NCBI RefSeq assembly: GCF_016863315.1
Contig: NZ_BOOQ01000002.1
Location: forward strand, 496,001 to 560,000
Source: Planotetraspora silvatica
Lineage (GTDB): Bacteria > Actinomycetota > Actinomycetes > Streptosporangiales > Streptosporangiaceae
Reading direction: 5' to 3'
DNA: 64,000 nt
In this document: positions 1-64,000 of the stretch, in pieces
Numbering within the stretch: the first letter of the stretch is position 1
Layout: each line of letters starts with the position of its first letter
Notes under the pieces: generated by a model
Told to the model about the DNA's origin: nothing
Seen by the model: the letters and a program-made list of their open reading frames with translations, nothing else
Database searches by the model: none
Position numbers and translations under genes: made by a program

Positions 1-1510
1 CGAAGTCGCCGGCGCTCGTTCCGGCCGCGGCGCCGGTGACCAGGTCGAAGCTTCCGCCGGCCGTCGTCCCCAGTTGCTTGGCGCCGCTGGAGTTGGTGTC
101 GGCCGGGTTCGCCCGCTCCCAGGTTCCGGAGGTCGCGGTGTCGGTGCCGGAGGGGTTGGCGGTCCAGCCGGTCGCGGTCTCGAACGTGTCGGAGTAGACG
201 GTCGTGGGCGCGGGCCCGCCTCCACCGCCGCAGTAGGTCGACTCCTTCCCGATGACGCGGTAGACGCAGTCCGAGTACTCCAGCAGCATGAGCACGGCCG
301 CCTTGTTCCGCGCGGTCTGCGTCGCGATCTGCTCGTCACCCGGGTAGAAGCCGGGGTTGTTCGCGACGGGATACATCTCGAACGTGTAGCTGAAGATCTT
401 CTGGGTGGCCCACAACCAGTCGTCGATGGAGCCGTCGGTGATGTAGAGGTCGCTCGCCTGCTCGGCGGTGTAGCCGTTGGTCGCCGCCATGTTCCGGCCG
501 AGCGTGGCGAAGGCGTTCCTGTCGTCGGCCGTCAGGCCGGGGCCGGTGTCGGCGGTGGTGTACCCGTAGGGCCACAACACGAGTTCGCCGTAGGTGTGGA
601 AGTCGATGTTGGTCTTGATCTGCTGGACGCCGCCGACGACCCGGCTGCGCACCCAGTTCGCGGTGGCCTTGACCTCGGGCGCGGACTCGCCCGCCGAGCC
701 GCGGTAGGTCTCGCTGGAGGTGCTGCCCGACGAGCCGCCGCAGCAGCCCCAGTTGTAGGCCCAGTTGCGGTTGAGGTCGGTGCCGACGCTGGAGGAGCCG
801 GAGTTGGGCTGGCGGTTCTTGCGCCAGGACCGGTACGACCCGGTCGCGACGTCGTACTCGCCGCCGTCGGGGTTGAGGTCGGGCAGGATCCAGATCTCCC
901 GCGTGTTCACGAGGTTGGTGATCTGGCTGTCGCTGCCGTAGGAGTCGGTCAGCAGATTCATCAGATAGATCGCCATCTCGACGGTGAGATGCTCGCGGGC
1001 GTGCTGGTGGGCGGTGAACAGGACCTCGGGCTCGCTCTCGTCCGTTCCCACGTTGTCGCTGATCTTGACGCCGATGAGTGCCCTGCCCTCGTACGACGTG
1101 CCGTAGGTGAACTTGCTCGCGATGGTCGGATGATCGGCCACGAGCTGGTTCACCACGGCCGTCAGCTCGGCGTAGTTGTGATAGCCGGAGTCGGCCGGCG
1201 GGAAGTCCAGGGTGTGGACCTGCCCGTCGTCCGTCTCCGCCGGGAGCTCGGTCGCCGTGAAACCGAGCCTGCGGATGGCCTTGACCTCCTCGAGGTTGGC
1301 CGTGACCACGAGGTTCCTGCCGTGGACCTCGTCGATCGCCGCACCCGTGCGCGCCACCGCGGACCGCTGCGTGACGTTCGACGGGCCGTCGACCTGGTAT
1401 TGCTTCGACGGGGGCGGCTCAGAGGCCGATGACGCCGGCGGGCCGGCCACGAGGACGGCCGCCAGGACCGTCAGGATGCCTAATAAAGGTAGGAACAGGC
1501 CTCTTCTCAC
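1..1510 (-). CDS. Secreted M14-family zinc carboxypeptidase (3' end off window)
   Basis: The GTG at 1510 follows a GGAGG seven bases upstream and opens a typical signal peptide ([20 protein letters not shown], then a small-residue stretch ending near SSAS). The mature part has an N-terminal pro-region-like segment, then the M14 fold. HARE at about residues 170-173 supplies zinc-binding His and Glu. [10 protein letters not shown] and GTDLNRNW are the family substrate-binding and structural motifs, and [14 protein letters not shown] holds the third zinc His. After about residue 430 a linker leads into what looks like a C-terminal beta-sandwich accessory domain, cut by the window edge. The most likely role is extracellular peptide scavenging, as for carboxypeptidase T-like enzymes of actinomycetes. 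Substrate preference cannot be read from the sequence. Confidence 0.9.
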
Positions 1511-1661
1511 TCCACGTCCTCCCTGAAGGTAGGTACGTAGAGTGATCAAACCGATTCAGGGCATCAAGAGCCGCCGGATCCACGGCCCCATTCCGTCAAC
1601 CGTCCTGTCTTCCGACCAGGGCCTTCCACAATGAATCCGGCGGATCTGTGGAACTTCACAA

Positions 1662-4310
1662 TCAGCGGGTGTCACTCTCCGACGAGACGAGGGTCGCCCG
1701 CCCGGCCTCTAACCGCGCGACGGGCACGCGGAAGGGTGAGCAGGAGACGTAGTCCAGCCCGATCTCGTGGCAGAAGTGCACACTGTCCGGATCGCCGCCA
1801 TGTTCTCCGCAGATGCCGAGTTTGAGCCCGGGCCGGGTGCGCCGCCCCTCCTCCGCCGCGATCCGCATGAGCCGCCCGACCCCGTCCCTGTCGATCGACT
1901 CGAACGGTGAGACGCCGAAGATCCCGAGGTCGAGGTACTTGCCGAAGAACGCGCTCTCGACGTCGTCGCGGGAGAACCCCCAGGTCATCTGGGTCAGGTC
2001 GTTGGTGCCGAAGGAGAAGAACTGGGCCGCCTCGGCGATCTGGCCGGCGGTCAGGGCCGCCCGGGGCACCTCGATCATCGTGCCGATGAGCGCGTCGACG
2101 CCCATCTCGGCGAGGATCGCCTGGGCCTCCTCGCGGACGATCTCCAGCTCCTGTACGGCCCCGACCAGCGGGATCATGATCTCCGCGTGCCGGGCGCCCG
2201 TCCGCCCCGCGGCCGTGGCGATCGCGCGTACCTGCATGGCGAACAGGCCCGGAATCGCGAGGCCGAGCCGTACGCCGCGGAGGCCGAGCATCGGGTTCTG
2301 CTCGTGGAGCCGCTTGACCGCCTCCAGGAGCCTCCGGTCCTTGTCCCGCGCCTCGTCACCCGCCCTGTCACCCGCCAGGGCCACCCGGACCGACAGGTCC
2401 GTCAGGTCCGGCAGGAACTCGTGCAGGGGCGGGTCGATCAGCCGGATGGTCACGGGTAGCCCGTCCATGGCCTCGAACAGCCCGGTGAAGTCGGCGGTCT
2501 GGAGGGGTTCGAGCGCGTCGAGCGCGGCCTGCCGCTCCTCCGGCGTGGTGGCCAGGATGAGGTCCTCGACGAGACGCCTCCGGTCGCCGAGGAACATGTG
2601 CTCGGTACGGCACAGCCCGATGCCCTGCGCTCCGAACCTCCTGGCCCTGGCGGCGTCCTCCGGCGTGTCCGCGTTGGCCCGCACGGCGAGGGCCCGGACG
2701 GAGTCGGCGTGGGCCATGATCCGGTCCACGGCGGCGACCAGTTCGTTCTCCGGCCGCCTTCCCTCGAAGTACTCGACGACGGGAGACGCGACGACAGGGA
2801 CCTCGCCCAGGTACACGGCGCCGTTGCCGCCGTCGATCGAGACCACGTCGCCCTCCTCGACGACCGTGCCGTCCGGAGTGGTGAACCGCCGGGCGCTGAC
2901 GTCGACCTCGAGCTCCTCGGCCCCGCACACGCAGGTCTTGCCCATGCCGCGGGCGACGACGGCGGCGTGCGACGTCTTGCCTCCGCGCGAGGTGAGGACG
3001 CCCTTGGCCGCGATCATGCCGGAGAGGTCGTCGGGGTTGGTCTCCCGCCGCACGAGGATGACGTCCTCACCGCGCGCGGCGAGTTCCACGGCCCTGGCGG
3101 AGGTGAACACGGCCTTGCCCACGGCTGCCCCCGGGGAGGCGTTCATGCCCGTCGTCAGCCGCCGGTTGTCCTCTCCGGTCGCGAACCTGGGGAACATGAG
3201 CTGTGCGAGCTGGTCGCCGGTCACCCGCGTGACGGCCTCGGCCATGCCGATCAGGCCCTCGTCGACGAGCTGGATCGCGATCCGGAACGCCGCCTCCGCG
3301 GTCCGCTTGCCCACCCGGGTCTGCAACATCCACAACTTGCCGCGCTCGACCGTGAACTCGATGTCGCACAGGTCGCGGTAGTGGCCCTCCAGGGTCGCCA
3401 TGATCTCGAGCAGCTCGTGGTAGGCGGCCGTGTCGATCTTCTCCAGCTCCTGCAGGGGCACGGTGTTGCGGATCCCCGCGACGACGTCCTCGCCCTGGGC
3501 GTTCTGCAGGTAGTCGCCGTAGACGCCGCGCTGCCCCGACCCGGGATCCCGGGTGAACGCGACACCGGTGCCCGAGTCCGCCCCGAGGTTGCCGAAGACC
3601 ATCGCGACCACGTTGACGGCGGTGCCGAGCCCCGAGGGGATGCGCTCCTGGCGCCGGTAGAGCACGGCCCTGGGCGCGTTCCACGAGTCGAAGACCGCCC
3701 TGATCGCGAGGTCCATCTGCTCGCGCGGGTCGGTGGGGAAGTCACGGCCGCTCTGCGAGCGGACGATGCCCTTGTACGTCTCGACGAGCCGCTGGAGGTC
3801 GGCCGCCTCGAGGTCGGTGTCCTCCCGGTCGCCCTTGAGCTCGTCGATCGCCCTCTCGAACAGGTCTCCGTCGATGTCCAGCACGGTCTTGCCGAACATC
3901 TGGATCAGCCTGCGGTAGGAGTCCCACGCGAACCGCTCGTTGCCCGACTGCTTGGCCAGGCCGAGCACGGAGTCGTCGTTGAGGCCGATGTTGAGGACCG
4001 TCTCCATCATGCCGGGCATGGAGAACTTCGCCCCGGATCGGACGCTGACGAGCAGGGGGTCGTCGGAGTCGCCCAACCGCTTGCGCATCCGGGACTCGAG
4101 ATCCGCGAGATGGGCGGCCACCTCGCCGTCGAGTCCGTCCGGCATGCCGCCGTGGCCCAGGTAGTGGCGGCACGCCTCTGTCGTGATCGTGAAGCCGGGA
4201 GGCACGGGGAGGTCGAGATTGGTCATTTCCGCCAGATTGGCGCCCTTACCACCGAGCAGATCCTTGAGATCCTTGTTGCCCTCGGTGAAGTCGTAAACGT
4301 ACTTGGGCAC
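1662..4310 (-). CDS. ppdK: Pyruvate, phosphate dikinase
   Basis: An 882-residue protein, the usual length of bacterial PPDK, which interconverts pyruvate + ATP + Pi and PEP + AMP + PPi in the cytoplasm. The N-terminal ATP-grasp part opens with KYVYDFTEGNKDLKDLLGGK. The central swivelling domain carries the phosphohistidine motif GGKTSHAAVVARGMGKTCVCG, with His at about residue 448. The C-terminal TIM barrel has GLCRTEHMF and a GTNDLTQM active-site strand. The GTG start has an AAGGAG seven bases upstream. The gene is monocistronic and faces away from the hydrolase at 4663. The shared intergenic region contains dre-like palindromes (see 4428-4559), so control by amino-sugar availability is possible. 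Confidence 0.97.
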   Translation of the reverse strand: MPKYVYDFTEGNKDLKDLLGGKGANLAEMTNLDLPVPPGFTITTEACRHYLGHGGMPDGLDGEVAAHLADLESRMRKRLGDSDDPLLVSVRSGAKFSMPGMMETVLNIGLNDDSVLGLAKQSGNERFAWDSYRRLIQMFGKTVLDIDGDLFERAIDELKGDREDTDLEAADLQRLVETYKGIVRSQSGRDFPTDPREQMDLAIRAVFDSWNAPRAVLYRRQERIPSGLGTAVNVVAMVFGNLGADSGTGVAFTRDPGSGQRGVYGDYLQNAQGEDVVAGIRNTVPLQELEKIDTAAYHELLEIMATLEGHYRDLCDIEFTVERGKLWMLQTRVGKRTAEAAFRIAIQLVDEGLIGMAEAVTRVTGDQLAQLMFPRFATGEDNRRLTTGMNASPGAAVGKAVFTSARAVELAARGEDVILVRRETNPDDLSGMIAAKGVLTSRGGKTSHAAVVARGMGKTCVCGAEELEVDVSARRFTTPDGTVVEEGDVVSIDGGNGAVYLGEVPVVASPVVEYFEGRRPENELVAAVDRIMAHADSVRALAVRANADTPEDAARARRFGAQGIGLCRTEHMFLGDRRRLVEDLILATTPEERQAALDALEPLQTADFTGLFEAMDGLPVTIRLIDPPLHEFLPDLTDLSVRVALAGDRAGDEARDKDRRLLEAVKRLHEQNPMLGLRGVRLGLAIPGLFAMQVRAIATAAGRTGARHAEIMIPLVGAVQELEIVREEAQAILAEMGVDALIGTMIEVPRAALTAGQIAEAAQFFSFGTNDLTQMTWGFSRDDVESAFFGKYLDLGIFGVSPFESIDRDGVGRLMRIAAEEGRRTRPGLKLGICGEHGGDPDSVHFCHEIGLDYVSCSPFRVPVARLEAGRATLVSSESDTR

Positions 4311-4399
4311 GTGAGCTCCTTCGCGACTTCAAATCCAACGCGCAGATGCCCGGACTCTACCGACAAATAACAGGGTGAAACGTCACACCTCTAGTGATA

Positions 4400-4411
4400 G
4401 GGCATATGCCC
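4400..4411. promoter_or_regulatory. 12-bp perfect palindrome in ppdK upstream region
   Basis: GGGCATATGCCC is a perfect palindrome about 90 bp upstream of the ppdK start. The half-site AGGGCAT recurs at about 4419. It could be a regulator site; no family is suggested by the sequence. Confidence 0.3.
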
Positions 4412-4427
4412 TGGTAGAAGGGCATGC

Positions 4428-4443
4428 ATAGGTCTAATCCACT
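4428..4443. promoter_or_regulatory. Weak dre-like (DasR-type) site
   Basis: ATAGGTCTAATCCACT matches 12 of 16 bases of the published DasR consensus ACTGGTCTAGACCACT. It is the weakest of three such sites between ppdK and the hydrolase gene. It counts mainly because two better sites lie within 120 bp. Confidence 0.3.
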
Positions 4444-4487
4444 GCATAGTCACGTAAAAGTCGATCATTTTTTCGCTGTACCGCCGG

Positions 4488-4499
4488 TGGTATAAACCA
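4488..4499. promoter_or_regulatory. dre-like (DasR/GntR-type) operator 1
   Basis: TGGTATAAACCA matches the core TGGTCTAGACCA at 10 of 12 positions and is itself a near-perfect inverted repeat (TGGT-N4-ACCA). It lies in the divergent ppdK/hydrolase intergenic region, exactly 60 bp from a second copy. Confidence 0.5.
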
Positions 4500-4547
4500 A
4501 TTTCACGACATCGCCGGTGATTCACCTCACGTTTCAATCGGGTTAAT

Positions 4548-4559
4548 TGGTGTAGACCA
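4548..4559. promoter_or_regulatory. dre-like (DasR/GntR-type) operator 2
   Basis: TGGTGTAGACCA matches the DasR core TGGTCTAGACCA at 11 of 12 positions (13 of 16 over the full site). DasR represses amino-sugar and chitin uptake genes in Streptomyces and controls central metabolism. Which of the two divergent genes it acts on here is unknown. Confidence 0.55.
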
Positions 4560-4616
4560 TTTCTTCGGCGAGTGCCGTTTCCGGTGAGTCTGCTCACATC
4601 GCGCGGGACCGTACGG

Positions 4617-4622
4617 TATAAA
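4617..4622 (+). promoter_or_regulatory. Probable -10 element of the S33 hydrolase gene
   Basis: TATAAA lies 41 bp before the GTG start at 4663. GGAGGG at about 4652-4657 is a good ribosome binding site. No convincing -35 box was seen at 16-18 bp. Confidence 0.4.
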
Positions 4623-4662
4623 AGAGCAACCCTCCCGATACAACCGATTACGGAGGGTACTC

Positions 4663-6141
4663 GTGTCGCGAAGGCTGTGGCGTGCCACGCTGGCGGGGAT
4701 CGTGAGCTTCGGCGCGGCGGGGCTGGGCGCGGCGGCCTGCGGATCCCGGGAGGTCGCCACGGCCGGCGCCACCCGCCTGGACCCTCTGGCATGGACGCAG
4801 TGCGAGCAGGTCTCCACGTCGTCCGGGTTCGAGTGCGCGACGATGCAGGTGCCGCTCGACTACGCGAAGCCCGACGGCGAGCAGATCGGCATCGCCCTGA
4901 TCCGGCTCAAGGCGGCCGAGCCCGGCAGACGACTCGGCTCGCTCGTGTTCAACTTCGGCGGCCCGGGCGGCTCAGGCGTCTCCACGCTGCTCAACGCGGC
5001 CTCCGCCTTCTCCGTCCTCGGCCGCCGCTACGACCTCGTCAGCTTCGACCCCCGCGGCGTGGATCGCAGCAGCGGGGTCAGGTGTCTCGACGACCGGCGG
5101 ATGGACCAGTTCCTCGCCGAGGAACCCAGCCTGAACGTCGACACGGAGCGCGCCCTCGACGTCGAGTTCGCCAACGCCTGCTACAAGAACTCGGGCAAGA
5201 TCCTTCCGTACGTCGGCACGATCAACGCCGCACGGGACATGGACGCGCTCCGCGCGGCGCTGGGCGACTCCCACCTCAACTACTTCGGCTTCTCCTACGG
5301 CACCCATCTCGGCGCCGCGTACGCCACGCTCTACCCCAAGAACGTCGGCCGGATGGTGCTGGACTCCGCGCTGGACCCCTCGGTGAGCATGCTCGAGATG
5401 TCCAAGACCCAGGCACTGGGCTTCCAGCTGGCCTATGAGGACTACCTGACCGACTGCGCGAAGACCACTCAGAGCTGCCCGCTCGGCCCGGACAAGGCCG
5501 CGGCCAACGGCGCGGTCCTCTCCCTCCTCGACGACCTGGAGAGCCGCCCGGTGAAGGTCGGGGACCGCGAGGTCACCGCGACGCTCGCCAGGACCGGCAT
5601 CACGCAGGCCCTCTACAGCAGGCTGACCTGGCCCCTGCTCACCGACGCGCTGGTCGACGCGAGGAAGGGCGATCCGAGCGGCCTGCTCGCGCTCGCCGAC
5701 CAGTACGGGGGCCGCCAGCCGAACGGGACCTACTCGACGCTGCAGTCGTCCCTCCCCGCCATCCTCTGCGCGGACACGACGGATCGCCCGACCGTCGCCC
5801 AGGCGGGCGCGCTGGCGCGGCAGCTGCTGAAGCCCACCCCGATCTTCGCCGCCACCGCGGCCAGCGCGGGCATGTGCAGCCTCTGGCGGACGCCGGGTGA
5901 GGACACCAACCAGCACGTCGACGCCACGGGGTCCAACCCCATCGTCGTCGTCGGCGTCACCCACGACCCGGCCACGCCGTACCAGTGGGCGCCCAGGCTC
6001 GCCAACCAGCTCCGCACCGCCGTGCTGCTCACCCTGAACGGCGAGGGTCACGGCGCGTACGGCCAGAGCCCGTGCATCGACACCGCCGTGAACGCCTACC
6101 TGAACGACGGCAAGGTCCCCGCCAACGGCCTCACCTGCTGA
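4663..6141 (+). CDS. Secreted alpha/beta hydrolase, tripeptidyl aminopeptidase (S33) type
   Basis: The 492-residue product starts with a basic signal peptide ending in a lipobox-like AAAC around residue 25, so it is probably a surface lipoprotein. NFGGPGGSG supplies the oxyanion hole, GFSYG the nucleophile (Ser about 211), THDPATP the Asp (about 435) and GEGHGAYG the His (about 463). The C-terminal part is the TAP-like domain of actinomycete secreted aminopeptidases. The likely role is removing N-terminal peptides from extracellular proteins or peptides, but esterase activity cannot be excluded. It stands alone, converging on clpP with a 7-bp gap. Confidence 0.88.
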   Translation: MSRRLWRATLAGIVSFGAAGLGAAACGSREVATAGATRLDPLAWTQCEQVSTSSGFECATMQVPLDYAKPDGEQIGIALIRLKAAEPGRRLGSLVFNFGGPGGSGVSTLLNAASAFSVLGRRYDLVSFDPRGVDRSSGVRCLDDRRMDQFLAEEPSLNVDTERALDVEFANACYKNSGKILPYVGTINAARDMDALRAALGDSHLNYFGFSYGTHLGAAYATLYPKNVGRMVLDSALDPSVSMLEMSKTQALGFQLAYEDYLTDCAKTTQSCPLGPDKAAANGAVLSLLDDLESRPVKVGDREVTATLARTGITQALYSRLTWPLLTDALVDARKGDPSGLLALADQYGGRQPNGTYSTLQSSLPAILCADTTDRPTVAQAGALARQLLKPTPIFAATAASAGMCSLWRTPGEDTNQHVDATGSNPIVVVGVTHDPATPYQWAPRLANQLRTAVLLTLNGEGHGAYGQSPCIDTAVNAYLNDGKVPANGLTC

Positions 6142-6148
6142 CCCGGGG

Positions 6149-6730
6149 TCAGGTCGCGCGAGCGGCGGCGAGGCTGGCCACGACGTGGTCGACGAATCCG
6201 TAGTCCTTGGCCTCCTCGGCCGTGAACCAGCGGTCACGGTCGGAGTCCGCCTCGATCCGCTCCAGCGGCTGGCCCGTGTGGGTGGCGATGCGCTCGGCCA
6301 TCAACTTCTTGGTGTAGCGCATCTGCTCCGCCTGGATCGCGATGTCGGCCGCCGTGCCGCCGATGCCGCCGAGGGGCTGGTGCATCACGATCCGGGCGTG
6401 CGGCAGGGCGTACCGCTTGCCCTTGGTGCCGGCGCAGAGAAGAAACTGACCCATCGACGCGGCGAATCCCATCGCCACGGTGACGACGTCGTTCGGCACG
6501 TATTGCATCACGTCGTAAATGGCCATCCCCGCCGACACCGAGCCGCCCGGAGAATTGATGTAGAGGCTGATGTCGCGCTGTGAATCCTCCGCCGTCAGCA
6601 GGAGCAGCTCCGAGCAGATCTTGTTGGCGATCTCGTCGTTGACCTCCTGGCCGAGAATGATGATGCGCTGGCCCAGCAGGCGGTCTCCGAGTTGCTCCCT
6701 GCGCTCGCCCCGGCGTCCCTGATCCGTCAT
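6149..6730 (-). CDS. clpP: ATP-dependent Clp protease proteolytic subunit
   Basis: A 193-residue ClpP with GFAASMGQ (Ser 92) and MHQPLGG (His 117) of the catalytic triad, plus the NSPGGSVSAG substrate groove. A GGGAG lies upstream of the ATG. Actinomycetes carry several clpP paralogues. This one is not followed by clpX and has no adjacent partner clpP, so it is probably a secondary, non-operonic copy (clpP3-like). The lone setting suggests a regulated or stress-specific subunit rather than the main clpP1P2 pair; that is inference. It presumably forms barrels with a Clp ATPase encoded elsewhere. Confidence 0.95.
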   Translation of the reverse strand: MTDQGRRGERREQLGDRLLGQRIIILGQEVNDEIANKICSELLLLTAEDSQRDISLYINSPGGSVSAGMAIYDVMQYVPNDVVTVAMGFAASMGQFLLCAGTKGKRYALPHARIVMHQPLGGIGGTAADIAIQAEQMRYTKKLMAERIATHTGQPLERIEADSDRDRWFTAEEAKDYGFVDHVVASLAAARAT

Positions 6731-6899
6731 GTGGTCTCCCTCGTAGTAGCAGATCGTTCAGGCGACAGTAACTCCGAACATCGGGGGGAAGCCCGGTCTT
6801 TTCGCCGTCGGCACATTTCACTCTCAGCGCATACGCTTTAAGCAAATCCACTTTTCCCGGCCTGCTTTGCGTGATCCGAAAACATGGTCCGTGAACGCG

Positions 6900-6936
6900 G
6901 AAAGGCGCCTTCCCCGAATTCGGGAAGGCGCCTTTC
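6900..6936 (-). terminator. Hairpin terminator of glyS
   Basis: Perfect 15-bp stem (6900-6914 with 6922-6936) and a 7-base loop, placed 24 bp past the glyS stop codon. It lacks a long T tract, as is common in high-GC actinobacteria. Confidence 0.8.
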
Positions 6937-6960
6937 GCGCTCTGTGAACTCAGTCGCCGC

Positions 6961-8343
<1,383 letters not shown>

Positions 8344-8402
8344 CAGTGGAGCTCCATCCGGCTGGGTGTCGGCCCTGAGATCGGGTTCGGGTGGATCGGG
8401 CG

Positions 8403-8443
8403 CTCCGGCGGGATCCCACGCCGGAGGCGGCCGGAGACTCCGG
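8403..8443 (-). promoter_or_regulatory. Two GC-rich hairpins in the glyS leader
   Basis: CTCCGGCG/CGCCGGAG (8403-8426) and the 13-bp odd palindrome CCGGAGACTCCGG (8431-8443) lie upstream of glyS. They could fold in a 5' leader. No specifier loop or T-box consensus is present, so function is open. Confidence 0.3.
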
Positions 8444-8493
8444 CACCTGCCCTGATCCGTCATCAAGCTTAGGGGAATCCCCCGGCGGCTCGC

Positions 8494-8817
8494 TCAGGCG
8501 TTGCCCACAGTCCCTTCACGACTACGGTCGGAAACACCAGGCCGCCCGTCCACGATCTCGAAGGCGCTCGGCTCGTTGATCATGAGGATCATGAGCGGGT
8601 ACATGGCCATGCGGGCGGCCGACAGCGCCCTGCGGTAGAAGCCGGCGCCCTCCCACTCGGTGACCAGCGCCCACAACACGGGCTCGTCGACGGACCTGCC
8701 GACCTGCCCGCGCACGTAACCGGGCTGGGCCGCCAGCACGTCGAGGATCTCGCGGGCGTGCGCGGCGAACTCCTCGGTCTGGGCATCGGGAACCGAGTAG
8801 CGGATCAGGGCGAGCAT
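8494..8817 (-). CDS. Antibiotic biosynthesis monooxygenase (ABM) domain protein
   Basis: A 107-residue protein with the ferredoxin-like ABM fold: LALIRYSVPDAQTEEFAAHA, then a Gln-Pro-Gly-Tyr turn (AAQPGYVRGQVG) and a W-E-x-x-x-F/Y helix region (TEWEGAGFYRRAL). Small ABM proteins next to glyS are common in actinomycetes. They are thought to act as quinone- or heme-type mono-oxygenases or to be catalytically silent; the substrate is unknown. It lies upstream of glyS on the same strand with about 150 bp between, so co-transcription is possible but uncertain. Confidence 0.75.
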   Translation of the reverse strand: MLALIRYSVPDAQTEEFAAHAREILDVLAAQPGYVRGQVGRSVDEPVLWALVTEWEGAGFYRRALSAARMAMYPLMILMINEPSAFEIVDGRPGVSDRSREGTVGNA

Positions 8818-8885
8818 GCCGCCCAGGATGCCATCCGCACGTGGCGGCGCGCGGAGCCGGGCCGGGAATGGCTAGGCTCGGGCAC

Positions 8886-9323
8886 GTGGGAAGCGAATCC
8901 GATCCGACGCGCGGCACCCCGGCTCCGGGCCGCAGGGTGCCGAGCCATCCCCTGGCGCGCAAGCCCGTTCCGGGAACCGGGCCGGCGCGACCGGTGAAGC
9001 GCCCGCTGCCGGCGGGCGAGCAGTTCTTCACGCCGGGGGCGACCGGCCTCAGGCGCGCGATCGAGCTCAAGAGCGCGACTCCGCTGGTGTTCCTGTTCCA
9101 GCTGCCGCGCTGGGTCATGCCTGTCGTGCTGGTGGTGCTGCTGCTGGTGGGCCTGGCGGTGGCCGACTGGCGCGGCGGCGTCGCCCTGCTCCCCGTGCTG
9201 GCCTTCGTGGCCTGGCTCGCCTACATGTCCTGGCCGTCGCTGGAGTTGCGCGGCCGCCTGCTGCGCGTGGCGGTGCTGGCCTTCCTCGTCCTGTTCGCCG
9301 TCACCCGCTTCGGCCTCCTCTGA
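8886..9323 (+). CDS. Small membrane protein, DUF6703-like
   Basis: The product is 145 residues from the GTG at 8886. This start is chosen because the longer frame begins inside the divergent ABM promoter region. The N-terminal 70 residues are Pro/Arg-rich and probably cytoplasmic. Three hydrophobic segments follow (VMPVVLVVLLLVGLAV, GGVALLPVLAFVAWLAYM and LRVAVLAFLVLFAVTRF). No catalytic motif is seen. This type of protein is usually found beside the glyS/zur region of actinomycetes. The function is unknown. Confidence 0.7.
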   Translation: MGSESDPTRGTPAPGRRVPSHPLARKPVPGTGPARPVKRPLPAGEQFFTPGATGLRRAIELKSATPLVFLFQLPRWVMPVVLVVLLLVGLAVADWRGGVALLPVLAFVAWLAYMSWPSLELRGRLLRVAVLAFLVLFAVTRFGLL

Positions 9324-9433
9324 GCCCGGCGCAGGCGTGTACGTGCGGCTTCGGCACGTGCGGATCATGTATGGTTCGCGATCGGCTCCAGGGTCGGTAG
9401 ATTCGAAGTGCAAGCCGTACACAGGAGTCCCTC

Positions 9434-9820
9434 ATGAGTAAGAGCCGCGACGCCGTTCACGAGATCCTCCGCCACAACACGGGGTTCCGGAGCGCTCAGG
9501 ACGTGTTCACCGAGATGCGGGCCGACGGCGCCAAGATCGGCCTGACCACGGTGTACCGGGCCCTCCAGTCGCTCTGTGACGACGGGCGCGTCGACGTCCT
9601 GCGCAACGACGACGGCGAGTCCGTCTACCGGGCGTGCCAGAGCCAGGCTCACCACCACCATCTCGTCTGCCGCCACTGCGGGCGCACCGTCGAGGTCGCG
9701 GGGCCCGACGTCGAGCGCTGGGCCGAGGTGGTCGGGGCAGAGCACGGCTTCACTCAGATCACCCACACCGTCGAGGTCTTCGGCACCTGCGCCTCGTGCA
9801 CGGCGGCCATGAGCGATTGA
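9434..9820 (+). CDS. zur: Fur-family metalloregulator, probably Zur
   Basis: A 128-residue Fur-family protein with an N-terminal winged helix (FRSAQDVFTEMRADGAKIGL, TTVYRAL) and a metal-binding C-terminal half: AHHHHLVCRHCGRTVEV and GTCASC provide two CxxC pairs for the structural zinc. Its position between glyS and uppS matches the zur gene of Streptomyces, and the sequence is Zur-like rather than PerR- or Fur-like. Zur represses zinc uptake and alternative ribosomal protein genes when zinc is ample. No zinc transporter genes are adjacent. No SD-like sequence stronger than CAGGAG is seen; the spacing (9 bp) is good. Confidence 0.85.
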   Translation: MSKSRDAVHEILRHNTGFRSAQDVFTEMRADGAKIGLTTVYRALQSLCDDGRVDVLRNDDGESVYRACQSQAHHHHLVCRHCGRTVEVAGPDVERWAEVVGAEHGFTQITHTVEVFGTCASCTAAMSD

Positions 9821-9856
9821 TCGCGATGCACAGTCGCGACCGCAGAAGGAGGTGCC

Positions 9857-10405
9857 GTGCCGTTCAGCCATGACATGGTGTACTCGCTGTCCACCGTGGT
9901 CGACCTGATCAACACCTCGCCCGAGGCGGGTGAGCACGACGGGCTGGCCGACCTCGCGGACCTGGAGACCTTCGTACGGCTCCGCCAGGTCAGCGGGGTG
10001 GCGGCCCTGACCCGGCAGGACCTCGCCGAGGTGCTGGAGCTGCGGCAGGCCTTCCACAACGTCTTCACCGCCCCCGACCGCACGACGGCGGTCTCCCGGC
10101 TCAACACGCTGCTCGGCCGTACGAGGATCACACCGAGCCTCACCGAGCACGACGGCTTCCCGCTGCACGTCCACTACTTCGCGCCCGGCGCCTCGGTCGC
10201 CGAGCACCTGGCCGCCGACTGCGGCGTGGCCCTCGCCCACGTGCTGGTCGAGGACGAGTGGGAGCGGCTGCGCACCTGCGCCGCCCCCGACTGCTCCCAT
10301 GTGTTCGTCGACGAGTCGCGCAACCGGTCCCGGGTCTACTGCGACAGCCGGACCTGCGGCAACCGCATCCACGTCGCCGCCTACCGGGCGCGCAGGCGGG
10401 CCTGA
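9857..10405 (+). CDS. CGNR zinc-finger (ABATE-domain) protein
   Basis: A 182-residue protein. The N-terminal ABATE-type helical region covers about 1-130. The C-terminal CGNR zinc finger has CAAPDCSHVFVDESRNRSR and CDSRTCGNRIHVAAYRARRR, with the four Cys and the name-giving CGNR. It is thought to bind DNA and act as a stress-related transcription factor. The GTG start has an excellent AAGGAGG. It follows zur by 36 bp, so the two are likely co-transcribed. The target genes are unknown. Confidence 0.88.
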   Translation: MPFSHDMVYSLSTVVDLINTSPEAGEHDGLADLADLETFVRLRQVSGVAALTRQDLAEVLELRQAFHNVFTAPDRTTAVSRLNTLLGRTRITPSLTEHDGFPLHVHYFAPGASVAEHLAADCGVALAHVLVEDEWERLRTCAAPDCSHVFVDESRNRSRVYCDSRTCGNRIHVAAYRARRRA

Positions 10406-10430
10406 CCCAGAGCGCTCCTCAGACCGCTCC

Positions 10431-11201
10431 TCAGACCGCGTTCGGTACGGCCCCGCCGTACCTTCTGTCGCGCTTGGCGTAGATCTCGCACGCCTGCCAC
10501 AGGTCCCGGCGGTCGAAGTCGGGCCACAACTGGTTGAGGAAGACCATTTCGGCATAGGCGGACTGCCACAACATGAAGTTCGAGGTGCGCTGCTCTCCCG
10601 ACGACCGCAGGAAGAGGTCGACCTCGGGGATCTCGGGCTCGTCGAGGTAGCGGGCGAAGGTCTTCTCCGACACCTTGGCGGGGTTGACCCTGCCCGCGGC
10701 GATGTCCTGCGCGAGCTTCACGGCCGCGTCGACGATCTCGGCCCGGCCGCCGTAGTTGACGCAGAACTGCAGGGTCAGCGTGGAGTTGCCCACGGTCATC
10801 CGCTCGGCGTCCTCGAGCTCCTTGATCACGCTCTTCCAGAGACGCCCCGGACGCCCGGCCCACCGGACCCGGACCCCCATCTCGTTCAGCTGGTCGCGCC
10901 GGCGGCGGATCACGTCGCGGTTGAAGCCCATGAGGAAGCGGACCTCGTCGGGCGAGCGCTTCCAGTTCTCCGTGGAGAAGGCGTATGTCGACAGGTAGGG
11001 GACGCCCAGTTCGATCGCGCCCTCGATGACGTCGAACAGCGACGCCTCGCCCATCTTGTGGCCCTCTGTCCTCGGCAACCCCCGTGACTTGGCCCATCGG
11101 CCGTTGCCGTCCATGACGATCGCGACATGGCGCGGCACGAGATCACGTGGGATGGGAGGCGGAGTGGCACCTGACGGGTGCTGGGCAGGAGGACGGGCCA
11201 T
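10431..11201 (-). CDS. uppS: Isoprenyl transferase (undecaprenyl/decaprenyl diphosphate synthase)
   Basis: A 256-residue cis-prenyltransferase. [20 protein letters not shown] holds the catalytic Asp and the diphosphate-binding loop, [12 protein letters not shown] the helix-3 signature, and [20 protein letters not shown] plus PDFDRRDL the C-terminal signatures. It makes the C50/C55 polyprenyl diphosphate carrier for peptidoglycan and teichoic acid synthesis. It sits just downstream of recO (30-bp gap), a typical actinobacterial pairing. The short space to the convergent CGNR gene holds two near-identical 12-bp repeats (10412-10435). Confidence 0.95.
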
Positions 11202-11231
11202 GTCACGAGCGTATTGGGTGTCAGACGCTCC

Positions 11232-12044
11232 TCATGCGCGCGAGATGTGCGGATTCTGTGCTGATTCCCACACTTCTCGCGTGCCTCGCTCCGCGTCGAT
11301 CCGCGCCCTGTCCGCCTGGTCTCTCTCCACGTGGCGGAGCGACCGGATCCCGTGCTCCAGGTGCCACTGGAGGTAGGCGGCGACCAGGCCGCTGCACTCG
11401 GTGCGGTTACGGGACTCGGAGGCGTCCGCCGCCTGCCAGTCGCCGCGCAGCAGCGCGATCATCAGTGCGATCGTCTCGGCCGACGGCACGGCCGCTCCCG
11501 CGGGGCGGCACGCGCCGCACACCACCCCGCCCGCCGCGATCGCGAAGGCGCGGACGGCCTCCGCCCCGCACCGGGCGCACTCCGACAGCGCGGGGGCGTA
11601 CCCGGCGACCGCGAGCGAGCGGAGGAAGTAGGCGTCGAGCACCAGGCGTGCCTCGTGCCCGCCCTCGACGAGCGTGCGCAGCCCTCCCACGAGCAGCAGG
11701 AACTGGCGCAGCGCCGGCTCCTTCTCCCCCACGGTCAGCCGGTCGGCCGTCTCGAGCATCGCCGTGCCGGCGGTGTAGCGGGGATAGTCGGAGACCAGCG
11801 CCTCGCCGTACGGGCGGAGGGTCTCGACCTGGGTGATCACATCGAGCGACCTGCCGGTGTGCAGTTGCAGGTCGATGTGGGAGAACGGCTCAAGCCTGGC
11901 GCCGAACCGGGACATCGTCTTGCGCACGCCCTTGGCCACGCCCCGGACCTTGCCTGTCCGTTTGGTGAGGATCGTGATGATGCGGTCGGCCTCACCCAGC
12001 TTCTGGGTCCGCAGCACGACGCCTTCATCCCGATAGAGGCTCAC
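11232..12044 (-). CDS. recO: DNA repair protein RecO
   Basis: A 270-residue protein from the GTG at 12044 (product begins MSLYRDEGVVLRTQKLGEAD, the family N-terminus); the upstream part of the open frame is not RecO-like. The N-terminal OB fold is followed by a helical domain and a four-Cys zinc site (CARCGAEAV and CGACRPAG). RecO acts with RecR and RecF to load RecA on gapped DNA in place of SSB. It is the upstream member of a recO-uppS transcription unit. Confidence 0.95.
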   Translation of the reverse strand: MSLYRDEGVVLRTQKLGEADRIITILTKRTGKVRGVAKGVRKTMSRFGARLEPFSHIDLQLHTGRSLDVITQVETLRPYGEALVSDYPRYTAGTAMLETADRLTVGEKEPALRQFLLLVGGLRTLVEGGHEARLVLDAYFLRSLAVAGYAPALSECARCGAEAVRAFAIAAGGVVCGACRPAGAAVPSAETIALMIALLRGDWQAADASESRNRTECSGLVAAYLQWHLEHGIRSLRHVERDQADRARIDAERGTREVWESAQNPHISRA

Positions 12045-12164
12045 CCCGCAATGGTAGGAGAGCCAGGGCGTATCCGGGCGTTCACCGTCCGGTAAGGCCA
12101 TCCCAGAGACCAGAAATGGTGAAATTTCGGTAAGGATCCGGCGACGACAACCGGGTGAATAGCC

Positions 12165-12202
12165 TTGTCAAGCTGGACATCAGGTGTACATACGGTAAAC
12201 CT
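12165..12202 (+). promoter_or_regulatory. Promoter of teichoic acid cluster with overlapping palindrome
   Basis: TTGTCA (12165-12170) and TACATA (12187-12192) are spaced 16 bp apart, a plausible vegetative promoter for the gene at 12313. The -10 lies inside an imperfect 21-bp inverted repeat, 12182-12202 (AGGTGTAC / GTAAACCT, 7 of 8 pairs). A regulator bound there would block the promoter. The remaining 110 bp to the start codon shows no other feature. Confidence 0.5.
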
Positions 12203-12312
12203 GGGACGCGACGGCTTCACCGAAAGGTCACTAAGCTTTGACCTCCGGCGGAACTCCCCCGCGCCGGACAAGCCGCCCACGGCCTGATCCCCCCGCCATG
12301 TGAAAGGGTGCC

Positions 12313-13890
12313 ATGACCCGCGTGGTCCTGCTGGGCTCGCCGCCCGGCCCGATCGGTTCTCCCCTGCCAGGCGGCCAGCGTGTCCCCGCCACGGACATCT
12401 CGCTGGCGTCCCAGCCCGGAGCGCCCACGGTGTACGGCAGGCTCCTGGAACAGCTCACCGCGCTGGACCCGCAGCCGACGACGATCGCCAGACCCGGCGA
12501 CGCCCCGGCATACCGGGCGCACGCGGGGCAGGTCGTGGAAAGCCGGGATCTGGCAGGGGATCTGCGCGCACTGGCCGACGTGGCCGAGGGCGCCACGGAG
12601 AACATGCTGATCATGCCGGCCGACTCCATGGCCCACGACGAGCTGATCTACCAGCTGACCAAGGCCAAGCGCGCCGCCATCGCCCTGATCGTCCTGGATC
12701 CCGAGAGCGCCGCGGAGGAGCCCTCCCCCGGCGAGGCCCGCCCCGAGATCGGCGGCGAGGTCCTGGAGGGCCTGCCGATGCGCACACGCGTCGGCCTCGG
12801 CCGGGTCATCTCCGTCGGCACGGCCTACCACGCCGTCACCCGGCCGAACGCCGCGCTCCTCGGCCCGCTGCACCTGCACCTGCGGCACACCGCCCTCCTC
12901 GCCGAGACCGCCCGCGAGCTCGCCGACCTGGCCCACCTGTTCGGGCCCGAGGACGACGTCACCGAACTGCTCGTGCTCGGCCTGGTCCGCAGGGGCGTCT
13001 CCGTCGGCCTCTACGAGCGGGCCGGCGAGTTCTACGCCCGTGTCCGCGACCAGCGGGAGGCCGACGAGGCCCAGGTGGCCATGGCCGGCTACGACGAGGA
13101 CCGGGTCCGCCTCGACAACGCGGTGAAGGGCGCCGACGGCTTCTTCACCACGTTCTTCGTCAGCACCTACTCGCGGTTCATCGCCCGGTGGGCGGCCCGC
13201 AGGGGGATGACGCCCAACCAGGTCACCCTGATCTCGATCGCCCTGGGGTTGTTGTCGGCGGGCGCCTTCGCCACCGGCACCCGATGGGGCGCGGTCGCCG
13301 GCGCGGTGCTGATCTACTTCGCGTTCGTCTTCGACTGCGTCGACGGCCAGGTCGCCAGATACGCCCGGAAGTTCGGCGTCCTCGGCGCCTGGCTGGACGC
13401 CACCTTCGACCGGTTCAAGGAATACGCCGTCTTCGTCGGCCTGGCGGCCGGAGCCACCGTGTCGGGCAGGTTCGGCGACGGCGAGGGCGTGTGGACGCTG
13501 GCGCTGGTCGCGCTCGCCCTGCAGTCCGGACGGCACCTGCTCGACTTCTCCTTCGGCGCGGCGAACCGGCGCAAGCCTCCGGCGCCGCTGCCCACCCTCG
13601 AGCTGAAGGTCGCCGACGACGTCAAGCTGCGCGAGGAGCTGGAACGGCGCAGCGCCGTCAAGCGCGGCGGCGTCGGCGGCCTGCTCAAGCTCTGGACCGA
13701 CGCCGGCCGGTTCAGGTCCGTGCACTGGGCCAGAAAGATGATCGTGTTCCCCATCGGCGAGCGCTTCGCCGCCATCGCGATCACCGCCGCCCTGTTCGAC
13801 CCCCGCGTCACCTTCCTCACCTTGCTCATCTGGGGCGGCGTGGCGGCCATCTACACCCTCACCGGACGTCTCCTGAGGTCACTCGCATGA
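12313..13890 (+). CDS. CDP-alcohol phosphatidyltransferase with N-terminal nucleotidyltransferase-like domain
   Basis: A 525-residue protein. About residues 1-250 resemble a sugar/alcohol nucleotidyltransferase fold without an intact GXG signature. The C-terminal membrane part carries the complete CDP-alcohol phosphotransferase motif DCVDGQVARYAR followed by GAWLDATFDR, starting near residue 341. Four to six hydrophobic segments follow. Such enzymes transfer a phospho-alcohol from a CDP-alcohol to an acceptor lipid. Being first in a teichoic-type cluster, it may attach or make the linkage lipid; that is inference. A GAAAGGG lies before the ATG. The gene overlaps the next by 4 bp (ATGA). Confidence 0.85.
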   Translation: MTRVVLLGSPPGPIGSPLPGGQRVPATDISLASQPGAPTVYGRLLEQLTALDPQPTTIARPGDAPAYRAHAGQVVESRDLAGDLRALADVAEGATENMLIMPADSMAHDELIYQLTKAKRAAIALIVLDPESAAEEPSPGEARPEIGGEVLEGLPMRTRVGLGRVISVGTAYHAVTRPNAALLGPLHLHLRHTALLAETARELADLAHLFGPEDDVTELLVLGLVRRGVSVGLYERAGEFYARVRDQREADEAQVAMAGYDEDRVRLDNAVKGADGFFTTFFVSTYSRFIARWAARRGMTPNQVTLISIALGLLSAGAFATGTRWGAVAGAVLIYFAFVFDCVDGQVARYARKFGVLGAWLDATFDRFKEYAVFVGLAAGATVSGRFGDGEGVWTLALVALALQSGRHLLDFSFGAANRRKPPAPLPTLELKVADDVKLREELERRSAVKRGGVGGLLKLWTDAGRFRSVHWARKMIVFPIGERFAAIAITAALFDPRVTFLTLLIWGGVAAIYTLTGRLLRSLA

Positions 13891-14597
13891 TCACCCAGCC
13901 GCATGTTCCCGCCATCGCCGCCGATCCCGAGGAGGAGCAGCGCCGCGTGCAGACCGAGCGGCTGCTCGCCTATCGCGACGACGGCCCCCTCGTCAGCGTG
14001 CTCAAGGGACGGGTCGGGCGTGGTCTGCCTCCCATCCCGTCGCTCCTCGTGGCGTTGCTCGCCATCGTGGCGCCGGCGGTCACGGGGACGCTGAGCGACG
14101 GCCCGATCCTGCTCGCCCCCGTGCTGGTGCTCGTCGTCCTGGTCGTGACGACCGGTTCGCGCGACCACCTGGGCCGGTTCGACTGGCTGGCCCCACCGCT
14201 GCTCCGCGCGGCGGAGTTCGTCACGATCATCCTTCTCGGGCTGGCCGAGGACACCCCCAAGTGGCTGCTCTTCGTGCTCATCTACATCGTCGGCTACCAC
14301 ACCTACGACACCGTCTACCGGACCCGGCAGGGCATCTGGCCCCCGGCGTGGCTCTTCATGGCGGGGCTCGGCTGGGAGGTCCGCCTCCTCATCCTGGGCG
14401 TGGGCGCGGCCATCGGGCAGCTCACCGTCGTGGCCGCGATCTTGACCGCGTACCTCCTCGTGCTGTTCTCGGTCGAGAGCGTGCTCAGCTGGGTGCGCCT
14501 CGACAAGGCCTCCGCACAGGCCAGGGCGGAGCAGGACCTCGAGCAGTCCCCTGAGGAAGCGGCGGAGGAGCTCACCGGCCGAGCCGACCGCAACTGA
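13887..14597 (+). CDS. DUF5941-like integral membrane protein
   Basis: A 236-residue protein. A soluble N-terminus (EEEQRRVQTERLLAYRDDG) is followed by about five hydrophobic helices, between about residues 45 and 190 (for example LLVALLAIVAPAVTG and ILLAPVLVLVVLVV). A charged C-terminus closes it. In several actinobacteria this domain is fused to the C-terminus of the CDP-alcohol phosphatidyltransferase. Here it is a separate ORF joined by an ATGA overlap, so the two products are probably made in equal amounts and work together in the membrane. No catalytic residues can be assigned. Confidence 0.75.
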   Translation: MITQPHVPAIAADPEEEQRRVQTERLLAYRDDGPLVSVLKGRVGRGLPPIPSLLVALLAIVAPAVTGTLSDGPILLAPVLVLVVLVVTTGSRDHLGRFDWLAPPLLRAAEFVTIILLGLAEDTPKWLLFVLIYIVGYHTYDTVYRTRQGIWPPAWLFMAGLGWEVRLLILGVGAAIGQLTVVAAILTAYLLVLFSVESVLSWVRLDKASAQARAEQDLEQSPEEAAEELTGRADRN

Positions 14598-14626
14598 AGG
14601 GGCCGCACCGAGTCCGAAGAGGAGAG

Positions 14627-16018
14627 ATGACTGTGGAAGAGCGCTTGCCCGTCGTAGGAGTGGTACTCGCGGGAGGCATCGGGCAGCGCGTCGGCCTGCG
14701 CACGCCCAAACAGCTGCTGAAGATCGCCGGGAAGCCGATCCTGGAGCACACGCTCGCCCTGTTCGACGGCGCGCCCGAGATCGACGAGATCCTCGTCGTC
14801 ATGGCTCCGGGCCACACCGCCGAGGCCGAGAAGATGGTCGCCCGCCTCGGCAAGGGCGGCAAGGTCATCGAGGGCGGCGCCAGCCGTACGGAATCGACCT
14901 GGCGGGCCCTGCAGGAGCTCGGCGAGCGCGAGTGCAACATCCTGCTGCACGACGCCGTGCGTCCGTTGCTCGAGCAGCGGATCGTCACCGAGTGCGTCCG
15001 CGCGCTGGAGACCTACTCCGGCGTGGACGTCGCGATCCCGAGCGCCGACACGGTGGTGGTGGCGGAACCGACGCCGGACGGCGAGATCATCCGCGAAATC
15101 CCGGATCGGGCGCTCCTGCGGCGCGGCCAGACGCCGCAGTGCTTCCGGCTGTCGGCGATCCGCGAGGCGTACCAGCGGGCCTTCGCCGACCCCGAGTTCC
15201 TGCTCCACCCGCCGACGGACGACTGCGGGGTGATGTTGCGTTACCTGCCGGACGTGCCGATCGCCATCGTGCCCGGCAGCGAGCACAACATGAAGGTGAC
15301 GCACCCGCTCGACGTCTACCTGGCCGACAAGCTCTTCCAGCTGGGCAGCGCCGGAGCTCCGGCCGCTTCGCCGGAGGCGCTGCGCGCCGGGCTCGACGGC
15401 AAGACGGTGGTGGTGTTCGGGGGCAGCTCCGGCATCGGCGCCGACGTCGCCGCGCTCGCCCGGGATCACGGGGCGAACGTCCACTGCTTCTCACGCACGC
15501 TGAACGGCGTCCGCGTCGAGGACTTCTCCTCGGTCGAGGCGGCGTTCGAGAAGGTGGGCGAGCCGATCGACTACGTCGTGAACACGGCGGGCGTGCTGCA
15601 CACCGGCCGCCTCGCCGAACTCGACGACGCGACGGTGGCCGAGGCGATGAACATCAACTACCTCGGTCCGATCAACGTGGCGCGCGCCGCCATCCGCTAT
15701 CTCAGCGTGAGCCGCGGACAACTGCTGCTCTACACCTCCTCCTCCTACACACGAGGCCGGGCGACCTACAGCCTGTACTCCTCGGCCAAGGCCGCCGTGG
15801 TCAACCTGACCCAGGCCCTGGCGGACGAGTGGACCGAGTTCGGGGTGCGCGTCAACTGCATCAATCCCGAGCGGACCAGCACCCCCATGCGCCTGCGCGC
15901 GTTCGGCGAGGAGCCGGAGGGCTCCCTGCTGACGTCACAGGCCGTCGCCGAGACATCCCTTGACGTGCTGGTCTCCGATCTCACAGGCCAGGTAATCGAC
16001 GTCCGGATCCGCAGATAA
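14627..16018 (+). CDS. Fused ribitol-5-phosphate cytidylyltransferase / SDR reductase
   Basis: A 463-residue two-domain protein. Residues 1-235 are an IspD/TarI-type cytidylyltransferase (VVLAGGIGQR, PKQLLKIAGKPILEHT, LLHDAVRP, RRGQTPQCFR). Residues 258-463 are a short-chain dehydrogenase with GGSSGIG (about 265-271) and catalytic YSSAK (Tyr 384, Lys 388). This is the Bcs1/TarI-TarJ arrangement in which one chain reduces ribulose-5-phosphate and activates ribitol-5-phosphate to CDP-ribitol. It is a donor for poly(ribitol phosphate) or related teichoic acids. It may be an isoprenoid IspD instead, but the fusion and the adjacent TagF-like gene argue against that. Confidence 0.87.
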   Translation: MTVEERLPVVGVVLAGGIGQRVGLRTPKQLLKIAGKPILEHTLALFDGAPEIDEILVVMAPGHTAEAEKMVARLGKGGKVIEGGASRTESTWRALQELGERECNILLHDAVRPLLEQRIVTECVRALETYSGVDVAIPSADTVVVAEPTPDGEIIREIPDRALLRRGQTPQCFRLSAIREAYQRAFADPEFLLHPPTDDCGVMLRYLPDVPIAIVPGSEHNMKVTHPLDVYLADKLFQLGSAGAPAASPEALRAGLDGKTVVVFGGSSGIGADVAALARDHGANVHCFSRTLNGVRVEDFSSVEAAFEKVGEPIDYVVNTAGVLHTGRLAELDDATVAEAMNINYLGPINVARAAIRYLSVSRGQLLLYTSSSYTRGRATYSLYSSAKAAVVNLTQALADEWTEFGVRVNCINPERTSTPMRLRAFGEEPEGSLLTSQAVAETSLDVLVSDLTGQVIDVRIRR

Positions 16019-16026
16019 GGGCCTTA

Positions 16027-17769
16027 ATGCAAGCAAGATCGTGGCGCGGCCGCGCAACCATCGCCGCGTTATTCCTCTCCTACCCGTTGCTGATGGTCAC
16101 CGCGCTGTGGCCGCTGCCCTGGGCGTTCGTCGTCGTCGCGCTCGTCTCCTACGCCGCGGACAACCAGACTCCGCGAGTGGCGCCGGCGCTCAACGACATC
16201 CTCAGCAAGGTGCACCTGGGGACCACCCTCCGCTTCGTGATCCGGGAGACCGCGACGCTCCTGCTGGCGGTGCGGGTCCTGGGGGCCGACTCCTCGTGGT
16301 TCATCGCGCTCGCGGCCGGGGTGTTCCTCCTGCACGGGGCGCGTTCGGTGCAGACCACGCTCGCGTTCCACCTCAACCGCTGGATCAACGTGCTGCCGGT
16401 GGTGACCCGCAACGTCGACCTGACGGCCCTGCGGATCCCGCCGCCGCCTCCCGCAGCGCTCGTCAGCTACAGGGGTGCGCGACTGCTCTACCTCGACATC
16501 CTGCCGGTGGGCGGCGCGGCCGTCGGCGTCGCGGCCGGCGTCCCCTGGCTCGGCGTCGCCGGCGCGGCACTCGCGCTCGCCGTCTGCGCCGGGGCCGTCG
16601 TGGCTCTGCTCCCCCATTTCAGGCGGGCCGCGGCGCTCCGCGACCGGGACCAGGTGATCGCGCATGTGGACGAGCAGGTCCGCGCCTACGACCCGGAGGT
16701 GGCCCTCTACTTCTCCGGGTCGCTCGACTCCGCGTACCAGGCCTCGATGTGGCTGAACACGCTGGCGCGCATCGACCGCCGGGCCATCGTCGTCCTGCGT
16801 GAGCGCGGCATGGTCGACAAGCTCGGCCCGACGACGCTGCCGGTGATCTGCATCCCCTCCGGTACCGACCTGATGAACTTCCGCGGCCTCGACTCCGTCC
16901 GCGTGACGCTGTTCGCCTCCAACGTCGGCAAGAACATCCACATGTTGCGACTCCCCGGCCACCTCAGCGTGTTCATCGGGCACGGCGACAGCGACAAGGA
17001 AGCCTCGTTCAACCCCTTCACCAAGGTCTACGACAAGGTCTGGGTGGCCGGACAGGCCGGCCGCGACCGCTACATCAAGGCGCAGGTCGGCGTGCGCGAC
17101 GAGGACGTCGACGAGGTCGGCCGTCCGCAGTTGGCCGGGATCTCCACCACCCGTCCCGGCGGGCAGCAGCAGACCGTCCTGTACGCCCCCACCTGGGAGG
17201 GCTGGCAGGACGACCTGTTCCACACCTCGATCATCACGATGGGCCCCAAGATCGTGAAGGCACTGCTGAAGTCCGGCGTCCGGGTGATCTACAAACCCCA
17301 CCCGTTGACCGGGCACCGCGACCCCGCCGCCGCGACGGGCCACAAGAAGATCATGTCGATGCTCGCCTCTGCCGGGGGGAAGCACAAGAGCGTCACGGGC
17401 CCGGAACCGCACCTCTATGAGTGCTTCAACGAGGCCGATCTGCTGATCAGCGACATCTCCAGCGTGGTGGCCGACTTCCTCGCCAGCGGCAAGCCGTACG
17501 TCGTGACGAACGTCGCCGGGCGTCCGGAGGAGGAGTTCAAGGAGCGCTATCCCAGCGCGGACGCCGCGTACCTCCTGGGGCCCGCCCTGCGCGAGCTGCC
17601 TGAGATCATCGCCGAGCTGGAGCGGCCCGAGGACACGATGGCGGGGGCGCGGCGCAAACTGAAGACCTACCTGCTCGGCCCCGACCAGCCGGACGCGATG
17701 ACCCGTTTCAACACGGCCGTCAACGCCCTGTACGACCAGGCGACCGCGAAGGCCTCGAACCAGGCCTGA
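16027..17769 (+). CDS. TagF/TarF-like CDP-glycerol/ribitol phosphotransferase
   Basis: A 580-residue protein. The N-terminal third is hydrophobic (several segments up to about residue 200). The C-terminal half is the Glyphos_transf domain: LYAPTWEGWQDD, VRVIYKPHPLTGHRD with the catalytic His-Pro, and LLISDISSVVADFLASGKPY. The family polymerises polyol phosphate from CDP-activated donors on the cytoplasmic membrane. It begins 8 bp after the CDP-ribitol-synthesis gene, so the donor and polymerase are co-made. Whether the polymer is ribitol or glycerol phosphate cannot be decided, though the upstream fusion favours ribitol. Confidence 0.87.
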   Translation: MQARSWRGRATIAALFLSYPLLMVTALWPLPWAFVVVALVSYAADNQTPRVAPALNDILSKVHLGTTLRFVIRETATLLLAVRVLGADSSWFIALAAGVFLLHGARSVQTTLAFHLNRWINVLPVVTRNVDLTALRIPPPPPAALVSYRGARLLYLDILPVGGAAVGVAAGVPWLGVAGAALALAVCAGAVVALLPHFRRAAALRDRDQVIAHVDEQVRAYDPEVALYFSGSLDSAYQASMWLNTLARIDRRAIVVLRERGMVDKLGPTTLPVICIPSGTDLMNFRGLDSVRVTLFASNVGKNIHMLRLPGHLSVFIGHGDSDKEASFNPFTKVYDKVWVAGQAGRDRYIKAQVGVRDEDVDEVGRPQLAGISTTRPGGQQQTVLYAPTWEGWQDDLFHTSIITMGPKIVKALLKSGVRVIYKPHPLTGHRDPAAATGHKKIMSMLASAGGKHKSVTGPEPHLYECFNEADLLISDISSVVADFLASGKPYVVTNVAGRPEEEFKERYPSADAAYLLGPALRELPEIIAELERPEDTMAGARRKLKTYLLGPDQPDAMTRFNTAVNALYDQATAKASNQA

Positions 17770-17776
17770 GGACTTC

Positions 17777-17805
17777 TGCCGGGGTGGCCACGCGCCATCC
17801 CGGCA
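17777..17805. terminator. Bidirectional hairpin after teichoic acid cluster
   Basis: An 11-bp stem with one G-U pair (17777-17787 with 17795-17805) and a 7-base loop, between convergent genes. It probably stops both transcripts. Confidence 0.6.
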
Positions 17806-17830
17806 CCGGTCTCATGACGGGGTTGATCGC

Positions 17831-18355
17831 TCAGGAGGCGCGAGCCTCGAACAGGGCCCAGACGACCTTGCCTCCGCCGCCTCCGCCGCTGTTTCCGTCT
17901 CCGATGAGGATCCATCCCCAGGTGGCGGTCAGCGCTTCGACCAGGTGGAGGCCCCGCCCGGTCTCGGACAGGTCGCCGCCCGCGGCCGGAGCCGGGACGC
18001 GCTCACTCGAATCGCGGACGGCACAGCCGATATGAAACCGGTGGTTCACCAGCCGGAGCTGGATGGGCGGCCCGGCCGCCACATCGGCGCGGGCGTGCCT
18101 GAGGGCGTTGGTGACCAGTTCGGACACCACGAGTTGTGCGTCGTCGATGAGGCAGGGAAATCCCCACTCGTCCAACGTCACCGCGGTGAAGTCACGGGCG
18201 GCGGCCGCCGAGGTCACCCTCCCCTGGAGGGTGCACGTGGCCGACAGCGGAACCGGAGGCGGGACGGGCAGGTCGGCGACGTCGTCCCGTTCGAACATCG
18301 AGGTCAACCATGGAGGCGCCGCCGCGGCTCCAGGGCCTGCCAGATCTGCGGTCAT
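17831..18355 (-). CDS. ATP-binding regulatory protein (anti-sigma RsbW-type HATPase)
   Basis: A 174-residue protein from the ATG at 18355, seven bases after GAGGG. The GHKL-type ATPase domain has the N box ELVTNALRHA and a G1-like region (GGDLSETGRGLHLVEALTATWG). These small HATPase_c_2 proteins are numerous in actinomycetes and act as serine kinases or anti-sigma factors in partner-switching. No cognate sigma factor or antagonist is next to it. A poly-Gly stretch (GDGNSGGGGGGK) precedes the last strand. Confidence 0.85.
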   Translation of the reverse strand: MTADLAGPGAAAAPPWLTSMFERDDVADLPVPPPVPLSATCTLQGRVTSAAAARDFTAVTLDEWGFPCLIDDAQLVVSELVTNALRHARADVAAGPPIQLRLVNHRFHIGCAVRDSSERVPAPAAGGDLSETGRGLHLVEALTATWGWILIGDGNSGGGGGGKVVWALFEARAS

Positions 18356-18425
18356 CGCCAATCCCTCAGGTCGTCACCTACTACATGATGTGATTAACCC
18401 TGTCGCGCTGTATCTTGCCCTGTAC

Positions 18426-18455
18426 CTTGCGTGTGCAAGCACGCGTGCACGTGCA
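18426..18455. promoter_or_regulatory. Chain of three overlapping palindromes upstream of the HATPase gene
   Basis: CTTGC-GTGT-GCAAG (18426-18439), GCACGCGTGC (18439-18448) and TGCACGTGCA (18446-18455) follow one another, sharing one to three bases. They lie 70-100 bp upstream of the start at 18355 and look like a multi-site operator. No regulator family is indicated. Confidence 0.5.
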
Positions 18456-18514
18456 AATGTTGCCAGTCGGCGATTTTCCCCTGAGCCGCCCGAAACCCCT
18501 CCAGCCGACCTGCA

Positions 18515-19432
18515 TCAGGTGTCAGCGAGGGCGGTGAAGAACGCCTGACAGGTTTCGGTGAAGGCGCTCGCCCTGGCGGTCGGCCGGACTCCGCGCACGG
18601 ACGCCAGCACGACGTCGAGCGGCGGCACGTCATCGCTGATCGGCACGCTGACGACGTGTCCCCCCTCGTAGGTCTGGTCGGTCAAGGCCCGCTGGTTGAG
18701 TATCGAGTAGCCGTGCCCGCCCGCCACCAGCGAACGCGCCGTCTCATAGCTCGAGGTGCGGAACCGAACCCGCGGCTCGGCGGTGTACAGCGCGCGGAAG
18801 TAGTCGCGGCTGCGCGGCAGATCGAGCAGGATCATGGGCTCGGCCGCCAGGTCGGCGAGCGACACCGCCTCGGCTCCGGCGAGCGGATGGCCCGGCGCCA
18901 GCAGCACGTACGGCCTGGCCTGGGTCAGCGGCTGGACATCGAGGTCCAGAGCGAGATCGATCGCGTAGACGAGGGCCACCTCGCACCGGCCGTCGAGCAG
19001 GGCGCTCTCCATCGCGGAGACCTCCCCCTCGGCCACGGTGACCCGCACCCCCGGATGGCGCGCGGAGAACTCCCGCAACAGCCGTGACAGGTAGAAGGGA
19101 GCGAGGGTCGTGACGCACCCGATGGCGAGCTCGCCCGTGAGCGAGCCCGCCAGCCCTCGGGCGGACGCGGCGAGCGCCGCCGCGTGGGAGAGGAACTCAC
19201 GCGCCTCTACGAGGAACCGCTCGCCGGAGCGGGTCAGCGACAACCCTCTGGCGTGATGGCGGATCAGGAGCTGCACGCCGAGCTCGCGCTCGACCTGGGC
19301 GATGGCGGCGGAGATCGCCGACTGCGCCACCATCAGCTCCCTGCTGGCAGCGGTCATGCTGCCGAGCTCGGCCGCCGTTACGAAGTAACGCAGCTGGACG
19401 AGGGTGAAATTGACGTCCGCCACGCAACCCAT
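18515..19432 (-). CDS. LysR-family transcriptional regulator
   Basis: A 305-residue protein from the ATG at 19432; a GTG nine bases further in is also possible, as neither has a clear SD. The N-terminal winged helix reads LVQLRYFVTAAELGSMTAAS through AISAAIAQVERELGVQLL. The C-terminal part is the LysR substrate-binding fold (GELAIGCVTTLAPFYLSRLL onward). It lies alone between a HATPase gene and an ABC permease gene on the same strand. No divergent metabolic gene is present that would name its ligand. Confidence 0.88.
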   Translation of the reverse strand: MGCVADVNFTLVQLRYFVTAAELGSMTAASRELMVAQSAISAAIAQVERELGVQLLIRHHARGLSLTRSGERFLVEAREFLSHAAALAASARGLAGSLTGELAIGCVTTLAPFYLSRLLREFSARHPGVRVTVAEGEVSAMESALLDGRCEVALVYAIDLALDLDVQPLTQARPYVLLAPGHPLAGAEAVSLADLAAEPMILLDLPRSRDYFRALYTAEPRVRFRTSSYETARSLVAGGHGYSILNQRALTDQTYEGGHVVSVPISDDVPPLDVVLASVRGVRPTARASAFTETCQAFFTALADT

Positions 19433-19511
19433 TGTGACCGCCGCAGTCCTTCCCGACTCCGGAACCCCCAGGTGCGCGGCCACGAATTGCCTGAACCGTT
19501 CCAGCCTTTGA

Positions 19512-20240
19512 TCAGGTGTTTTCCCTTTGGAACACCTTCGTGCCGATCGTGAACCCCACGCCGACGAACACCAGCGTCACCAGGACTCCCCACAGCACCG
19601 TGGGTGACGCGTACGAGCCGGCGAACAACGCGCGGAGCGCCTCGACGGCGTAACGGAAGGGAGTGAACCTGGACACCACGTCGAGCCACGCCGGGGCGAG
19701 GGACATGGGAAGCAGCGCGCCGGAGAGCAACATCAGCGGGATCACCAGCGTCGACATGAGCGGGGCGAAGAGCTCCTGCCTGATCGTCAGCGCGGCCGCG
19801 TACGACAGCGCGGCCATCCCGACGGAGAGCACCGTGAGCAGCAACAGGCCGAGCAGCACACCCGTGAGCCGCGCGTGCAGCCCGAGCGCGTAGCCGAGCG
19901 CGATGATCACCATGGCTTGGATCAGCAGGACGAGGCTGTCCTTGAGCACCCGCCCGAACAGCAGCGTCGATCGGCGGGCCGGTGTGACCCGCAGACGTTC
20001 GAGGACCCCGAACCGCTGGTCGAAGACGATGCCGAAGCCGACCAGCCCCGAACTCATCAGGCCGAGCTGGATGAGCAGACCGGGCACGAGCGTGTCCCAG
20101 GAGCCGACGCCGCTGCGGGAGAACAGCGGGCCGAAGATCACGAGATAGAACACCGGCTGAACCGCGCCGAAGACGACGGCGAACTTGCTCTTGAAGCTCG
20201 CACGCAGGTAATAGCCCGTCAGGGCGGCGAGAGCGGTCAC
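19512..20240 (-). CDS. ABC-2 type exporter permease (DrrB-like)
   Basis: The product is 242 residues from the GTG at 20240. This start is chosen because GTGA overlaps the stop of the ATPase gene. Six hydrophobic segments lie in the ABC-2 membrane domain, with the family motif FGIVFDQRFGVLERLRVTPA. With the ATPase it forms a drug- or lipid-type efflux pump. The neighbouring divergent TetR gene suggests substrate-induced expression. The C-terminus ends on a charged short tail. Confidence 0.87.
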   Translation of the reverse strand: MTALAALTGYYLRASFKSKFAVVFGAVQPVFYLVIFGPLFSRSGVGSWDTLVPGLLIQLGLMSSGLVGFGIVFDQRFGVLERLRVTPARRSTLLFGRVLKDSLVLLIQAMVIIALGYALGLHARLTGVLLGLLLLTVLSVGMAALSYAAALTIRQELFAPLMSTLVIPLMLLSGALLPMSLAPAWLDVVSRFTPFRYAVEALRALFAGSYASPTVLWGVLVTLVFVGVGFTIGTKVFQRENT

Positions 20241-20980
20241 GCCGCGGCCCCCTCGCGAAGCTCGTGACCGGTGACCGAGAGGAAGACCTCGTCGAGCGTG
20301 CCCGCGTGGTGGGCGGCCTTGAGCTCGGCCGGTGTGCCCGACGCCACGATCCGCCCCTGATCGATGATGAGGATCCGATCGCACAGGGCGTCGGCCTCCT
20401 CCAGGTAGTGCGTCGTCAGGAAGACCGTCATCCCGGCCTCCTCGCGCAACCGGCGGACATGGCCCCACAGGTTCGTACGGCTCTGCGGATCGAGCCCGGT
20501 GGTCGGCTCGTCGAGGAAGAGCAACTCGGGCCGGTGAAGCAGCCCCATGGCGATGTCCACCCGGCGCTTCTGACCACCCGAGAGCGATCCGGCGAGCCGC
20601 TTGTCCACGCCCGTCAGGTCGAGTTCGGCCAGGAGCCGGGTCACCCGGTCGCGGGCGTCCGCCCGGATCAGGCCGTACAGGCGGGCCTGGAGCACGAGTT
20701 CCTCTCCCACCTCGGAGAACGGGCCGACGGTGCCGCCCTGGGCGACGTAGCCGATCCGCCGCCGGACCCCCGCGGGGTCGGCGAACAGGTCGTGGCCCGC
20801 GACGGTGGCGGTGCCCGACGTGGGGCGCAACAGCGTGGTGAGCATGCGAAGTGTCGTTGTCTTGCCGGCGCCGTTGGGGCCGACAAAGCCGACGATCTCC
20901 CCCTTGGCGACGTCGATGTCGACGCCCCGGACCGCTTCGACGGAATCGAAGGATCTGGTGAGCCCTCTGACTTGAATCAT
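20237..20980 (-). CDS. ABC transporter ATP-binding protein (DrrA-like)
   Basis: A 247-residue ATPase with Walker A GPNGAGKTTT, Q-loop YVAQGGTVG, signature LSGGQKRR, Walker B LLFLDEPTTGLD and an H-loop (LTTHYLEEAD). The DrrA class powers antibiotic or lipid export. It is the first gene of a two-gene operon with the permease. The divergent TetR gene at 21046 starts 65 bp away, with a palindrome between. Confidence 0.93.
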   Translation of the reverse strand: MIQVRGLTRSFDSVEAVRGVDIDVAKGEIVGFVGPNGAGKTTTLRMLTTLLRPTSGTATVAGHDLFADPAGVRRRIGYVAQGGTVGPFSEVGEELVLQARLYGLIRADARDRVTRLLAELDLTGVDKRLAGSLSGGQKRRVDIAMGLLHRPELLFLDEPTTGLDPQSRTNLWGHVRRLREEAGMTVFLTTHYLEEADALCDRILIIDQGRIVASGTPAELKAAHHAGTLDEVFLSVTGHELREGAAA

Positions 20981-20989
20981 GTTTCTTAG

Positions 20990-21013
20990 AGTAACATCAA
21001 TTTTGGAGTCACT
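20990..21013. promoter_or_regulatory. Putative TetR operator between ABC operon and tetR
   Basis: AGTAAC (20990-20995) and GTCACT (21008-21013) form an inverted repeat AGTRAC-N12-GTYACT in the AT-rich 65-bp divergent region. This is the usual place for a TetR site controlling both genes. Confidence 0.45.
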
Positions 21014-21045
21014 TAAAAATTGCGTCGTCTACTAGAATCCGCCTC

Positions 21046-21723
21046 ATGGAAGAGGGACTGCGAGAGCGGAAGAAGCGGGAGACCCGCCAGCGGATCGCCG
21101 ACATCGCCATGGGCCTGTTCCTGCAGCGCGGGTTCGACAACGTCACGGTCGCCGAGGTGGCCAGGGCCGCGGACGTGTCCGTGAACACCGTCTTCAACTA
21201 CTTCCAGACGAAGGAGGACCTGTTCCTCGACCGCAGCGACGAGGTCGAGAGCCTGCCGAGACGGGTCATCGAGGAGCGGCGCCCCGGAGAGTCGGCGGTC
21301 CAGGCCGTACGGCGTGACTTCTTCGACGCGCTCGACACCGGCGACTGGCGATACGGGATCCACGAGGGCAGCGACCTGTTCGCGCGGCGGGTCCGGGAGA
21401 GCCAGTCCCTGTCCGCGCGCCTCACCGTGCTGGACTACAACCGGGAGGAGCAGTTCGCCCGGGCGCTCGCCGACGCGGTGGACGCCGACCCGGACGACCT
21501 CACTCCGTGGCTGGTGGCGGCCCAGATGAATTCCGTCCTCCGTACCCTGACCAGGCGTTTCACGATCCGGCGGATGGCCGGCGAGGACATGGACCGGGTC
21601 GTGGAGGGCATCCGGCTGGACGCCACACTGGCCTTCGACCAACTGGAGTACGGCGTGGGCGACTACGCCCGGCGACAGGCCGATACCGGCACCCCGGTCG
21701 TCACCGACCGGGTCCAGACCTGA
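21046..21723 (+). CDS. TetR-family repressor, probably of the divergent ABC exporter
   Basis: A 225-residue protein with a clear N-terminal helix-turn-helix (KRETRQRIADIAMGLFLQRG, then VTVAEVARAADVSVNTVFNY). The C-terminal ligand domain is all-helical and variable. The divergent arrangement with the DrrAB-like operon and the palindrome between them suggest it represses the pump until a substrate binds. Confidence 0.9.
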   Translation: MEEGLRERKKRETRQRIADIAMGLFLQRGFDNVTVAEVARAADVSVNTVFNYFQTKEDLFLDRSDEVESLPRRVIEERRPGESAVQAVRRDFFDALDTGDWRYGIHEGSDLFARRVRESQSLSARLTVLDYNREEQFARALADAVDADPDDLTPWLVAAQMNSVLRTLTRRFTIRRMAGEDMDRVVEGIRLDATLAFDQLEYGVGDYARRQADTGTPVVTDRVQT

Positions 21724-21832
21724 GCCGTACCCCACGGCCGCGAGCACGGGACAGGACGTAGAAATCAGGACACGGGAATCGGGGACCCACGCGGGCGCCG
21801 TGCCGGGCTCGGCGCCCGGTATACAGGTCCAC

Positions 21833-22282
21833 GTGAAGTTGGACGAGCTGGATCGCACCATCATCCGGGCCCTGGTCGAGGATGCCCGTTCTACATATGC
21901 CGAAATAGGCGCTCAAGTTGGGTTGTCCGCTCCGGCGGTCAAGCGGCGGGTCGACCGGCTCGTCGCCACCGGCGCGATCACGGGATTCAGCGCGAGGATC
22001 GAGCCGTCGGCCCTCGGCTGGACGACCGAGGCCTACGTCGAACTGTTCTGCCGGGGGAAGACCTCTCCCGCCGAGATCGGGGCCGCTGTCGCCGTGCATC
22101 CGGAGGTCATCTCGGCCTGCACCGTGACCGGCGAGGCCGACGCCCTTCTGCACATCCGCGCGACCGATGTGCGGGACGTGGAACGCATCATCGAGCGCCT
22201 GGCCGCCGAGCCGTTCGTCGTGCGGACCAAGAGCGCCATCGTGCTTTCCCGGCTGGTTAACGGATCACCGCAAACAGGCTGA
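21833..22282 (+). CDS. Lrp/AsnC-family regulator
   Basis: The product is 149 residues from the GTG at 21833 (MKLDELDRTIIRALVEDARS, matching family N-termini); the frame extends 33 bp upstream. The AsnC-type helix-turn-helix (TYAEIGAQVGLSAPAVKRRV) is followed by a RAM ligand-binding domain (CTVTGEADALLHIRATDV). It lies 107 bp upstream of ddaH and rocD and in the same direction, so it probably senses arginine or ornithine and activates them. Confidence 0.9.
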   Translation: MKLDELDRTIIRALVEDARSTYAEIGAQVGLSAPAVKRRVDRLVATGAITGFSARIEPSALGWTTEAYVELFCRGKTSPAEIGAAVAVHPEVISACTVTGEADALLHIRATDVRDVERIIERLAAEPFVVRTKSAIVLSRLVNGSPQTG

Positions 22283-22389
22283 AGGACGCAACCAATCCAC
22301 GCCAAGGCGCAACGCGCACCGATTGGCCTGGTCTTTCGGCGTTCTTACGCTAAGGGGACCGCTGACCGGTTTTCCGCATGGAGTCCTGA

Positions 22390-23226
22390 ATGACCACACC
22401 TTTGGCCGTGACGACGCGTAGTGAACGAGCCGGTACGGCACGGCACTACCTGATGTGCCGACCCGAGTTCTTCGCCGTCTCGTACGCCATCAACCCGTGG
22501 ATGGACCCCCTGGCGGGGGCCGACACCGCGACCGCCGTCCGGCAGTGGGAGGGCCTCCGGGAGGCCTACGAGAGCCTGGGGCACACGGTCAGCCTGATCG
22601 ACCCGATCGCGGGCCTGCCCGACATGGTGTTCGCCGCCAACGGGGCCCTGGTCGTCGACGGACGCGTCTACGGCGCCCGGTTCACCCACCCGGAGCGGGC
22701 GGCGGAAGGTCCCGCCTACCTGCGGTGGTTCGCGGACCGCGGCTACGAGACGATGGAAGCGTCGTTCACCAACGAGGGTGAGGGCGACTATCTGACGCTC
22801 GACGAGATGATCTTGGCGGGGACCGGCTTCCGCACCGACGTGGCCGCGCACATGGAGGCCCAAGAGTTCCTCGGCCGCCCGGTGGTCACGCTCCGGCTGG
22901 TCGACCCGCGGTTCTACCACCTCGACACGGCGCTGTTCCCCCTCGACGGACACAACGTGGCCTACTACCCCGAGGCGTTCTCCTCGGGCAGCCAGAAGGT
23001 GCTCCAGCGATTGTTCCCCGACGCCGTCATCGCCACGGCCGCCGACGCGGAGGTCCTCGGTCTCAACGCGGTCAGCGACGGACGGCACATCGTCGTGAAC
23101 GCAGAGGCCAAGGAGCTGTCGCTGGAACTCGAGACCCGGGGTTACGAAGTCGTCCCCGTCGACCTGAGCGAGCTGCGCAAGGCCGGCGGCGGCCCGAAGT
23201 GCTGCACCCTGGAGATCCGCCGATGA
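22390..23226 (+). CDS. ddaH: Dimethylargininase / arginine-modifying enzyme (DDAH family)
   Basis: A 278-residue pentein-fold hydrolase. Catalytic residues are visible: the His in FYHLDTALF and the C-terminal Cys pair in GGGPKCCTLEIR (Cys 271/272). An N-terminal substrate region contains GLPDMVFAANGALVV. DDAH releases citrulline and methylamines from methylated arginines. In bacteria with adjacent rocD it may instead act on arginine itself to supply the urea-cycle intermediates; that is inference. It overlaps rocD by ATGA, so the two are translated together. Confidence 0.88.
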   Translation: MTTPLAVTTRSERAGTARHYLMCRPEFFAVSYAINPWMDPLAGADTATAVRQWEGLREAYESLGHTVSLIDPIAGLPDMVFAANGALVVDGRVYGARFTHPERAAEGPAYLRWFADRGYETMEASFTNEGEGDYLTLDEMILAGTGFRTDVAAHMEAQEFLGRPVVTLRLVDPRFYHLDTALFPLDGHNVAYYPEAFSSGSQKVLQRLFPDAVIATAADAEVLGLNAVSDGRHIVVNAEAKELSLELETRGYEVVPVDLSELRKAGGGPKCCTLEIRR

Positions 23227-24500
23227 ACGCCCCGACGAATGCGCCGTCGAACGTGCCGTCGAATGTGCCCCTGAGCACCGAGGACCTCATCCGGCTCGGC
23301 GAGAGCCGCAGTGCGCACAACTACCACCCGCTGCCCGTCGTCATCCGGTCGGCGGAGGGCGCCTGGGTGACCGACGTGGACGGGAAGCGTTATCTCGACT
23401 GCCTCGCCGGCTACTCGTCGCTGAACTTCGGCCACGGCAACCCGGCGATCATCGCCGCCGCCCGTGAGCAGCTCGACCGGCTGACGCTCACCAGCCGGGC
23501 CTTCCTGCACGACCAGTTCGCGACGTTCGTCTCCGGCCTCGCCGACCTGTGCGGCAAGGACATGGTCCTGCCCATGAACACCGGCGCCGAGGCCGTGGAG
23601 ACCGCGATCAAGGTCGCCCGCAAGTGGGGCTACGAGGTCAAGGGCGTACCCGCCGACCAGGCGAACATCATCGTCATGGAGGACAACTTCCACGGCCGTA
23701 CGACGACGATCGTCGGCTTCTCCACCGACCCGGACGCGCGGGGCGGTTTCGGCCCCTTCACGCCCGGCTTCCGGATCGTGAAGTACGGCTCGGCCGAAGC
23801 GATCAGGGAGGCCGTCGACGAGAACACGGTGGCCGTCCTCATCGAGCCCATCCAGGGTGAGGCAGGCGTGCTCGTGCCGCCGGACGGCTACCTGACGGCG
23901 GTCCGCGAGATCTGCTCGGAGAACGACGTCCTGTTCATCGCCGACGAGATCCAGTCGGGCCTCGGCCGTACAGGCGACACCTTCGCCTGCGACCACGAAG
24001 GGGTCGTCCCGGACATGTACGTCCTCGGGAAGGCGCTGGGGGGCGGCGTCGTCCCCGTCTCCGCGGTCGCGGCGAACGCCGACATCCTGGGAGTGCTCAA
24101 GCCGGGTCAGCACGGCTCGACGTTCGGCGGCAACCCCCTGGCATGCGCGGTCGGCAACGCCGTCATCACGCTGTTGAACACCGGGGTGTACCAGACCAGG
24201 GCACGTGATCTCGGTGCGTTCCTCCACACGCGGCTGCGTGAGCTGATCGCCCCGGATGCGGACGGACGCACACCCGTGCTGGCCGTGCGCGGTCGCGGGC
24301 TGTGGGCGGGTGTCGACATCGACCCCTCTCTCGCCACCGGCCGCGAGGTCAGCGAGGCGCTCATGCGCCGGGGCGTGCTCGCCAAGGACACCCATGGCTC
24401 CACGATCCGGCTCGCCCCACCCATCGTCGTCACGGAAGAGGACCTCGGCTGGGCCGTCGACCAGCTCGCCGCCGTGCTGTCCGAGTTCGCGAGTCGCTAG
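23223..24500 (+). CDS. rocD: Ornithine--oxo-acid transaminase
   Basis: A 425-residue class III PLP aminotransferase that turns ornithine into glutamate semialdehyde. The start is the ATG of the ATGA overlap with ddaH; MLHPGDPP further upstream is not used. PLP motifs: FNTGAEAVETAIK-like NTGAEAVETAIKVARKWGY, LFIADEIQSGLGRTG (Asp for pyridine N), and LGKALGGG (Schiff-base Lys). The N-terminus has four 12-bp repeats (encoding NAPT/S-N-V-P) that add a disordered tail. A terminator hairpin follows. Confidence 0.94.
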   Translation: MNAPTNAPSNVPSNVPLSTEDLIRLGESRSAHNYHPLPVVIRSAEGAWVTDVDGKRYLDCLAGYSSLNFGHGNPAIIAAAREQLDRLTLTSRAFLHDQFATFVSGLADLCGKDMVLPMNTGAEAVETAIKVARKWGYEVKGVPADQANIIVMEDNFHGRTTTIVGFSTDPDARGGFGPFTPGFRIVKYGSAEAIREAVDENTVAVLIEPIQGEAGVLVPPDGYLTAVREICSENDVLFIADEIQSGLGRTGDTFACDHEGVVPDMYVLGKALGGGVVPVSAVAANADILGVLKPGQHGSTFGGNPLACAVGNAVITLLNTGVYQTRARDLGAFLHTRLRELIAPDADGRTPVLAVRGRGLWAGVDIDPSLATGREVSEALMRRGVLAKDTHGSTIRLAPPIVVTEEDLGWAVDQLAAVLSEFASR

Positions 24501-24534
24501 ATCACTGGCAGGCGGACCCAGTTACGGGTGACGT

Positions 24535-24575
24535 GCGACCGCCCTCGTCGGCATGGGCCCGACGGGGGCGGTCGC
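24535..24575 (+). terminator. Hairpin terminator of the ddaH-rocD operon
   Basis: A 17-bp stem with one G-U pair (24535-24551 with 24559-24575) and a 7-base loop. It lies between convergent rocD and the P-loop kinase gene. Confidence 0.75.
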
Positions 24576-24603
24576 GCGCCGGTGTGAAGGCCGGGCCGCC
24601 GGG

Positions 24604-25122
24604 TCAGGTGCGCTGAGCGGCGACCTGCTCCAGCCAGCGCCGGGTGCGGCGGCGGCTGGTCAAGCGAATCACCGTGGCGTGTCCACCATGCTCGTGGATC
24701 TTGGTGAGGACCTGTGGGCGCATCCGGCGCCGGTAGGTCGCCACGTAGCGCAGCACGGCCACGTTGATGCGGTTGTAGACCCCCGCGGAGTGCTGGCCGG
24801 CGCCATGCCGGAACTGCCGGGAGACGATCCCCCACAGGGCCGCCCAGGTCGGCACATCCATGAAGACCACGGTGTCGCAGGCATCCAGCCGTACCCGGAG
24901 TGTGGAGTTGTAGTTCCCGTCGACCACCCAGCTCCGTGCGGCCACGACTTCGCGCTGGGCCGCTTCGAATTTCCCGGGAGGCAGCGAATTCCACTCGTCG
25001 TCGAAGAAGATGCCGTCCAGGTGAGTCACCGGTGCGCCGAGCAGCCGGCCCAGTTCGCGTGCGACGTATGACTTGCCGCTGCCGCCGCAGCCCACGACGG
25101 CCACCCGGCGCATCTGCTGCAT
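24604..25122 (-). CDS. Adenylate-kinase-like P-loop protein (topology-modulation type)
   Basis: A 172-residue protein with Walker A GCGGSGKS, a lid region (LDGIFFDDEWNSLPPGKFEA) and DGNYNSTL, as in FlaR/topology-modulation-like proteins. It contains a kinase-type core but no complete AK lid zinc site. The function is not established. It is flanked by rocD (convergent) and the DUF222 nuclease gene upstream (same strand). Confidence 0.75.
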   Translation of the reverse strand: MQQMRRVAVVGCGGSGKSYVARELGRLLGAPVTHLDGIFFDDEWNSLPPGKFEAAQREVVAARSWVVDGNYNSTLRVRLDACDTVVFMDVPTWAALWGIVSRQFRHGAGQHSAGVYNRINVAVLRYVATYRRRMRPQVLTKIHEHGGHATVIRLTSRRRTRRWLEQVAAQRT

Positions 25123-25185
25123 GGCGCTTCACGATAGTCGACGAGTCGTCAGGGCTGCCTGAAGCGTCGTTGCCCGACGGTCCGG

Positions 25186-27459
25186 TCATGGTGCGTTCGG
25201 CCCCCTCCCACCCGCTGATGCGCTGTCTTGAGTGTCGCGTGATCTGCTCGCACGCGAGGAAGGCGATCTACGGGTGGTGTAGCGCCGGCCGGTGTAGGTG
25301 TAGGCCCAGCGGTCTTTGCCTTCGCGGCGGCGTTGGTAGCGGTCGGGGTGGCGGTAGCGGTCGCGGTCGTGGAACTGGCAGGCCGGTCCGAGCAGGCGCA
25401 GGTCGGTCATGCCGCCGTCGACCCAGTTGTCGGCGTGGTCGATCTGGCACAGGGTCGCGGGGAGGGGGCAGCCGTCGATCCAGCAGGTGGCGTAGCGGGC
25501 GTAGACCGCTCTTCTCTGGGCTCCGGTGGCCAGCCGTACCGCACGGCCCATGTCCAGGACCTGTCCATCGGCGTCCATCACCATCCGGACCAGCGAGGAG
25601 GTGCGTGCCAGCCGGTTGATGTCGTCCTGGGACAGGAGTTGGCCGGTGGCCAGCAACAATCCCGGCACCGTCCACCCCAGCCCGGGCCGGCCGGGCACAC
25701 TCCCCCAAGGTCCGCTGGGATCGGTCTGACCGCGTGCGGTCTGAGCAGCTCTGGCCTGAGCATCCGCAGCGTGTCCCGCCGCCTGACGGCCATACATGGC
25801 CTGTCCGCCTGCGGCCTGCCCAGCCGTGTGACGGCTTCTCGTGTCCTGTCTGCCCGCGGTCTGACCAGCCCTGTGATGGGCGCCGTCAGTCTGCCCGCTT
25901 ACGGTCTGCCCGTTTGCGAGCTGGTCGGGCGTGATCTGGTTGGGCGTGATCTGGTCGCTCGTATGCCGGCTGTCGCCTTCGTCGAATTCGGGCTCGCGCC
26001 CCGGATGCCCGACGGTGGCCTTGTCGGCATGGTCGCCTTCACCGGCTTCATCTGCGTCGTTGCGGGCGGGGTGGTCTTTGGGGAGGGATTCGGCGTTGAC
26101 CAGAACGAGTAGCTCAGTAGTGATCTTGTTTTCCAACAGCGCGATCAACGCATCGGCATTGCGGACCCGCAACGGGCGCTCATCACCCTCGACCCTGGGC
26201 TTGGCATAGGCGTCCAGCCATGTCCGCAACCGGGCCGCCGCCTCACGAGGAAGCCGGAACTCGCCCTCCAACCCACCAGAACCGGTCGGGCGGACCACCA
26301 AGAACCGGCGCCCATAATCATCATCTCCCTCCTTGCCCGCCTGGCCGGGATCCAGCAGTTCCCGCAAATACCAGCCCGCCTTGGCCACCTCGGCCGGGCT
26401 CGCCCGATCCGCCAGCCCCACCAAGATCGGCTCAGCGATCCCTGCCTGCTCATCAGTGAGCCCGCTCGTCGCCGCGCAGATCGCACTCACCTGCCCCTCC
26501 GACAAACTCCCCTCAGCGAACCGCACCCGCACCACCGGCAACCGAGCCAACTCTGTCGCCAACACAACCAGCCGCGACGCCGACCCCGAACTTGTCCCAC
26601 ACCCGCCCCGCAACCACATCCGGGTGCTGGCATGCCCCTGCGACCTGGCCGCACCCACCCGATGCGCCCACTCCACCCGGGCTGCGATCGCCGAGATCAA
26701 CCGATCCCGCGCGAACACCAACTCCTGAACCTGCTCCAGACACCCCGCCACCGAACTCGGCAACCCCGCAAGCGCCAATCCCGAGGCCGTCTCGACGATT
26801 GCGGCCACCAAGACATCCGACTCGGCTGCCGCACCACCTGAGCCGACCGAACCGGCTGCGCCGGGTGCGTCGGGCGCGTCGCGCCCATCAGCGGATCCAG
26901 CGGAATCCGAGCGGGCCGAACCGGCTTCTGCTGAACCCGACGTCGACGTTCCGTTGCTCGCTGAACCTGAACCCGAGCCTGATCTCGGGCCCGGGTCCGA
27001 GGCCGAAGCCGGGTCCGGGTCCGGGTCCGAAGAGGAAGCCCGCGCTGCGCAGGGGCCCAAACCCCAGGAGGGCGACGCCGCTTCAGCCGACCCCGCGTTG
27101 GACGACCCCGCGTTGGACGACTCTGAGCTGGACGACTCTGAGCTGGACGACTCTGAGCTGGACGACTCTGAGCTGGACGACTCAGGGTGGGGTGACTCTG
27201 GGTCGAGTGACTCCGCACTGGGTGATTCCGGCCAGTCGGCATCCGGCAAAATCGAGTAGGGCCGCGATGCCCTCGGCTCGGAGAAGTCGTGCCACACGTC
27301 CTCCAACGGCGGACGACTCAAGGCCGAACTGCCGTCGGACGACCACGTCTGGGCCTGTGCCGCCACCGCCGCCCACCACCTCGGGCCGCACGGCATCTCC
27401 TCGACACCGGAATCGGCCCCAGAAGAACCCGAGACGTGCCGCCCGTGTGAATTGACCAC
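25186..27459 (-). CDS. DUF222 / HNH endonuclease-domain protein (13E12-repeat family)
   Basis: The product is 757 residues from the GTG at 27459, preceded by an excellent GGGAGGGAGAGGG; the ATG at 27480 has no SD. The N-terminal 180 residues are Ser/Glu/Pro/Asp-rich low-complexity sequence. Residues about 215-500 are the DUF222 helical domain (VECLEQ-like GCLEQVQELVFARDRLI). A repetitive QTAG/GQ linker follows, then the C-terminal HNH motif CQIDHADNWVDGG with LRLLGPACQFHD. The family is often duplicated and sits near mobile elements in actinomycetes. The linker and tail contain tandem DNA repeats (27089-27190). Cleavage activity is not shown. Confidence 0.85.
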   Translation of the reverse strand: MVNSHGRHVSGSSGADSGVEEMPCGPRWWAAVAAQAQTWSSDGSSALSRPPLEDVWHDFSEPRASRPYSILPDADWPESPSAESLDPESPHPESSSSESSSSESSSSESSSSESSNAGSSNAGSAEAASPSWGLGPCAARASSSDPDPDPASASDPGPRSGSGSGSASNGTSTSGSAEAGSARSDSAGSADGRDAPDAPGAAGSVGSGGAAAESDVLVAAIVETASGLALAGLPSSVAGCLEQVQELVFARDRLISAIAARVEWAHRVGAARSQGHASTRMWLRGGCGTSSGSASRLVVLATELARLPVVRVRFAEGSLSEGQVSAICAATSGLTDEQAGIAEPILVGLADRASPAEVAKAGWYLRELLDPGQAGKEGDDDYGRRFLVVRPTGSGGLEGEFRLPREAAARLRTWLDAYAKPRVEGDERPLRVRNADALIALLENKITTELLVLVNAESLPKDHPARNDADEAGEGDHADKATVGHPGREPEFDEGDSRHTSDQITPNQITPDQLANGQTVSGQTDGAHHRAGQTAGRQDTRSRHTAGQAAGGQAMYGRQAAGHAADAQARAAQTARGQTDPSGPWGSVPGRPGLGWTVPGLLLATGQLLSQDDINRLARTSSLVRMVMDADGQVLDMGRAVRLATGAQRRAVYARYATCWIDGCPLPATLCQIDHADNWVDGGMTDLRLLGPACQFHDRDRYRHPDRYQRRREGKDRWAYTYTGRRYTTRRSPSSRASRSRDTQDSASAGGRGPNAP
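27089..27190. repeat. 15-bp tandem repeat inside the DUF222 gene
   Basis: Four perfect copies of GACGACTCTGAGCTG (27116-27175) are followed by a partial copy and preceded by two copies of a related GACGACCCCGCGTTG-type unit. On the coding strand they encode a run of Ser-Ser-Ser-Glu-Ser. The array can vary in number by slippage. Confidence 0.85.
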
Positions 27460-27538
27460 GTCCCTCTCCCTCCCGTCCATTTGAGTCGAAAGCCTGTACG
27501 AATAATCTCACACTCCGTAACCGATCGACTACAAATTT

Positions 27539-27561
27539 CGAACAGAATTTCTATCTGTTCG
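27539..27561. promoter_or_regulatory. Inverted repeat upstream of the DUF222 gene
   Basis: CGAACAGA (27539-27546) and TCTGTTCG (27554-27561) are perfect arms around a 7-bp AT-rich spacer. The ends resemble SOS-box half-sites (CGAAC / GTTCG), but the spacer is too long for LexA. It lies 80 bp upstream of the start at 27459. Confidence 0.4.
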
Positions 27562-27913
27562 CTCGTAGTAGGCAACCCCGCGGAGACCGGCCAACCAAGC
27601 CCGAGACCGGGACCGGGACCGGGACAAGGAAGGGGCGCGGCCCGCCGGCCAGCTCGGATACGGCAGATGGCGAGGCCAGGACAGGCCAGGCGGGTCAGCC
27701 GGACAGCGCGGCAAGACAAGCCCGGGCAAGCAAGGACAGGCAAGGACGGACCAGGCGGGCCAGCCAGCGGGTCGGTCAGGCGGGTCAGTCAGGCGGGTCG
27801 CCGAACGGCCCCCGTACAGCGCCTCTCTGCAGCCTTCACTCCGTCCGCAGCCGGCCCCCGGCGAAGGCGGCAGGCAGAGCCTCCCCGTGCCGCCCCGTCC
27901 CCCCGTGCCGGGC
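27562..27913. other. Intergenic region with short GC-rich repeats, no gene seen
   Basis: Between the DUF222 upstream region and the phoD stop codon there is no convincing ORF. The sequence is rich in short direct repeats: GACCGG runs near 27605-27625 and CAGGCGGGTCAG-like units near 27690-27790. It may be decayed sequence or a spacer. Confidence 0.5.
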
Positions 27914-29494
27914 TCACGGCGCCAGCCGTACCCGGACCGTCTCCCCGAAGTCGGGACGCGCCGCATACCAGCGGACGACGGCCGAACGGCCCTCGAGGTC
28001 GAGAGCGGCCAGCGCGTTGGGGAACCACGGGCCATCGGTGATCTTCCAGCGGAAGGAGCGCCGGGGCAGCCGCACCATGCGCGCCAGGACGGCACCCGCG
28101 ACACCCGCGACGCCGAACGAGGCGACCACGTTGGCCAACCGCAGCGTACGGCTCAGCGGGTTGCGGATCGGCGAGCACACCGCCTGGTAGATGCGGGCCG
28201 CGTCGAGGTCGGCGGACGCGGGTCCCGCCGCCGCCAGATACGAGTAGTGCACGTCACCGGAGAGCAGCACGATCGTGGCGGGCGCCCGCCCGCGCCGGCC
28301 CGCGGCGACGTCGACGAGCAGGCGGCCGAGGTCGTCGAAGGACCTGCGGAACGCGCCCCAGTGCTCGAGGTCGAGCCCCTGACGGACCTTCTCCCCCCAG
28401 ACGGCCGCGCGCCGCCCCCACGCCCCGTCGGCGACGGCCTCGCTCCAGCTCTCCACGTCGAAGATGCCGCTCGGCAGGAACACCGGCACGGAGGAACCGA
28501 TGAGCAGGTGATCCACGCCACCCGTGGCCAGATCGGTGAACCAGGACCATTCCTCGTCGTCGATCATCCTGCGGCGCCCGGGATCGAGGCTCCTCGCGCA
28601 CCGCGTGTCCAGCATGATCAGGCGCGTGCCGCCGATGTCGCGCGCGTAACTCCACCGCGTCGAGGGGGGATCCTCGTCGGCCCGCTTCGCGAACGCGTCG
28701 AGGATCACCGCGCCGTCGTCGTCGCCCGCCCGGATCGCCGCGAGCGTGGGATCGGCCTTCCGCTCGGACGGCGAGAGGTTCCCGAGGTGCTGGTAGATCC
28801 AGTACGCGCCGAGCGCCGACACCACCCGGGACGGCCACCACGACACCACGGCCATCTGGCGCCGCCACACGTCGGAGGTGTTCCAGTCGTCGCGCACGTC
28901 GTGGTCATCGAAGATCATCGCTGTGGGCACGGTGGACAACACCCAGCGGACCACCGGGTCGGTCCAGGCCTGCCGGTACAGCTCGGCGTACTCCTCGAAG
29001 TCGACGATCTCGTCCGGCCCGTCCTTCCGGCGGGCCCGGATGAAGTCGATCATCTCCGGCGAGGGCTCGTCGGCGTAGACCTGGTCGCCGAGGAACAGCA
29101 GGAGGCTCGGCGGGTCCTCCCCCGCCATCAGGCGTAAGCCGTACTCCCTGAGCACATCGGGGCCGTGGACGCTCTCGTGCGCGTCGTCGTGCGGGACGCT
29201 CGTACGGCAGGAGCCGAAGACGACCCTGCCCAGCTCCGCGAGCGGGCGGACCCGGCTCGGCGGGAAGCCCTCGACCGGCCACACGGGCCGTCCGTCCAGC
29301 TCGACGGTGTACTCGCCCGCGCCCTCGGCGTCGACGATCGCGTAGTGATGGCCGTGCACGGTGAAGGTGTGCTCCGTGCTGCGTCCGCCGCCCAGTCCGA
29401 CGGTGACCTCACACGGCTCGCTCGTCTCCACCCAGATGGAGGCGCTCGTCTCGTCGACGTGGCGCAACATCGGCCCCACCAGCAAGTCGGGCAC
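27914..29494 (-). CDS. PhoD-like alkaline phosphatase / metallophosphoesterase
   Basis: The product is 526 residues from the GTG at 29494 (GGAGG four bases before). An N-terminal Fn3-like sandwich covers the first 110 residues. The PhoD metallophosphatase core has FGSCRTS, LFLGDQVYAD, AMIFDDHDVRDDWN (metal ligands) and LLSGDVHYSYL. No signal peptide or Tat motif is visible, so this member may be cytoplasmic, unlike classical PhoD phosphodiesterases. The physiological substrate is unknown. It lies downstream of a MarR regulator gene on the same strand, with an 82-bp gap holding GATCGGGG repeats. Confidence 0.85.
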   Translation of the reverse strand: MPDLLVGPMLRHVDETSASIWVETSEPCEVTVGLGGGRSTEHTFTVHGHHYAIVDAEGAGEYTVELDGRPVWPVEGFPPSRVRPLAELGRVVFGSCRTSVPHDDAHESVHGPDVLREYGLRLMAGEDPPSLLLFLGDQVYADEPSPEMIDFIRARRKDGPDEIVDFEEYAELYRQAWTDPVVRWVLSTVPTAMIFDDHDVRDDWNTSDVWRRQMAVVSWWPSRVVSALGAYWIYQHLGNLSPSERKADPTLAAIRAGDDDGAVILDAFAKRADEDPPSTRWSYARDIGGTRLIMLDTRCARSLDPGRRRMIDDEEWSWFTDLATGGVDHLLIGSSVPVFLPSGIFDVESWSEAVADGAWGRRAAVWGEKVRQGLDLEHWGAFRRSFDDLGRLLVDVAAGRRGRAPATIVLLSGDVHYSYLAAAGPASADLDAARIYQAVCSPIRNPLSRTLRLANVVASFGVAGVAGAVLARMVRLPRRSFRWKITDGPWFPNALAALDLEGRSAVVRWYAARPDFGETVRVRLAP

Positions 29495-29505
29495 GTAGCC
29501 TCCTC

Positions 29506-29560
29506 GGGATCGGGGATCGGGGATCGGGGGTCTCAGGGGATCGGAGGATCGGGTTAAGAA
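29506..29560. repeat. Short GATCGGGG direct repeats
   Basis: About five imperfect 8-bp copies (GATCGGGG and near variants) lie between phoD and the MarR gene. Slippage would change the distance between the two genes. No regulator binding is suggested. Confidence 0.55.
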
Positions 29561-29576
29561 CAGGAGACGTCGCGGG

Positions 29577-30074
29577 TCAGCCTTCCAGTGACCGCACGAG
29601 AACCTCCAGTTCACGCATGAGCTCTCCCGTCCTGGCCGTGCCGTACATCGCGAGGATCGCCCGGTGGTGCTCGGCGATCCCCGCCTCGAGACGGCCCAGG
29701 AGGTCACTGCCCCGATCCGCCAGGAATACCGCCACCTTCCGGCGATCGGCGGGATCGTGTCCCCGGTAGACGACGGCACGCTCGACGAGCCGATCGACCG
29801 CCTTGGTCAGGGTGGGATGCGGCATCAGCGCGGCCTCGGCGAGGTCGCCCATCGAATGCCCGCGCCCGTCCGCGAGCGCCTGGAGGATGCGCCACTGCTC
29901 GACGGACACGTCCTCGGACGCGAGGGCGGCGGCGAGCGCCCGGTTGACGCTCCGCTCGGCCCGGCTCAGCAGGTAGGCGAGCGAGGAACCGAGCCCGGTG
30001 GCCGCCGGAGGGGGCTCCGGACGCACCGGGGGAAGGGGGGTCTCACGCCCGCCGTCGGGTCCCGCCGTCACCAC
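29577..30074 (-). CDS. MarR-family transcriptional regulator
   Basis: The product is 165 residues from the GTG at 30074, seven bases after AGGGAG; a second GTG at 30071 follows at once. The winged-helix core has VEQWRILQALADGRGHSMGD, EAALMPHPTLTKAVDRLVER and DPADRRKVAVFLADRG, the MarR family signature. It is transcribed towards phoD and divergent from the AmiC-like gene 48 bp away. It may control either side; the ligand is unknown. Confidence 0.88.
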   Translation of the reverse strand: MVTAGPDGGRETPLPPVRPEPPPAATGLGSSLAYLLSRAERSVNRALAAALASEDVSVEQWRILQALADGRGHSMGDLAEAALMPHPTLTKAVDRLVERAVVYRGHDPADRRKVAVFLADRGSDLLGRLEAGIAEHHRAILAMYGTARTGELMRELEVLVRSLEG

Positions 30075-30121
30075 AGAGGGCTCCCTTCGTTCGCGAGCGC
30101 GCAAGCGCCATACTCGTGCAC

Positions 30122-31216
30122 GTGGCCGATCCTGTCACGGTGGTCATCGACCCCCTCGAAGCGCATCTGCTGCGTGCCGAGACGCTTCGCGTCGGCCTGG
30201 TGGTGCCCGTCTCCGGCGTGCTCGGGTTGCTCGGGCCGTGCGCGATCAACTGCGCGATGCTCGGCGCCGCCGAGGTCAACGCCGCGGGCGGGGTGCTGGG
30301 CAGGCCGGTGGAACTGGTGCTGGTCGACGGGGGAAGACGACCGGCGGAGGTCGCCCGTGAGGTCGCCGGGCTGGTGCGCGCGGGTGTCGTGCAGGCGGTC
30401 GTCGGCACGCACGCCAGTGACGTGCGGGTCGCCGTCGAGCGTTCGCTGTCGGGCTCGGCGCCCTTCGTCTACACGCCGCCCTACGAGGGAGGCGCGCGCA
30501 AACCGGGGGTGTACTTCCTCGGAGAGCCGGCGTCCCTCCAGGTGGGACCGGGACTCGACTGGCTGGTCGAGCACCGGAGAGCCCGGCGGTGGTTCCTGCT
30601 CGGCAACGACTACGTCTGGCCCCGGCTGGTGCACGCGTCGGCCCGGCGTCACCTGCGTGCCCGGTCCGCCACGATCGTCGGGGAACGACTCGTCCCCTCC
30701 GGCACGACGGCGATGGACGCGCTGATCGAGGAACTCGCCGCGGTACGGCCCGACGCGGTGCTGCTCAACCTCATCGGGAGCGACCTGGTCACGTTCAACC
30801 GGGCCTTCGCGGCGAGCGGCCTGCGCTGCGCGCGCCTGTGCGGGGCGCTGGAGGAGCATGGCCTGCTCGCCATCGGGGGCGACACCACAGGCGAGCTCTA
30901 CGCCGCCATGGGCTACTTCGGCAGCCTCTCCACCGACGCCAACCTCGGCCTGGGCGAGCGTTACGCCCGGATGTTCGGGCCGGACGCCCCGTCGCTCAAC
31001 GGGCACGGGCACGGCTGCTACGAGGGGGTCCTCATGCTGGCGGCCCTGGCGGGCCGGGCGGGCACCCTGGTCGTGCCGGCCGTCGAGGCGGTGGCCGACG
31101 GCGTCACCGTCACCACGGGCCGCGGGCGGCTGACCCTCCGCGACCGCCACGTGCTGCAGCGCGTTTACGTCGGCCGCGCAGACGGGCTCGACTTCTCTCT
31201 CGTCACGTCCGCCTAG
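30122..31216 (+). CDS. AmiC-like periplasmic-binding-fold protein without signal peptide
   Basis: The product is 364 residues; starts at 30116 and 30122 are possible. The fold is that of the branched-chain/urea/amide binding proteins (LRVGLVVPVSGVLGLLGP, AAEVNAAGGVLGRPVELVLV, VVGTHASDVR). There is no signal peptide or lipobox. It therefore resembles cytoplasmic AmiC-type ligand sensors more than a transport component. Its position before an amino-acid permease and an acetamidase supports sensing short amides. A leaderless start is suggested by CATACT (30109-30114) directly before GTG 30122. Confidence 0.78.
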   Translation: MADPVTVVIDPLEAHLLRAETLRVGLVVPVSGVLGLLGPCAINCAMLGAAEVNAAGGVLGRPVELVLVDGGRRPAEVAREVAGLVRAGVVQAVVGTHASDVRVAVERSLSGSAPFVYTPPYEGGARKPGVYFLGEPASLQVGPGLDWLVEHRRARRWFLLGNDYVWPRLVHASARRHLRARSATIVGERLVPSGTTAMDALIEELAAVRPDAVLLNLIGSDLVTFNRAFAASGLRCARLCGALEEHGLLAIGGDTTGELYAAMGYFGSLSTDANLGLGERYARMFGPDAPSLNGHGHGCYEGVLMLAALAGRAGTLVVPAVEAVADGVTVTTGRGRLTLRDRHVLQRVYVGRADGLDFSLVTSA

Positions 31217-31294
31217 ATCATCTCGGTGCGCCCGCGGTGGGGAGCCGCTGCCGGGCGCATTGGGGCCGTTATGTCCGTCGCGTAAAACTTTCAA

Positions 31295-31309
31295 ACGAAA
31301 CCTTTTCGT
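31295..31309. promoter_or_regulatory. Inverted repeat in the permease promoter region
   Basis: ACGAAA-CCT-TTTCGT is a perfect 6-bp-arm inverted repeat in an AT-rich stretch 56 bp upstream of the permease start. It is a likely operator for the permease/acetamidase pair. Confidence 0.4.
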
Positions 31310-31364
31310 CTTAAAGGGTTCGCTCTATCGTACGGCTCCGTACCCGCGTGTTAAGGAGCCGTCA

Positions 31365-32789
31365 ATGCCCTCTCCCTCTGAGGCCTCCCCATCGCCCGCA
31401 TCACCACCCACCGCCGGAGTCGAGCAGTTCGGCTACAAGCAGGAACTCCGGCGCTCACTGAGCTTCACCGACCTGCTGATCTACGGCCTGATCTTCATGG
31501 TCCCGATCGCGCCGTTCGGCATCTTCGGCAGCGTCTTCCAGGCGTCCGGCGGGATGGTGGCGCTCGTCTACATCATCGGCATGGTGGCGATGGCCTTCAC
31601 CGCCCTGTCGTATTCGGAGATGGCCAAGGCCTTCCCGATGGCGGGCTCGGTCTACACCTACGCGGGCCGCGGCATCGCCGCCCCGGTCGGCTTCCTCGCC
31701 GGCTGGGTCATCCTGCTCGACTACGTGCTCGTGCCCTCGCTGCTGTACCTGATCGCCAGCGCCGCGATGGCGTCGTTCGTCCCCGCCATCCCGATCTGGG
31801 CGTGGCTGATCGGCTTCATCGTGCTCAACACGGTGGTCAACTACCTCGGCATCGAGATGACCGCCCGGCTGAACAAGATCATGCTGGTGGCGGAGCTCAT
31901 CGTGCTCGCGATCTTCCTGGTCATCGGCGTCGTCGCCCTCGCTCAGGGCAAGGGTCACGGCGGCGGGCTGACCCCGCTGTTCGACTCCTCGACGTTCTCC
32001 TGGTCGCTGGTGTTCGGAGCCGTGTCCGTGGCGGTGCTCTCGTTCCTCGGCTTCGACGGCATCTCGATGCTCGCCGAGGAAAGCCGGGAGAACACCCGCC
32101 GCCTCGGCCGCTCCATGATCGCCGCGCTCGCGCTCGCGGGTGTGCTGTTCGTCGTGCAGACCTGGGTCGCGGCGCTGCTCGTCCCGAACCGCGCCGACCT
32201 GATCGCGAACGGCGACCCGGCGGGTTCGGCGTTCTACGACACCGCCGAATACGCCGGCGGGCACTGGCTGAGCGTGCTCACCGCCGTCGCGACCGCCATC
32301 GCGTGGGGTTTCGCCAACTCCCTCGTCGCCCAGGCCGCGACCTCCCGCCTGCTGTTCGCCATGGCCCGCGACAAGCAACTCCCGAGCTTCCTCGGCAAGA
32401 TCCACCCCACGCGCAAGGTGCCGGTCAACGCCACCTTCCTCGTGGCGGCGGTGTCGCTGGCCCTCGGCCTGTACATGAACTCGCGCGACGACGGCATCTC
32501 CCTGCTCACCACGCTGGTGAACTTCGGCGCGATGACCGCCTTCCTCGCGCTGCACGTCTCCGTCGTCGTCCACTACCTCGTACGGCAGCGCAGCCGCGAC
32601 TGGTTGCGCCACCTCATCGCGCCTGCGATCGGATTCCTGATCCTGCTCTACGTCGTGATCAACGCCAACATCGCCGCCCAGGCCGTCGGCCTGATCTGGC
32701 TGGCCATCGGCGTCCTCATCCTCGTCGGCTCCTACCTGCTGGGCCGGCGTCCCACCCTTTCCGCGATCAACACGGAGGTCAGCGAGTGA
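31365..32789 (+). CDS. APC-family amino acid/amine permease
   Basis: The product is 474 residues from the ATG at 31365 (AAGGAG seven bases before); the frame is open further upstream but has no SD there. Twelve hydrophobic segments are expected; the N-terminal consensus is SLSFTDLLIYGLIFMVPIAP, then EMAKAFPMAGSVYTYAGR. APC transporters import amino acids, amines or polyamines by proton coupling. It overlaps the acetamidase gene by GTGA, so the substrate is probably the amide or amine whose nitrogen the next enzyme releases. That is inference. Confidence 0.9.
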   Translation: MPSPSEASPSPASPPTAGVEQFGYKQELRRSLSFTDLLIYGLIFMVPIAPFGIFGSVFQASGGMVALVYIIGMVAMAFTALSYSEMAKAFPMAGSVYTYAGRGIAAPVGFLAGWVILLDYVLVPSLLYLIASAAMASFVPAIPIWAWLIGFIVLNTVVNYLGIEMTARLNKIMLVAELIVLAIFLVIGVVALAQGKGHGGGLTPLFDSSTFSWSLVFGAVSVAVLSFLGFDGISMLAEESRENTRRLGRSMIAALALAGVLFVVQTWVAALLVPNRADLIANGDPAGSAFYDTAEYAGGHWLSVLTAVATAIAWGFANSLVAQAATSRLLFAMARDKQLPSFLGKIHPTRKVPVNATFLVAAVSLALGLYMNSRDDGISLLTTLVNFGAMTAFLALHVSVVVHYLVRQRSRDWLRHLIAPAIGFLILLYVVINANIAAQAVGLIWLAIGVLILVGSYLLGRRPTLSAINTEVSE

Positions 32790-33796
32790 ACGTCTTCTCC
32801 TACCGGCCGGCGCCAGAGGAGCTGTCCTACACCTTCGGCGGCCGTCCGGCGGTGGCGAGGATCACCCCGGGCACGGTGGTGGAAATGTTCACCGAGGACT
32901 GCTTCGGCGGCCGGGTCCGCGGGCTGGACGACCTTCCGTCGAAGGTGTGCGAGTTCCCGTACCTGAACCCGGTCACCGGCCCCTTCCACGTGGAGGGCGC
33001 CGAGCCGGGCGACACCCTCGCGCTGCACTTCGTCTCCATCGAGCCGGCCCGCGACTGGGCGGTCTCGACCACGTTCCCGCACTTCGGCGCGTTGACGGCC
33101 ACGCACACCACGGCGATGTTGCACCCGCCGCTCGACGAGGTCGTGTGGCTCTACGAGGTCGACGCCGAGAAGCGGATCGTCCGCTACCACGCGCGGAGGG
33201 GCGACTTCACCGTGGAGATGCCGCTCGACCCGATGCACGGGACGGTGGGCGTCGCGCCCGCCGCGTCCGAGGCGCGGATGACGATCACCCCGGACGCCCA
33301 CGGCGGCAACATGGACACCCCGGAACTGCGCGCGGGCGTCACGGTCTACCTCGGGGTCAACGTGGAGGGCGGCCTGTTCTCCATCGGGGACGGCCACTGC
33401 CGCCAGGGACACGGCGAGGTCTGCGGCACCGCGGTCGAGGCCGCGATGAACACCGTCGTGGCCGTCGAGCTCGTCAAGGGCGTCTCGACGCCGTGGCCGC
33501 GGCTGGAGGACGACGGCCATCTGATGTCGACGGGGTCGGCCCGCCCGCTCGAGGACGCCTACCGCATCAGCCAGCACGACCTGGTCACCTGGGCGTCCTC
33601 CCTCACCGGCCTCGACGAGCTGGACGCCTACCAGCTGGTCAGCCAGGGCGGCGAGGCCCCCGTGGGCAACGTGTGCGACACCAACTACACGATGGTCGCC
33701 AAGCTGCCCAAGGCGTACCTCGGCGGTCCCGAGATCTACGGGGCGGCGCACAGTCGTCTCCGGACGCTCGGCGAGGAGTACCTCTCCTCCCGCTGA
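32786..33796 (+). CDS. Acetamidase/formamidase family enzyme
   Basis: A 336-residue FmdA_AmdA protein. It carries a metal-binding-type region MTITPDAHGGNMDTPELRAG and the HGEVCGTAVEAAMNTVV segment; ending motifs include DTNYTMVAKLPKAYLGG. The family hydrolyses formamide, acetamide or related short amides to the acid and ammonia in the cytoplasm. The start is the GTG of the GTGA overlap with the permease. Together they would import and break down an amide. The regulator is probably the AmiC-like or MarR protein upstream. Confidence 0.92.
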   Translation: MNVFSYRPAPEELSYTFGGRPAVARITPGTVVEMFTEDCFGGRVRGLDDLPSKVCEFPYLNPVTGPFHVEGAEPGDTLALHFVSIEPARDWAVSTTFPHFGALTATHTTAMLHPPLDEVVWLYEVDAEKRIVRYHARRGDFTVEMPLDPMHGTVGVAPAASEARMTITPDAHGGNMDTPELRAGVTVYLGVNVEGGLFSIGDGHCRQGHGEVCGTAVEAAMNTVVAVELVKGVSTPWPRLEDDGHLMSTGSARPLEDAYRISQHDLVTWASSLTGLDELDAYQLVSQGGEAPVGNVCDTNYTMVAKLPKAYLGGPEIYGAAHSRLRTLGEEYLSSR

Positions 33797-33838
33797 GCAC
33801 CCGGGGGCATCGGGGGCACAGGGCATCGAGGCATCTGG

Positions 33839-33890
33839 GGACACGGCCCATCCTTGTCGGCGCTCAGCCGTACGAGGGTGGGCCGTGTCC
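33839..33890. terminator. Bidirectional hairpin between acetamidase and oxidoreductase
   Basis: A 15-bp stem with one G-U pair (33839-33853 with 33876-33890) and a 22-base loop, ending 3 bp from the stop codon of the convergent Gfo/Idh gene. Confidence 0.7.
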
Positions 33891-33892
33891 TT

Positions 33893-34843
33893 CTAGCCCG
33901 CCGCGGCCACGATCTCCTCGCACAGGGCGTGGGTTCGCAGCGCGTCGTCGGCGGTGATCAGGCGGCCTTCGCGCACCGACGACAGGAATTCCCGACAGGC
34001 CTGCTCGATGCCGCGCTGGCGGGCCACCGGCACCCAGTCGCCCCGGTGGCTGACCGCCTCCGTGCCCGAGTAGTCGACCACGTCAGCCAGGTTGACGACC
34101 CGGCGCTTGGCGCCGCCGCCGAGGACCTCGCAGGTCTCCTCGCTCGCGCCGCTGACCCTGCTCATGATGCCGATCGCGGTGAAGTCCGCGTTCCCCGATT
34201 CCCCGGTCGCGGCGGCGCCGCGCAGATGGAGGACGATGTGCTCCAGCAGCCCGCCACGGACCCGGACGTCGATCGACACGTCGGAGACGTCGCCGGGGGC
34301 GAGGAAGCGCAGTGTGTCCACCACGTGGATGAAGTCGTCGAACACGACGCGGCGCGGGTCGTCCGCCTGGCCGGCGCGGTTCTTCTGCATGACCACGAGG
34401 TCACGCGGCAGGTCGCGCAGGGCGGCGTACCCCGGCGCGTATCTCCGGTTGAACCCGACCATGAGTGACCGCCGGTGCTCCCCCGCCAGCCGTACGAGCC
34501 TGTCCGCGTCGGGGAGGCGGTCCGCGAGCGGCTTGTCCACGTAGACGTGGACGCCCGCCTCGATCAACGCCGTCACGATGTCCACATGGGCGGGCGTCGC
34601 GGCGTGGACGAACGCGGCCTCGACGCCCGCGGCGACGACCTCGCCGACCGAGGTGCACCTCGCGGGGACGCGGTAGGCGTCTCCCAGCCGGTCCAGCGTC
34701 TGCCTGTCCCGCGTGCAGAGGAGGAGGTCGATGCCCGGCGTCGCCGCGAGCACCGGGAGGTAGGCCTTCTGCGCGATGTCCCCGAGCCCGATCATCGCCA
34801 CCCGCATGGGGGGCCGGCTCGCGCCGTCCTGTGGCGACGTCAC
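33893..34843 (-). CDS. Gfo/Idh/MocA-family oxidoreductase
   Basis: A 316-residue NAD(P)-dependent enzyme. The N-terminal Rossmann fold has AMIGLGDIAQKAYLP. The VYVDKPLADRL region contains the conserved Lys-Pro of the catalytic face, and FNRRYAPGY follows. The C-terminal domain is a beta-sheet substrate domain. It usually acts on sugars or inositols; the substrate is not evident here. The GTG start overlaps the stop of a small upstream ORF by GTGA. Confidence 0.9.
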   Translation of the reverse strand: MTSPQDGASRPPMRVAMIGLGDIAQKAYLPVLAATPGIDLLLCTRDRQTLDRLGDAYRVPARCTSVGEVVAAGVEAAFVHAATPAHVDIVTALIEAGVHVYVDKPLADRLPDADRLVRLAGEHRRSLMVGFNRRYAPGYAALRDLPRDLVVMQKNRAGQADDPRRVVFDDFIHVVDTLRFLAPGDVSDVSIDVRVRGGLLEHIVLHLRGAAATGESGNADFTAIGIMSRVSGASEETCEVLGGGAKRRVVNLADVVDYSGTEAVSHRGDWVPVARQRGIEQACREFLSSVREGRLITADDALRTHALCEEIVAAAG

Positions 34844-34956
34844 CGGTCGTCCACGGTCAGCCGCGTGTGGTTGGCGGGCGAGCGCCGGTAGCGGGCGTCG
34901 GCGGCCCGCCGTTCCCGATCCGCGTCGTCCGGTGCTTCTGTCGCTCGTTCAGTCAC
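34840..34956 (-). CDS. Small ORF translationally coupled to the Gfo/Idh gene
   Basis: A 38-residue ORF from the GTG at 34956. Its stop TGA (34842-34840) overlaps the GTG start of the oxidoreductase at 34843. The product is charged (Arg, Asp and Ala rich), with no signal peptide or transmembrane stretch, and ends LTVDDR. The GTGA overlap, a feature of real coupled genes elsewhere in this window, is the main evidence that it is translated. No homologue is recognised. Confidence 0.45.
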   Translation of the reverse strand: MTERATEAPDDADRERRAADARYRRSPANHTRLTVDDR

Positions 34957-35000
34957 GCGGATCACCCTGTCACAGTCTTCACCTTTGCGGTGTTCTGTGA

Positions 35001-35930
35001 TCACTGCTCACGCCACCAGGCGATGGTGGCCTTCAGCGCGTCGTCCGTGGACGTGGGGGCGAGGCCGAGCACGGCCTCCGAGGCCGACGAGTCGAGGACG
35101 AACGGCCGGTCGAACTGGTAGCGGGTCTCCCTCATCTCCTTGAGCATCGGGACGGCGAGTCCCGCGGCGTTGAGGACCCACTCGGGGATGCGCCGCAGGC
35201 GCGGCGCGGGGGCTCCGGCGAGCGCCGACAGGCTCTCGGCGACCTCCCGCAGAGTGAGGGGCGCGTTCGTCGGCACGTGCCACGCACGGCCCCAGGCCTT
35301 CTCCTCCGCCGCCGCGGCGATCAGCGCACGGGACACGTCGGGGATGTAGGTCCAGCTGTGCGGGATGTCCGGGTCGCTCAGCACCGTCACCGGCTTTCCG
35401 CCCAGAACCGGCCCGAGGAACCGCCCACCCAGGTACGACTGGTCGGACGAACGCGGCCCGAAGTAGTCGGAGCCCCTGACCTCGGTGACGCGCACTCGAC
35501 CCGCCTGGTGGGCGGCCAGTGCCTGCGCCCACATCTCGGCCCGCACGCGGCCCTTGGTGCCGGTCGACGCCAGCGGCAGGTCCTCCGTCATCGGGCCGTC
35601 GACGGGGCCGTAGCCGTACAGGTTGCCGATCGTGGCCAGGACGGCGCCGGAGGCCTCCGCGGCCTCCAGGAGCGCGGTCGCGACGGGCGGCCAGTCCCGG
35701 ACCCACTCGTGGTACTTCGGGTTCATGCAGTTGTAGAGCGCGTCGGCCCCTTCCGAGAGACGGCGCATCGCGGCCGCGTCCGCGGCGTGCCCGGCGACCA
35801 GGCTGATCCCCCGATGCTTCGGGCCGGAGCCCGACCGCGTGACGACGACCACCTCGTGGCCCTGCTCCGCCAGCGACTCCGCGACGTGCCCGCCGACCTG
35901 TCCTGCCCCGACGATGACGTGCTTCCCCAT
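35001..35930 (-). CDS. NAD-dependent epimerase/dehydratase (extended SDR)
   Basis: The product is 309 residues from the ATG at 35930. The N-terminal nucleotide-binding site is HVIVGAGQVGGHVAE. A variant active-site region has GNLYGYGPVDGP in place of a plain YxxxK, and later RSSDQSYLGGRFLGP. It belongs with SDRs that act on nucleotide sugars or as atypical reductases. It is the second gene of a pair with the DUF2568 gene upstream (14-bp gap), so both are probably repressed by the divergent TetR protein. Confidence 0.85.
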   Translation of the reverse strand: MGKHVIVGAGQVGGHVAESLAEQGHEVVVVTRSGSGPKHRGISLVAGHAADAAAMRRLSEGADALYNCMNPKYHEWVRDWPPVATALLEAAEASGAVLATIGNLYGYGPVDGPMTEDLPLASTGTKGRVRAEMWAQALAAHQAGRVRVTEVRGSDYFGPRSSDQSYLGGRFLGPVLGGKPVTVLSDPDIPHSWTYIPDVSRALIAAAAEEKAWGRAWHVPTNAPLTLREVAESLSALAGAPAPRLRRIPEWVLNAAGLAVPMLKEMRETRYQFDRPFVLDSSASEAVLGLAPTSTDDALKATIAWWREQ

Positions 35931-35944
35931 GATGACCTTCTCCT

Positions 35945-36283
35945 TCAGACCTGGTGCCAGACGAGCCGCAGCACGGCGTTGACGATGTAGACGGCGGCGA
36001 AGACGGCGCCGGCGGTGACCAGCCCGGAGGCGACCAGAGCAGCGGCCCCTCCCCCGAACCAGAGGATCTCCAGCACGGCGCGCGCGGCGCCCTTGAGCGG
36101 AACAGGCGGGTTGTTGGCGGCCCCGAAGACCGCCCACACCGCGATGAAGAGGGCGGGCGCCCCGATGCCGGCCAGGAGACGCAGTGCCAGGCTCTCGCTC
36201 ACCGTGAATCCCCAGTGGCCGACCGAGAAAAGGACGCCCAGCTCCAGGAAGAACATCAGTGCGGCATTCGCTGCCTTGGCCAT
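35945..36283 (-). CDS. DUF2568 (YrdB-like) membrane protein
   Basis: The product is 112 residues from the ATG at 36283, which has GGAGG six bases upstream. Four hydrophobic helices span most of it (AALMFFLELGVLFSVGHW, LALRLLAGIGAPALFIAVWA, AVLEILWFGGGAAALVASGL and AGAVFAAVYIVNAVL). The function is unknown. It is the first gene of the operon facing the TetR gene; the shared region carries four operator half-sites. Confidence 0.83.
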   Translation of the reverse strand: MAKAANAALMFFLELGVLFSVGHWGFTVSESLALRLLAGIGAPALFIAVWAVFGAANNPPVPLKGAARAVLEILWFGGGAAALVASGLVTAGAVFAAVYIVNAVLRLVWHQV

Positions 36284-36315
36284 TTCCGCCTCCGTCGTGC
36301 TCACCACTTCGTTAT

Positions 36316-36364
36316 GAGAGCAATGCTCTCGCTTGAGAGCACGGGTCGTCAAGAGCAGTGCTCT
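36316..36364. promoter_or_regulatory. Tandem TetR operators (GAGAGCA-N-TGCTCTC)
   Basis: GAGAGCAATGCTCTC (36316-36330) is a perfect palindrome around one base. AGAGCAGTGCTCT (36352-36364) is a second. Single half-sites GAGAGCA and TGCTCT lie near 36335 and 36377. The pair covers the start region of the DUF2568/SDR operon and the promoter of the divergent tetR gene. Autorepression is likely. Confidence 0.75.
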
Positions 36365-36397
36365 CATTTTCTCTCACTGCTCTGATAGCCTGCGGAC

Positions 36398-37108
36398 ATG
36401 AACGCGAGCCGTACCGCGAGAGAGCGGGTCAGGGCGGAGTTGATCCGGGAGATCACCGACATCGCGCGCCGCCACCTGGCGACGGACGGAGCCGGAGGAC
36501 TGTCGCTCCGCGCCGTCGCGCGGGACATGGGGATGGTCTCGTCGGCGATCTACCGGTACTTCCCGAGCCGCGACGATCTGCTGACGGCACTGATCATCGA
36601 TGGATACAACGCCATCGGCGAGGCCGTGGAGATCGCCGACACGGGATGCGCGCGGGACGACTTCACCGGGCGCTGGCTGGCCGTTTGCCATGCCGTACGG
36701 ACCTGGGCCCTGGACCACCCCCACGAGCACGCCCTGCTGTACGGCTCGCCGGTGCCGGGCTACCAGGCGCCCGAGGACACGATCGGACCGGCCACCCGGT
36801 ACACGGTGGTTTACGGGCGGATCATCTCGGAGGCCCACGTGGCCGGCCGCCTGACTCCGCCCGACATGTGCCCGGCACCTCCCGAGGTGTTGTCGTCCGA
36901 CGCCGAAGCGGTGCGACAGGTCATGCCCGGCGTCTCGGACGACGTGGTGGCGCGCGGGATCGTCGCCTGGACCGGACTGTTCGGGATGGTGAGCTTCGAG
37001 TTGTTCGGCCAGTTCAACAATGTGATCACCCACCGGCGAGAGCTCTTCGAGCACAACATGCTGTGCCTGGCCCACCTGATCGGCCTACCCCCCACCCCCG
37101 GCGCGTGA
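36398..37108 (+). CDS. TetR-family repressor (WHG-type C-terminal domain)
   Basis: A 236-residue protein with the N-terminal helix-turn-helix GLSLRAVARDMGMVSSAIYR YFPSRDDLL and a C-terminal domain of the WHG type. Its divergent neighbours are the DUF2568/SDR genes, and the two palindromes lie just 35-80 bp upstream of its ATG. Its stop codon is contributed by the first 53-bp repeat unit (37104), so the gene ends at the array boundary. Confidence 0.9.
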   Translation: MNASRTARERVRAELIREITDIARRHLATDGAGGLSLRAVARDMGMVSSAIYRYFPSRDDLLTALIIDGYNAIGEAVEIADTGCARDDFTGRWLAVCHAVRTWALDHPHEHALLYGSPVPGYQAPEDTIGPATRYTVVYGRIISEAHVAGRLTPPDMCPAPPEVLSSDAEAVRQVMPGVSDDVVARGIVAWTGLFGMVSFELFGQFNNVITHRRELFEHNMLCLAHLIGLPPTPGA

Positions 37109-37274
37109 TCATGCACAGGTTCGGGGGGCGCGCCCTGACCGGCGCATTCACCGTTCGTGATCATGCACACTTTCGGCGCGACATCGTCCCACCTGCGCAT
37201 ACACAAGCCGTGATCATGCACGAATTCGGCGGCACACCGCCTCACCTGCTTAAACGAGAGTCGTGATCATGCAA
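37104..37274 (+). repeat. 53-bp repeat array, forward orientation (3.2 units)
   Basis: Cores CGTGATCATGCAC start at 37104, 37156, 37209 and 37262; spacing is 52, 53 and 53 bp. Each full unit also carries TTCGG at offset 17-21 and a (G/C)ACC(N)GC block at offset 35-41; the rest varies. The fourth unit is cut after the core by a hairpin. The first unit provides the TGA stop of the TetR gene. The units read in the sense of that gene. 53 is not a multiple of three, so the array is not coding. Confidence 0.95.
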
Positions 37275-37310
37275 TGAAGGCGGCATCCCGATTACGGGGT
37301 GCCGCCTTCA
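37275..37310. terminator. Hairpin between the two oppositely oriented repeat arrays
   Basis: A 16-bp stem with one G-U pair (37275-37290 with 37295-37310) and a tetraloop ATTA. It starts directly after the core of the fourth forward repeat unit. It probably terminates both TetR (forward) and leuA (reverse) transcripts. Confidence 0.75.
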
Positions 37311-37370
37311 ACCGCTCCGTCACCACATCTCACGCGTCTGCCGTGCGCTCGTCTCCGCGAATCACCCATG

Positions 37371-37595
37371 CTGCATGATCACGAACGCCAACCGCGCCGG
37401 CCAGCGCGCATCTCCACGAATGCGTGCATGATCACGTCAGACATCGGTGCCGGTCAGCGCACACATCTCCGAACGCGTGCATGATCACGAACGGTGTGTG
37501 CGCTGGTCAAGCCCCACCCTCACGAACTTGTGCATGATCACGGCCGGTGTTCGGGCTGGTCAAAGGCCATGATCCCGAACCTGTGCATGATCACG
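37371..37595 (-). repeat. 53-bp repeat array, reverse orientation (5 units)
   Basis: Cores GTGCATGATCACG start at 37424, 37477, 37530 and 37583, with a diverged fifth at 37371. Spacing is exactly 53 bp throughout. Read on the minus strand each unit is the same as in the forward array, with TTCG at 17-21 and GACCNGC-type at 35-41. The fifth unit has a few extra bases before the TTCG. The units are in the sense of leuA, whose stop codon is 15 bp away. Nothing else lies between the two arrays apart from the hairpin. Confidence 0.95.
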
Positions 37596-37609
37596 CGGGA
37601 GGAGGGCGG

Positions 37610-39436
<1,827 letters not shown>

Positions 39437-39461
39437 TCACCGCGACGAGGGAGCCGACCTC

Positions 39462-39506
39462 TTACAGGCCCTCGACGCGGCGGATAAGAAGGAGCCCGCG
39501 CAGCAT
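39462..39506 (-). CDS. leuL: Leucine leader peptide upstream of leuA
   Basis: A 14-codon ORF, MLRGLLLIRRVEGL, with leucine at five of 14 positions, three of them in a row (CTC CTT CTT), plus Ile and Val. Its stop is 128 bp upstream of leuA. Leader peptides of this composition control actinobacterial leuA by attenuation: ribosome stalling at Leu codons when Leu-tRNA is scarce alters the downstream RNA fold. No strong SD precedes it. A 25-codon ORF with good SD (39517-39594) ends 11 bp before it. Confidence 0.75.
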   Translation of the reverse strand: MLRGLLLIRRVEGL

Positions 39507-39682
39507 GCCGCCGAGACTAGCAGACATCCGCACGCCGTCCGGACCGGGACCCCGGTCCCGCATCCTCGTCCGTCCCGCCCGTCCCACCGCTCACAGAGCC
39601 GCCTCCGCGAGATATTTATATACGCCCAAATGTTCTGATTACCTCGCACGCTAGGGTGACTCACAACGAAGGGGGTTGCGCC

Positions 39683-39928
39683 ATGAAGGACAACGAGATC
39701 CTTGATCAGATCGGTGAGCTCATCGACGAGGAGCACGCCCTGCGCCGCCGCCTGGCGGCAGGTGAGCTGAACTCCGACGACGAGCACACCAGGATTCGCG
39801 ATCTCGAGGAGTCGCTCGACCGCTGCTGGGATCTGCTGCGCCAGCGCCGGGCCCGCCGCGGCGTGGGCGAGGACCCCGACGACGCCGCCGCCCGCCCGGT
39901 CGGCGAGGTCGAGAACTACCTGCAGTAA
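39683..39928 (+). CDS. DUF2630 family protein
   Basis: The product is 81 residues from the ATG at 39683 (AAGGGGG upstream). The sequence is helical and charged (ILDQIGELIDEEHALRRRLA, DLEESLDRCWDLLRQRRARR) and ends in GEDPDDAAARPVGEVENYLQ. It is a full match to the DUF2630 family pattern, widely conserved in actinobacteria. Its function is unknown. It is short and probably monocistronic, divergent from leuA. Confidence 0.9.
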   Translation: MKDNEILDQIGELIDEEHALRRRLAAGELNSDDEHTRIRDLEESLDRCWDLLRQRRARRGVGEDPDDAAARPVGEVENYLQ

Positions 39929-40014
39929 ACCCCAAGCCGCCTCGACGTCCTCCGCCGTCTCACCAGCCGAAAAACACTCGCGCTCGCGGACGGCGGTGCG
40001 ATTGTCTTGATGGC

Positions 40015-40998
40015 ATGCAGATCGAGCGCCTCGACTTCGCCGTCCCCGACGATCGCATGTCCGGCCTCTACGCCGTCTACCGCGCCGATCTGAGGCGAGG
40101 GCCGGGAATGTCGTTGCGCCATTTCCGGGTCATGACCGAGCGCGGCTGGTCCGAGGAGCGCACCGAGGCCTGGGTGGCCCGTCTGGCGGGCGAGATCGTC
40201 GGCGGGTACGCCCTCCTCTATCCGCAGTCGGACAACACGCATCTGGCGCTGATCCGCACGTTGGCCGTCCATCCCGGCCACCGGCGCAACGGCGTGGGCA
40301 GTTCCCTGGTCACCCACGCGATCGGCCGGGCCAGAGCCGAGGGGCGGCGGATGATCGTCGCGGAGGCCGCCGTCGACCAGCCGGGCGCGCCGTTCGCCAA
40401 GGCCCACGGCTTCTCCCCCGCCACAACGGAGGCGCGGCGGGTGCTCGACCTGCGCACGGCCGACTGGTCCGGTTTCGAGCTCATGCGAGGCGACGCGGTA
40501 CGGCACGCGCGTGACTACTCGATCGAACGCTGGGCCGGCCCGGTGGGCGAAGAACAACTCGGCGACATGGCGGCACTCATGATCGGCATGAACGACGAGC
40601 CCCTCGGCGATCTGGACATCGAGGACCAGCGCTGGGATCCCGCCCGAGTCCGGGCGAACGATCAGGTGATGGCAGCGGCGGGACTCAGGGCGTACACGAT
40701 GGTCGCGCGGCACGCGGCGACCGGCGAGCCCGCCGGATTCACCCGGATCGCCGTCGACGCCCATGAGCCGGAGGGGTGGGCCCGGCAGCACGACACAAGT
40801 GTCCTGCGCCCCCATCGGGGCCGGCGGCTCGGTCTCATCCTGAAACTCGCCAACCTCGCCTGGTTCCACGCCTGCGAGCCGTCCGTCGAGCGGGTGGTGA
40901 CGTGGAACTCGACGTCGAACAGTCACATGCTCGCCATCAACGAGAAGATGGGCTACCAGGTGCTCGACGTGTGGAACGAGTGGCAGTTGCACATCTGA
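40015..40998 (+). CDS. Two-domain GNAT N-acetyltransferase
   Basis: A 327-residue protein with a clear first GNAT domain (LIRTLAVHPGHRRNGVGSSL, with the R/Q-x-x-G-x-G/A acetyl-CoA loop) and a second, weaker one (TSVLRPHRGRRLGLILKLA and NSHMLAINEKMGY). Tandem GNAT proteins of this kind include mycothiol synthase and aminoglycoside or peptide acetyltransferases. The substrate cannot be named here. It is monocistronic, between the DUF2630 gene and a convergent ABC gene. Confidence 0.85.
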   Translation: MQIERLDFAVPDDRMSGLYAVYRADLRRGPGMSLRHFRVMTERGWSEERTEAWVARLAGEIVGGYALLYPQSDNTHLALIRTLAVHPGHRRNGVGSSLVTHAIGRARAEGRRMIVAEAAVDQPGAPFAKAHGFSPATTEARRVLDLRTADWSGFELMRGDAVRHARDYSIERWAGPVGEEQLGDMAALMIGMNDEPLGDLDIEDQRWDPARVRANDQVMAAAGLRAYTMVARHAATGEPAGFTRIAVDAHEPEGWARQHDTSVLRPHRGRRLGLILKLANLAWFHACEPSVERVVTWNSTSNSHMLAINEKMGYQVLDVWNEWQLHI

Positions 40999-41195
40999 GC
41001 CCGGACACGGCCCGGCGGCGATGAGGAAGCGAATCGGCCATGCTCAAGGCCAGGTCCACAGGACTTCTTGATCGAGCAGTCCCGGCGAGGCCGAAGGCGT
41101 TCAGGCATACGATCGCTTCCTCCCTTCGACCATAACCCGGACGACGCCCCGAACCACCGACGACCCCGTACGGCCGGCATCGGCCGGGCTTCGAT

Positions 41196-41888
41196 TCAGA
41201 CCGCGAGCAGGCGGTGGACGTCCTCTCCCCTGAGCTCTTCCGCGGTGCCGGAACGGACCACCCTGCCGGCGTCGAGGATCACGAAGTCGTCGGCCAGGCG
41301 GAGCGCGAGGTCGAGGTACTGCTCCACGAGCAACATGGCGAGCCCGGAGGCGTGCAGCCGCTCGATCGCGTCCTCGATCTCGATGATGATCGACGGCTGG
41401 ATGCCCTCGGTCGGCTCGTCCAGGATCAGCAGCCGGGGCCGTGTCACCAGGGCTCTGGCCATCGCGAGTTGTCGCTGCCGCCCGCCCGAGAGGAAGCCGG
41501 CCGGCCTCTTCAGCAGCGGCTTGAGCCGGGGGAAGACCTCCAGCGCGTCGTCGACCGCCGTCGCGTCCTTGTGCGGCGAGGCCTCCAGCGTGACCATCAG
41601 GTTCCCCATCACGCTGAGCTGGGGGAAGGCGTCGTGGCCCTGGGGCACGTAGCCCATGCCGAGCCGTACGCGCTCGTCCGGCCTGAGGCCGGTCACCGGC
41701 CCGCCCTCGAAGGTCACCGATCCGCCCGTCGCCGGGACGACCCCCATGATGGTGTTGAGCAGGGTCGTCTTGCCCACGCCGTTGCGGCCCATCACGCAGG
41801 TCAGCCGGCCGTCGCCGACCTCCACGGAGACCCCGGAGAGCACCCGCGCCCCGCCGTACCCGGCCTCGAGTCCCTCAACGGACAACAT
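41196..41888 (-). CDS. urtE: Urea/branched-chain ABC transporter ATPase (UrtE-like), orphan
   Basis: The product is 230 residues from the ATG at 41888 (GAGGAGG upstream). GRNGVGKTTLLNTIMGVV (Walker A), YVPQGHDAFPQLSVMGNL, LSGGRQRQLAMARAL and ILDEPTEGIQP match UrtE closely. UrtE is one of two ATPases of the urea importer. No UrtABCD genes lie nearby; instead a 670-bp gene-free stretch separates it from ureA on the opposite strand. Either the rest of the importer is elsewhere, or it was lost by rearrangement. Confidence 0.85.
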   Translation of the reverse strand: MLSVEGLEAGYGGARVLSGVSVEVGDGRLTCVMGRNGVGKTTLLNTIMGVVPATGGSVTFEGGPVTGLRPDERVRLGMGYVPQGHDAFPQLSVMGNLMVTLEASPHKDATAVDDALEVFPRLKPLLKRPAGFLSGGRQRQLAMARALVTRPRLLILDEPTEGIQPSIIIEIEDAIERLHASGLAMLLVEQYLDLALRLADDFVILDAGRVVRSGTAEELRGEDVHRLLAV

Positions 41889-42558
41889 CATCGGCCTCCT
41901 CGCGCGCTTGTCCCAGATGAATCTCCTGTACCCGCGGATCCGGCCTGACCCGCTCGACCGTCCCGTACGGCGAGCAGGAGCCGTCCGTACCTGCTGCGCA
42001 GGAGTCGCCGCGGACCCATCCGCGTGAATATATAGGCACATATGTACGCACACCGATATAGAGGGCGCCGAGTGTGCAAAACGGCATCCGGGCCGGCCTC
42101 GGCGATTTCGTCTTGATGATTTCGCCGGCCGTTCCGGGGAACACGTGGTCGCCACCGACCGGGAACGGTTTCCTATTTCCCTGTTCCTTGAGATAGTCGA
42201 GGCCGGGCATGATCTGCGGGTGCTCGGTCAGGCCTGAGGAGAAACGCACAGCGAGCCTTCCAGGCCTTCGTACTGCAATGCCGCCCTTGGGGGGTGGACG
42301 ATTCTCCTGCACAGCCGGCGAACCCCATCGCCGGAATCGCGGCAGACGACTCCGCCCCGACAGGCCGAATTGCGCAATTACTCCTTCTTGCCGATACGGC
42401 CCCCACGCCGACCCGTCTACGGCCACGGTGATACCGTGAGATTTCTCGAAAACCTCCGGAAAGTTAACAACTCATTAGCCGACGCTCCCGCCGAACTCGA
42501 TACACGCTGGAAATGAACAGGTAACGCGGGGGAAACGGCGATTATCTATCGTCCCGCC
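41889..42558. other. 670-bp region without a recognisable gene
   Basis: No supportable ORF was found; minus-strand frames that are open do not resemble proteins. The region contains AT-rich stretches (around 42028-42060, and from 42436 to the ureA start) in contrast with its neighbours. It probably holds the ureA promoter and the remains of earlier rearrangement at the urtE side. Confidence 0.5.
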
Positions 42559-42861
42559 ATGCGGCTCACTCCACACGAACAGGAACGCCTGCTCATTCAC
42601 GTCGCGGCCGGCGTGGCCCGCGACCGTAAGGAACGGGGTCTGCGCCTCAACCACCCCGAGGCGACCGCGATGATCGCGTCCTTTCTGCTGGAGGGTGCGC
42701 GTGACGGCAGGAGCGTGGCCGACCTCATGGACGCGGGCCGCAAGGTGCTCCGCCGCGACGACGTCATGGACGGTGTGCCCGAGATGCTCGACTCCGTCCA
42801 GATCGAGGCCACGTTCCCCGACGGCACCAAGCTCGTCACCGTTCACAACCCGATCACATGA
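42559..42861 (+). CDS. ureA: Urease subunit gamma
   Basis: A 100-residue UreA ([52 protein letters not shown]), full length. It is the smallest of the three structural chains of the nickel urease that splits urea to ammonia and carbamate. It starts the ureABCFGD operon; ureB begins 97 bp later. The upstream region is AT-rich with a GAGATTTCTC palindrome at about 42436. Confidence 0.97.
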
Positions 42862-42958
42862 GCACGAGCGCCGCGCGCGGCGGCACGGTTGCGGGGCACA
42901 TCGCCACAGGCCGGGGTCGCCCGGCGAGAGCCGTACCGCACGGAGAGGGAGGCGGCCG

Positions 42959-43303
42959 ATGAGCGGCGCGAGCACACCCGGCACACCCGGCGAGATCGTG
43001 TACGGCGAGGCGCCCGTCCCGCTGAACCCGGGCAGGGAACGCGTGACCGTCCGGGTGGTCAACACGGCCGACCGGCCCATCCAGGTCGGCTCCCACTATC
43101 ACTTCGCGGCGGCCAACCCGGGCCTGGAGTTCGACCGGCAGGCGGCGTGGGGCACGCGCCTGGACGTCCCCGCCGGCACCGCGATCAGGTTCGAGCCGGG
43201 CGTCGAGCGCGACGTCACGCTGGTGCCGATCGCCGGGAACCGCATCGTTCCCGGGCTGCGCTCCGAGTGGGCCGGCCCGCTGGACGGCGGCGCCCGTGCC
43301 TGA
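42959..43303 (+). CDS. ureB: Urease subunit beta
   Basis: A 114-residue beta chain from the ATG at 42959 (GGGAGG upstream). It contains [20 protein letters not shown] and [18 protein letters not shown] plus GTAIRFEPG, all family hallmarks. Compared with typical beta chains of about 105, it has a short N-terminal addition (SGASTPGTP). It overlaps ureC by 8 bp. Confidence 0.96.
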
Positions 43304-45020
43304 CATCGAGCGGTCGCGTTACGCGGCCCTGTACGGCCCGACCACGGGCGATCGGGTGAGGCTGGCCGACACCGACCTGTTCATCGAGGTCACGGAAGAT
43401 CTGTCGATGGGCCCTTCGGGGGCGGGCGACGAGGTGGTCTTCGGCGGCGGCAAGGTCATCCGCGAGTCGATGGGCCAGGCCCGCACGACCCGTGCCGACG
43501 GCGCGCCCGACCTCGTGATCACCGGGGCGGTGATCCTCGACCACTGGGGCGTCGTCAAGGCCGACATCGGCGTGCGCGACGGGCGGATCGTCGCCATCGG
43601 CAAGGCGGGAAATCCCGACACGATGGACGGCGTGCACCCCAGCCTGGTCATCGGACCGTCGACCGAGATCCTCGCGGGCAACGGAAAGATCATCACAGCC
43701 GGGGCCGTGGACTCCCACGTCCATCTCATCGCCCCGCAGATCCTCGACGAGGCCCTCGCCTCCGGCATCACCACGATCATCGGTGGCGGCACCGGTCCGG
43801 CCGAGGGCACCAAGGCGACCACGGTGACCGGGACGTGGTACCTCGCCCGGATGCTGGAGTCGCTGGACTCGTATCCGATCAACGTGGCACTGCTCGGCAA
43901 GGGCAACACGGTCAGCACCGAGGGCCTGCTGGAACAACTGCGCGCCGGAGCCTCCGGGTTCAAGCTGCACGAGGACTGGGGCACCACTCCGGCGGCGATC
44001 GACGCCTGCCTGAGCGTCTGCGACGCCACCGGCGTGCAGGTGGCCATCCACACGGACACCCTGAATGAGGCGGGGTTCGTCGAGTCGACGCTGAAGGCCA
44101 TCGGCGGCCGGGTCGTCCACGCCTACCACACCGAGGGCGCGGGAGGCGGGCACGCCCCGGACATCATCAAGGTCGCCTCCCACGCCAACGTGCTGCCCTC
44201 CTCCACCAACCCCACGCGGCCGCACACGGTCAACACCCACCACGAGCATCTCGACATGCTCATGGTCTGCCACCACCTGAACCCGTCGATCCCCGAGGAT
44301 CTGGCGTTCGCCGAGTCGCGCATCCGGCCCACCACGATGGCGGCCGAGGACGTGCTCCACGACATCGGCGCGATCTCCATGATCGGCTCGGACTCGCAGG
44401 CGATGGGCCGGGTCGGCGAGACGATCATCCGTACCTGGCAGACCGCGCACGTCATGAAGGCACGGCGTGGCACACTGGGCGGCGAACCGGGCAATCCGGC
44501 GGACAATCTCCGCGCTCGCCGCTACATCGCGAAATATACGATCAATCCGGCTATCGCCCATGGGCTGGACGCCGAGGTCGGCTCGGTCGAGGTCGGCAAG
44601 CTGGCGGATCTCGTGCTCTGGAGCCCCGCCTTCTTCGGTGTGAAGCCCGACCTGGTCGTCAAGGGCGGCGTGATCGCCTACGCCCAGATGGGCGACGCGA
44701 ACGCCTCCATCCCGACCCCGCAGCCGGTCCTCCCCCGGCCGATGTTCGGGGCGGCCCCGGCCACGGCGGCCGCGACGTCCCTGCACTTCGTGGCGCCCCT
44801 GGCCATCGAGGACGGGCTGGCCGACCGCCTGGCCGTACGACGCCGGCTGGTGCCGGTCGCCGACGTGCGGAGCCGGCACAAGGACTCCATGCCCCTCAAC
44901 GGCGCCCTGCCGGCGATCGAGGTGGATGCCGACACGTTCACCGTCCGCATCGACGGTGAGCCGATCGAGCCTGCCCCCGCCGAGCGGCTGCCGATGGCGC
45001 AGCTCTACTTCCTCTTCTGA
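43296..45020 (+). CDS. ureC: Urease subunit alpha (catalytic)
   Basis: A 574-residue alpha chain. Metal and active-site residues are all visible: HVHLIAPQ (nickel His pair), GFKLHEDWG (carbamylated Lys, about 223), [26 protein letters not shown] and the flap [20 protein letters not shown] (Cys about 325). Length and motifs match an active nickel urease. It starts at GTG inside the end of ureB and is followed by ureF. Confidence 0.98.
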
Positions 45021-45075
45021 GCCGACAGGGGGCTGGGGGATGCGCCAGGACATCGGGGACGGAAGGGGAGACGGG

Positions 45076-45990
45076 ATGCGCGACAAGCCGACCGGCGACG
45101 CGGCGTTGCTGCTGCTGGCCGACTCGCGGCTTCCCGCGGGCGGCCACGCCCACTCGGGCGGCGCCGAAGAAGCGGTGCGGCTCGGCACGATCACCGGCCC
45201 GGAGGACCTGGCGCGGTTCCTCCGTGGCCGGCTGGCCACCGCGGGGCTGGTCACCGCGGCACTGGCGGCCGCCGCCTGCGAGCTCGCCACCGCCACCGCG
45301 GACCACCCCGCCGGGCCGTACGGCCAAGCCGACGGCGACGGGAATCCACCGGACGCGGGAACGGGCGCGGGAACGGGCGCCGATCCGGCCCACCCCTGGC
45401 GGCGACTCGACGCCGAGGCCGACGCGAGGACCGCCTCACCCGCCCAGCGCGAGGCGAGCCGGGTCCAGGGACGGCTGCTCCTCCGCACCGCCCGCAGGAT
45501 CTGGCCGTCGACCGTGCTCGACACGCTGGCGCGAGCCGTACCGGAAGGCGCACACCATCCCATCGCCCTGGGAGCGGCGGCCGCCTCGGCGGGCTGCGAC
45601 CCCTACCAGGCGGCCATGGCGGCGGCGTACATCTCGGTGACGGGCCCGGCAACGGCCGCGGTGCGGCTGCTCGGGCTCGACCCGGTGACCGTGCACCGGC
45701 TGCTCGCCGACCTCGCCCCGGCACTGAACGACGCCGCCCACGCCGCCTGCGCGTCGCTCATCGACGACGTCGTGCCCAACGGCCCAGCCCAGAACGGCGC
45801 AATCCAGAACGGCGCAACCCACGACGGAATAGCACAGAACAGCGCAATCCAAAACGGCGCCCCGGCGAACGGCGCGGCCGCGAAGGCCCGGGGATCGGGA
45901 TGGCCCGCTCTGCCCGGCCACACCGCCCCGGCGCTGGACCTGCTCGCCGAAGGCCATCTCAACAACCCGATGAAACTCTTCGTCTCCTGA
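45076..45990 (+). CDS. ureF: Urease accessory protein UreF, with repetitive inserts
   Basis: The product is 304 residues from the ATG at 45076 (GGAAGGGGAG upstream); an ATG at 45040 is possible. UreF is a GTPase-activating chaperone that gates nickel delivery by UreG. Family motifs are [19 protein letters not shown] and SGCDPYQA-type [15 protein letters not shown]. It is longer than the usual 225 residues because of an Ala/Gly/Asp insert around residues 75-115 and an NGA-repeat insert ([18 protein letters not shown]) around 240-270. Both look like slippage-prone low-complexity loops. Confidence 0.92.
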
Positions 45991-46060
45991 CGAGGTCATC
46001 TCCAGCCGAGAAACGACACCCCAGCCGCCATCAGATCGAAAGCCGAAGGACGGGCCACAT

Positions 46061-46759
46061 ATGGGCGCTCAGCACGACGACCTCCACGACGCGGCCGACC
46101 CGCACGGGCGCGCGCTGCGCCTCGGCATCGGCGGACCCGTCGGAAGCGGCAAGACCGCCCTGGTGGCGGCACTGTGCAGGAGTCTCGGCCCGTCGATGCG
46201 CCTGGGGGTGGTGACCAACGACATCTACACGACCGAGGACGCCGAGTTCCTCCGCCGTGCGGGTGTCCTCGACCCCGAGCGGATCCTCGCCGTGCAGACC
46301 GGCTGCTGCCCGCACACGGCGATCCGCGACGACATCGCCGCCAACCTCGACGCGGTGGAGACGCTGGAGGAGCGCTTCGGCCCCCTCGACCTCGTGATCG
46401 TCGAGAGCGGCGGCGACAACCTGACGGCGACCTTCAGCCGGGGCCTGGCCGACCGGCAGATCTTCGTGCTCGACGTCTCGGGCGGCGACAAGGTGCCCCG
46501 CAAGGGCGGCCCCGGCGTCACCATGGCCGACCTCCTGGTGGTCAACAAGACCGACCTCGCCCCGCTCGTCGGGGCCGACCTGACCGTGATGTCGCGCGAC
46601 GCCGCGGCCGTGCGGGACGGCAGGCCGGTGTTGTTCACCTCTCTCAGGGAGGACCGCAGCGCCCACTCCGTCGCCGAATGGGTGACCAGCCTGGTGAACA
46701 CCTGGAAGCACGCCAACGCCCACGACCACGAGCGCACGACCCCGACGACGGCCGCCTGA
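46061..46759 (+). CDS. ureG: Urease accessory GTPase UreG
   Basis: A 232-residue SIMIBI GTPase: [18 protein letters not shown] (P-loop), [26 protein letters not shown] (CPH metal site), [26 protein letters not shown]. It delivers nickel to apo-urease with UreD and UreF. It is followed by ureD after 5 bp. Confidence 0.98.
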
Positions 46760-46764
46760 GCGCC

Positions 46765-47616
46765 ATGACGACACCGCCCAGCAGCCCAGCGGCGTCTCGG
46801 GCGTCGGTGACGGCGCGAGCGGTCATCACGACGGAGGCGGCAGGGGGCCGGACACGTCTGGAGACGTTGCGGTCCGATCCGCCGCTGACGCTGCGCCAGA
46901 CGGGTCCCGGCCTGGTGCATCTGGTCTCGACCGGGGCGGGCCCGCTCGGCGGAGACCGCCTGGAACTGGTGATCGACGTCGGCCCCGGCACCGATCTGGA
47001 GGTGCGTTCGGTGGCGTCAACGCTGGTGCTGCCCGGCTCCTCCCCCGGCGACTCGGTCATGATGGTCGACGCCCGCGTCGGCGCGGGCGCGTCGTTGCGC
47101 TTCTCGCCGGAGCCGACCGTGCTCGCCGCCGGGTGTTCGCACCGCATGGCCGTACGGCTCTCGCTCGCGGAGGACGCCACGGTCCTGTGGCGCGAGGAGA
47201 TCGTCTTCGGACGGCACGGCGAACGGCCCGGCCGCTGCCGTACCAGGTTCGACGCCACCGTCGCCGGATGGCCGCTACTGCGGCAGGAGCTTCTCATCGG
47301 GGATCCGGCGGTCGACGCCAGCCCCGCCGTGTACGGCGACGCCCGATGCGTCGGCTCCACCCTCATCGCGGGCCCGGCGTGGGATGCCGAACGTGATCAG
47401 AAAGGGGAACGCCGGGCCACGATCGGCGACGGGTGGGCCACATTGCCCCTGGCGGGGCCGGGAGTGCTCGCCTCCGCCCTCGCCCAGGACACCGTGGAGT
47501 TGCGCGCCCGCCTCGAACGCGCCGAGAGCATGGCCGATGTCTACGCCACCTCATGGCAGGAGAAAACGGAGCTTGCCGTGCCGCAACGGACACCAGCGGT
47601 GGACGCCGGGCCGTAG
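46765..47616 (+). CDS. ureD: Urease accessory protein UreD (UreH)
   Basis: A 283-residue protein with typical UreD features: LRQTGPGLVHLVSTGAGPLG, GDRLELVIDVGPGTDLEVRS, FSPEPTVLAAGCSH and GRHGERPGRCRTRFDATVAG. It is the scaffold on which UreF and UreG assemble with the apo-urease. It closes the ure operon. Confidence 0.95.
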   Translation: MTTPPSSPAASRASVTARAVITTEAAGGRTRLETLRSDPPLTLRQTGPGLVHLVSTGAGPLGGDRLELVIDVGPGTDLEVRSVASTLVLPGSSPGDSVMMVDARVGAGASLRFSPEPTVLAAGCSHRMAVRLSLAEDATVLWREEIVFGRHGERPGRCRTRFDATVAGWPLLRQELLIGDPAVDASPAVYGDARCVGSTLIAGPAWDAERDQKGERRATIGDGWATLPLAGPGVLASALAQDTVELRARLERAESMADVYATSWQEKTELAVPQRTPAVDAGP

Positions 47617-47626
47617 CCTGGTGATC

Positions 47627-48106
47627 GTGTCGGAACCCACCCTGCCGGGCTACGGAATGCCGGGCCGGAGCACCCCCAGTCTGCTGCTCGCCATCGGTGT
47701 GATCGTCGCCGGCCTCGCGCTGGCCGTGACGGCGCTGCTGCCATGGGCGGGGGTGACGGCCCGGTTCAGCGTGCTGGACACCGAGGTCAACCACGTGGTG
47801 CGGGGCGTGGGCGACGGAGCGGGCTGGGCCGTCATGGTCGCCGGACTCGTGGCGATGCTGCTCGGAGTGCTCGGCGTCGTGCGGAGTTGGCTGTTCACCG
47901 GGTTCGCGATCCTGCCAGGCGCGGTGGCCGCGTTCTCCATGGCGATGTTCCTCATGGATCCCCAGGACCTGGCCGACCGGCTGAACTTCCGCGTCCCGGG
48001 GCTGATCGACGTGCATCCCACGATCGAGTACGGCTGGTTCGCGGGACTGCTCGCCTCGGTCGTGGTCGCCGTGCTGGCCGCCGCCTCCCTCATCCGCCGC
48101 CGCTGA
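47627..48106 (+). CDS. Small integral membrane protein, four helices (unknown)
   Basis: The product is 159 residues from the GTG at 47627, starting 11 bp after ureD. The four hydrophobic segments are LLLAIGVIVAGLALAVTALL, AGWAVMVAGLVAMLLGVLGVV, LFTGFAILPGAVAAFSMAMF and WFAGLLASVVVAVLAAASLI. It has no catalytic motif. It may be co-transcribed with the urease genes, but a role in urea metabolism is not evident. Confidence 0.7.
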   Translation: MSEPTLPGYGMPGRSTPSLLLAIGVIVAGLALAVTALLPWAGVTARFSVLDTEVNHVVRGVGDGAGWAVMVAGLVAMLLGVLGVVRSWLFTGFAILPGAVAAFSMAMFLMDPQDLADRLNFRVPGLIDVHPTIEYGWFAGLLASVVVAVLAAASLIRRR

Positions 48107-48142
48107 ACGCCGCGGCCCAGAGCCTGCCCCGGACGCAGCCGG

Positions 48143-48168
48143 CGCGGCGGGAACGAAGTCCCGCCGCG
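48143..48168. terminator. Bidirectional hairpin between the membrane protein and era
   Basis: A 10-bp perfect stem (48143-48152 with 48159-48168) and a 6-base loop, 8 bp before the era stop. Confidence 0.65.
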
Positions 48169-48176
48169 GAGGCGCG

Positions 48177-49100
48177 TCAGTCGTAGAAGCCCAGGCGGCG
48201 GAGTTGCTTGGGATCGCGCTGCCACTCCTTGGCGACCTTGATGCGCAGGTCCAGGTAGACGCGGCTGCCGAGGAGCGCCTCGATCTGCTGCCGAGCGCGG
48301 GTGCCGACGTCCTTCAGCCGGGCGCCGCCGGGGCCGATCACGATCGCCTTCTGCGACTGGCGCTCGACGTACATGAACGCGTAGATGTCCAGGAGGTCGT
48401 CGCGGCCCTCTCGCGGGCCCATCTCCTCCACCACGACCGCGATGGAGTGCGGCAACTCGTCGCGGACGCCCTCGAGCGCCGCCTCCCTGATCAGCTCCGC
48501 GACCAGGATCGCCTCCGGCTCGTCGGTCAGCTCTCCTCCGGCGTACAGCGGCGGGGACTCCGGCAGCCGGGCGATGAGCTGCTCGGCGAGCACGTCGAGC
48601 TGTTCCCCGCTCTCGGCCGACACCGGGACGATCTCCGCGAAGTCGGCCAGCTCCGAGACCGCCAGCAACTGGCGGGCGATCTGCTCGCGCGAGGCGAGGT
48701 CGCATTTGGTCACGACCGCGACCACCGGGGTCTTCTTCACGGCGGCGAGCTTCTCGGTGATGAACTTGTCGCCCTTGCCGATCGGCTCGTTGGCCGGCAC
48801 GCAGAAGCCGATCACGTCGACCTCGGTCAGGGTGGACAACACGAGGCTGTCCAGCCGTTCGCCGAGAAGCGTGCGGGGCCGGTGGAAGCCGGGGGTGTCC
48901 ACGATCACGAGCTGTGCCTCGGGCCGGTGCACGATGCCGCGGATGGCCCGCCGGGTCGTCTGCGGCTTCGACGAGGTGATGGCCACCTTGGTGCCGACGA
49001 GGGCGTTCATCAGGGTGGACTTGCCGACGTTCGGCCTGCCGACGAAGCAGGCGAACCCGGCGTGGAAGTCGTCAGGGAAGTCGCTGCGGAAATCGCTCAC
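48177..49100 (-). CDS. era: GTPase Era
   Basis: A 307-residue Era: GRPNVGKSTLMNALVG (G1), RRAIRGI switch, VDTPGFHRP (G3), TKCDLASREQ (G4), and a C-terminal KH domain (VIGPGGARLKDVGTRARQQI). It binds 16S rRNA near its 3' end and aids 30S maturation. It starts 1 bp after the CDA-like gene and closes a three-gene coupled run (lipoprotein, CDA-like, era). Confidence 0.97.
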   Translation of the reverse strand: MSDFRSDFPDDFHAGFACFVGRPNVGKSTLMNALVGTKVAITSSKPQTTRRAIRGIVHRPEAQLVIVDTPGFHRPRTLLGERLDSLVLSTLTEVDVIGFCVPANEPIGKGDKFITEKLAAVKKTPVVAVVTKCDLASREQIARQLLAVSELADFAEIVPVSAESGEQLDVLAEQLIARLPESPPLYAGGELTDEPEAILVAELIREAALEGVRDELPHSIAVVVEEMGPREGRDDLLDIYAFMYVERQSQKAIVIGPGGARLKDVGTRARQQIEALLGSRVYLDLRIKVAKEWQRDPKQLRRLGFYD

Positions 49101-49101
49101 G

Positions 49102-49437
49102 TCAGACGTACCGGCCCTTCAGGGAACCGTCGGGACCGGCCAGGAAGAATGTGCCGCCGCCGAGGTCCCGCACGACCGACAGGTCCTGCTCCTCGGGGCC
49201 CTCCGCCTCGGAGACGAGCGCGGCGGCCTCCAGGGCCTTCGCCCCGCTCGACACCGCCATCGCGACCGCGACCTGGACAGCCGACAGCTGGAGCGAGGGC
49301 AGATCGACGCCGCTCGCGGCATACGTCCGCCCCGTCTCGTCACGCACCGCGGCTCCCTCGGCGGAGCCGTTACGGGCGCGAATCGAACGCGCCAGCGTGA
49401 TGATCTTCGAATCCTCGGGGTCCAGCGTCTCTGTCAC
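49102..49437 (-). CDS. Cytidine-deaminase-like protein lacking zinc ligands
   Basis: A 111-residue protein in the position where actinomycetes carry a cytidine-deaminase-like gene next to era. It shows the family-type core (IITLARSIRARNGSAEGAAV, GRTYAASGVDLPSLQLSAVQ) but has neither the HAE nor the PCxxC zinc motif. It is therefore probably not a deaminase and may act as a structural or regulatory protein. Start and stop codons are shared with both neighbours (GTGA with the lipoprotein gene; 1-bp gap to era). Confidence 0.75.
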   Translation of the reverse strand: MTETLDPEDSKIITLARSIRARNGSAEGAAVRDETGRTYAASGVDLPSLQLSAVQVAVAMAVSSGAKALEAAALVSEAEGPEEQDLSVVRDLGGGTFFLAGPDGSLKGRYV

Positions 49438-50087
49438 GGGTCAAGGCTACCGACCTCGCGGACCAGTGACCGGGCCAGTTCCTCCGTACGGCCGGCATCG
49501 GGCGCCGTCAGACCGGCGTGAACGAGGGCGACGAGAGTGTGCCGGACGTTGACGACGACCAGATGCATCTCGTACGGGTATCCCCCGACGCGGCCGGCCA
49601 GCCGGCGGGCCTCGACGTCGTCGCCGACGTCCTCGAGCGGGAACGGGGACGCCACGAGCCGGTCCCCCCGCCCCGCGCGGCCACTCTGGGCGGTGGCGCA
49701 CTCGCCCATGGCCTCGCGCAACTCCTCGAAGTGGTCCTCGGCCTCGTCGCCCAGGTAGACCGCCAGACCGACGCCGGCCAGTTCCCCGATGCGGTCGCCC
49801 TCATAGGTGACCGTGGCCGTGCCGCCGAGCCCGTCCGAGGGCGGCTCGCCCGCCACGGCGTCGAAGAGCACGCGGCACGCCTTCTTCTTCGGCCGGAAGG
49901 GGGGTCGCCACCCGTCTCTGGCTCGATCGGAGAAGCCGGCCGGCAGGTCGTCCATGGTGCCGAGCGCGGCACGCAGCCGCACGGTCTCGGCCGTGGATCT
50001 CGCGCGTGCGTGGATCATGTCCTCGGTGCCGCACGCCCCCGTCATCGCGATCAGTCCGCATACGAGGGCCGCCTGGATGATCCGCAT
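49434..50087 (-). CDS. Predicted lipoprotein, unknown function
   Basis: The product is 217 residues from the ATG at 50087. The signal peptide ends at a lipobox TGAC (Cys about residue 19), so it is a membrane-anchored surface protein. The mature part has no recognised domain. The stop codon overlaps the start of the CDA-like gene by GTGA, so the two are translated together, which is unusual for a surface protein with an rRNA-maturation neighbour. Confidence 0.72.
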   Translation of the reverse strand: MRIIQAALVCGLIAMTGACGTEDMIHARARSTAETVRLRAALGTMDDLPAGFSDRARDGWRPPFRPKKKACRVLFDAVAGEPPSDGLGGTATVTYEGDRIGELAGVGLAVYLGDEAEDHFEELREAMGECATAQSGRAGRGDRLVASPFPLEDVGDDVEARRLAGRVGGYPYEMHLVVVNVRHTLVALVHAGLTAPDAGRTEELARSLVREVGSLDP

Positions 50088-50399
50088 ACCCGTCGTCTCC
50101 TCCGCCGACCCGTTCCTTCCCCGGACGGAAATCGACAACCACCAGGAGTGACGAGCGGCGATGTGCGACGACGTATGGGGCGCTCCCACCCGATCCGGCC
50201 GGGTGAGAGCCCCCACGAGCCCCCGAGCGAGGGTGCCGGTGCGCCGCGAACCCCTTCCGGCGCGCCGGGCTCCCCCCTCCGGCGTCCCGAACCCCTCCCG
50301 GACGCCTTGCAAGAACTGTGGCCCAGCCCACTTGCAGAACGCTTAACGGACGCTTGCCGCCCAAGCCACATGAGACACAAATCCGACAATCGGCGCGGA
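50088..50399. other. 312-bp intergenic region, GC-rich, no gene seen
   Basis: It separates the lipoprotein start from the CorC-like stop. It contains an 11-bp direct repeat (CTTGCAAGAAC at 50306 and CTTGCAGAAC at 50331, 25 bp apart). No convincing ORF is present. It presumably holds the promoter of the lipoprotein-CDA-era run and the end of the CorC-like transcript. Confidence 0.5.
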
Positions 50400-51698
50400 T
50401 TAGTCTCGCTCAGCCGAGGCCCTGACGACGTCGTCGTCCCCCGCGGCGGGCTCGACCGGGCGGACGACCACGGTGCTGATGCGGTTGCGGCGCCCGGCCA
50501 GGGTCTCCGCCGTCAGGCGCAGCCCGCCGACCGTGGTCTCGGAGCCCGCGATGGGCACGCGTCCCAGCGCGTGCGCCAGCAGCCCGCCCACGGTGTCGAC
50601 GTCCTCGACCTCGATCTCGGTGTCGAACAGCTCCGCCAGCTCGTCGATCGGCAGCCGCGCGGTCACCCGTACGGCGCCGCCGTCGAGCCACTCGACCCGG
50701 GGCGCCTCCTGGTCGTACTCGTCGGCGATCTCGCCCACGATCTCCTCGAGCACGTCCTCGATCGTGACCAGGCCGGCGGTGCCGCCGTACTCGTCGATCA
50801 CGATCGCCAGGTGGATCTGCCGCGCCTGCATCTCGCGCAGCAGTTCGTCGATCGGCTTGCTGTCCGGCACGTAGGTGGCCGGGCGCATGAACCCGTCGAT
50901 CCGGGCCCCCGAGTCACCGTTGTCCTGCATCCGCCTGACGATGTCCTTGAGATACGCGATGCCGACGACGTCGTCCTCGTTCTCACCGACCACGGGGATG
51001 CGGGAGAAGCCGCTGCGCAGGGCCAGCGAGAGCGCCTGGCTCAGGGTCTTGCCGCGCTCGATGAAGATGATGTCGGTGCGCGGCACCATGACCTCGCGCA
51101 CGAGCGTGTCGCCCAGCTCGAACACCGAGTGGATCATTTCCCGCTCGTCGGGCTCGATCACCCTGCGCTGTTCGGCCAGATCGACCAGGTCGCGCAGCTC
51201 GGCCTCAGAGGTGAAGGGGCCCTCCCGGAACCCCCGGCCGGGCGTGAGCGCGTTGCCCAGCAGGATCAGCAGCTTCGGCAGCGGGCCGAAGATCCGGGTC
51301 AGGCCGTACACGATCGGGGCGCCGGCCAGCGCGACCGGCTCGGCGTGCTGCCGGCCGAGGGTGCGCGGGGAGACGCCGACGATGACGTAGCTCACCACGA
51401 TCATGATGACGGCCGCCACCGCGTACGCCTGTCCCTGGTCGCCGAGCCAGTCGACGGTCAGCAGGGTGGCGATGACGGTGGCCACCAGCTCACAGCTCAA
51501 GCGAAGCAGGAGCAGGAGGTTGAGATAGCGCGGCGGGTCGGCGACGATCGCCCGGAGGCGCACCGCACCGCGGCGGCCCTCCTTGACGAACTCCTCAGCG
51601 CGCACCCTGGAGATGCGCGTGAGGGCCGTTTCCGCACTCGCCAGCAGGCCGCCGATCACGATCAGGATGACGGCCGAAATCAGCCAGCCGTTGTTCAC
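50400..51698 (-). CDS. CNNM/CorC-type membrane protein with CBS pair (hemolysin C-like)
   Basis: The product is 432 residues from the GTG at 51698; this start is chosen because GTGA overlaps the stop of ybeY. The N-terminal DUF21 membrane domain (three or four helices, [20 protein letters not shown]) is followed by a CBS pair ([20 protein letters not shown], and [20 protein letters not shown]) and a CorC_HlyC domain. The family is linked to magnesium or cobalt efflux and membrane ion balance. The neighbours phoH-ybeY are the usual ones in bacteria. Confidence 0.92.
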
Positions 51699-52171
51699 GG
51701 CTTCCGCCGCACCTCCCGCCACGCCTCGAGCAGCTCGCCCTGAAGGCCGAACATCTCGGCGTGTTCCTCTGGTTCCGCATGGTCATAGCCCAGCAGGTGA
51801 AGGATGCCGTGGGTGCAGAGCATCTCCAGCTCGTCCTGGGCGCCGTGCCCGGCCTCCGCGGCCTGCTTGGCGGCGACCTGGGGGCAGAGCACCACGTCGC
51901 CGAGCAGCGCGGGGTCGGTGGAGGAGTCGTCCTCGCGGCCGCCGCCGGAATTGGGCCGCAGCTCGTCCATGGGGAAGGCCAGGACGTCGGTCGGCCCCGG
52001 CTCCCCCATCCACTGCTCGTGCAGGACGGCCATCGCCGCCTCGTCGATGATCAGGATCGACAGCTCGGCCAGTGGGTGGATGCCCATGCGGCCGAGCACG
52101 TGACCGGCCAGCTCGACGAGTGCCGACTCGTCGACCTCGACGCCGGACTCGTTGGCCACCTCGATGCTCAC
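51695..52171 (-). CDS. ybeY: Endoribonuclease YbeY (rRNA maturation)
   Basis: The product is 158 residues from the GTG at 52171 (GGAG four bases before). The zinc motif [20 protein letters not shown] is complete. YbeY matures the 3' end of 16S rRNA and takes part in 70S quality control. It lies between phoH (25-bp gap) and the CorC-like gene (GTGA overlap). Confidence 0.96.
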
Positions 52172-52196
52172 CGGATCTCCTTCGCGCGCGTGCTCG

Positions 52197-53216
52197 TCAT
52201 CGTCTGCCCCTGGCTCGCTTGGCGATCTCACGGGGCTCGGACGCGACCGCCGCGTCATAGCGTCCGTAGGCGTCCACGATGTCGCCGACCAGCCGGTGAC
52301 GCACCACGTCGGCGCTGGTCAGCCTGCTGAAGTGAATGTCCTCGATGCCCTCGAGGATGGTCTGCACGACCTTGAGGCCGCTCTCCTGTCCGCCGGGCAG
52401 GTCGATCTGCGTCACGTCACCCGTGACGACGATCTTGGAGTTGAACCCCAGGCGGGTCAGGAACATCTTCATCTGCTCAGGCGAGGTGTTCTGCGCCTCG
52501 TCGAGGATGATGAAGGCGTCGTTGAGGGTGCGCCCGCGCATGTAGGCCAGCGGCGCGACCTCGATCGTACCCGCGGCCATCAGACGCGGAATCGAGTCGG
52601 GGTCGAGCATGTCGTGGAGGGCGTCGTAGAGCGGCCGCAGGTACGGGTCGATCTTCTCGTAGAGCGTCCCCGGCAGGAACCCCAGCCGCTCGCCCGCCTC
52701 CACGGCGGGCCGGGTCAGGATGATCCTGTTCACATGCTTGTTCTGCAGGGCCTTCACGGCCTTGGCCATCGCCAGGTAGGTCTTGCCCGTGCCGGCGGGG
52801 CCGATGCCGAACACGACCGTGTGCTTGTCGATCGCGTCGACGTACCGCTTCTGGTTGACCGTCTTGGGACGGATCGTCCGGCCGCGAGAGGAGAGGATGT
52901 CGAGCGACAGCACCTCGGCCGGACGGTCGGTGGTCATCCGCAACATCGCGATGCTGCGCTCGACGGAATCGGGCGTCAGCACCGCGCCCGAGGTGACCAG
53001 CTCGACCAGCTCCTCGAACAGGCGCACGACGACGCCGCTCTCCTCGGGGCTGCCGGTGACGGTGATCTCGTTGCCGCGCACGTGGATGTCGGCGCGGAAG
53101 GCCTTTTCTATGACCCGCAGCAGCTCGTCGCGCGAGCCGAGGAGGCTGACCATCGGCTGCCCATCGGGGATGACCACCTTGGCCTGGGTTTTATGGAATT
53201 CCTGTGATTCGGACAT
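52197..53216 (-). CDS. phoH: PhoH family protein (YbeZ-like ATPase)
   Basis: A 339-residue PhoH with the P-loop [35 protein letters not shown] (Walker B) and the [10 protein letters not shown]-type N-terminal region. PhoH-ATPases are thought to be RNA-related helicases acting with YbeY. It is the first gene of a phoH-ybeY-CorC unit. Confidence 0.95.
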
Positions 53217-53270
53217 GGGCGGCCCTACGGCCTGCTCGCCTCCCTAGTTTCCTACCGTCATGCTAGCCGC

Positions 53271-53615
53271 TCACCCCGGTGGCCACAGGAGACTCCTGCC
53301 CCCGAGGACGTGCGCGTGGACGTGGAAGACGGTCTGCCCGGCGCCGGGACCGGTGTTGAGGACCACGCGATATCCGGATTCGGCCACGCCTTCCTGCACG
53401 GCCACGGCGTGACACGCCTTGAGCAGATCGTCGGCCAGGCCGTCGTCGGCCTCCGCCAGCGCCGCCGCGTTCTCGTGGTGGGCCCTGGGGATCACCAGCA
53501 CGTGCGTGGGCGCCTGCGGGTTGATGTCGCGGAACGCGAGCGCCCGATCGGTTTCCAGGACGATTTCCGCGGGGATCTCCTTGGCCGCTATGTTGCAGAA
53601 CAGGCAGTCGGTCAC
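53271..53615 (-). CDS. HIT (histidine triad) family protein
   Basis: The product is 114 residues from the GTG at 53615 (MTDCLFCNIAAKEIPAEIVL); an upstream TTG at 53639 is possible but lacks support. The HIT motif HVHAHVLGG and the N-terminal CLFC zinc pair are present. HIT proteins of the Hint type hydrolyse nucleoside phosphoramidates. A -10-like TACTCT directly before the GTG suggests a leaderless mRNA. Confidence 0.92.
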   Translation of the reverse strand: MTDCLFCNIAAKEIPAEIVLETDRALAFRDINPQAPTHVLVIPRAHHENAAALAEADDGLADDLLKACHAVAVQEGVAESGYRVVLNTGPGAGQTVFHVHAHVLGGRSLLWPPG

Positions 53616-53735
53616 GAGCGAAAGAGTAGCCGTTGCCAATCAGTGATGCCGTGGAAAGATCCCCGTAGATAGTCTGTGTGTGCGACACTGCACCGAAAAA
53701 ACACCCCTAGTGTCGGGCGAGGACACCACTGGGTC

Positions 53736-54341
53736 ATGCCCCCTAATGATTCGGAAGAACGTAAACTTCCCGGGAGTGACGAGCGTCCTACTGACGTGAC
53801 CACCGAAACCCTCGTGGCCGACAGGTCGCTGGGGGCGGTGCCCGTCGGGTGGGATGCCGACATGGCCGTGACGGCGCTTTACAGCGCCCATTATCGGTCA
53901 TTGGTGCGTCTCGCGGTGTTACTGGTCCGTGATGTGGCCAGTGCGGAAGAAGTCGTGCAGGACGCCTTCGTCGCCATCCATGGCGCGTGGCGGCGGCTTC
54001 GTGACACCGACAAGGCACTCGCCTACCTCCGCCAGTCGGTCGTCAACCGATCACGATCCGTGCTGCGCCATCGTGCCGTCGTCGAGAGATACGCGCCCAA
54101 GGGCCTTCCCGACGCGCCGAGCGCGGAGAACGGCGCGATCGGAGAGTTGGAGCGCACTGCGGTGATCGAGGCACTCCGTGGTCTGCCCACCAGGCAGCGG
54201 GAGGCGCTCGTGCTGCGCTACTACGGCGACCTGTCCGAGGCTGAGATCGCCAACGCGATGGGAATCAGCAAGGGCGCGGTGAAGAGTCACACGGCCCGCG
54301 GCATGGCCGCACTACGGATGGCACTGGAGCAGTTCTCATGA
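53736..54341 (+). CDS. SigE-family ECF-type RNA polymerase sigma factor
   Basis: The product is 201 residues from the ATG at 53736; the frame is open back to 53676, and alternatives exist. Region 2 (YSAHYRSLVRLAVLLVRDVA, AEEVVQDAFVAIHGAWRRL) and region 4 (LPTRQREALVLRYYGDLSEA, GISKGAVKSHTARGMAALR) are complete. SigE-type ECF factors are numerous in actinomycetes. It overlaps the following membrane protein by ATGA, which is likely its anti-sigma factor. An inverted repeat CGACACT/AGTGTCG (53683-53715) lies in its promoter. Confidence 0.92.
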   Translation: MPPNDSEERKLPGSDERPTDVTTETLVADRSLGAVPVGWDADMAVTALYSAHYRSLVRLAVLLVRDVASAEEVVQDAFVAIHGAWRRLRDTDKALAYLRQSVVNRSRSVLRHRAVVERYAPKGLPDAPSAENGAIGELERTAVIEALRGLPTRQREALVLRYYGDLSEAEIANAMGISKGAVKSHTARGMAALRMALEQFS

Positions 54342-54961
54342 CCTTCCCCGACGACGACTTCGAGGAGTTGCTCCGCGCTTCCATGCGCGCGGAGGCGGAC
54401 TCCATCGTGCCGTCTCCCGAGGGACTGAACATCATCCGCGGCCGGATCGAGAAGCGCGGCCTGCGGGGGACGTTTTGGTGGCGAGCGGGAGTCTCCGTAG
54501 CCGGAGCCGTCCTCGTGGCCGGCACGGTCGTCATGCTGGTCCCCGACCTGCGCACCCAGGTGAGCCAGAGCACGGGCATCTCGGTCGCGGGAGCAGACGG
54601 CTCCGAGCTTCCCGACACCTCCTCGACGGGACGTCCCCCCGCCGGAACGGTTCCCACCCCCGTGATCTCCCCCAGCGGGACGCCGCACTCTCAGGTGACG
54701 CCGACTCCCTCGCACAAGCCGACCACGAGCCTGCGGCCGCCGCCTCCCAAGGCGACGGTCTGCGCCACGCACCCGCCCGGCAAGATTGCTCCGTCTCCGT
54801 CGTGCCCTCCGGAGAAGGAGACGCCGTCTCCTCCGGTGACCACGTCCGCGACACCGAGCCCGACCCCGACGCCGACGGTCACCCCCACGCCCACGCCGAC
54901 ACCCACCCCGACGGAGACGGCCACGCTCGACGCGGGCGACGAGGTCGCGGTGGCCTCCTGA
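54338..54961 (+). CDS. Putative anti-sigma protein with Pro/Thr-rich extracytoplasmic tail
   Basis: A 207-residue protein. The cytoplasmic N-terminus (about 45 residues, DDDFEELLRASMRAEADSIV) lacks the HxxxCxxC zinc motif of classical ZAS anti-sigma factors. A single transmembrane helix follows (about 47-70). The outer part, about 130 residues, is a Pro/Thr/Ser-rich stalk ending with a short acidic tail. It is coupled to the sigma gene by ATGA, which argues for a regulator-partner role. The stalk could span the wall and sense stress. Confidence 0.78.
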   Translation: MTFPDDDFEELLRASMRAEADSIVPSPEGLNIIRGRIEKRGLRGTFWWRAGVSVAGAVLVAGTVVMLVPDLRTQVSQSTGISVAGADGSELPDTSSTGRPPAGTVPTPVISPSGTPHSQVTPTPSHKPTTSLRPPPPKATVCATHPPGKIAPSPSCPPEKETPSPPVTTSATPSPTPTPTVTPTPTPTPTPTETATLDAGDEVAVAS

Positions 54962-54983
54962 CCTCGCCCGTCTGAGGCCTCCG

Positions 54984-55715
54984 TCACCAGCGCCCGCAGC
55001 GGGACAGCAGCACCGCCGCGGCGGCGACCCCCGCCGTCGAGGTCCGCAACACCGTCGGCCCCAGCAGGGCCGGTACGGCTCCCGCCTGCGCGAACCTGTC
55101 GAGTTCTTCGCCGGCGATGCCGCCCTCGGGGCCGACCACGATCACGATGTCGCCCTTCTCGGGGAGCGTGACGCCGGACAGCGAGGCCGTGGCCTCCTCA
55201 TGCAGGACGATCCCGAGGGCCGCCTGCGAGATCAGCTGTGCGACCTGGCCGGTCGTGGCCTGCTCCGTCACCTCGGGGAGGTGGAAACGGCGGGCCTGCT
55301 TACCCGCCTCGCGGGCGGTGCTCCGCCAGCGGGCCGTCCCCTTGGCCGCCCGGTCGCCCTTCCACTGGGTCACGCAGCGGGCGGCCGACCAGGGCACGAT
55401 GACGTCCACGCCCGCCTCGGTCATCATCTCGACCGACAGCTCACCCCGGTCGCCCTTCGGCAGGCCCTGGACCACGACCAGGCGAGGCGCCGGCGCCTCG
55501 ACGCGGTGGCGCCCGACCACCTCGGCGGTGAGCGAATCCTTGCCCACCTCGACGACCACGCACTCGGCGAGAAGGCCGGCGCCGTCGGTGAGGTCGATCC
55601 GCTCGCCCGCGCGCATCCGGCGGACGGCGGCCGCGTGCCGTCCCTCCGCGCCGTCGAGCACGACACGGTCCGCCTCGAGGTCGGCGGCGTCGGCCAGGAA
55701 GACGGGAACGCTCAT
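54984..55715 (-). CDS. rsmE: 16S rRNA (uracil1498-N3)-methyltransferase
   Basis: A 243-residue SPOUT-class enzyme. A PUA-like N-terminus is followed by the SAM-binding knot VVVGPEGGI-type motif (VIVVGPEGGIAGEELDRFAQA) and LGPTVLRTSTAGVAAAAVL. It methylates U1498 of 16S rRNA. It lies 19 bp after dnaJ, so it belongs to the hrcA-dnaJ-rsmE operon common in actinomycetes. Confidence 0.95.
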   Translation of the reverse strand: MSVPVFLADAADLEADRVVLDGAEGRHAAAVRRMRAGERIDLTDGAGLLAECVVVEVGKDSLTAEVVGRHRVEAPAPRLVVVQGLPKGDRGELSVEMMTEAGVDVIVPWSAARCVTQWKGDRAAKGTARWRSTAREAGKQARRFHLPEVTEQATTGQVAQLISQAALGIVLHEEATASLSGVTLPEKGDIVIVVGPEGGIAGEELDRFAQAGAVPALLGPTVLRTSTAGVAAAAVLLSRCGRW

Positions 55716-55734
55716 GCGCCGCTCACAACGGACC

Positions 55735-56868
55735 TCAGCGGCCGTTGAAGGCGTCTCGCAGCCGGGAGAAGAAGCCCTGCTGCCCGGGCGTGAACTTGCC
55801 CGGGGGCCGCTCCTCGCCCCGCAACTTCGACAACTCCTTGAGCAACTCCTCCTGCTGGGGATCGAGCTTGGTGGGGGTCTCCACGGTGACGTGGATCAGC
55901 AGGTCGCCGCGGCCCGTCTCGTTGAGACGCTGCACGCCCCTGCCGTACAGGGGGATGACCTGGCCCGCCTGCGTGCCGGGCCGTACGTCGATGTCCTCGG
56001 CGCCGTCGAGGGTCTCGACGGTGAGCGACGTGCCGAGGGCGGCGGCCGTCATCGGGATCTGGACCGTGCAGTGGAGATCGTCGCCGCGCCGCTCGAAGAT
56101 CTGGTGCGGACGCTCGACGATCTCCAGGAAGAGGTCGCCGGCAGGGCCGCCACCGGGGCCGACCTCGCCCTCGCCCGCGAGCTGGATGTGGGTGCCGTCC
56201 TCGACACCGGCGGGGATGCGCACCTTGATGGTCCGGCGGGTGCGGACCCGGCCCTCGCCGGAGCACTCCATGCACGGGTGGCGGATCACGCTTCCGAAGC
56301 CGCCGCACTGCGGGCACGGGCGCGAGGTCATGACCTGGCCGAGGAACGACCGGGTGACCTGCGAGACCTCTCCGCGGCCGTGGCACATGTCACAGGTGTC
56401 CGGATGGGTGCCCGCCGCCGCGCCGGACCCCTGGCAGACCTCGCACAACACGGCCGTGTCGACCACCAGCTCACGCGTGGTGCCGAACCCCGATTCCGCG
56501 AGGTCGAGCTCGACCCGGATCGTCGCGTTGCGCCCGCGCCTGGCGCGTGATCGCGGCCCTCGCGAGGCCCCCGAGGACCCGAAGAAGGCGTCCATGATGT
56601 CGCTGAACGGGAACCCGGCTCCGAAGCCGCCCGCCCCGGCGCCCGCGCCGCTGCTGAACGGGTCGCCGCCGAGGTCGTACATCTGGCGCTTGCTCGTGTC
56701 CGAGAGCACCTCGTACGCCTGGGTGACCTCCTTGAACCGCTCCTGGGTCTCCGGATCCGGATTCACATCAGGGTGCAGCGCCCGGGCGAGACGGCGGTAC
56801 GCCTTCTTGATCTCTTCCTGGCTGGCGTCACGGCGTACCCCGAGGGTCGCGTAGTAGTCCTGGGCCAC
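55735..56868 (-). CDS. dnaJ: Chaperone DnaJ (type I)
   Basis: A 377-residue DnaJ with the J-domain ([32 protein letters not shown] with HPD), a Gly-rich linker, four CxxCxGxG zinc repeats ([32 protein letters not shown]) and C-terminal substrate domains. It is the HrcA-linked dnaJ2 copy. The GTG start follows the hrcA stop directly. It stimulates DnaK. Confidence 0.97.
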
Positions 56869-57882
56869 TTATGACCCCGCCAGGATCTGGCCCACGTAGC
56901 GCGCCACGGCGCGCACCGCACCCATCGTCACGGGATAGTCCATTCGAGTCGGGCCCAGCACTCCGAGCCGGGCCAGTTCCTTGTCGCCCGAACCGTATCC
57001 CGCGGCCACGATAGAGGTGCCGCGAAGTCCGGTGTACGGGTTCTCCGAGCCGATCCGGACGGTCAGCTCGGACAGTCCGCCTGTCTCTCCGAGGAGACGC
57101 ATCAGGACGACCTGTTCCTCCAGCGCCTCCAGCACGTCGCGCAGGCCGACGCTGAAGTCGGCCGCCGCGAGGTTGGCGGTCCCGGCGAAGACGAGTTTCT
57201 CCTCGTGCCGCTCGACGAGCGTCTCGAGGAGCACGGACAGGATGGTCGCCGCCACCGACCTGTCCTCCTGCGGAAGCCGTTCCGGCAGCTCGGCGACGGT
57301 CTCCGGGACGTTGGACAGGCCGCAGCCGTCGAGGCACGTGTTGAGGACGGCCCGCAGATTCGCGATCCGGTCCTCCGCAACGTCCTCGACCAGATCGATC
57401 ACGCGCTGCTCGACCCGGCCGGTGTTGGTGATCAGCACGAGCATGACCCGTCGCTCGCCGACGGGCACGATCTCCACGTGCCGGACCGTCGACCGGGTCA
57501 GCGACGGATACTGCACCACCGCGACCTGACGGGTGAGCTGGGCGAGCAGGCGGACCGTCCGCATGACGATCTCGTCGAGGTCGACCGCTCCCGCGAGGAA
57601 CGTCTCGATCGCCCGGCGTTCGGCGCCCGAGAGCGGTTTCACCTGTGAGAGACGGTCGACGAACAGGCGGTATCCCTTGTCGGTCGGCACCCTGCCCGCG
57701 CTCGTGTGAGGCTGGTGGATGTACCCCTGCTCCTCGAGCGCGGCCATGTCGTTGCGGATCGTCGCAGGTGAGACGCCGAGATTGTGCCTGTCGGCAAGGG
57801 CCTTGGAGCCCACCGGCTCGTTGGTGGACACGTAGTCCTCGACGATGGCACGCAGCACGGCCAGCTTGCGGTCGTCGAGCAA
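56869..57882 (-). CDS. hrcA: Heat-inducible transcription repressor HrcA
   Basis: The product is 337 residues from a TTG start (57882) with GGGAGGT six bases upstream. Product begins [20 protein letters not shown], the family N-terminus. Winged-helix region: [20 protein letters not shown] and [20 protein letters not shown]. It represses class I heat-shock genes by binding CIRCE, which lies 33 bp upstream of its own start, so it is autoregulated. Confidence 0.96.
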
Positions 57883-57914
57883 AGTGTCACCTCCCTGTGC
57901 GGGGAACACGCGCT

Positions 57915-57941
57915 CTGGCACTCTGTGTTCCCGAGTGCCAA
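57915..57941. promoter_or_regulatory. CIRCE operator of hrcA-dnaJ
   Basis: CTGGCACTC-N9-GAGTGCCAA is a perfect-spacing match to the CIRCE consensus TTAGCACTC-N9-GAGTGCTAA (15 of 18 arm positions). It lies immediately upstream of hrcA. Confidence 0.93.
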
Positions 57942-58160
57942 GTGTACGGCTACCGCCCACGGGGTGCGATAACACAGACGATGCCGCGGACAAACCATCC
58001 ACGAATCACTCTCAAGTCACATAACAGGAATACCCCTCCGCAGAAGGTCCGAGCCCGATCCCCCGCGCCCTCTCGCCGGACTCTCGTCAGGACCCGCGAT
58101 CCCGTGATCAGCAGCCCGACCTCACGCCGCGCCTGTCCGTGATTTGCTAGCGTTCCCGGC

Positions 58161-58973
58161 ATGTACGGGCAGGACGTGCTTTCCGGAGACTGGCGGCGCC
58201 CCAAGCGGGGGCAGATCCCCAAGGTCCCGGCCGAACCGGACCTCGTGGTCGAGGACGCGGAAGGCCGCTTCTGCGGCGCCGTGGTGGCCTGCGACAAGGA
58301 GGCCGTCACCCTGGAGGACCGGTTCGGGCGACGGCGGGTCTTCCCCCTCGTGCCCGCCGGGTTCCTCCTGGACGGCAAGCCCGTGACCCTGGTGCGGCCG
58401 GCCGCCGCGCCGCAGGGCGCCAAGCGGAGCGCCTCGGGCTCCGTCGCGGTGGAGGGCCTGCGCGCCCGGGTGGCGAGGGAGAGCCGGATCTACGTGGAGG
58501 GCGTGCACGACGCCTCCCTCGTGGAGAAGATCTGGGGCCACGACCTGCGCGTGGAAGGTGTGGTGGTCGAGTTCCTCGAAGGCGTCGACGATCTGCCGGC
58601 CATCGTGGCGGAGTTCGCCCCCGAGCCGGGCAGGCGCCTCGGGGTGCTGGTCGACCATCTCGTCCCGGGCTCCAAGGAGAGCAGGATCGCGGCCCAGGTG
58701 ACCGGGGACCACGTGCTGATCGTGGGACACCCGTACGTGGACATCTGGCAGGCGGTCAAGCCGTCGGCGCTCGGTATCGCCGGGTGGCCGGACGTCCCTC
58801 GCGGGATCCCGTGGAAGGAGGGCGTGATCGCCGCTCTCGGCTGGCGGATGGACCCTCAGGAGGCGTGGCGGCACATCCTCGGCCGGGTCGAGACGTTCGC
58901 CGACCTCGAGCCCGAACTCCTCGGCCGCGTCGAAGAACTGATCGACTTCGTCACCGCCCAATCCCCCGCGTGA
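58161..58973 (+). CDS. DUF3097 family protein
   Basis: A 270-residue protein with the family's conserved stretches: YGQDVLSGDWRRPKRGQIPK, RIYVEGVHDASLVEKIWGHD (Toprim-like acidic region), GVLVDHLVPGSKESRIAAQV and GHPYVDIWQAVKPSALGI. The Toprim-like EG...D pattern suggests a nucleic-acid enzyme or binder; no activity is established. Its TGA stop (58971-58973) is part of the first 53-bp repeat unit. Confidence 0.88.
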   Translation: MYGQDVLSGDWRRPKRGQIPKVPAEPDLVVEDAEGRFCGAVVACDKEAVTLEDRFGRRRVFPLVPAGFLLDGKPVTLVRPAAAPQGAKRSASGSVAVEGLRARVARESRIYVEGVHDASLVEKIWGHDLRVEGVVVEFLEGVDDLPAIVAEFAPEPGRRLGVLVDHLVPGSKESRIAAQVTGDHVLIVGHPYVDIWQAVKPSALGIAGWPDVPRGIPWKEGVIAALGWRMDPQEAWRHILGRVETFADLEPELLGRVEELIDFVTAQSPA

Positions 58974-59087
58974 TCATGCACACCTTCGGCGCGAGGCCAC
59001 CCGACCAGCTCAAACCTCCGTCGTGATCATGCACACCTTCGGCGCCAGGCCGTCCGACCTGCGGGAACATCAACCGTGATCATGCAC
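58969..59087 (+). repeat. 53-bp repeat array, second locus (3 units)
   Basis: Cores CGTGATCATGCAC start at 58969, 59022 and 59075, exactly 53 bp apart. Units 1 and 2 share TTCGGCG at offset 17 and CCGACC(A/T)GC at 33-41; unit 3 keeps only the core before the hemW stop (59095). Unit 1 supplies the DUF3097 stop codon. The array is in the sense of DUF3097, and the flanking genes are convergent. No stem-loop terminator is present here. Confidence 0.95.
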
Positions 59088-59094
59088 GAAACCG

Positions 59095-60315
59095 CTACGG
59101 CGTCAGATCACGCACCAGAGCGTCGGCGAGCAGCCGCCCGCGCAGGGTGAGCACGGCCCGTCCCCGCTTGAACGGCTCGACCTCGAGCAGGCCGTCCCCC
59201 AGCGCCCTGGCGCACACCGTACGCGCCTGAGTGGGCAGGTCGGACAGCGGGAACCCGGAGACGAGGCGGAGCTCCAGCATGATCCGCTCGACGGCCCGGT
59301 CCTCGGCGGTCAGTTCCTCCCTGGCGTGCCCGGGCGAGGCGCCCGACGCCAGGCGGGACGCGTAGGCCGCCGGATGCTTGACGTTCCACCACCGGGTGCC
59401 CCCGACATGGCTGTGCGCCCCCGGGCCGACGCCCCACCAGTCCCCGCCGGTCCAATAGAGCAGGTTGTGGCGGCAGCGCGCCTCGTCGGCGGCCGCCCAG
59501 TTGGAGACCTCGTACCACTCGAGGCCCGCGGCCGAGAGCATCTCCTCGGCGATGAGGTACCGGTCGGCGGCGACGTCGTCGTCCGGCATCGGCAGCTCAC
59601 CACGGCGGATGCGCGCGGCGAGCCGGGTGCCGTCCTCGACGATCAGCGAGTAGGCCGACACGTGGTCGGGCCCGGCGGCGAGGGCGGCCGCCAGCGAGTC
59701 GCGCCAGTCGTCGTCGGTCTCCCCCGGGGTGCTGTAGATCAGATCCAGGTTGACGTGCTCGAAACCGGCCTTCCTCGCCTCCTGTACGGCCTGCTCGGGC
59801 CGGCCTCGGCTGTGCCTGCGGTCGAGCACCTTGAGCACGTGCTCGCTGGCGCTCTGCATGCCGAAGCTCATCCGGTTGAAGCCGCCCTCCCGCAACGCCT
59901 CCAGGTAGGCCTGGTCGACGGATTCGGGATTGGCCTCGGTGGTCACCTCCGCGCCCGGCGCCAGGCCGAACTCGTCGTCGATCGCGCCGAGCACCCGCAC
60001 CAGGTCGGCCGCGGGCAGCAGGGTCGGCGTGCCGCCCCCGAAGAACACGGTCTCCACGGGCAGGGCGGCCGTTCCGAGCACACGCCGCGCCAGCCGTACC
60101 TCTTCGATCGCCGTGGCGGCGTAGTCCCGCTGCGACGCCCCCGGGCCCAGCTCGGCGGCGGTGTAGGTGTTGAAGTCGCAGTAGCCGCACCGCGTGGCAC
60201 AGAACGGGACATGCACATAAAAACCGAACGGGCGTGAACCAAGCCCGTCGAGCGCGGTCTGCGGCAGGTCGCCGGACGCGGGAACGGGATCACCGTCGAG
60301 AAGGGCGGAAGGCAC
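59095..60315 (-). CDS. hemW: Radical SAM heme chaperone HemW
   Basis: The product is 406 residues from the GTG at 60315 (MPSALLDGDPVPASG). The open frame continues upstream but resembles no protein there. Radical SAM site CATRCGYCDFNTYT (CxxxCxxC), FFGGGTPTLLPA and the HemW-type VNLDLIYSTPGETDDDW, then NLLYWTGGDWWGVGPGAHSH. HemW inserts heme into respiratory proteins and was earlier annotated as oxygen-independent coproporphyrinogen oxidase. It sits next to hrcA-dnaJ as in other actinobacteria. It converges with DUF3097 across the repeat array. Confidence 0.94.
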   Translation of the reverse strand: MPSALLDGDPVPASGDLPQTALDGLGSRPFGFYVHVPFCATRCGYCDFNTYTAAELGPGASQRDYAATAIEEVRLARRVLGTAALPVETVFFGGGTPTLLPAADLVRVLGAIDDEFGLAPGAEVTTEANPESVDQAYLEALREGGFNRMSFGMQSASEHVLKVLDRRHSRGRPEQAVQEARKAGFEHVNLDLIYSTPGETDDDWRDSLAAALAAGPDHVSAYSLIVEDGTRLAARIRRGELPMPDDDVAADRYLIAEEMLSAAGLEWYEVSNWAAADEARCRHNLLYWTGGDWWGVGPGAHSHVGGTRWWNVKHPAAYASRLASGASPGHAREELTAEDRAVERIMLELRLVSGFPLSDLPTQARTVCARALGDGLLEVEPFKRGRAVLTLRGRLLADALVRDLTP

Positions 60316-60394
60316 ACCCCCAGTCTGCCGCCAGTCCCCCTGTGCCATCGACGCCGTGCCATTGACGGCCCGATCACCCCGGTCTACGATCGGC

Positions 60395-60427
60395 GACAAT
60401 TTACAAGAAAGTTTCCTAATAGTTGTC
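60395..60427. promoter_or_regulatory. Interrupted palindrome upstream of chitinase
   Basis: GACAA (60395) and TTGTC (60423-60427) are outer arms of an inverted repeat centred on 60411. GAAAGTTTC (60407-60415) is an inner palindrome with the same centre. It lies 23 bp before the chitinase start, in an AT-rich stretch. It is likely the operator of a chitin- or sugar-responsive regulator. Confidence 0.5.
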
Positions 60428-60450
60428 CCAACGACAGCAGGAGACACAGC

Positions 60451-61722
60451 GTGCGCCGATTCCTGAAACACCTCCTCGTCGCGGCGGTCGCCGTCGGCCT
60501 CGCGGCCGTCGCCGTGCCCCCCGCGGCCCAGGCCCAGACAGGCAAGAACGACCGCTTCAAGCGCGTGGCCTACTTCATCCAGTGGGGCATATACGCGCGG
60601 AACTACCACGTCAAGGACCTCGAGACCAGCGGCGCCGCCGCCAAGCTCACCCACATCAACTACGCGTTCGGGTTCGTGGGCCCCGAGGGCACGTGCTACT
60701 CCGCCGATCCGTGGGCCGACTGGCAGCGCGGCGTACCCGCCGAGGAGAGCGTGGACGGCGTGGCCGACGCCGACGCCCAGCCGCTCAAGGGCAACCTCAA
60801 CCAGCTGAAGAAGCTCAAGGCCGAGCACCCCGGCCTGAAGGTGCTCATCTCGCTCGGCGGCTGGACCGGCTCGAAGTACTTCTCCGACGCCGTCCTCACC
60901 CCCGCGGCGCGGTCCACGCTGGCGGCGTCCTGCGTCGACCTGTGGCTGAAGGGCAACCTGCCCGGACTGCCCGCGGGCGCGGGCGCGGGCGTCTTCGACG
61001 GCATCGACCTCGACTGGGAGTGGCCCGGCTCCTCCGGCAACGACGGCAACGTCATCCGCCCGGAGGACAAGCGGAACTTCACGCTGTTCCTCACCGAACT
61101 GCGCCGCCAGATGAAGGCGGCCGACCGGAAGTCGGAGCTCACCGCCTTCCTCCCCGCGGCGGCCGCCAAGATCGACGCCGGCTTCGAGGTCAAGAAGGTC
61201 TTCAGCCAGCTCGACTTCGCCACCGTCCAGGGGTACGACCTGCACGGCCCGTGGGAGCCCCAGACCGGCCACAACGGCAACCTGTTCACCGACCGGCGCG
61301 ACCCCAACCCCGTGCGCTACAGCGTCGACCAGACGGTCCGCGACTACATCAGCCGCGGAGCACCCGCCCAGAAGATCGTCGTGGGGGTCCCCGCGTACGG
61401 CCAGGGCTGGACGGGCGTGAAGTCCACGGGCAACGGCCTCTACGCCCCGGCCACCGGACCCGCTCCGGGCACCTGGGCCCCCGGCAGTGACGACTACAAG
61501 AACCTCGTCGCCAAGCCGGGCAAGCGCTACCGCGACCTGCTCACCGGAACGCTCTGGCTCTACGACGGCAACGAGTTCTGGTCCTACGACGACCCGGCCG
61601 TGATGGTGGAGAAGGCCGCCTACATCAGGCTCAAGGGCCTCGGCGGATCCATGTTGTGGTCCATCGACCAGGACGACGCCAAGGCGTCACTCACCTCGGC
61701 GCTGTACTCCGTACTGCGCTGA
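60451..61722 (+). CDS. Secreted GH18 chitinase
   Basis: The product is 423 residues from the GTG at 60451 (AGGAGA ten bases before). The signal peptide ends near AQA-QT (about residue 29). The single GH18 catalytic domain has the motif FDGIDLDWEW (Asp 183, 186 and 188, Glu 190 as proton donor) and LISLGGWTGS. No chitin-binding module is seen. It splits chitin outside the cell, releasing GlcNAc oligomers that would be sensed by a DasR-type regulator. Confidence 0.95.
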   Translation: MRRFLKHLLVAAVAVGLAAVAVPPAAQAQTGKNDRFKRVAYFIQWGIYARNYHVKDLETSGAAAKLTHINYAFGFVGPEGTCYSADPWADWQRGVPAEESVDGVADADAQPLKGNLNQLKKLKAEHPGLKVLISLGGWTGSKYFSDAVLTPAARSTLAASCVDLWLKGNLPGLPAGAGAGVFDGIDLDWEWPGSSGNDGNVIRPEDKRNFTLFLTELRRQMKAADRKSELTAFLPAAAAKIDAGFEVKKVFSQLDFATVQGYDLHGPWEPQTGHNGNLFTDRRDPNPVRYSVDQTVRDYISRGAPAQKIVVGVPAYGQGWTGVKSTGNGLYAPATGPAPGTWAPGSDDYKNLVAKPGKRYRDLLTGTLWLYDGNEFWSYDDPAVMVEKAAYIRLKGLGGSMLWSIDQDDAKASLTSALYSVLR

Positions 61723-61747
61723 TCCCCGAACCCACCTGTGGGGGTGG

Positions 61748-61773
61748 GCCCGCCCGCCGCAGCACGGGCGGGC
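61748..61773. terminator. Hairpin terminator of chitinase
   Basis: A perfect 9-bp stem (61748-61756 with 61765-61773) and an 8-base loop, 26 bp past the stop codon, between convergent genes. Confidence 0.7.
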
Positions 61774-61834
61774 GGCATGAGGGGGGGCTGGAGCCCCTGG
61801 GTCGGGCTCCGGTCCCCCTCGTGATCCACAACGG

Positions 61835-62461
61835 TCAGCTCTTCAGCACTCTTTCCGCGATCGCGTCCCATTTCTCGCCGTGGCCGGGGTAGGCGAGGAT
61901 CTTGCGCATCAGGTCCCTGTCCCCGTGATACGCGGCGAACGCCTCACGGATCGTCGCGCCGTTCCGCGGCCGGACCAGCACCTCGATCTCGTCGCCCGCG
62001 CCCAGCTCACCCTGTTCGACGACCCGGAAGTACGCGCCCGGGCGGGCGGCCTGGGTGAAGCGCCTGACCCAGCCGGACTCCCCCATCCATCCGCGGAACG
62101 TCACGCAGGGGATCCGGGGCGCCGTCACCTCGAGGAGGGCGGTCCCGATCCGCCACCGCTCCCCGATGAGCGCCTCCGTCACGTCGGCTCCCGACGTGGT
62201 GAGGTTCTCCCCGAACGCCCCGTCGCCGAGCTCCCTGCCCAGCCGCGCCTGCCACCAGTCGTGGTCCTCCCGCGCGTACGCGTAGACCGCCTGGTCACGA
62301 TGGCCGTGGTGGACGAGGTCGGCCCGCTCGTCCCCCGCCAGGCCGTTTTCGTGTACGGCGACGCGCCCCTCGGCCGCTCTCTTGTCGATGGCGGTCCGGC
62401 GAAGCTTCCCTGCCCACTCGGCGGCTACGGCATGGCCCACGTTCACCGAAAGGATGCGCAT
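61835..62461 (-). CDS. MOSC domain protein (YiiM-like)
   Basis: A 208-residue MOSC protein: VHENGLAGDERADLVHHGHR DQAVYAY, FGENLTTSG, APRIPCVTFRGWMG (conserved Cys) and a C-terminal 3-alpha domain. MOSC enzymes bind the molybdenum cofactor and act on N-hydroxylated compounds in some cases. No molybdenum gene is next to it. It is monocistronic and converges on the chitinase. Confidence 0.9.
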   Translation of the reverse strand: MRILSVNVGHAVAAEWAGKLRRTAIDKRAAEGRVAVHENGLAGDERADLVHHGHRDQAVYAYAREDHDWWQARLGRELGDGAFGENLTTSGADVTEALIGERWRIGTALLEVTAPRIPCVTFRGWMGESGWVRRFTQAARPGAYFRVVEQGELGAGDEIEVLVRPRNGATIREAFAAYHGDRDLMRKILAYPGHGEKWDAIAERVLKS

Positions 62462-62601
62462 GAGCCGACGCTAATGAATCCGCATCACCGCGGGCATCCG
62501 GTTTTCCGGGGGCACGTCGAGGATCCACCCGGGGGGTGGAGAACTGGATCTCCACCCGTGGTCCGATCCTCTCGCCGCCCGGTTTGCCTAATTTCAGGTC
62601 C

Positions 62602-63084
62602 ATGAACGAACAGCTCGCCATCCTCCTGGCCCTCGCCGTCCTCGCCCTGTCGATCTACCGCCAGATGCGCACCCGCCCCGTCGGGGAAGGCCGCGCCCTC
62701 GTCCTGCCGCTCGTCCTCATAGCCCTGGGCGCGGCCCAGGGCCACCTCGTCGACGGCGACCACGCCGCCCTGAGCATCTGGCTGCTCGCCGGAGAACTGG
62801 TCGTCGGAGTCGTGCTCGGCCTCGTGCGGGCCTACACCATGCGGATCTGGCGCGATGAGAGCGGCAGGCTCTGGCGCAGGGGCACGCCCTGGACGATCGC
62901 CGCGTGGATCGTCGCGATCGCCACCCGCGCCGGGTTCGTCGCCGCCGGAATCTCGGCAGGCGTGGCCCTGGAGACCGGAAGCATCCTGATCTTCTTCGGC
63001 CTCTCGCTGGTCGTCCAGGCCGTGGCGGTCGTCGCACGGGCGCGCTCGACCGCCCCGCCCGCGGCCGCTACCGTCAAGGCGTGA
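62602..63084 (+). CDS. CcdC/DUF1453-like integral membrane protein
   Basis: The product is 160 residues from the ATG at 62602. Four hydrophobic segments are present (LAILLALAVLALSIY, ALVLPLVLIALGAAQG, LAGELVVGVVLGLVRAYTM and ILIFFGLSLVVQAVAVVARA), with an R-x-x-P pattern (RTRPVGEGRA) typical of CcdC-type proteins. It overlaps the kinase gene by GTGA, so it may be a sensory or accessory membrane partner of the two-component system. Confidence 0.75.
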   Translation: MNEQLAILLALAVLALSIYRQMRTRPVGEGRALVLPLVLIALGAAQGHLVDGDHAALSIWLLAGELVVGVVLGLVRAYTMRIWRDESGRLWRRGTPWTIAAWIVAIATRAGFVAAGISAGVALETGSILIFFGLSLVVQAVAVVARARSTAPPAAATVKA

Positions 63085-64000
63085 ACAGGGAGCGGACCAT
63101 CAGGCTCGCCATACGAATCGCAGTAGTGGTGGTGTTCCTGATCGCCCTGCTGCAGTCCGACCCGGGGCCACGGCTCTCCGGCGCGAGCCTGGCGAACTCC
63201 CTGCTGTCCGTCTGCTTCGTCGCGGCGGCCTTCCTCGCCCTCCAACGGCACGACCGGATGACAGCCCGCGCGATCGTCGCGTCGTACGGGATGGTCGCCA
63301 GCGCGCTCCTGCTCCACCTCCTGCGGCCGGAAGGCCCCGCGATCTCCGCCGTCTTCGTCGCGATCGGCGTCATCGCGTTGCGGCTGCCGCTCGCCTTCTC
63401 CCTGCCCGCCGCCGTCACGGCCCTGGCCGGACTGGCGGTGGGCACGCTCGAAGAGGGAAAGGGCCTGTCGTGGGACGTGATCGCCATCGGCGGAGTGATC
63501 TACCTGCTCGCCTATGTCCGGCGGACCACCCTTGCCGCGCGGGCGGCGGAGGACCGCGAGGCGGTCCTTGCGGAGCGGGCGCGCATCGCACGGGACATCC
63601 ACGATATCCTCGCCCACTCCCTCTCCGCCCAGATCGTCCACCTCGAAGGTGCCCGGCTCCTGCTGCGGGCGGACAGGTCGGACGAGGCGCTGGAGCGGGT
63701 CGAGCTCGCGAGGGACATGGCCAAACAGGGCCTGGAGGAGACCCGCAGGGCGATCACCGCGCTGCGGGAGGACATGCCGCCGCTCGTCGACGCCGTCTCC
63801 ACGCTCACCGGGGAGTTCGAGACCGCCACCGGTGTGGGCTGCGAGCTCACGATGGCCGGCGACAGGCGCCGCCTCGATCCGGAGGCCGAGCTCGCGATCA
63901 TCCGTACCACCCAGGAGGCCCTGACCAACGTGCGACGGCACGCTCCGGGGGTGGCGCCCGGCGTCCGGCTGATCTTCGGTCCCGAGACGTGCTCACTCGA
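63081..64000 (+). CDS. Sensor histidine kinase, HisKA_3 type (3' end off window)
   Basis: Starts at the GTG of a GTGA overlap with the upstream membrane protein gene. About four transmembrane helices lie in the first 150 residues. The dimerisation/phospho-acceptor helix reads ERARIARDIHDILAHSLSAQ (His about 174), then EETRRAITALRE, and the N box of the ATPase domain (EALTNVRRHA) close to the window end. It belongs to the NarL-type kinase class and presumably pairs with a LuxR-type response regulator gene downstream. Confidence 0.92.
   Translation, partial: MNRERTIRLAIRIAVVVVFLIALLQSDPGPRLSGASLANSLLSVCFVAAAFLALQRHDRMTARAIVASYGMVASALLLHLLRPEGPAISAVFVAIGVIALRLPLAFSLPAAVTALAGLAVGTLEEGKGLSWDVIAIGGVIYLLAYVRRTTLAARAAEDREAVLAERARIARDIHDILAHSLSAQIVHLEGARLLLRADRSDEALERVELARDMAKQGLEETRRAITALREDMPPLVDAVSTLTGEFETATGVGCELTMAGDRRRLDPEAELAIIRTTQEALTNVRRHAPGVAPGVRLIFGPETCSL

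What the first reader, a model, noticed from the sequence alone, without database searches (positions are those of the whole stretch)
37104..37595. Two facing arrays of a 53-bp repeat with exact five-turn periodicity around a hairpin
Nine cores of CGTGATCATGCAC occur here: four forward (37104, 37156, 37209, 37262), five reverse (37371, 37424, 37477, 37530, 37583). All but one spacing is exactly 53 bp. That is 5 helical turns at 10.5 bp, so every core lies on the same face of the DNA. Two more blocks (TTCGG at offset 17-21, GACCNGC at 35-41) are conserved; the remaining bases are not. This mix of conserved and free positions, with strict phasing, looks like a protein-binding array or a dispersed repeat under selection. 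The arrays flank a 16-bp-stem hairpin. It could be a nucleoid or topology element at a convergent gene pair. Size and intergenic position recall mycobacterial MIRU elements, but the sequence is unlike anything I can name.
Basis: partly seen in the sequence, partly recalled or inferred. Interest (0 to 1): 0.85.

Follow-up and report, generated by a model that had tools for sequence, protein, structure and literature searches.

The report
Phased repeat arrays after gene ends
Hundreds of genes in these soil bacteria seem to be followed by short rows of the same DNA signal spaced 53 letters apart, an old and selected but unexplained feature that looks like a landing strip for a protein marking where genes end.

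Summary
The 8.66-Mb genome (Planotetraspora-type) holds 698 exact GTGATCATGCAC, reversed control 0. In 590 kb sampled, 24 arrays of 3-5 cores have spacing 53 (68) or 52 (6). Arrays sit at gene 3' ends: 19 of 24 leave a same-strand stop, in 8 the core's TGA is the stop; gaps over 100 nt with arrays: 10 of 35 convergent, 7 of 120 tandem, 1 of 75 divergent. They are old: 11 of 11 and 11 of 12 comparable regions carry arrays in two relatives; cores are conserved and indels rare inside units. Core dialects differ by clade in the same frame; the core recurs with looser spacing in other families. No RNA covariation, no Y1 (REP-type) transposase in this genome, no match in viral contigs or plasmids. 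Best reading: DNA-level binding arrays forming a boundary at transcript ends; binder unknown. ArgR is a testable candidate with mixed evidence: the core lies in an ARG box of an EMSA-shifted S. coelicolor fragment.

The parts
36398..37108 (+). TetR-family regulator gene; its stop codon TGA is bases 3-5 of the first core
   Evidence: PF00440, PF13305
37104..37274 (+). forward array: cores at 37104, 37156, 37209, 37262; spacing 52, 53, 53
37275..37310 (.). hairpin, 16-bp arms 94% complementary, terminator-like; a similar stem follows leuA in relatives (by eye)
37371..37595 (-). reverse array: core 5' ends at 37595, 37542, 37489, 37436, 37383; spacing 53 x4; leaves the stop of leuA
37610..39337 (-). 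leuA (2-isopropylmalate synthase)
   Evidence: PF00682, PF22615, PF08502
58161..58973 (+). DUF3097 gene; its stop TGA is inside the first core of the second array
58969..59087 (+). second array, three cores at 58969, 59022, 59075; fills the gap up to 7 nt before the converging gene
59095..60216 (-). radical SAM gene converging on the second array
   Evidence: PF04055

Best explanation
A genome-wide family of oriented DNA binding-site arrays that mark gene 3' ends. Each 53-bp unit presents three conserved blocks (CGTGATCATGCAC, TTCG, GACCTGC) whose centres lie about 11.5, 19.5 and 22 bp apart up to the next core, so roughly on one face of the DNA. A sequence-specific protein, whose preference drifts by clade, binds 3-5 units side by side. 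The resulting row of protein just past the stop codon acts as a boundary: it stops or slows RNA polymerase coming out of the gene, and between convergent genes keeps the two transcription units apart. Shown: sites, spacing, place, orientation bias, age, selection on core and on spacing, clade-wide differences of the core. Inferred: that double-stranded DNA is what is recognised, that one protein does it, and the boundary function.
For: 698 exact cores, control 0. In 590 kb the same-strand pairs of cores with at most one mismatch within 300 bp all lie at 52/53, 105/106, 158/159 or 211/212 bp, although adjacent units share only 54% at offsets 20-52 against 45% for units of different loci: the frame outlived the sequence. 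G000 against G004: identity core .961, rest of unit .866, spacer .776; 3 indel events in 1928 aligned bases of the unit rest (1.6 per kb) against 16 in 812 of neighbouring spacer (19.7 per kb); against G003 7.6 and 30.1 per kb. Arrays in 11 of 11 comparable regions of G004 and 11 of 12 of G003, out of 13 regions tried. In 23 of 24 arrays the nearest called gene boundary on at least one side is a stop; 19 of 24 leave a same-strand stop (18 within 43 nt). Gaps over 100 nt with arrays: 10 of 35 convergent, 7 of 120 tandem, 1 of 75 divergent; Fisher convergent against tandem 6.5e-4, non-divergent against divergent .0085. In 4 of 10 convergent array gaps at most 33 nt remain outside the arrays, little room for another terminator. 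Core quality falls with distance from the stop: mean mismatches .21.08.46.89, 1.0 (n 24, 24, 24, 19, 7). Clade-wide core differences in the same frame, also at the same leuA site. No covariation of the candidate stem: mean paired .584 against .601 by row shuffles over 168 units; the strongest couplings are between neighbouring bases.
Against: No binder was identified and no transcript data were seen. Four of 24 arrays run from a gene start towards a stop and one from start to start; for one of the 19 that leave a stop the nearest called stop is 2632 nt away. Tandem against divergent alone is not significant (p .156), nor is convergent against tandem in G004 (.129) or G003 (.079). At leuA a terminator-like hairpin coexists with the arrays. 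Strong hairpins are not significantly rarer in array gaps: 2 of 10 against 17 of 42 (p .29), 1 of 5 against 10 of 22 in G004, 2 of 6 against 10 of 32 in G003. Own arrays fold more stably than shuffles (z mean -2.40, n 18) and than control gaps (-1.18, n 95), as an RNA reading would predict; one 4-bp stem (offsets 23 with 48) stood out in an uncorrected scan. Other spacings occur: 21 bp twice in G004, 30-35 bp six times in G003, 30-59 in G421. The 10.6-bp harmonic of AT content is the highest but barely so. In the core itself indels against G004 are 3.6 per kb, more than in the unit rest.
Confidence: 0.42

Rival explanations
1. The binder is ArgR, the arginine repressor: array cores are ARG boxes, and ArgR hexamers bound at gene ends act as an architectural protein or are titrated there.
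For: An S. coelicolor fragment shifted by ArgR in EMSA contains CTCTCCGTGATCATGCACCC, listed there as an ARG box of 11.8 bit. With a matrix from the other 36 model boxes of that table, the best hit in own-genome units has mean 9.68, in one register in 46 of 55 units, against 2.82 for shuffled units (2.8% of shuffles reach 9.68). Predicted argC operators of G111 and G120 read TGCATGATCATGCAG (2 of 12 genomes scanned), sharing TGATCATGCAG with the core. One ArgR gene in 19 of 20 genomes tested, none found in G243.
Against: Genomes without a match to the array patterns (G110, G112, G125, G384) have the same single ArgR. Of 17 ArgR sequences read, 11, all in the family and with different dialects or none, are identical over VTQATLSRDLDELGALK and all 17 share TLSRDL (that this is the DNA-reading part is recalled; for G000 and G003 the script took an antisense frame). 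The own argC box (CGCATAGTCATGCAG) lacks TGATCATGCA. The core's left half is CGT where those two operators have CAT. TTCG and GACCTGC are unexplained. Hand-composed strings score 6.6 for the own dialect, 5.5 for G369 and -0.6 for G423. The paper marks no differential transcription for that S. coelicolor site.
Confidence: 0.17
2. A topology element like BIMEs: arrays between converging genes recruit gyrase (a BIME role recalled) or a nucleoid protein to remove positive supercoils.
For: Enrichment in convergent gaps; regular spacing. That REPs and BIMEs bind several proteins is stated in the abstract of PMC2817692.
Against: Tandem gaps also carry arrays; a clade-specific core suggests a sequence-specific protein rather than gyrase (inference); the AT periodicity is marginal.
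Confidence: 0.15
3. An RNA-level 3' UTR signal: the repeated GUGAUCAUGCAC motifs bind a protein or RNase that protects or trims mRNA ends.
For: 19 of 24 arrays lie in sense after a stop codon; at leuA they lie between stop and hairpin; arrays fold more stably than shuffles in G000 (z -2.40, n 18), G001 (-2.00, n 5) and G421 (-1.78, n 10).
Against: No covariation of the candidate stem; folding is near or below the control (-1.18, n 95) in G371 (-1.33, n 11), G105 (-1.01, n 9), G120 (-0.66, n 6) and G243 (-0.34, n 9); near-absence of indels in variable positions is not expected of single-stranded spacers; 5 of 24 arrays are not in sense orientation.
Confidence: 0.14
4. A selfish dispersed repeat spread by a transposase, without function.
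For: Patchy distribution, 14 of 341 family genomes with the paired pattern; high copy number.
Against: Arrays at orthologous places are old and their cores conserved above the spacer; no Y1 transposase in 8 of 12 genomes tested, the own genome among them, while G110, without arrays, has 10 matches; no match in viral contigs (exact paired pattern) or plasmids. Other transposase families were not searched.
Confidence: 0.07

Closest known systems
REP / BIME elements with RAYT transposases
   Same: Short, high-copy, extragenic, clade-specific repeats, regularly spaced, suggested to matter for chromosome organisation and termination (abstract of PMC2817692)
   Different: Head-to-tail direct repeats, not alternating palindromes; Y1 transposase absent from the own genome and from 8 of 12 tested
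MIRU of mycobacteria (recalled)
   Same: Unit about 53 bp, intergenic, oriented, close to stop codons (recalled)
   Different: No open frame through the unit (53 is not a multiple of 3, TGA in each core); units strongly diverged with a kept frame
ARG boxes of ArgR in Streptomyces
   Same: The core lies in an ARG box of an EMSA-positive fragment
   Different: Hundreds of copies after genes, extra TTCG and GACCTGC blocks, fixed 53-bp frame
Sal-box / TTF-I terminator arrays of rDNA (recalled)
   Same: Works like: several oriented protein sites directly after a gene
   Different: Eukaryotic, one locus type; no homology claimed or tested
TAACTGA direct repeats of Beggiatoaceae (PMC4679880, abstract and outline seen)
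   Same: Intergenic direct repeats, many sets per genome, patchy across taxa
   Different: Heptamers, mostly just upstream of start codons (abstract); here after stop codons with a 53-bp period

Membership tests
REP/BIME-RAYT | Y1 (IS200/IS605-like) transposase gene in the genome | tested here: not met
   PF01797 has no match in G000 and in 8 of 12 genomes tested (matches in G001, G242, G243, G110); control positive in 5 of 14 known genomes, E. coli among them
REP/BIME-RAYT | palindromic units in alternating orientation | tested here: not met
   units are direct repeats within an array; only facing arrays are inverted to each other
MIRU | open reading frame through the unit (recalled) | tested here: not met
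   period 53, TGA in the core
CRISPR array | unrelated spacers between repeats | tested here: not met
   the 40 bp between cores hold conserved blocks; cas genes were not searched
Rfam RNA family | match above gathering score | tested here: not met
   none at the arrays of the window; at E up to 1 only a sub-threshold match at 37670-37713, in leuA
structured RNA element | covarying base pairs | tested here: not met
   one uncorrected 4-bp stem scan hit
ARG box (ArgR operator) | sequence match to the ARG-box model | tested here: inconclusive
   own units mean 9.68; hand-composed strings: own dialect 6.6, G001 15.1, g80 13.5, G423 -0.6
ARG box (ArgR operator) | binding by ArgR in vitro | not testable with these tools
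   EMSA of an S. coelicolor fragment holding the same 13-mer is reported; none of an array

The most novel reading that the evidence does not exclude
An undescribed actinomycete system of phased, oriented DNA sites at gene ends, read by a dedicated (or moonlighting, possibly ArgR) protein that builds rows of protein as transcription boundaries at hundreds of genes, with a recognition code that shifts clade by clade: a bacterial counterpart of insulator arrays.
Probability: 0.3. Interest if true: 0.92.

Novelty: new variant of a known kind. Interest (0 to 1): 0.78.

Why it matters
How transcription ends between converging genes in high-GC actinomycetes is poorly understood (recalled). Here is a signal at roughly 350 places per genome (extrapolated from 24 arrays in 590 kb), conserved and phased, with natural dialects that could be swapped. 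It makes the question of which protein reads the gene end testable by one pull-down, and it gives a possible reason for some 70 kb of intergenic DNA in such a genome (same extrapolation, about 200 bp per array).

Tried and rejected
REP/RAYT: no Y1 transposase in the own genome. RNA stem of offsets 9-20 with 31-42: no covariation. Arrays replacing terminators: an early 1 of 7 against 10 of 26 did not become significant with more data (2 of 10 against 17 of 42, p .29). Helical quantisation of spacing in G421: 100 listed spacings; outside the main mode (n 40) no preference. A recalled Micromonospora variant GTGATCAAGA: 0 pairs in the 6 genomes of the family that I guessed (f21), 2 pairs in G423; 1 of 16 genomes. 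De novo search for 53-phased words in 17-60 kb each of G009, G019, G034, G125, G028: no comparable core, one two-place word in G019. Special function of flanked genes: 19 genes beside arrays scanned, 18 with a Pfam match, metabolic, regulatory or of unknown function. Viral contigs (exact paired pattern) and plasmids: none; the phage record collection was not searched. Left out of the array counts: 4 lone cores with one mismatch in C2:1-400000. Literature: 12-mer (2 papers), 10- and 11-mers (25 of 129 listed), GTGATCAAGAG, Planotetraspora with repeat and intergenic, general terms (1 of 1, 7 of 8, 15 of 19 and 8 of 16 listed), 53-bp repeats: no report of these arrays seen in these listings of an open-access library.

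Full report
Observation. The nine cores, their strands and spacing are as described, and a second array lies at 58969-59087. The window is G000:C2:496001-560000 of an 8.66-Mb genome in 117 contigs. The exact 12-mer GTGATCATGCAC occurs 360 times on one strand and 338 on the other, the reversed control 0. The five genomes held for the genus have 698, 652, 623, 231 and 165 copies.

Anatomy. I called genes in 590 kb of the own genome (C2:1-400000, the window, C5) with a codon-usage caller written for this purpose. There are 24 arrays of 3-5 cores, spacing 53 (68 times) or 52 (6 times); four lone one-mismatch cores in C2 were not counted as arrays. Same-strand pairs of cores with at most one mismatch within 300 bp all fall on multiples of this period. 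In relatives other spacings occur too: 21 bp twice in G004, 30, 31 or 35 bp six times in G003. From 168 units of exactly 53 nt in G000, G003 and G004, partly orthologous, the consensus is CGTGATCATGCACaggTTCGg.g....gcc..ctGACCtGcgc..ac.c..... Core mismatches rise from the stop-proximal to the distal end of the array (.21.08.46.89, 1.0).

Place. 19 of 24 arrays leave a same-strand stop codon, 18 of them within 43 nt and one with the nearest called stop 2632 nt away; in 8 of the 19 the TGA of the first core is the stop codon itself, as for the TetR and DUF3097 genes of the window. Four run from a gene start towards a stop, one from start to start. Of gaps over 100 nt, 10 of 35 convergent, 7 of 120 tandem and 1 of 75 divergent hold arrays (convergent against tandem p 6.5e-4, tandem against divergent p .156). 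G004 shows 5 of 19, 8 of 75, 0 of 43 and G003 6 of 28, 7 of 88, 0 of 49; these samples are not independent, and convergent against tandem alone is not significant in either (p .129.079). The gap at 58974-59094 contains hardly more than the array. At leuA a hairpin lies between the facing arrays; by eye a similar stem follows leuA in relatives whose arrays are short or degenerate. Genes beside arrays are metabolic, regulatory or of unknown function.

Age and selection. For 13 array regions of C2 I sought both flanks in stretches of G004 and G003. Of 11 regions with both flanks in G004, all carry arrays there, with equal core counts in 10; of 12 in G003, 11 carry arrays. G000 to G004: identity core .961, rest of the unit .866, spacer .776, adjoining coding .931; indel events per kb 3.6, 1.6, 19.7 and 6.0. 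G000 to G003: identity core .848, rest .640, spacer .597, coding .773; indels 4.9, 7.6, 30.1 and 7.1 per kb. Adjacent units of an array share 54% at offsets 20-52, units of different loci 45%; 1 of 42 adjacent pairs exceeds 75%, so most units are not recent duplicates. Together this says that both the core and the distance between cores are kept by selection.

Dialects. In the family, 14 of 341 genomes in 5 genera have pairs of GTGATC-N-TGCA at this spacing. The sequence after GTGATCATGCA differs by clade: CAGGTTCGG in G000, G003 and G004, GAAGTTCGG in G001, TTCC in place of TTCG in G105; and g80 and g69 have GTGATCTTGCA followed by GAAACTCGCA or often GTTTGTCGCA (few units). G001 has 3 pairs of the exact ...CAC form but 733 of the 10-mer form (slightly different patterns). 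The array after leuA exists in all five genomes of the genus and, in the other dialect, in G120. In one printed locus each of G243 and G120 the facing arrays meet in GTGATCTTGCA-AT-TGCAAGATCAC or a one-base variant. In a class sample of 246 genomes 21 match; besides G000 and G111, convincing are G371 (14 pairs) and G421 (11 pairs), with the same core and other following sequence, while the other 17 have one or two matches each. In regions chosen for such pairs, 8 of 10 arrays of G421 but only 6 of 11 of G371 follow a stop codon. Spacing in G421 is loose, 30-59. G369 has 22-bp repeats with the same core.

DNA or RNA. Row-shuffle tests show no pairing beyond column composition for the candidate stem; the strongest mutual information is between neighbouring bases, though a scan of all 4-bp stems had one outlier, offsets 23 with 48, uncorrected for the many stems tried. 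Arrays fold more stably than shuffles in G000 (z -2.40), G001 (-2.00) and G421 (-1.78), near or below the control gaps (-1.18) in G371 (-1.33), G105 (-1.01), G120 (-0.66) and G243 (-0.34). I read this as favouring a DNA signal, not as proof.

Binder. The exact core occurs in a Streptomyces coelicolor fragment shifted by ArgR (PMC5839063; section 8 and passages seen). Scoring with the table's other model boxes supports resemblance in one register, and predicted argC operators of 2 of 12 genomes contain TGATCATGCAG, but not that of the own genome. Against it, ArgR is single-copy in array-bearing and array-free genomes alike, with the same TLSRDL region in all 17 sequences read. I keep it as the most concrete lead, not as the answer.

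Verdict. A real, old, selected, genome-wide array family at gene ends, with a mechanism that is inferred: a row of bound protein acting as a transcription boundary. I saw no description of it in the searches listed under Tried and rejected.

Noticed in passing
window 43456-43750 (-): Rfam match RF02514 (5' ureB sRNA), 64.7 bits against a cut-off of 40.
   Followed up: no
L188 (G034), after the leuA stop: A different tandem repeat with period 48 follows leuA in a relative (autocorrelation .60 at 48).
   Followed up: no
G369:C9:47885-48247: A run of 22-bp repeats GTGATCATGCAGCCGCTCGGCC with the same core over at least 363 bp (listing capped).
   Followed up: no
L273 (G243) and L275 (G120): Facing arrays meet in a 24-bp palindrome GTGATCTTGCA-AT-TGCAAGATCAC, in L275 with one arm ATGCA.
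   Followed up: partly
L307-L314, L316, L317, upstream of argC: Two ARG-like boxes 56-57 bp apart lie upstream of argC in 10 of 10 family genomes looked at, not in G371 or G421; the distance is near the array period, perhaps by chance.
   Followed up: no
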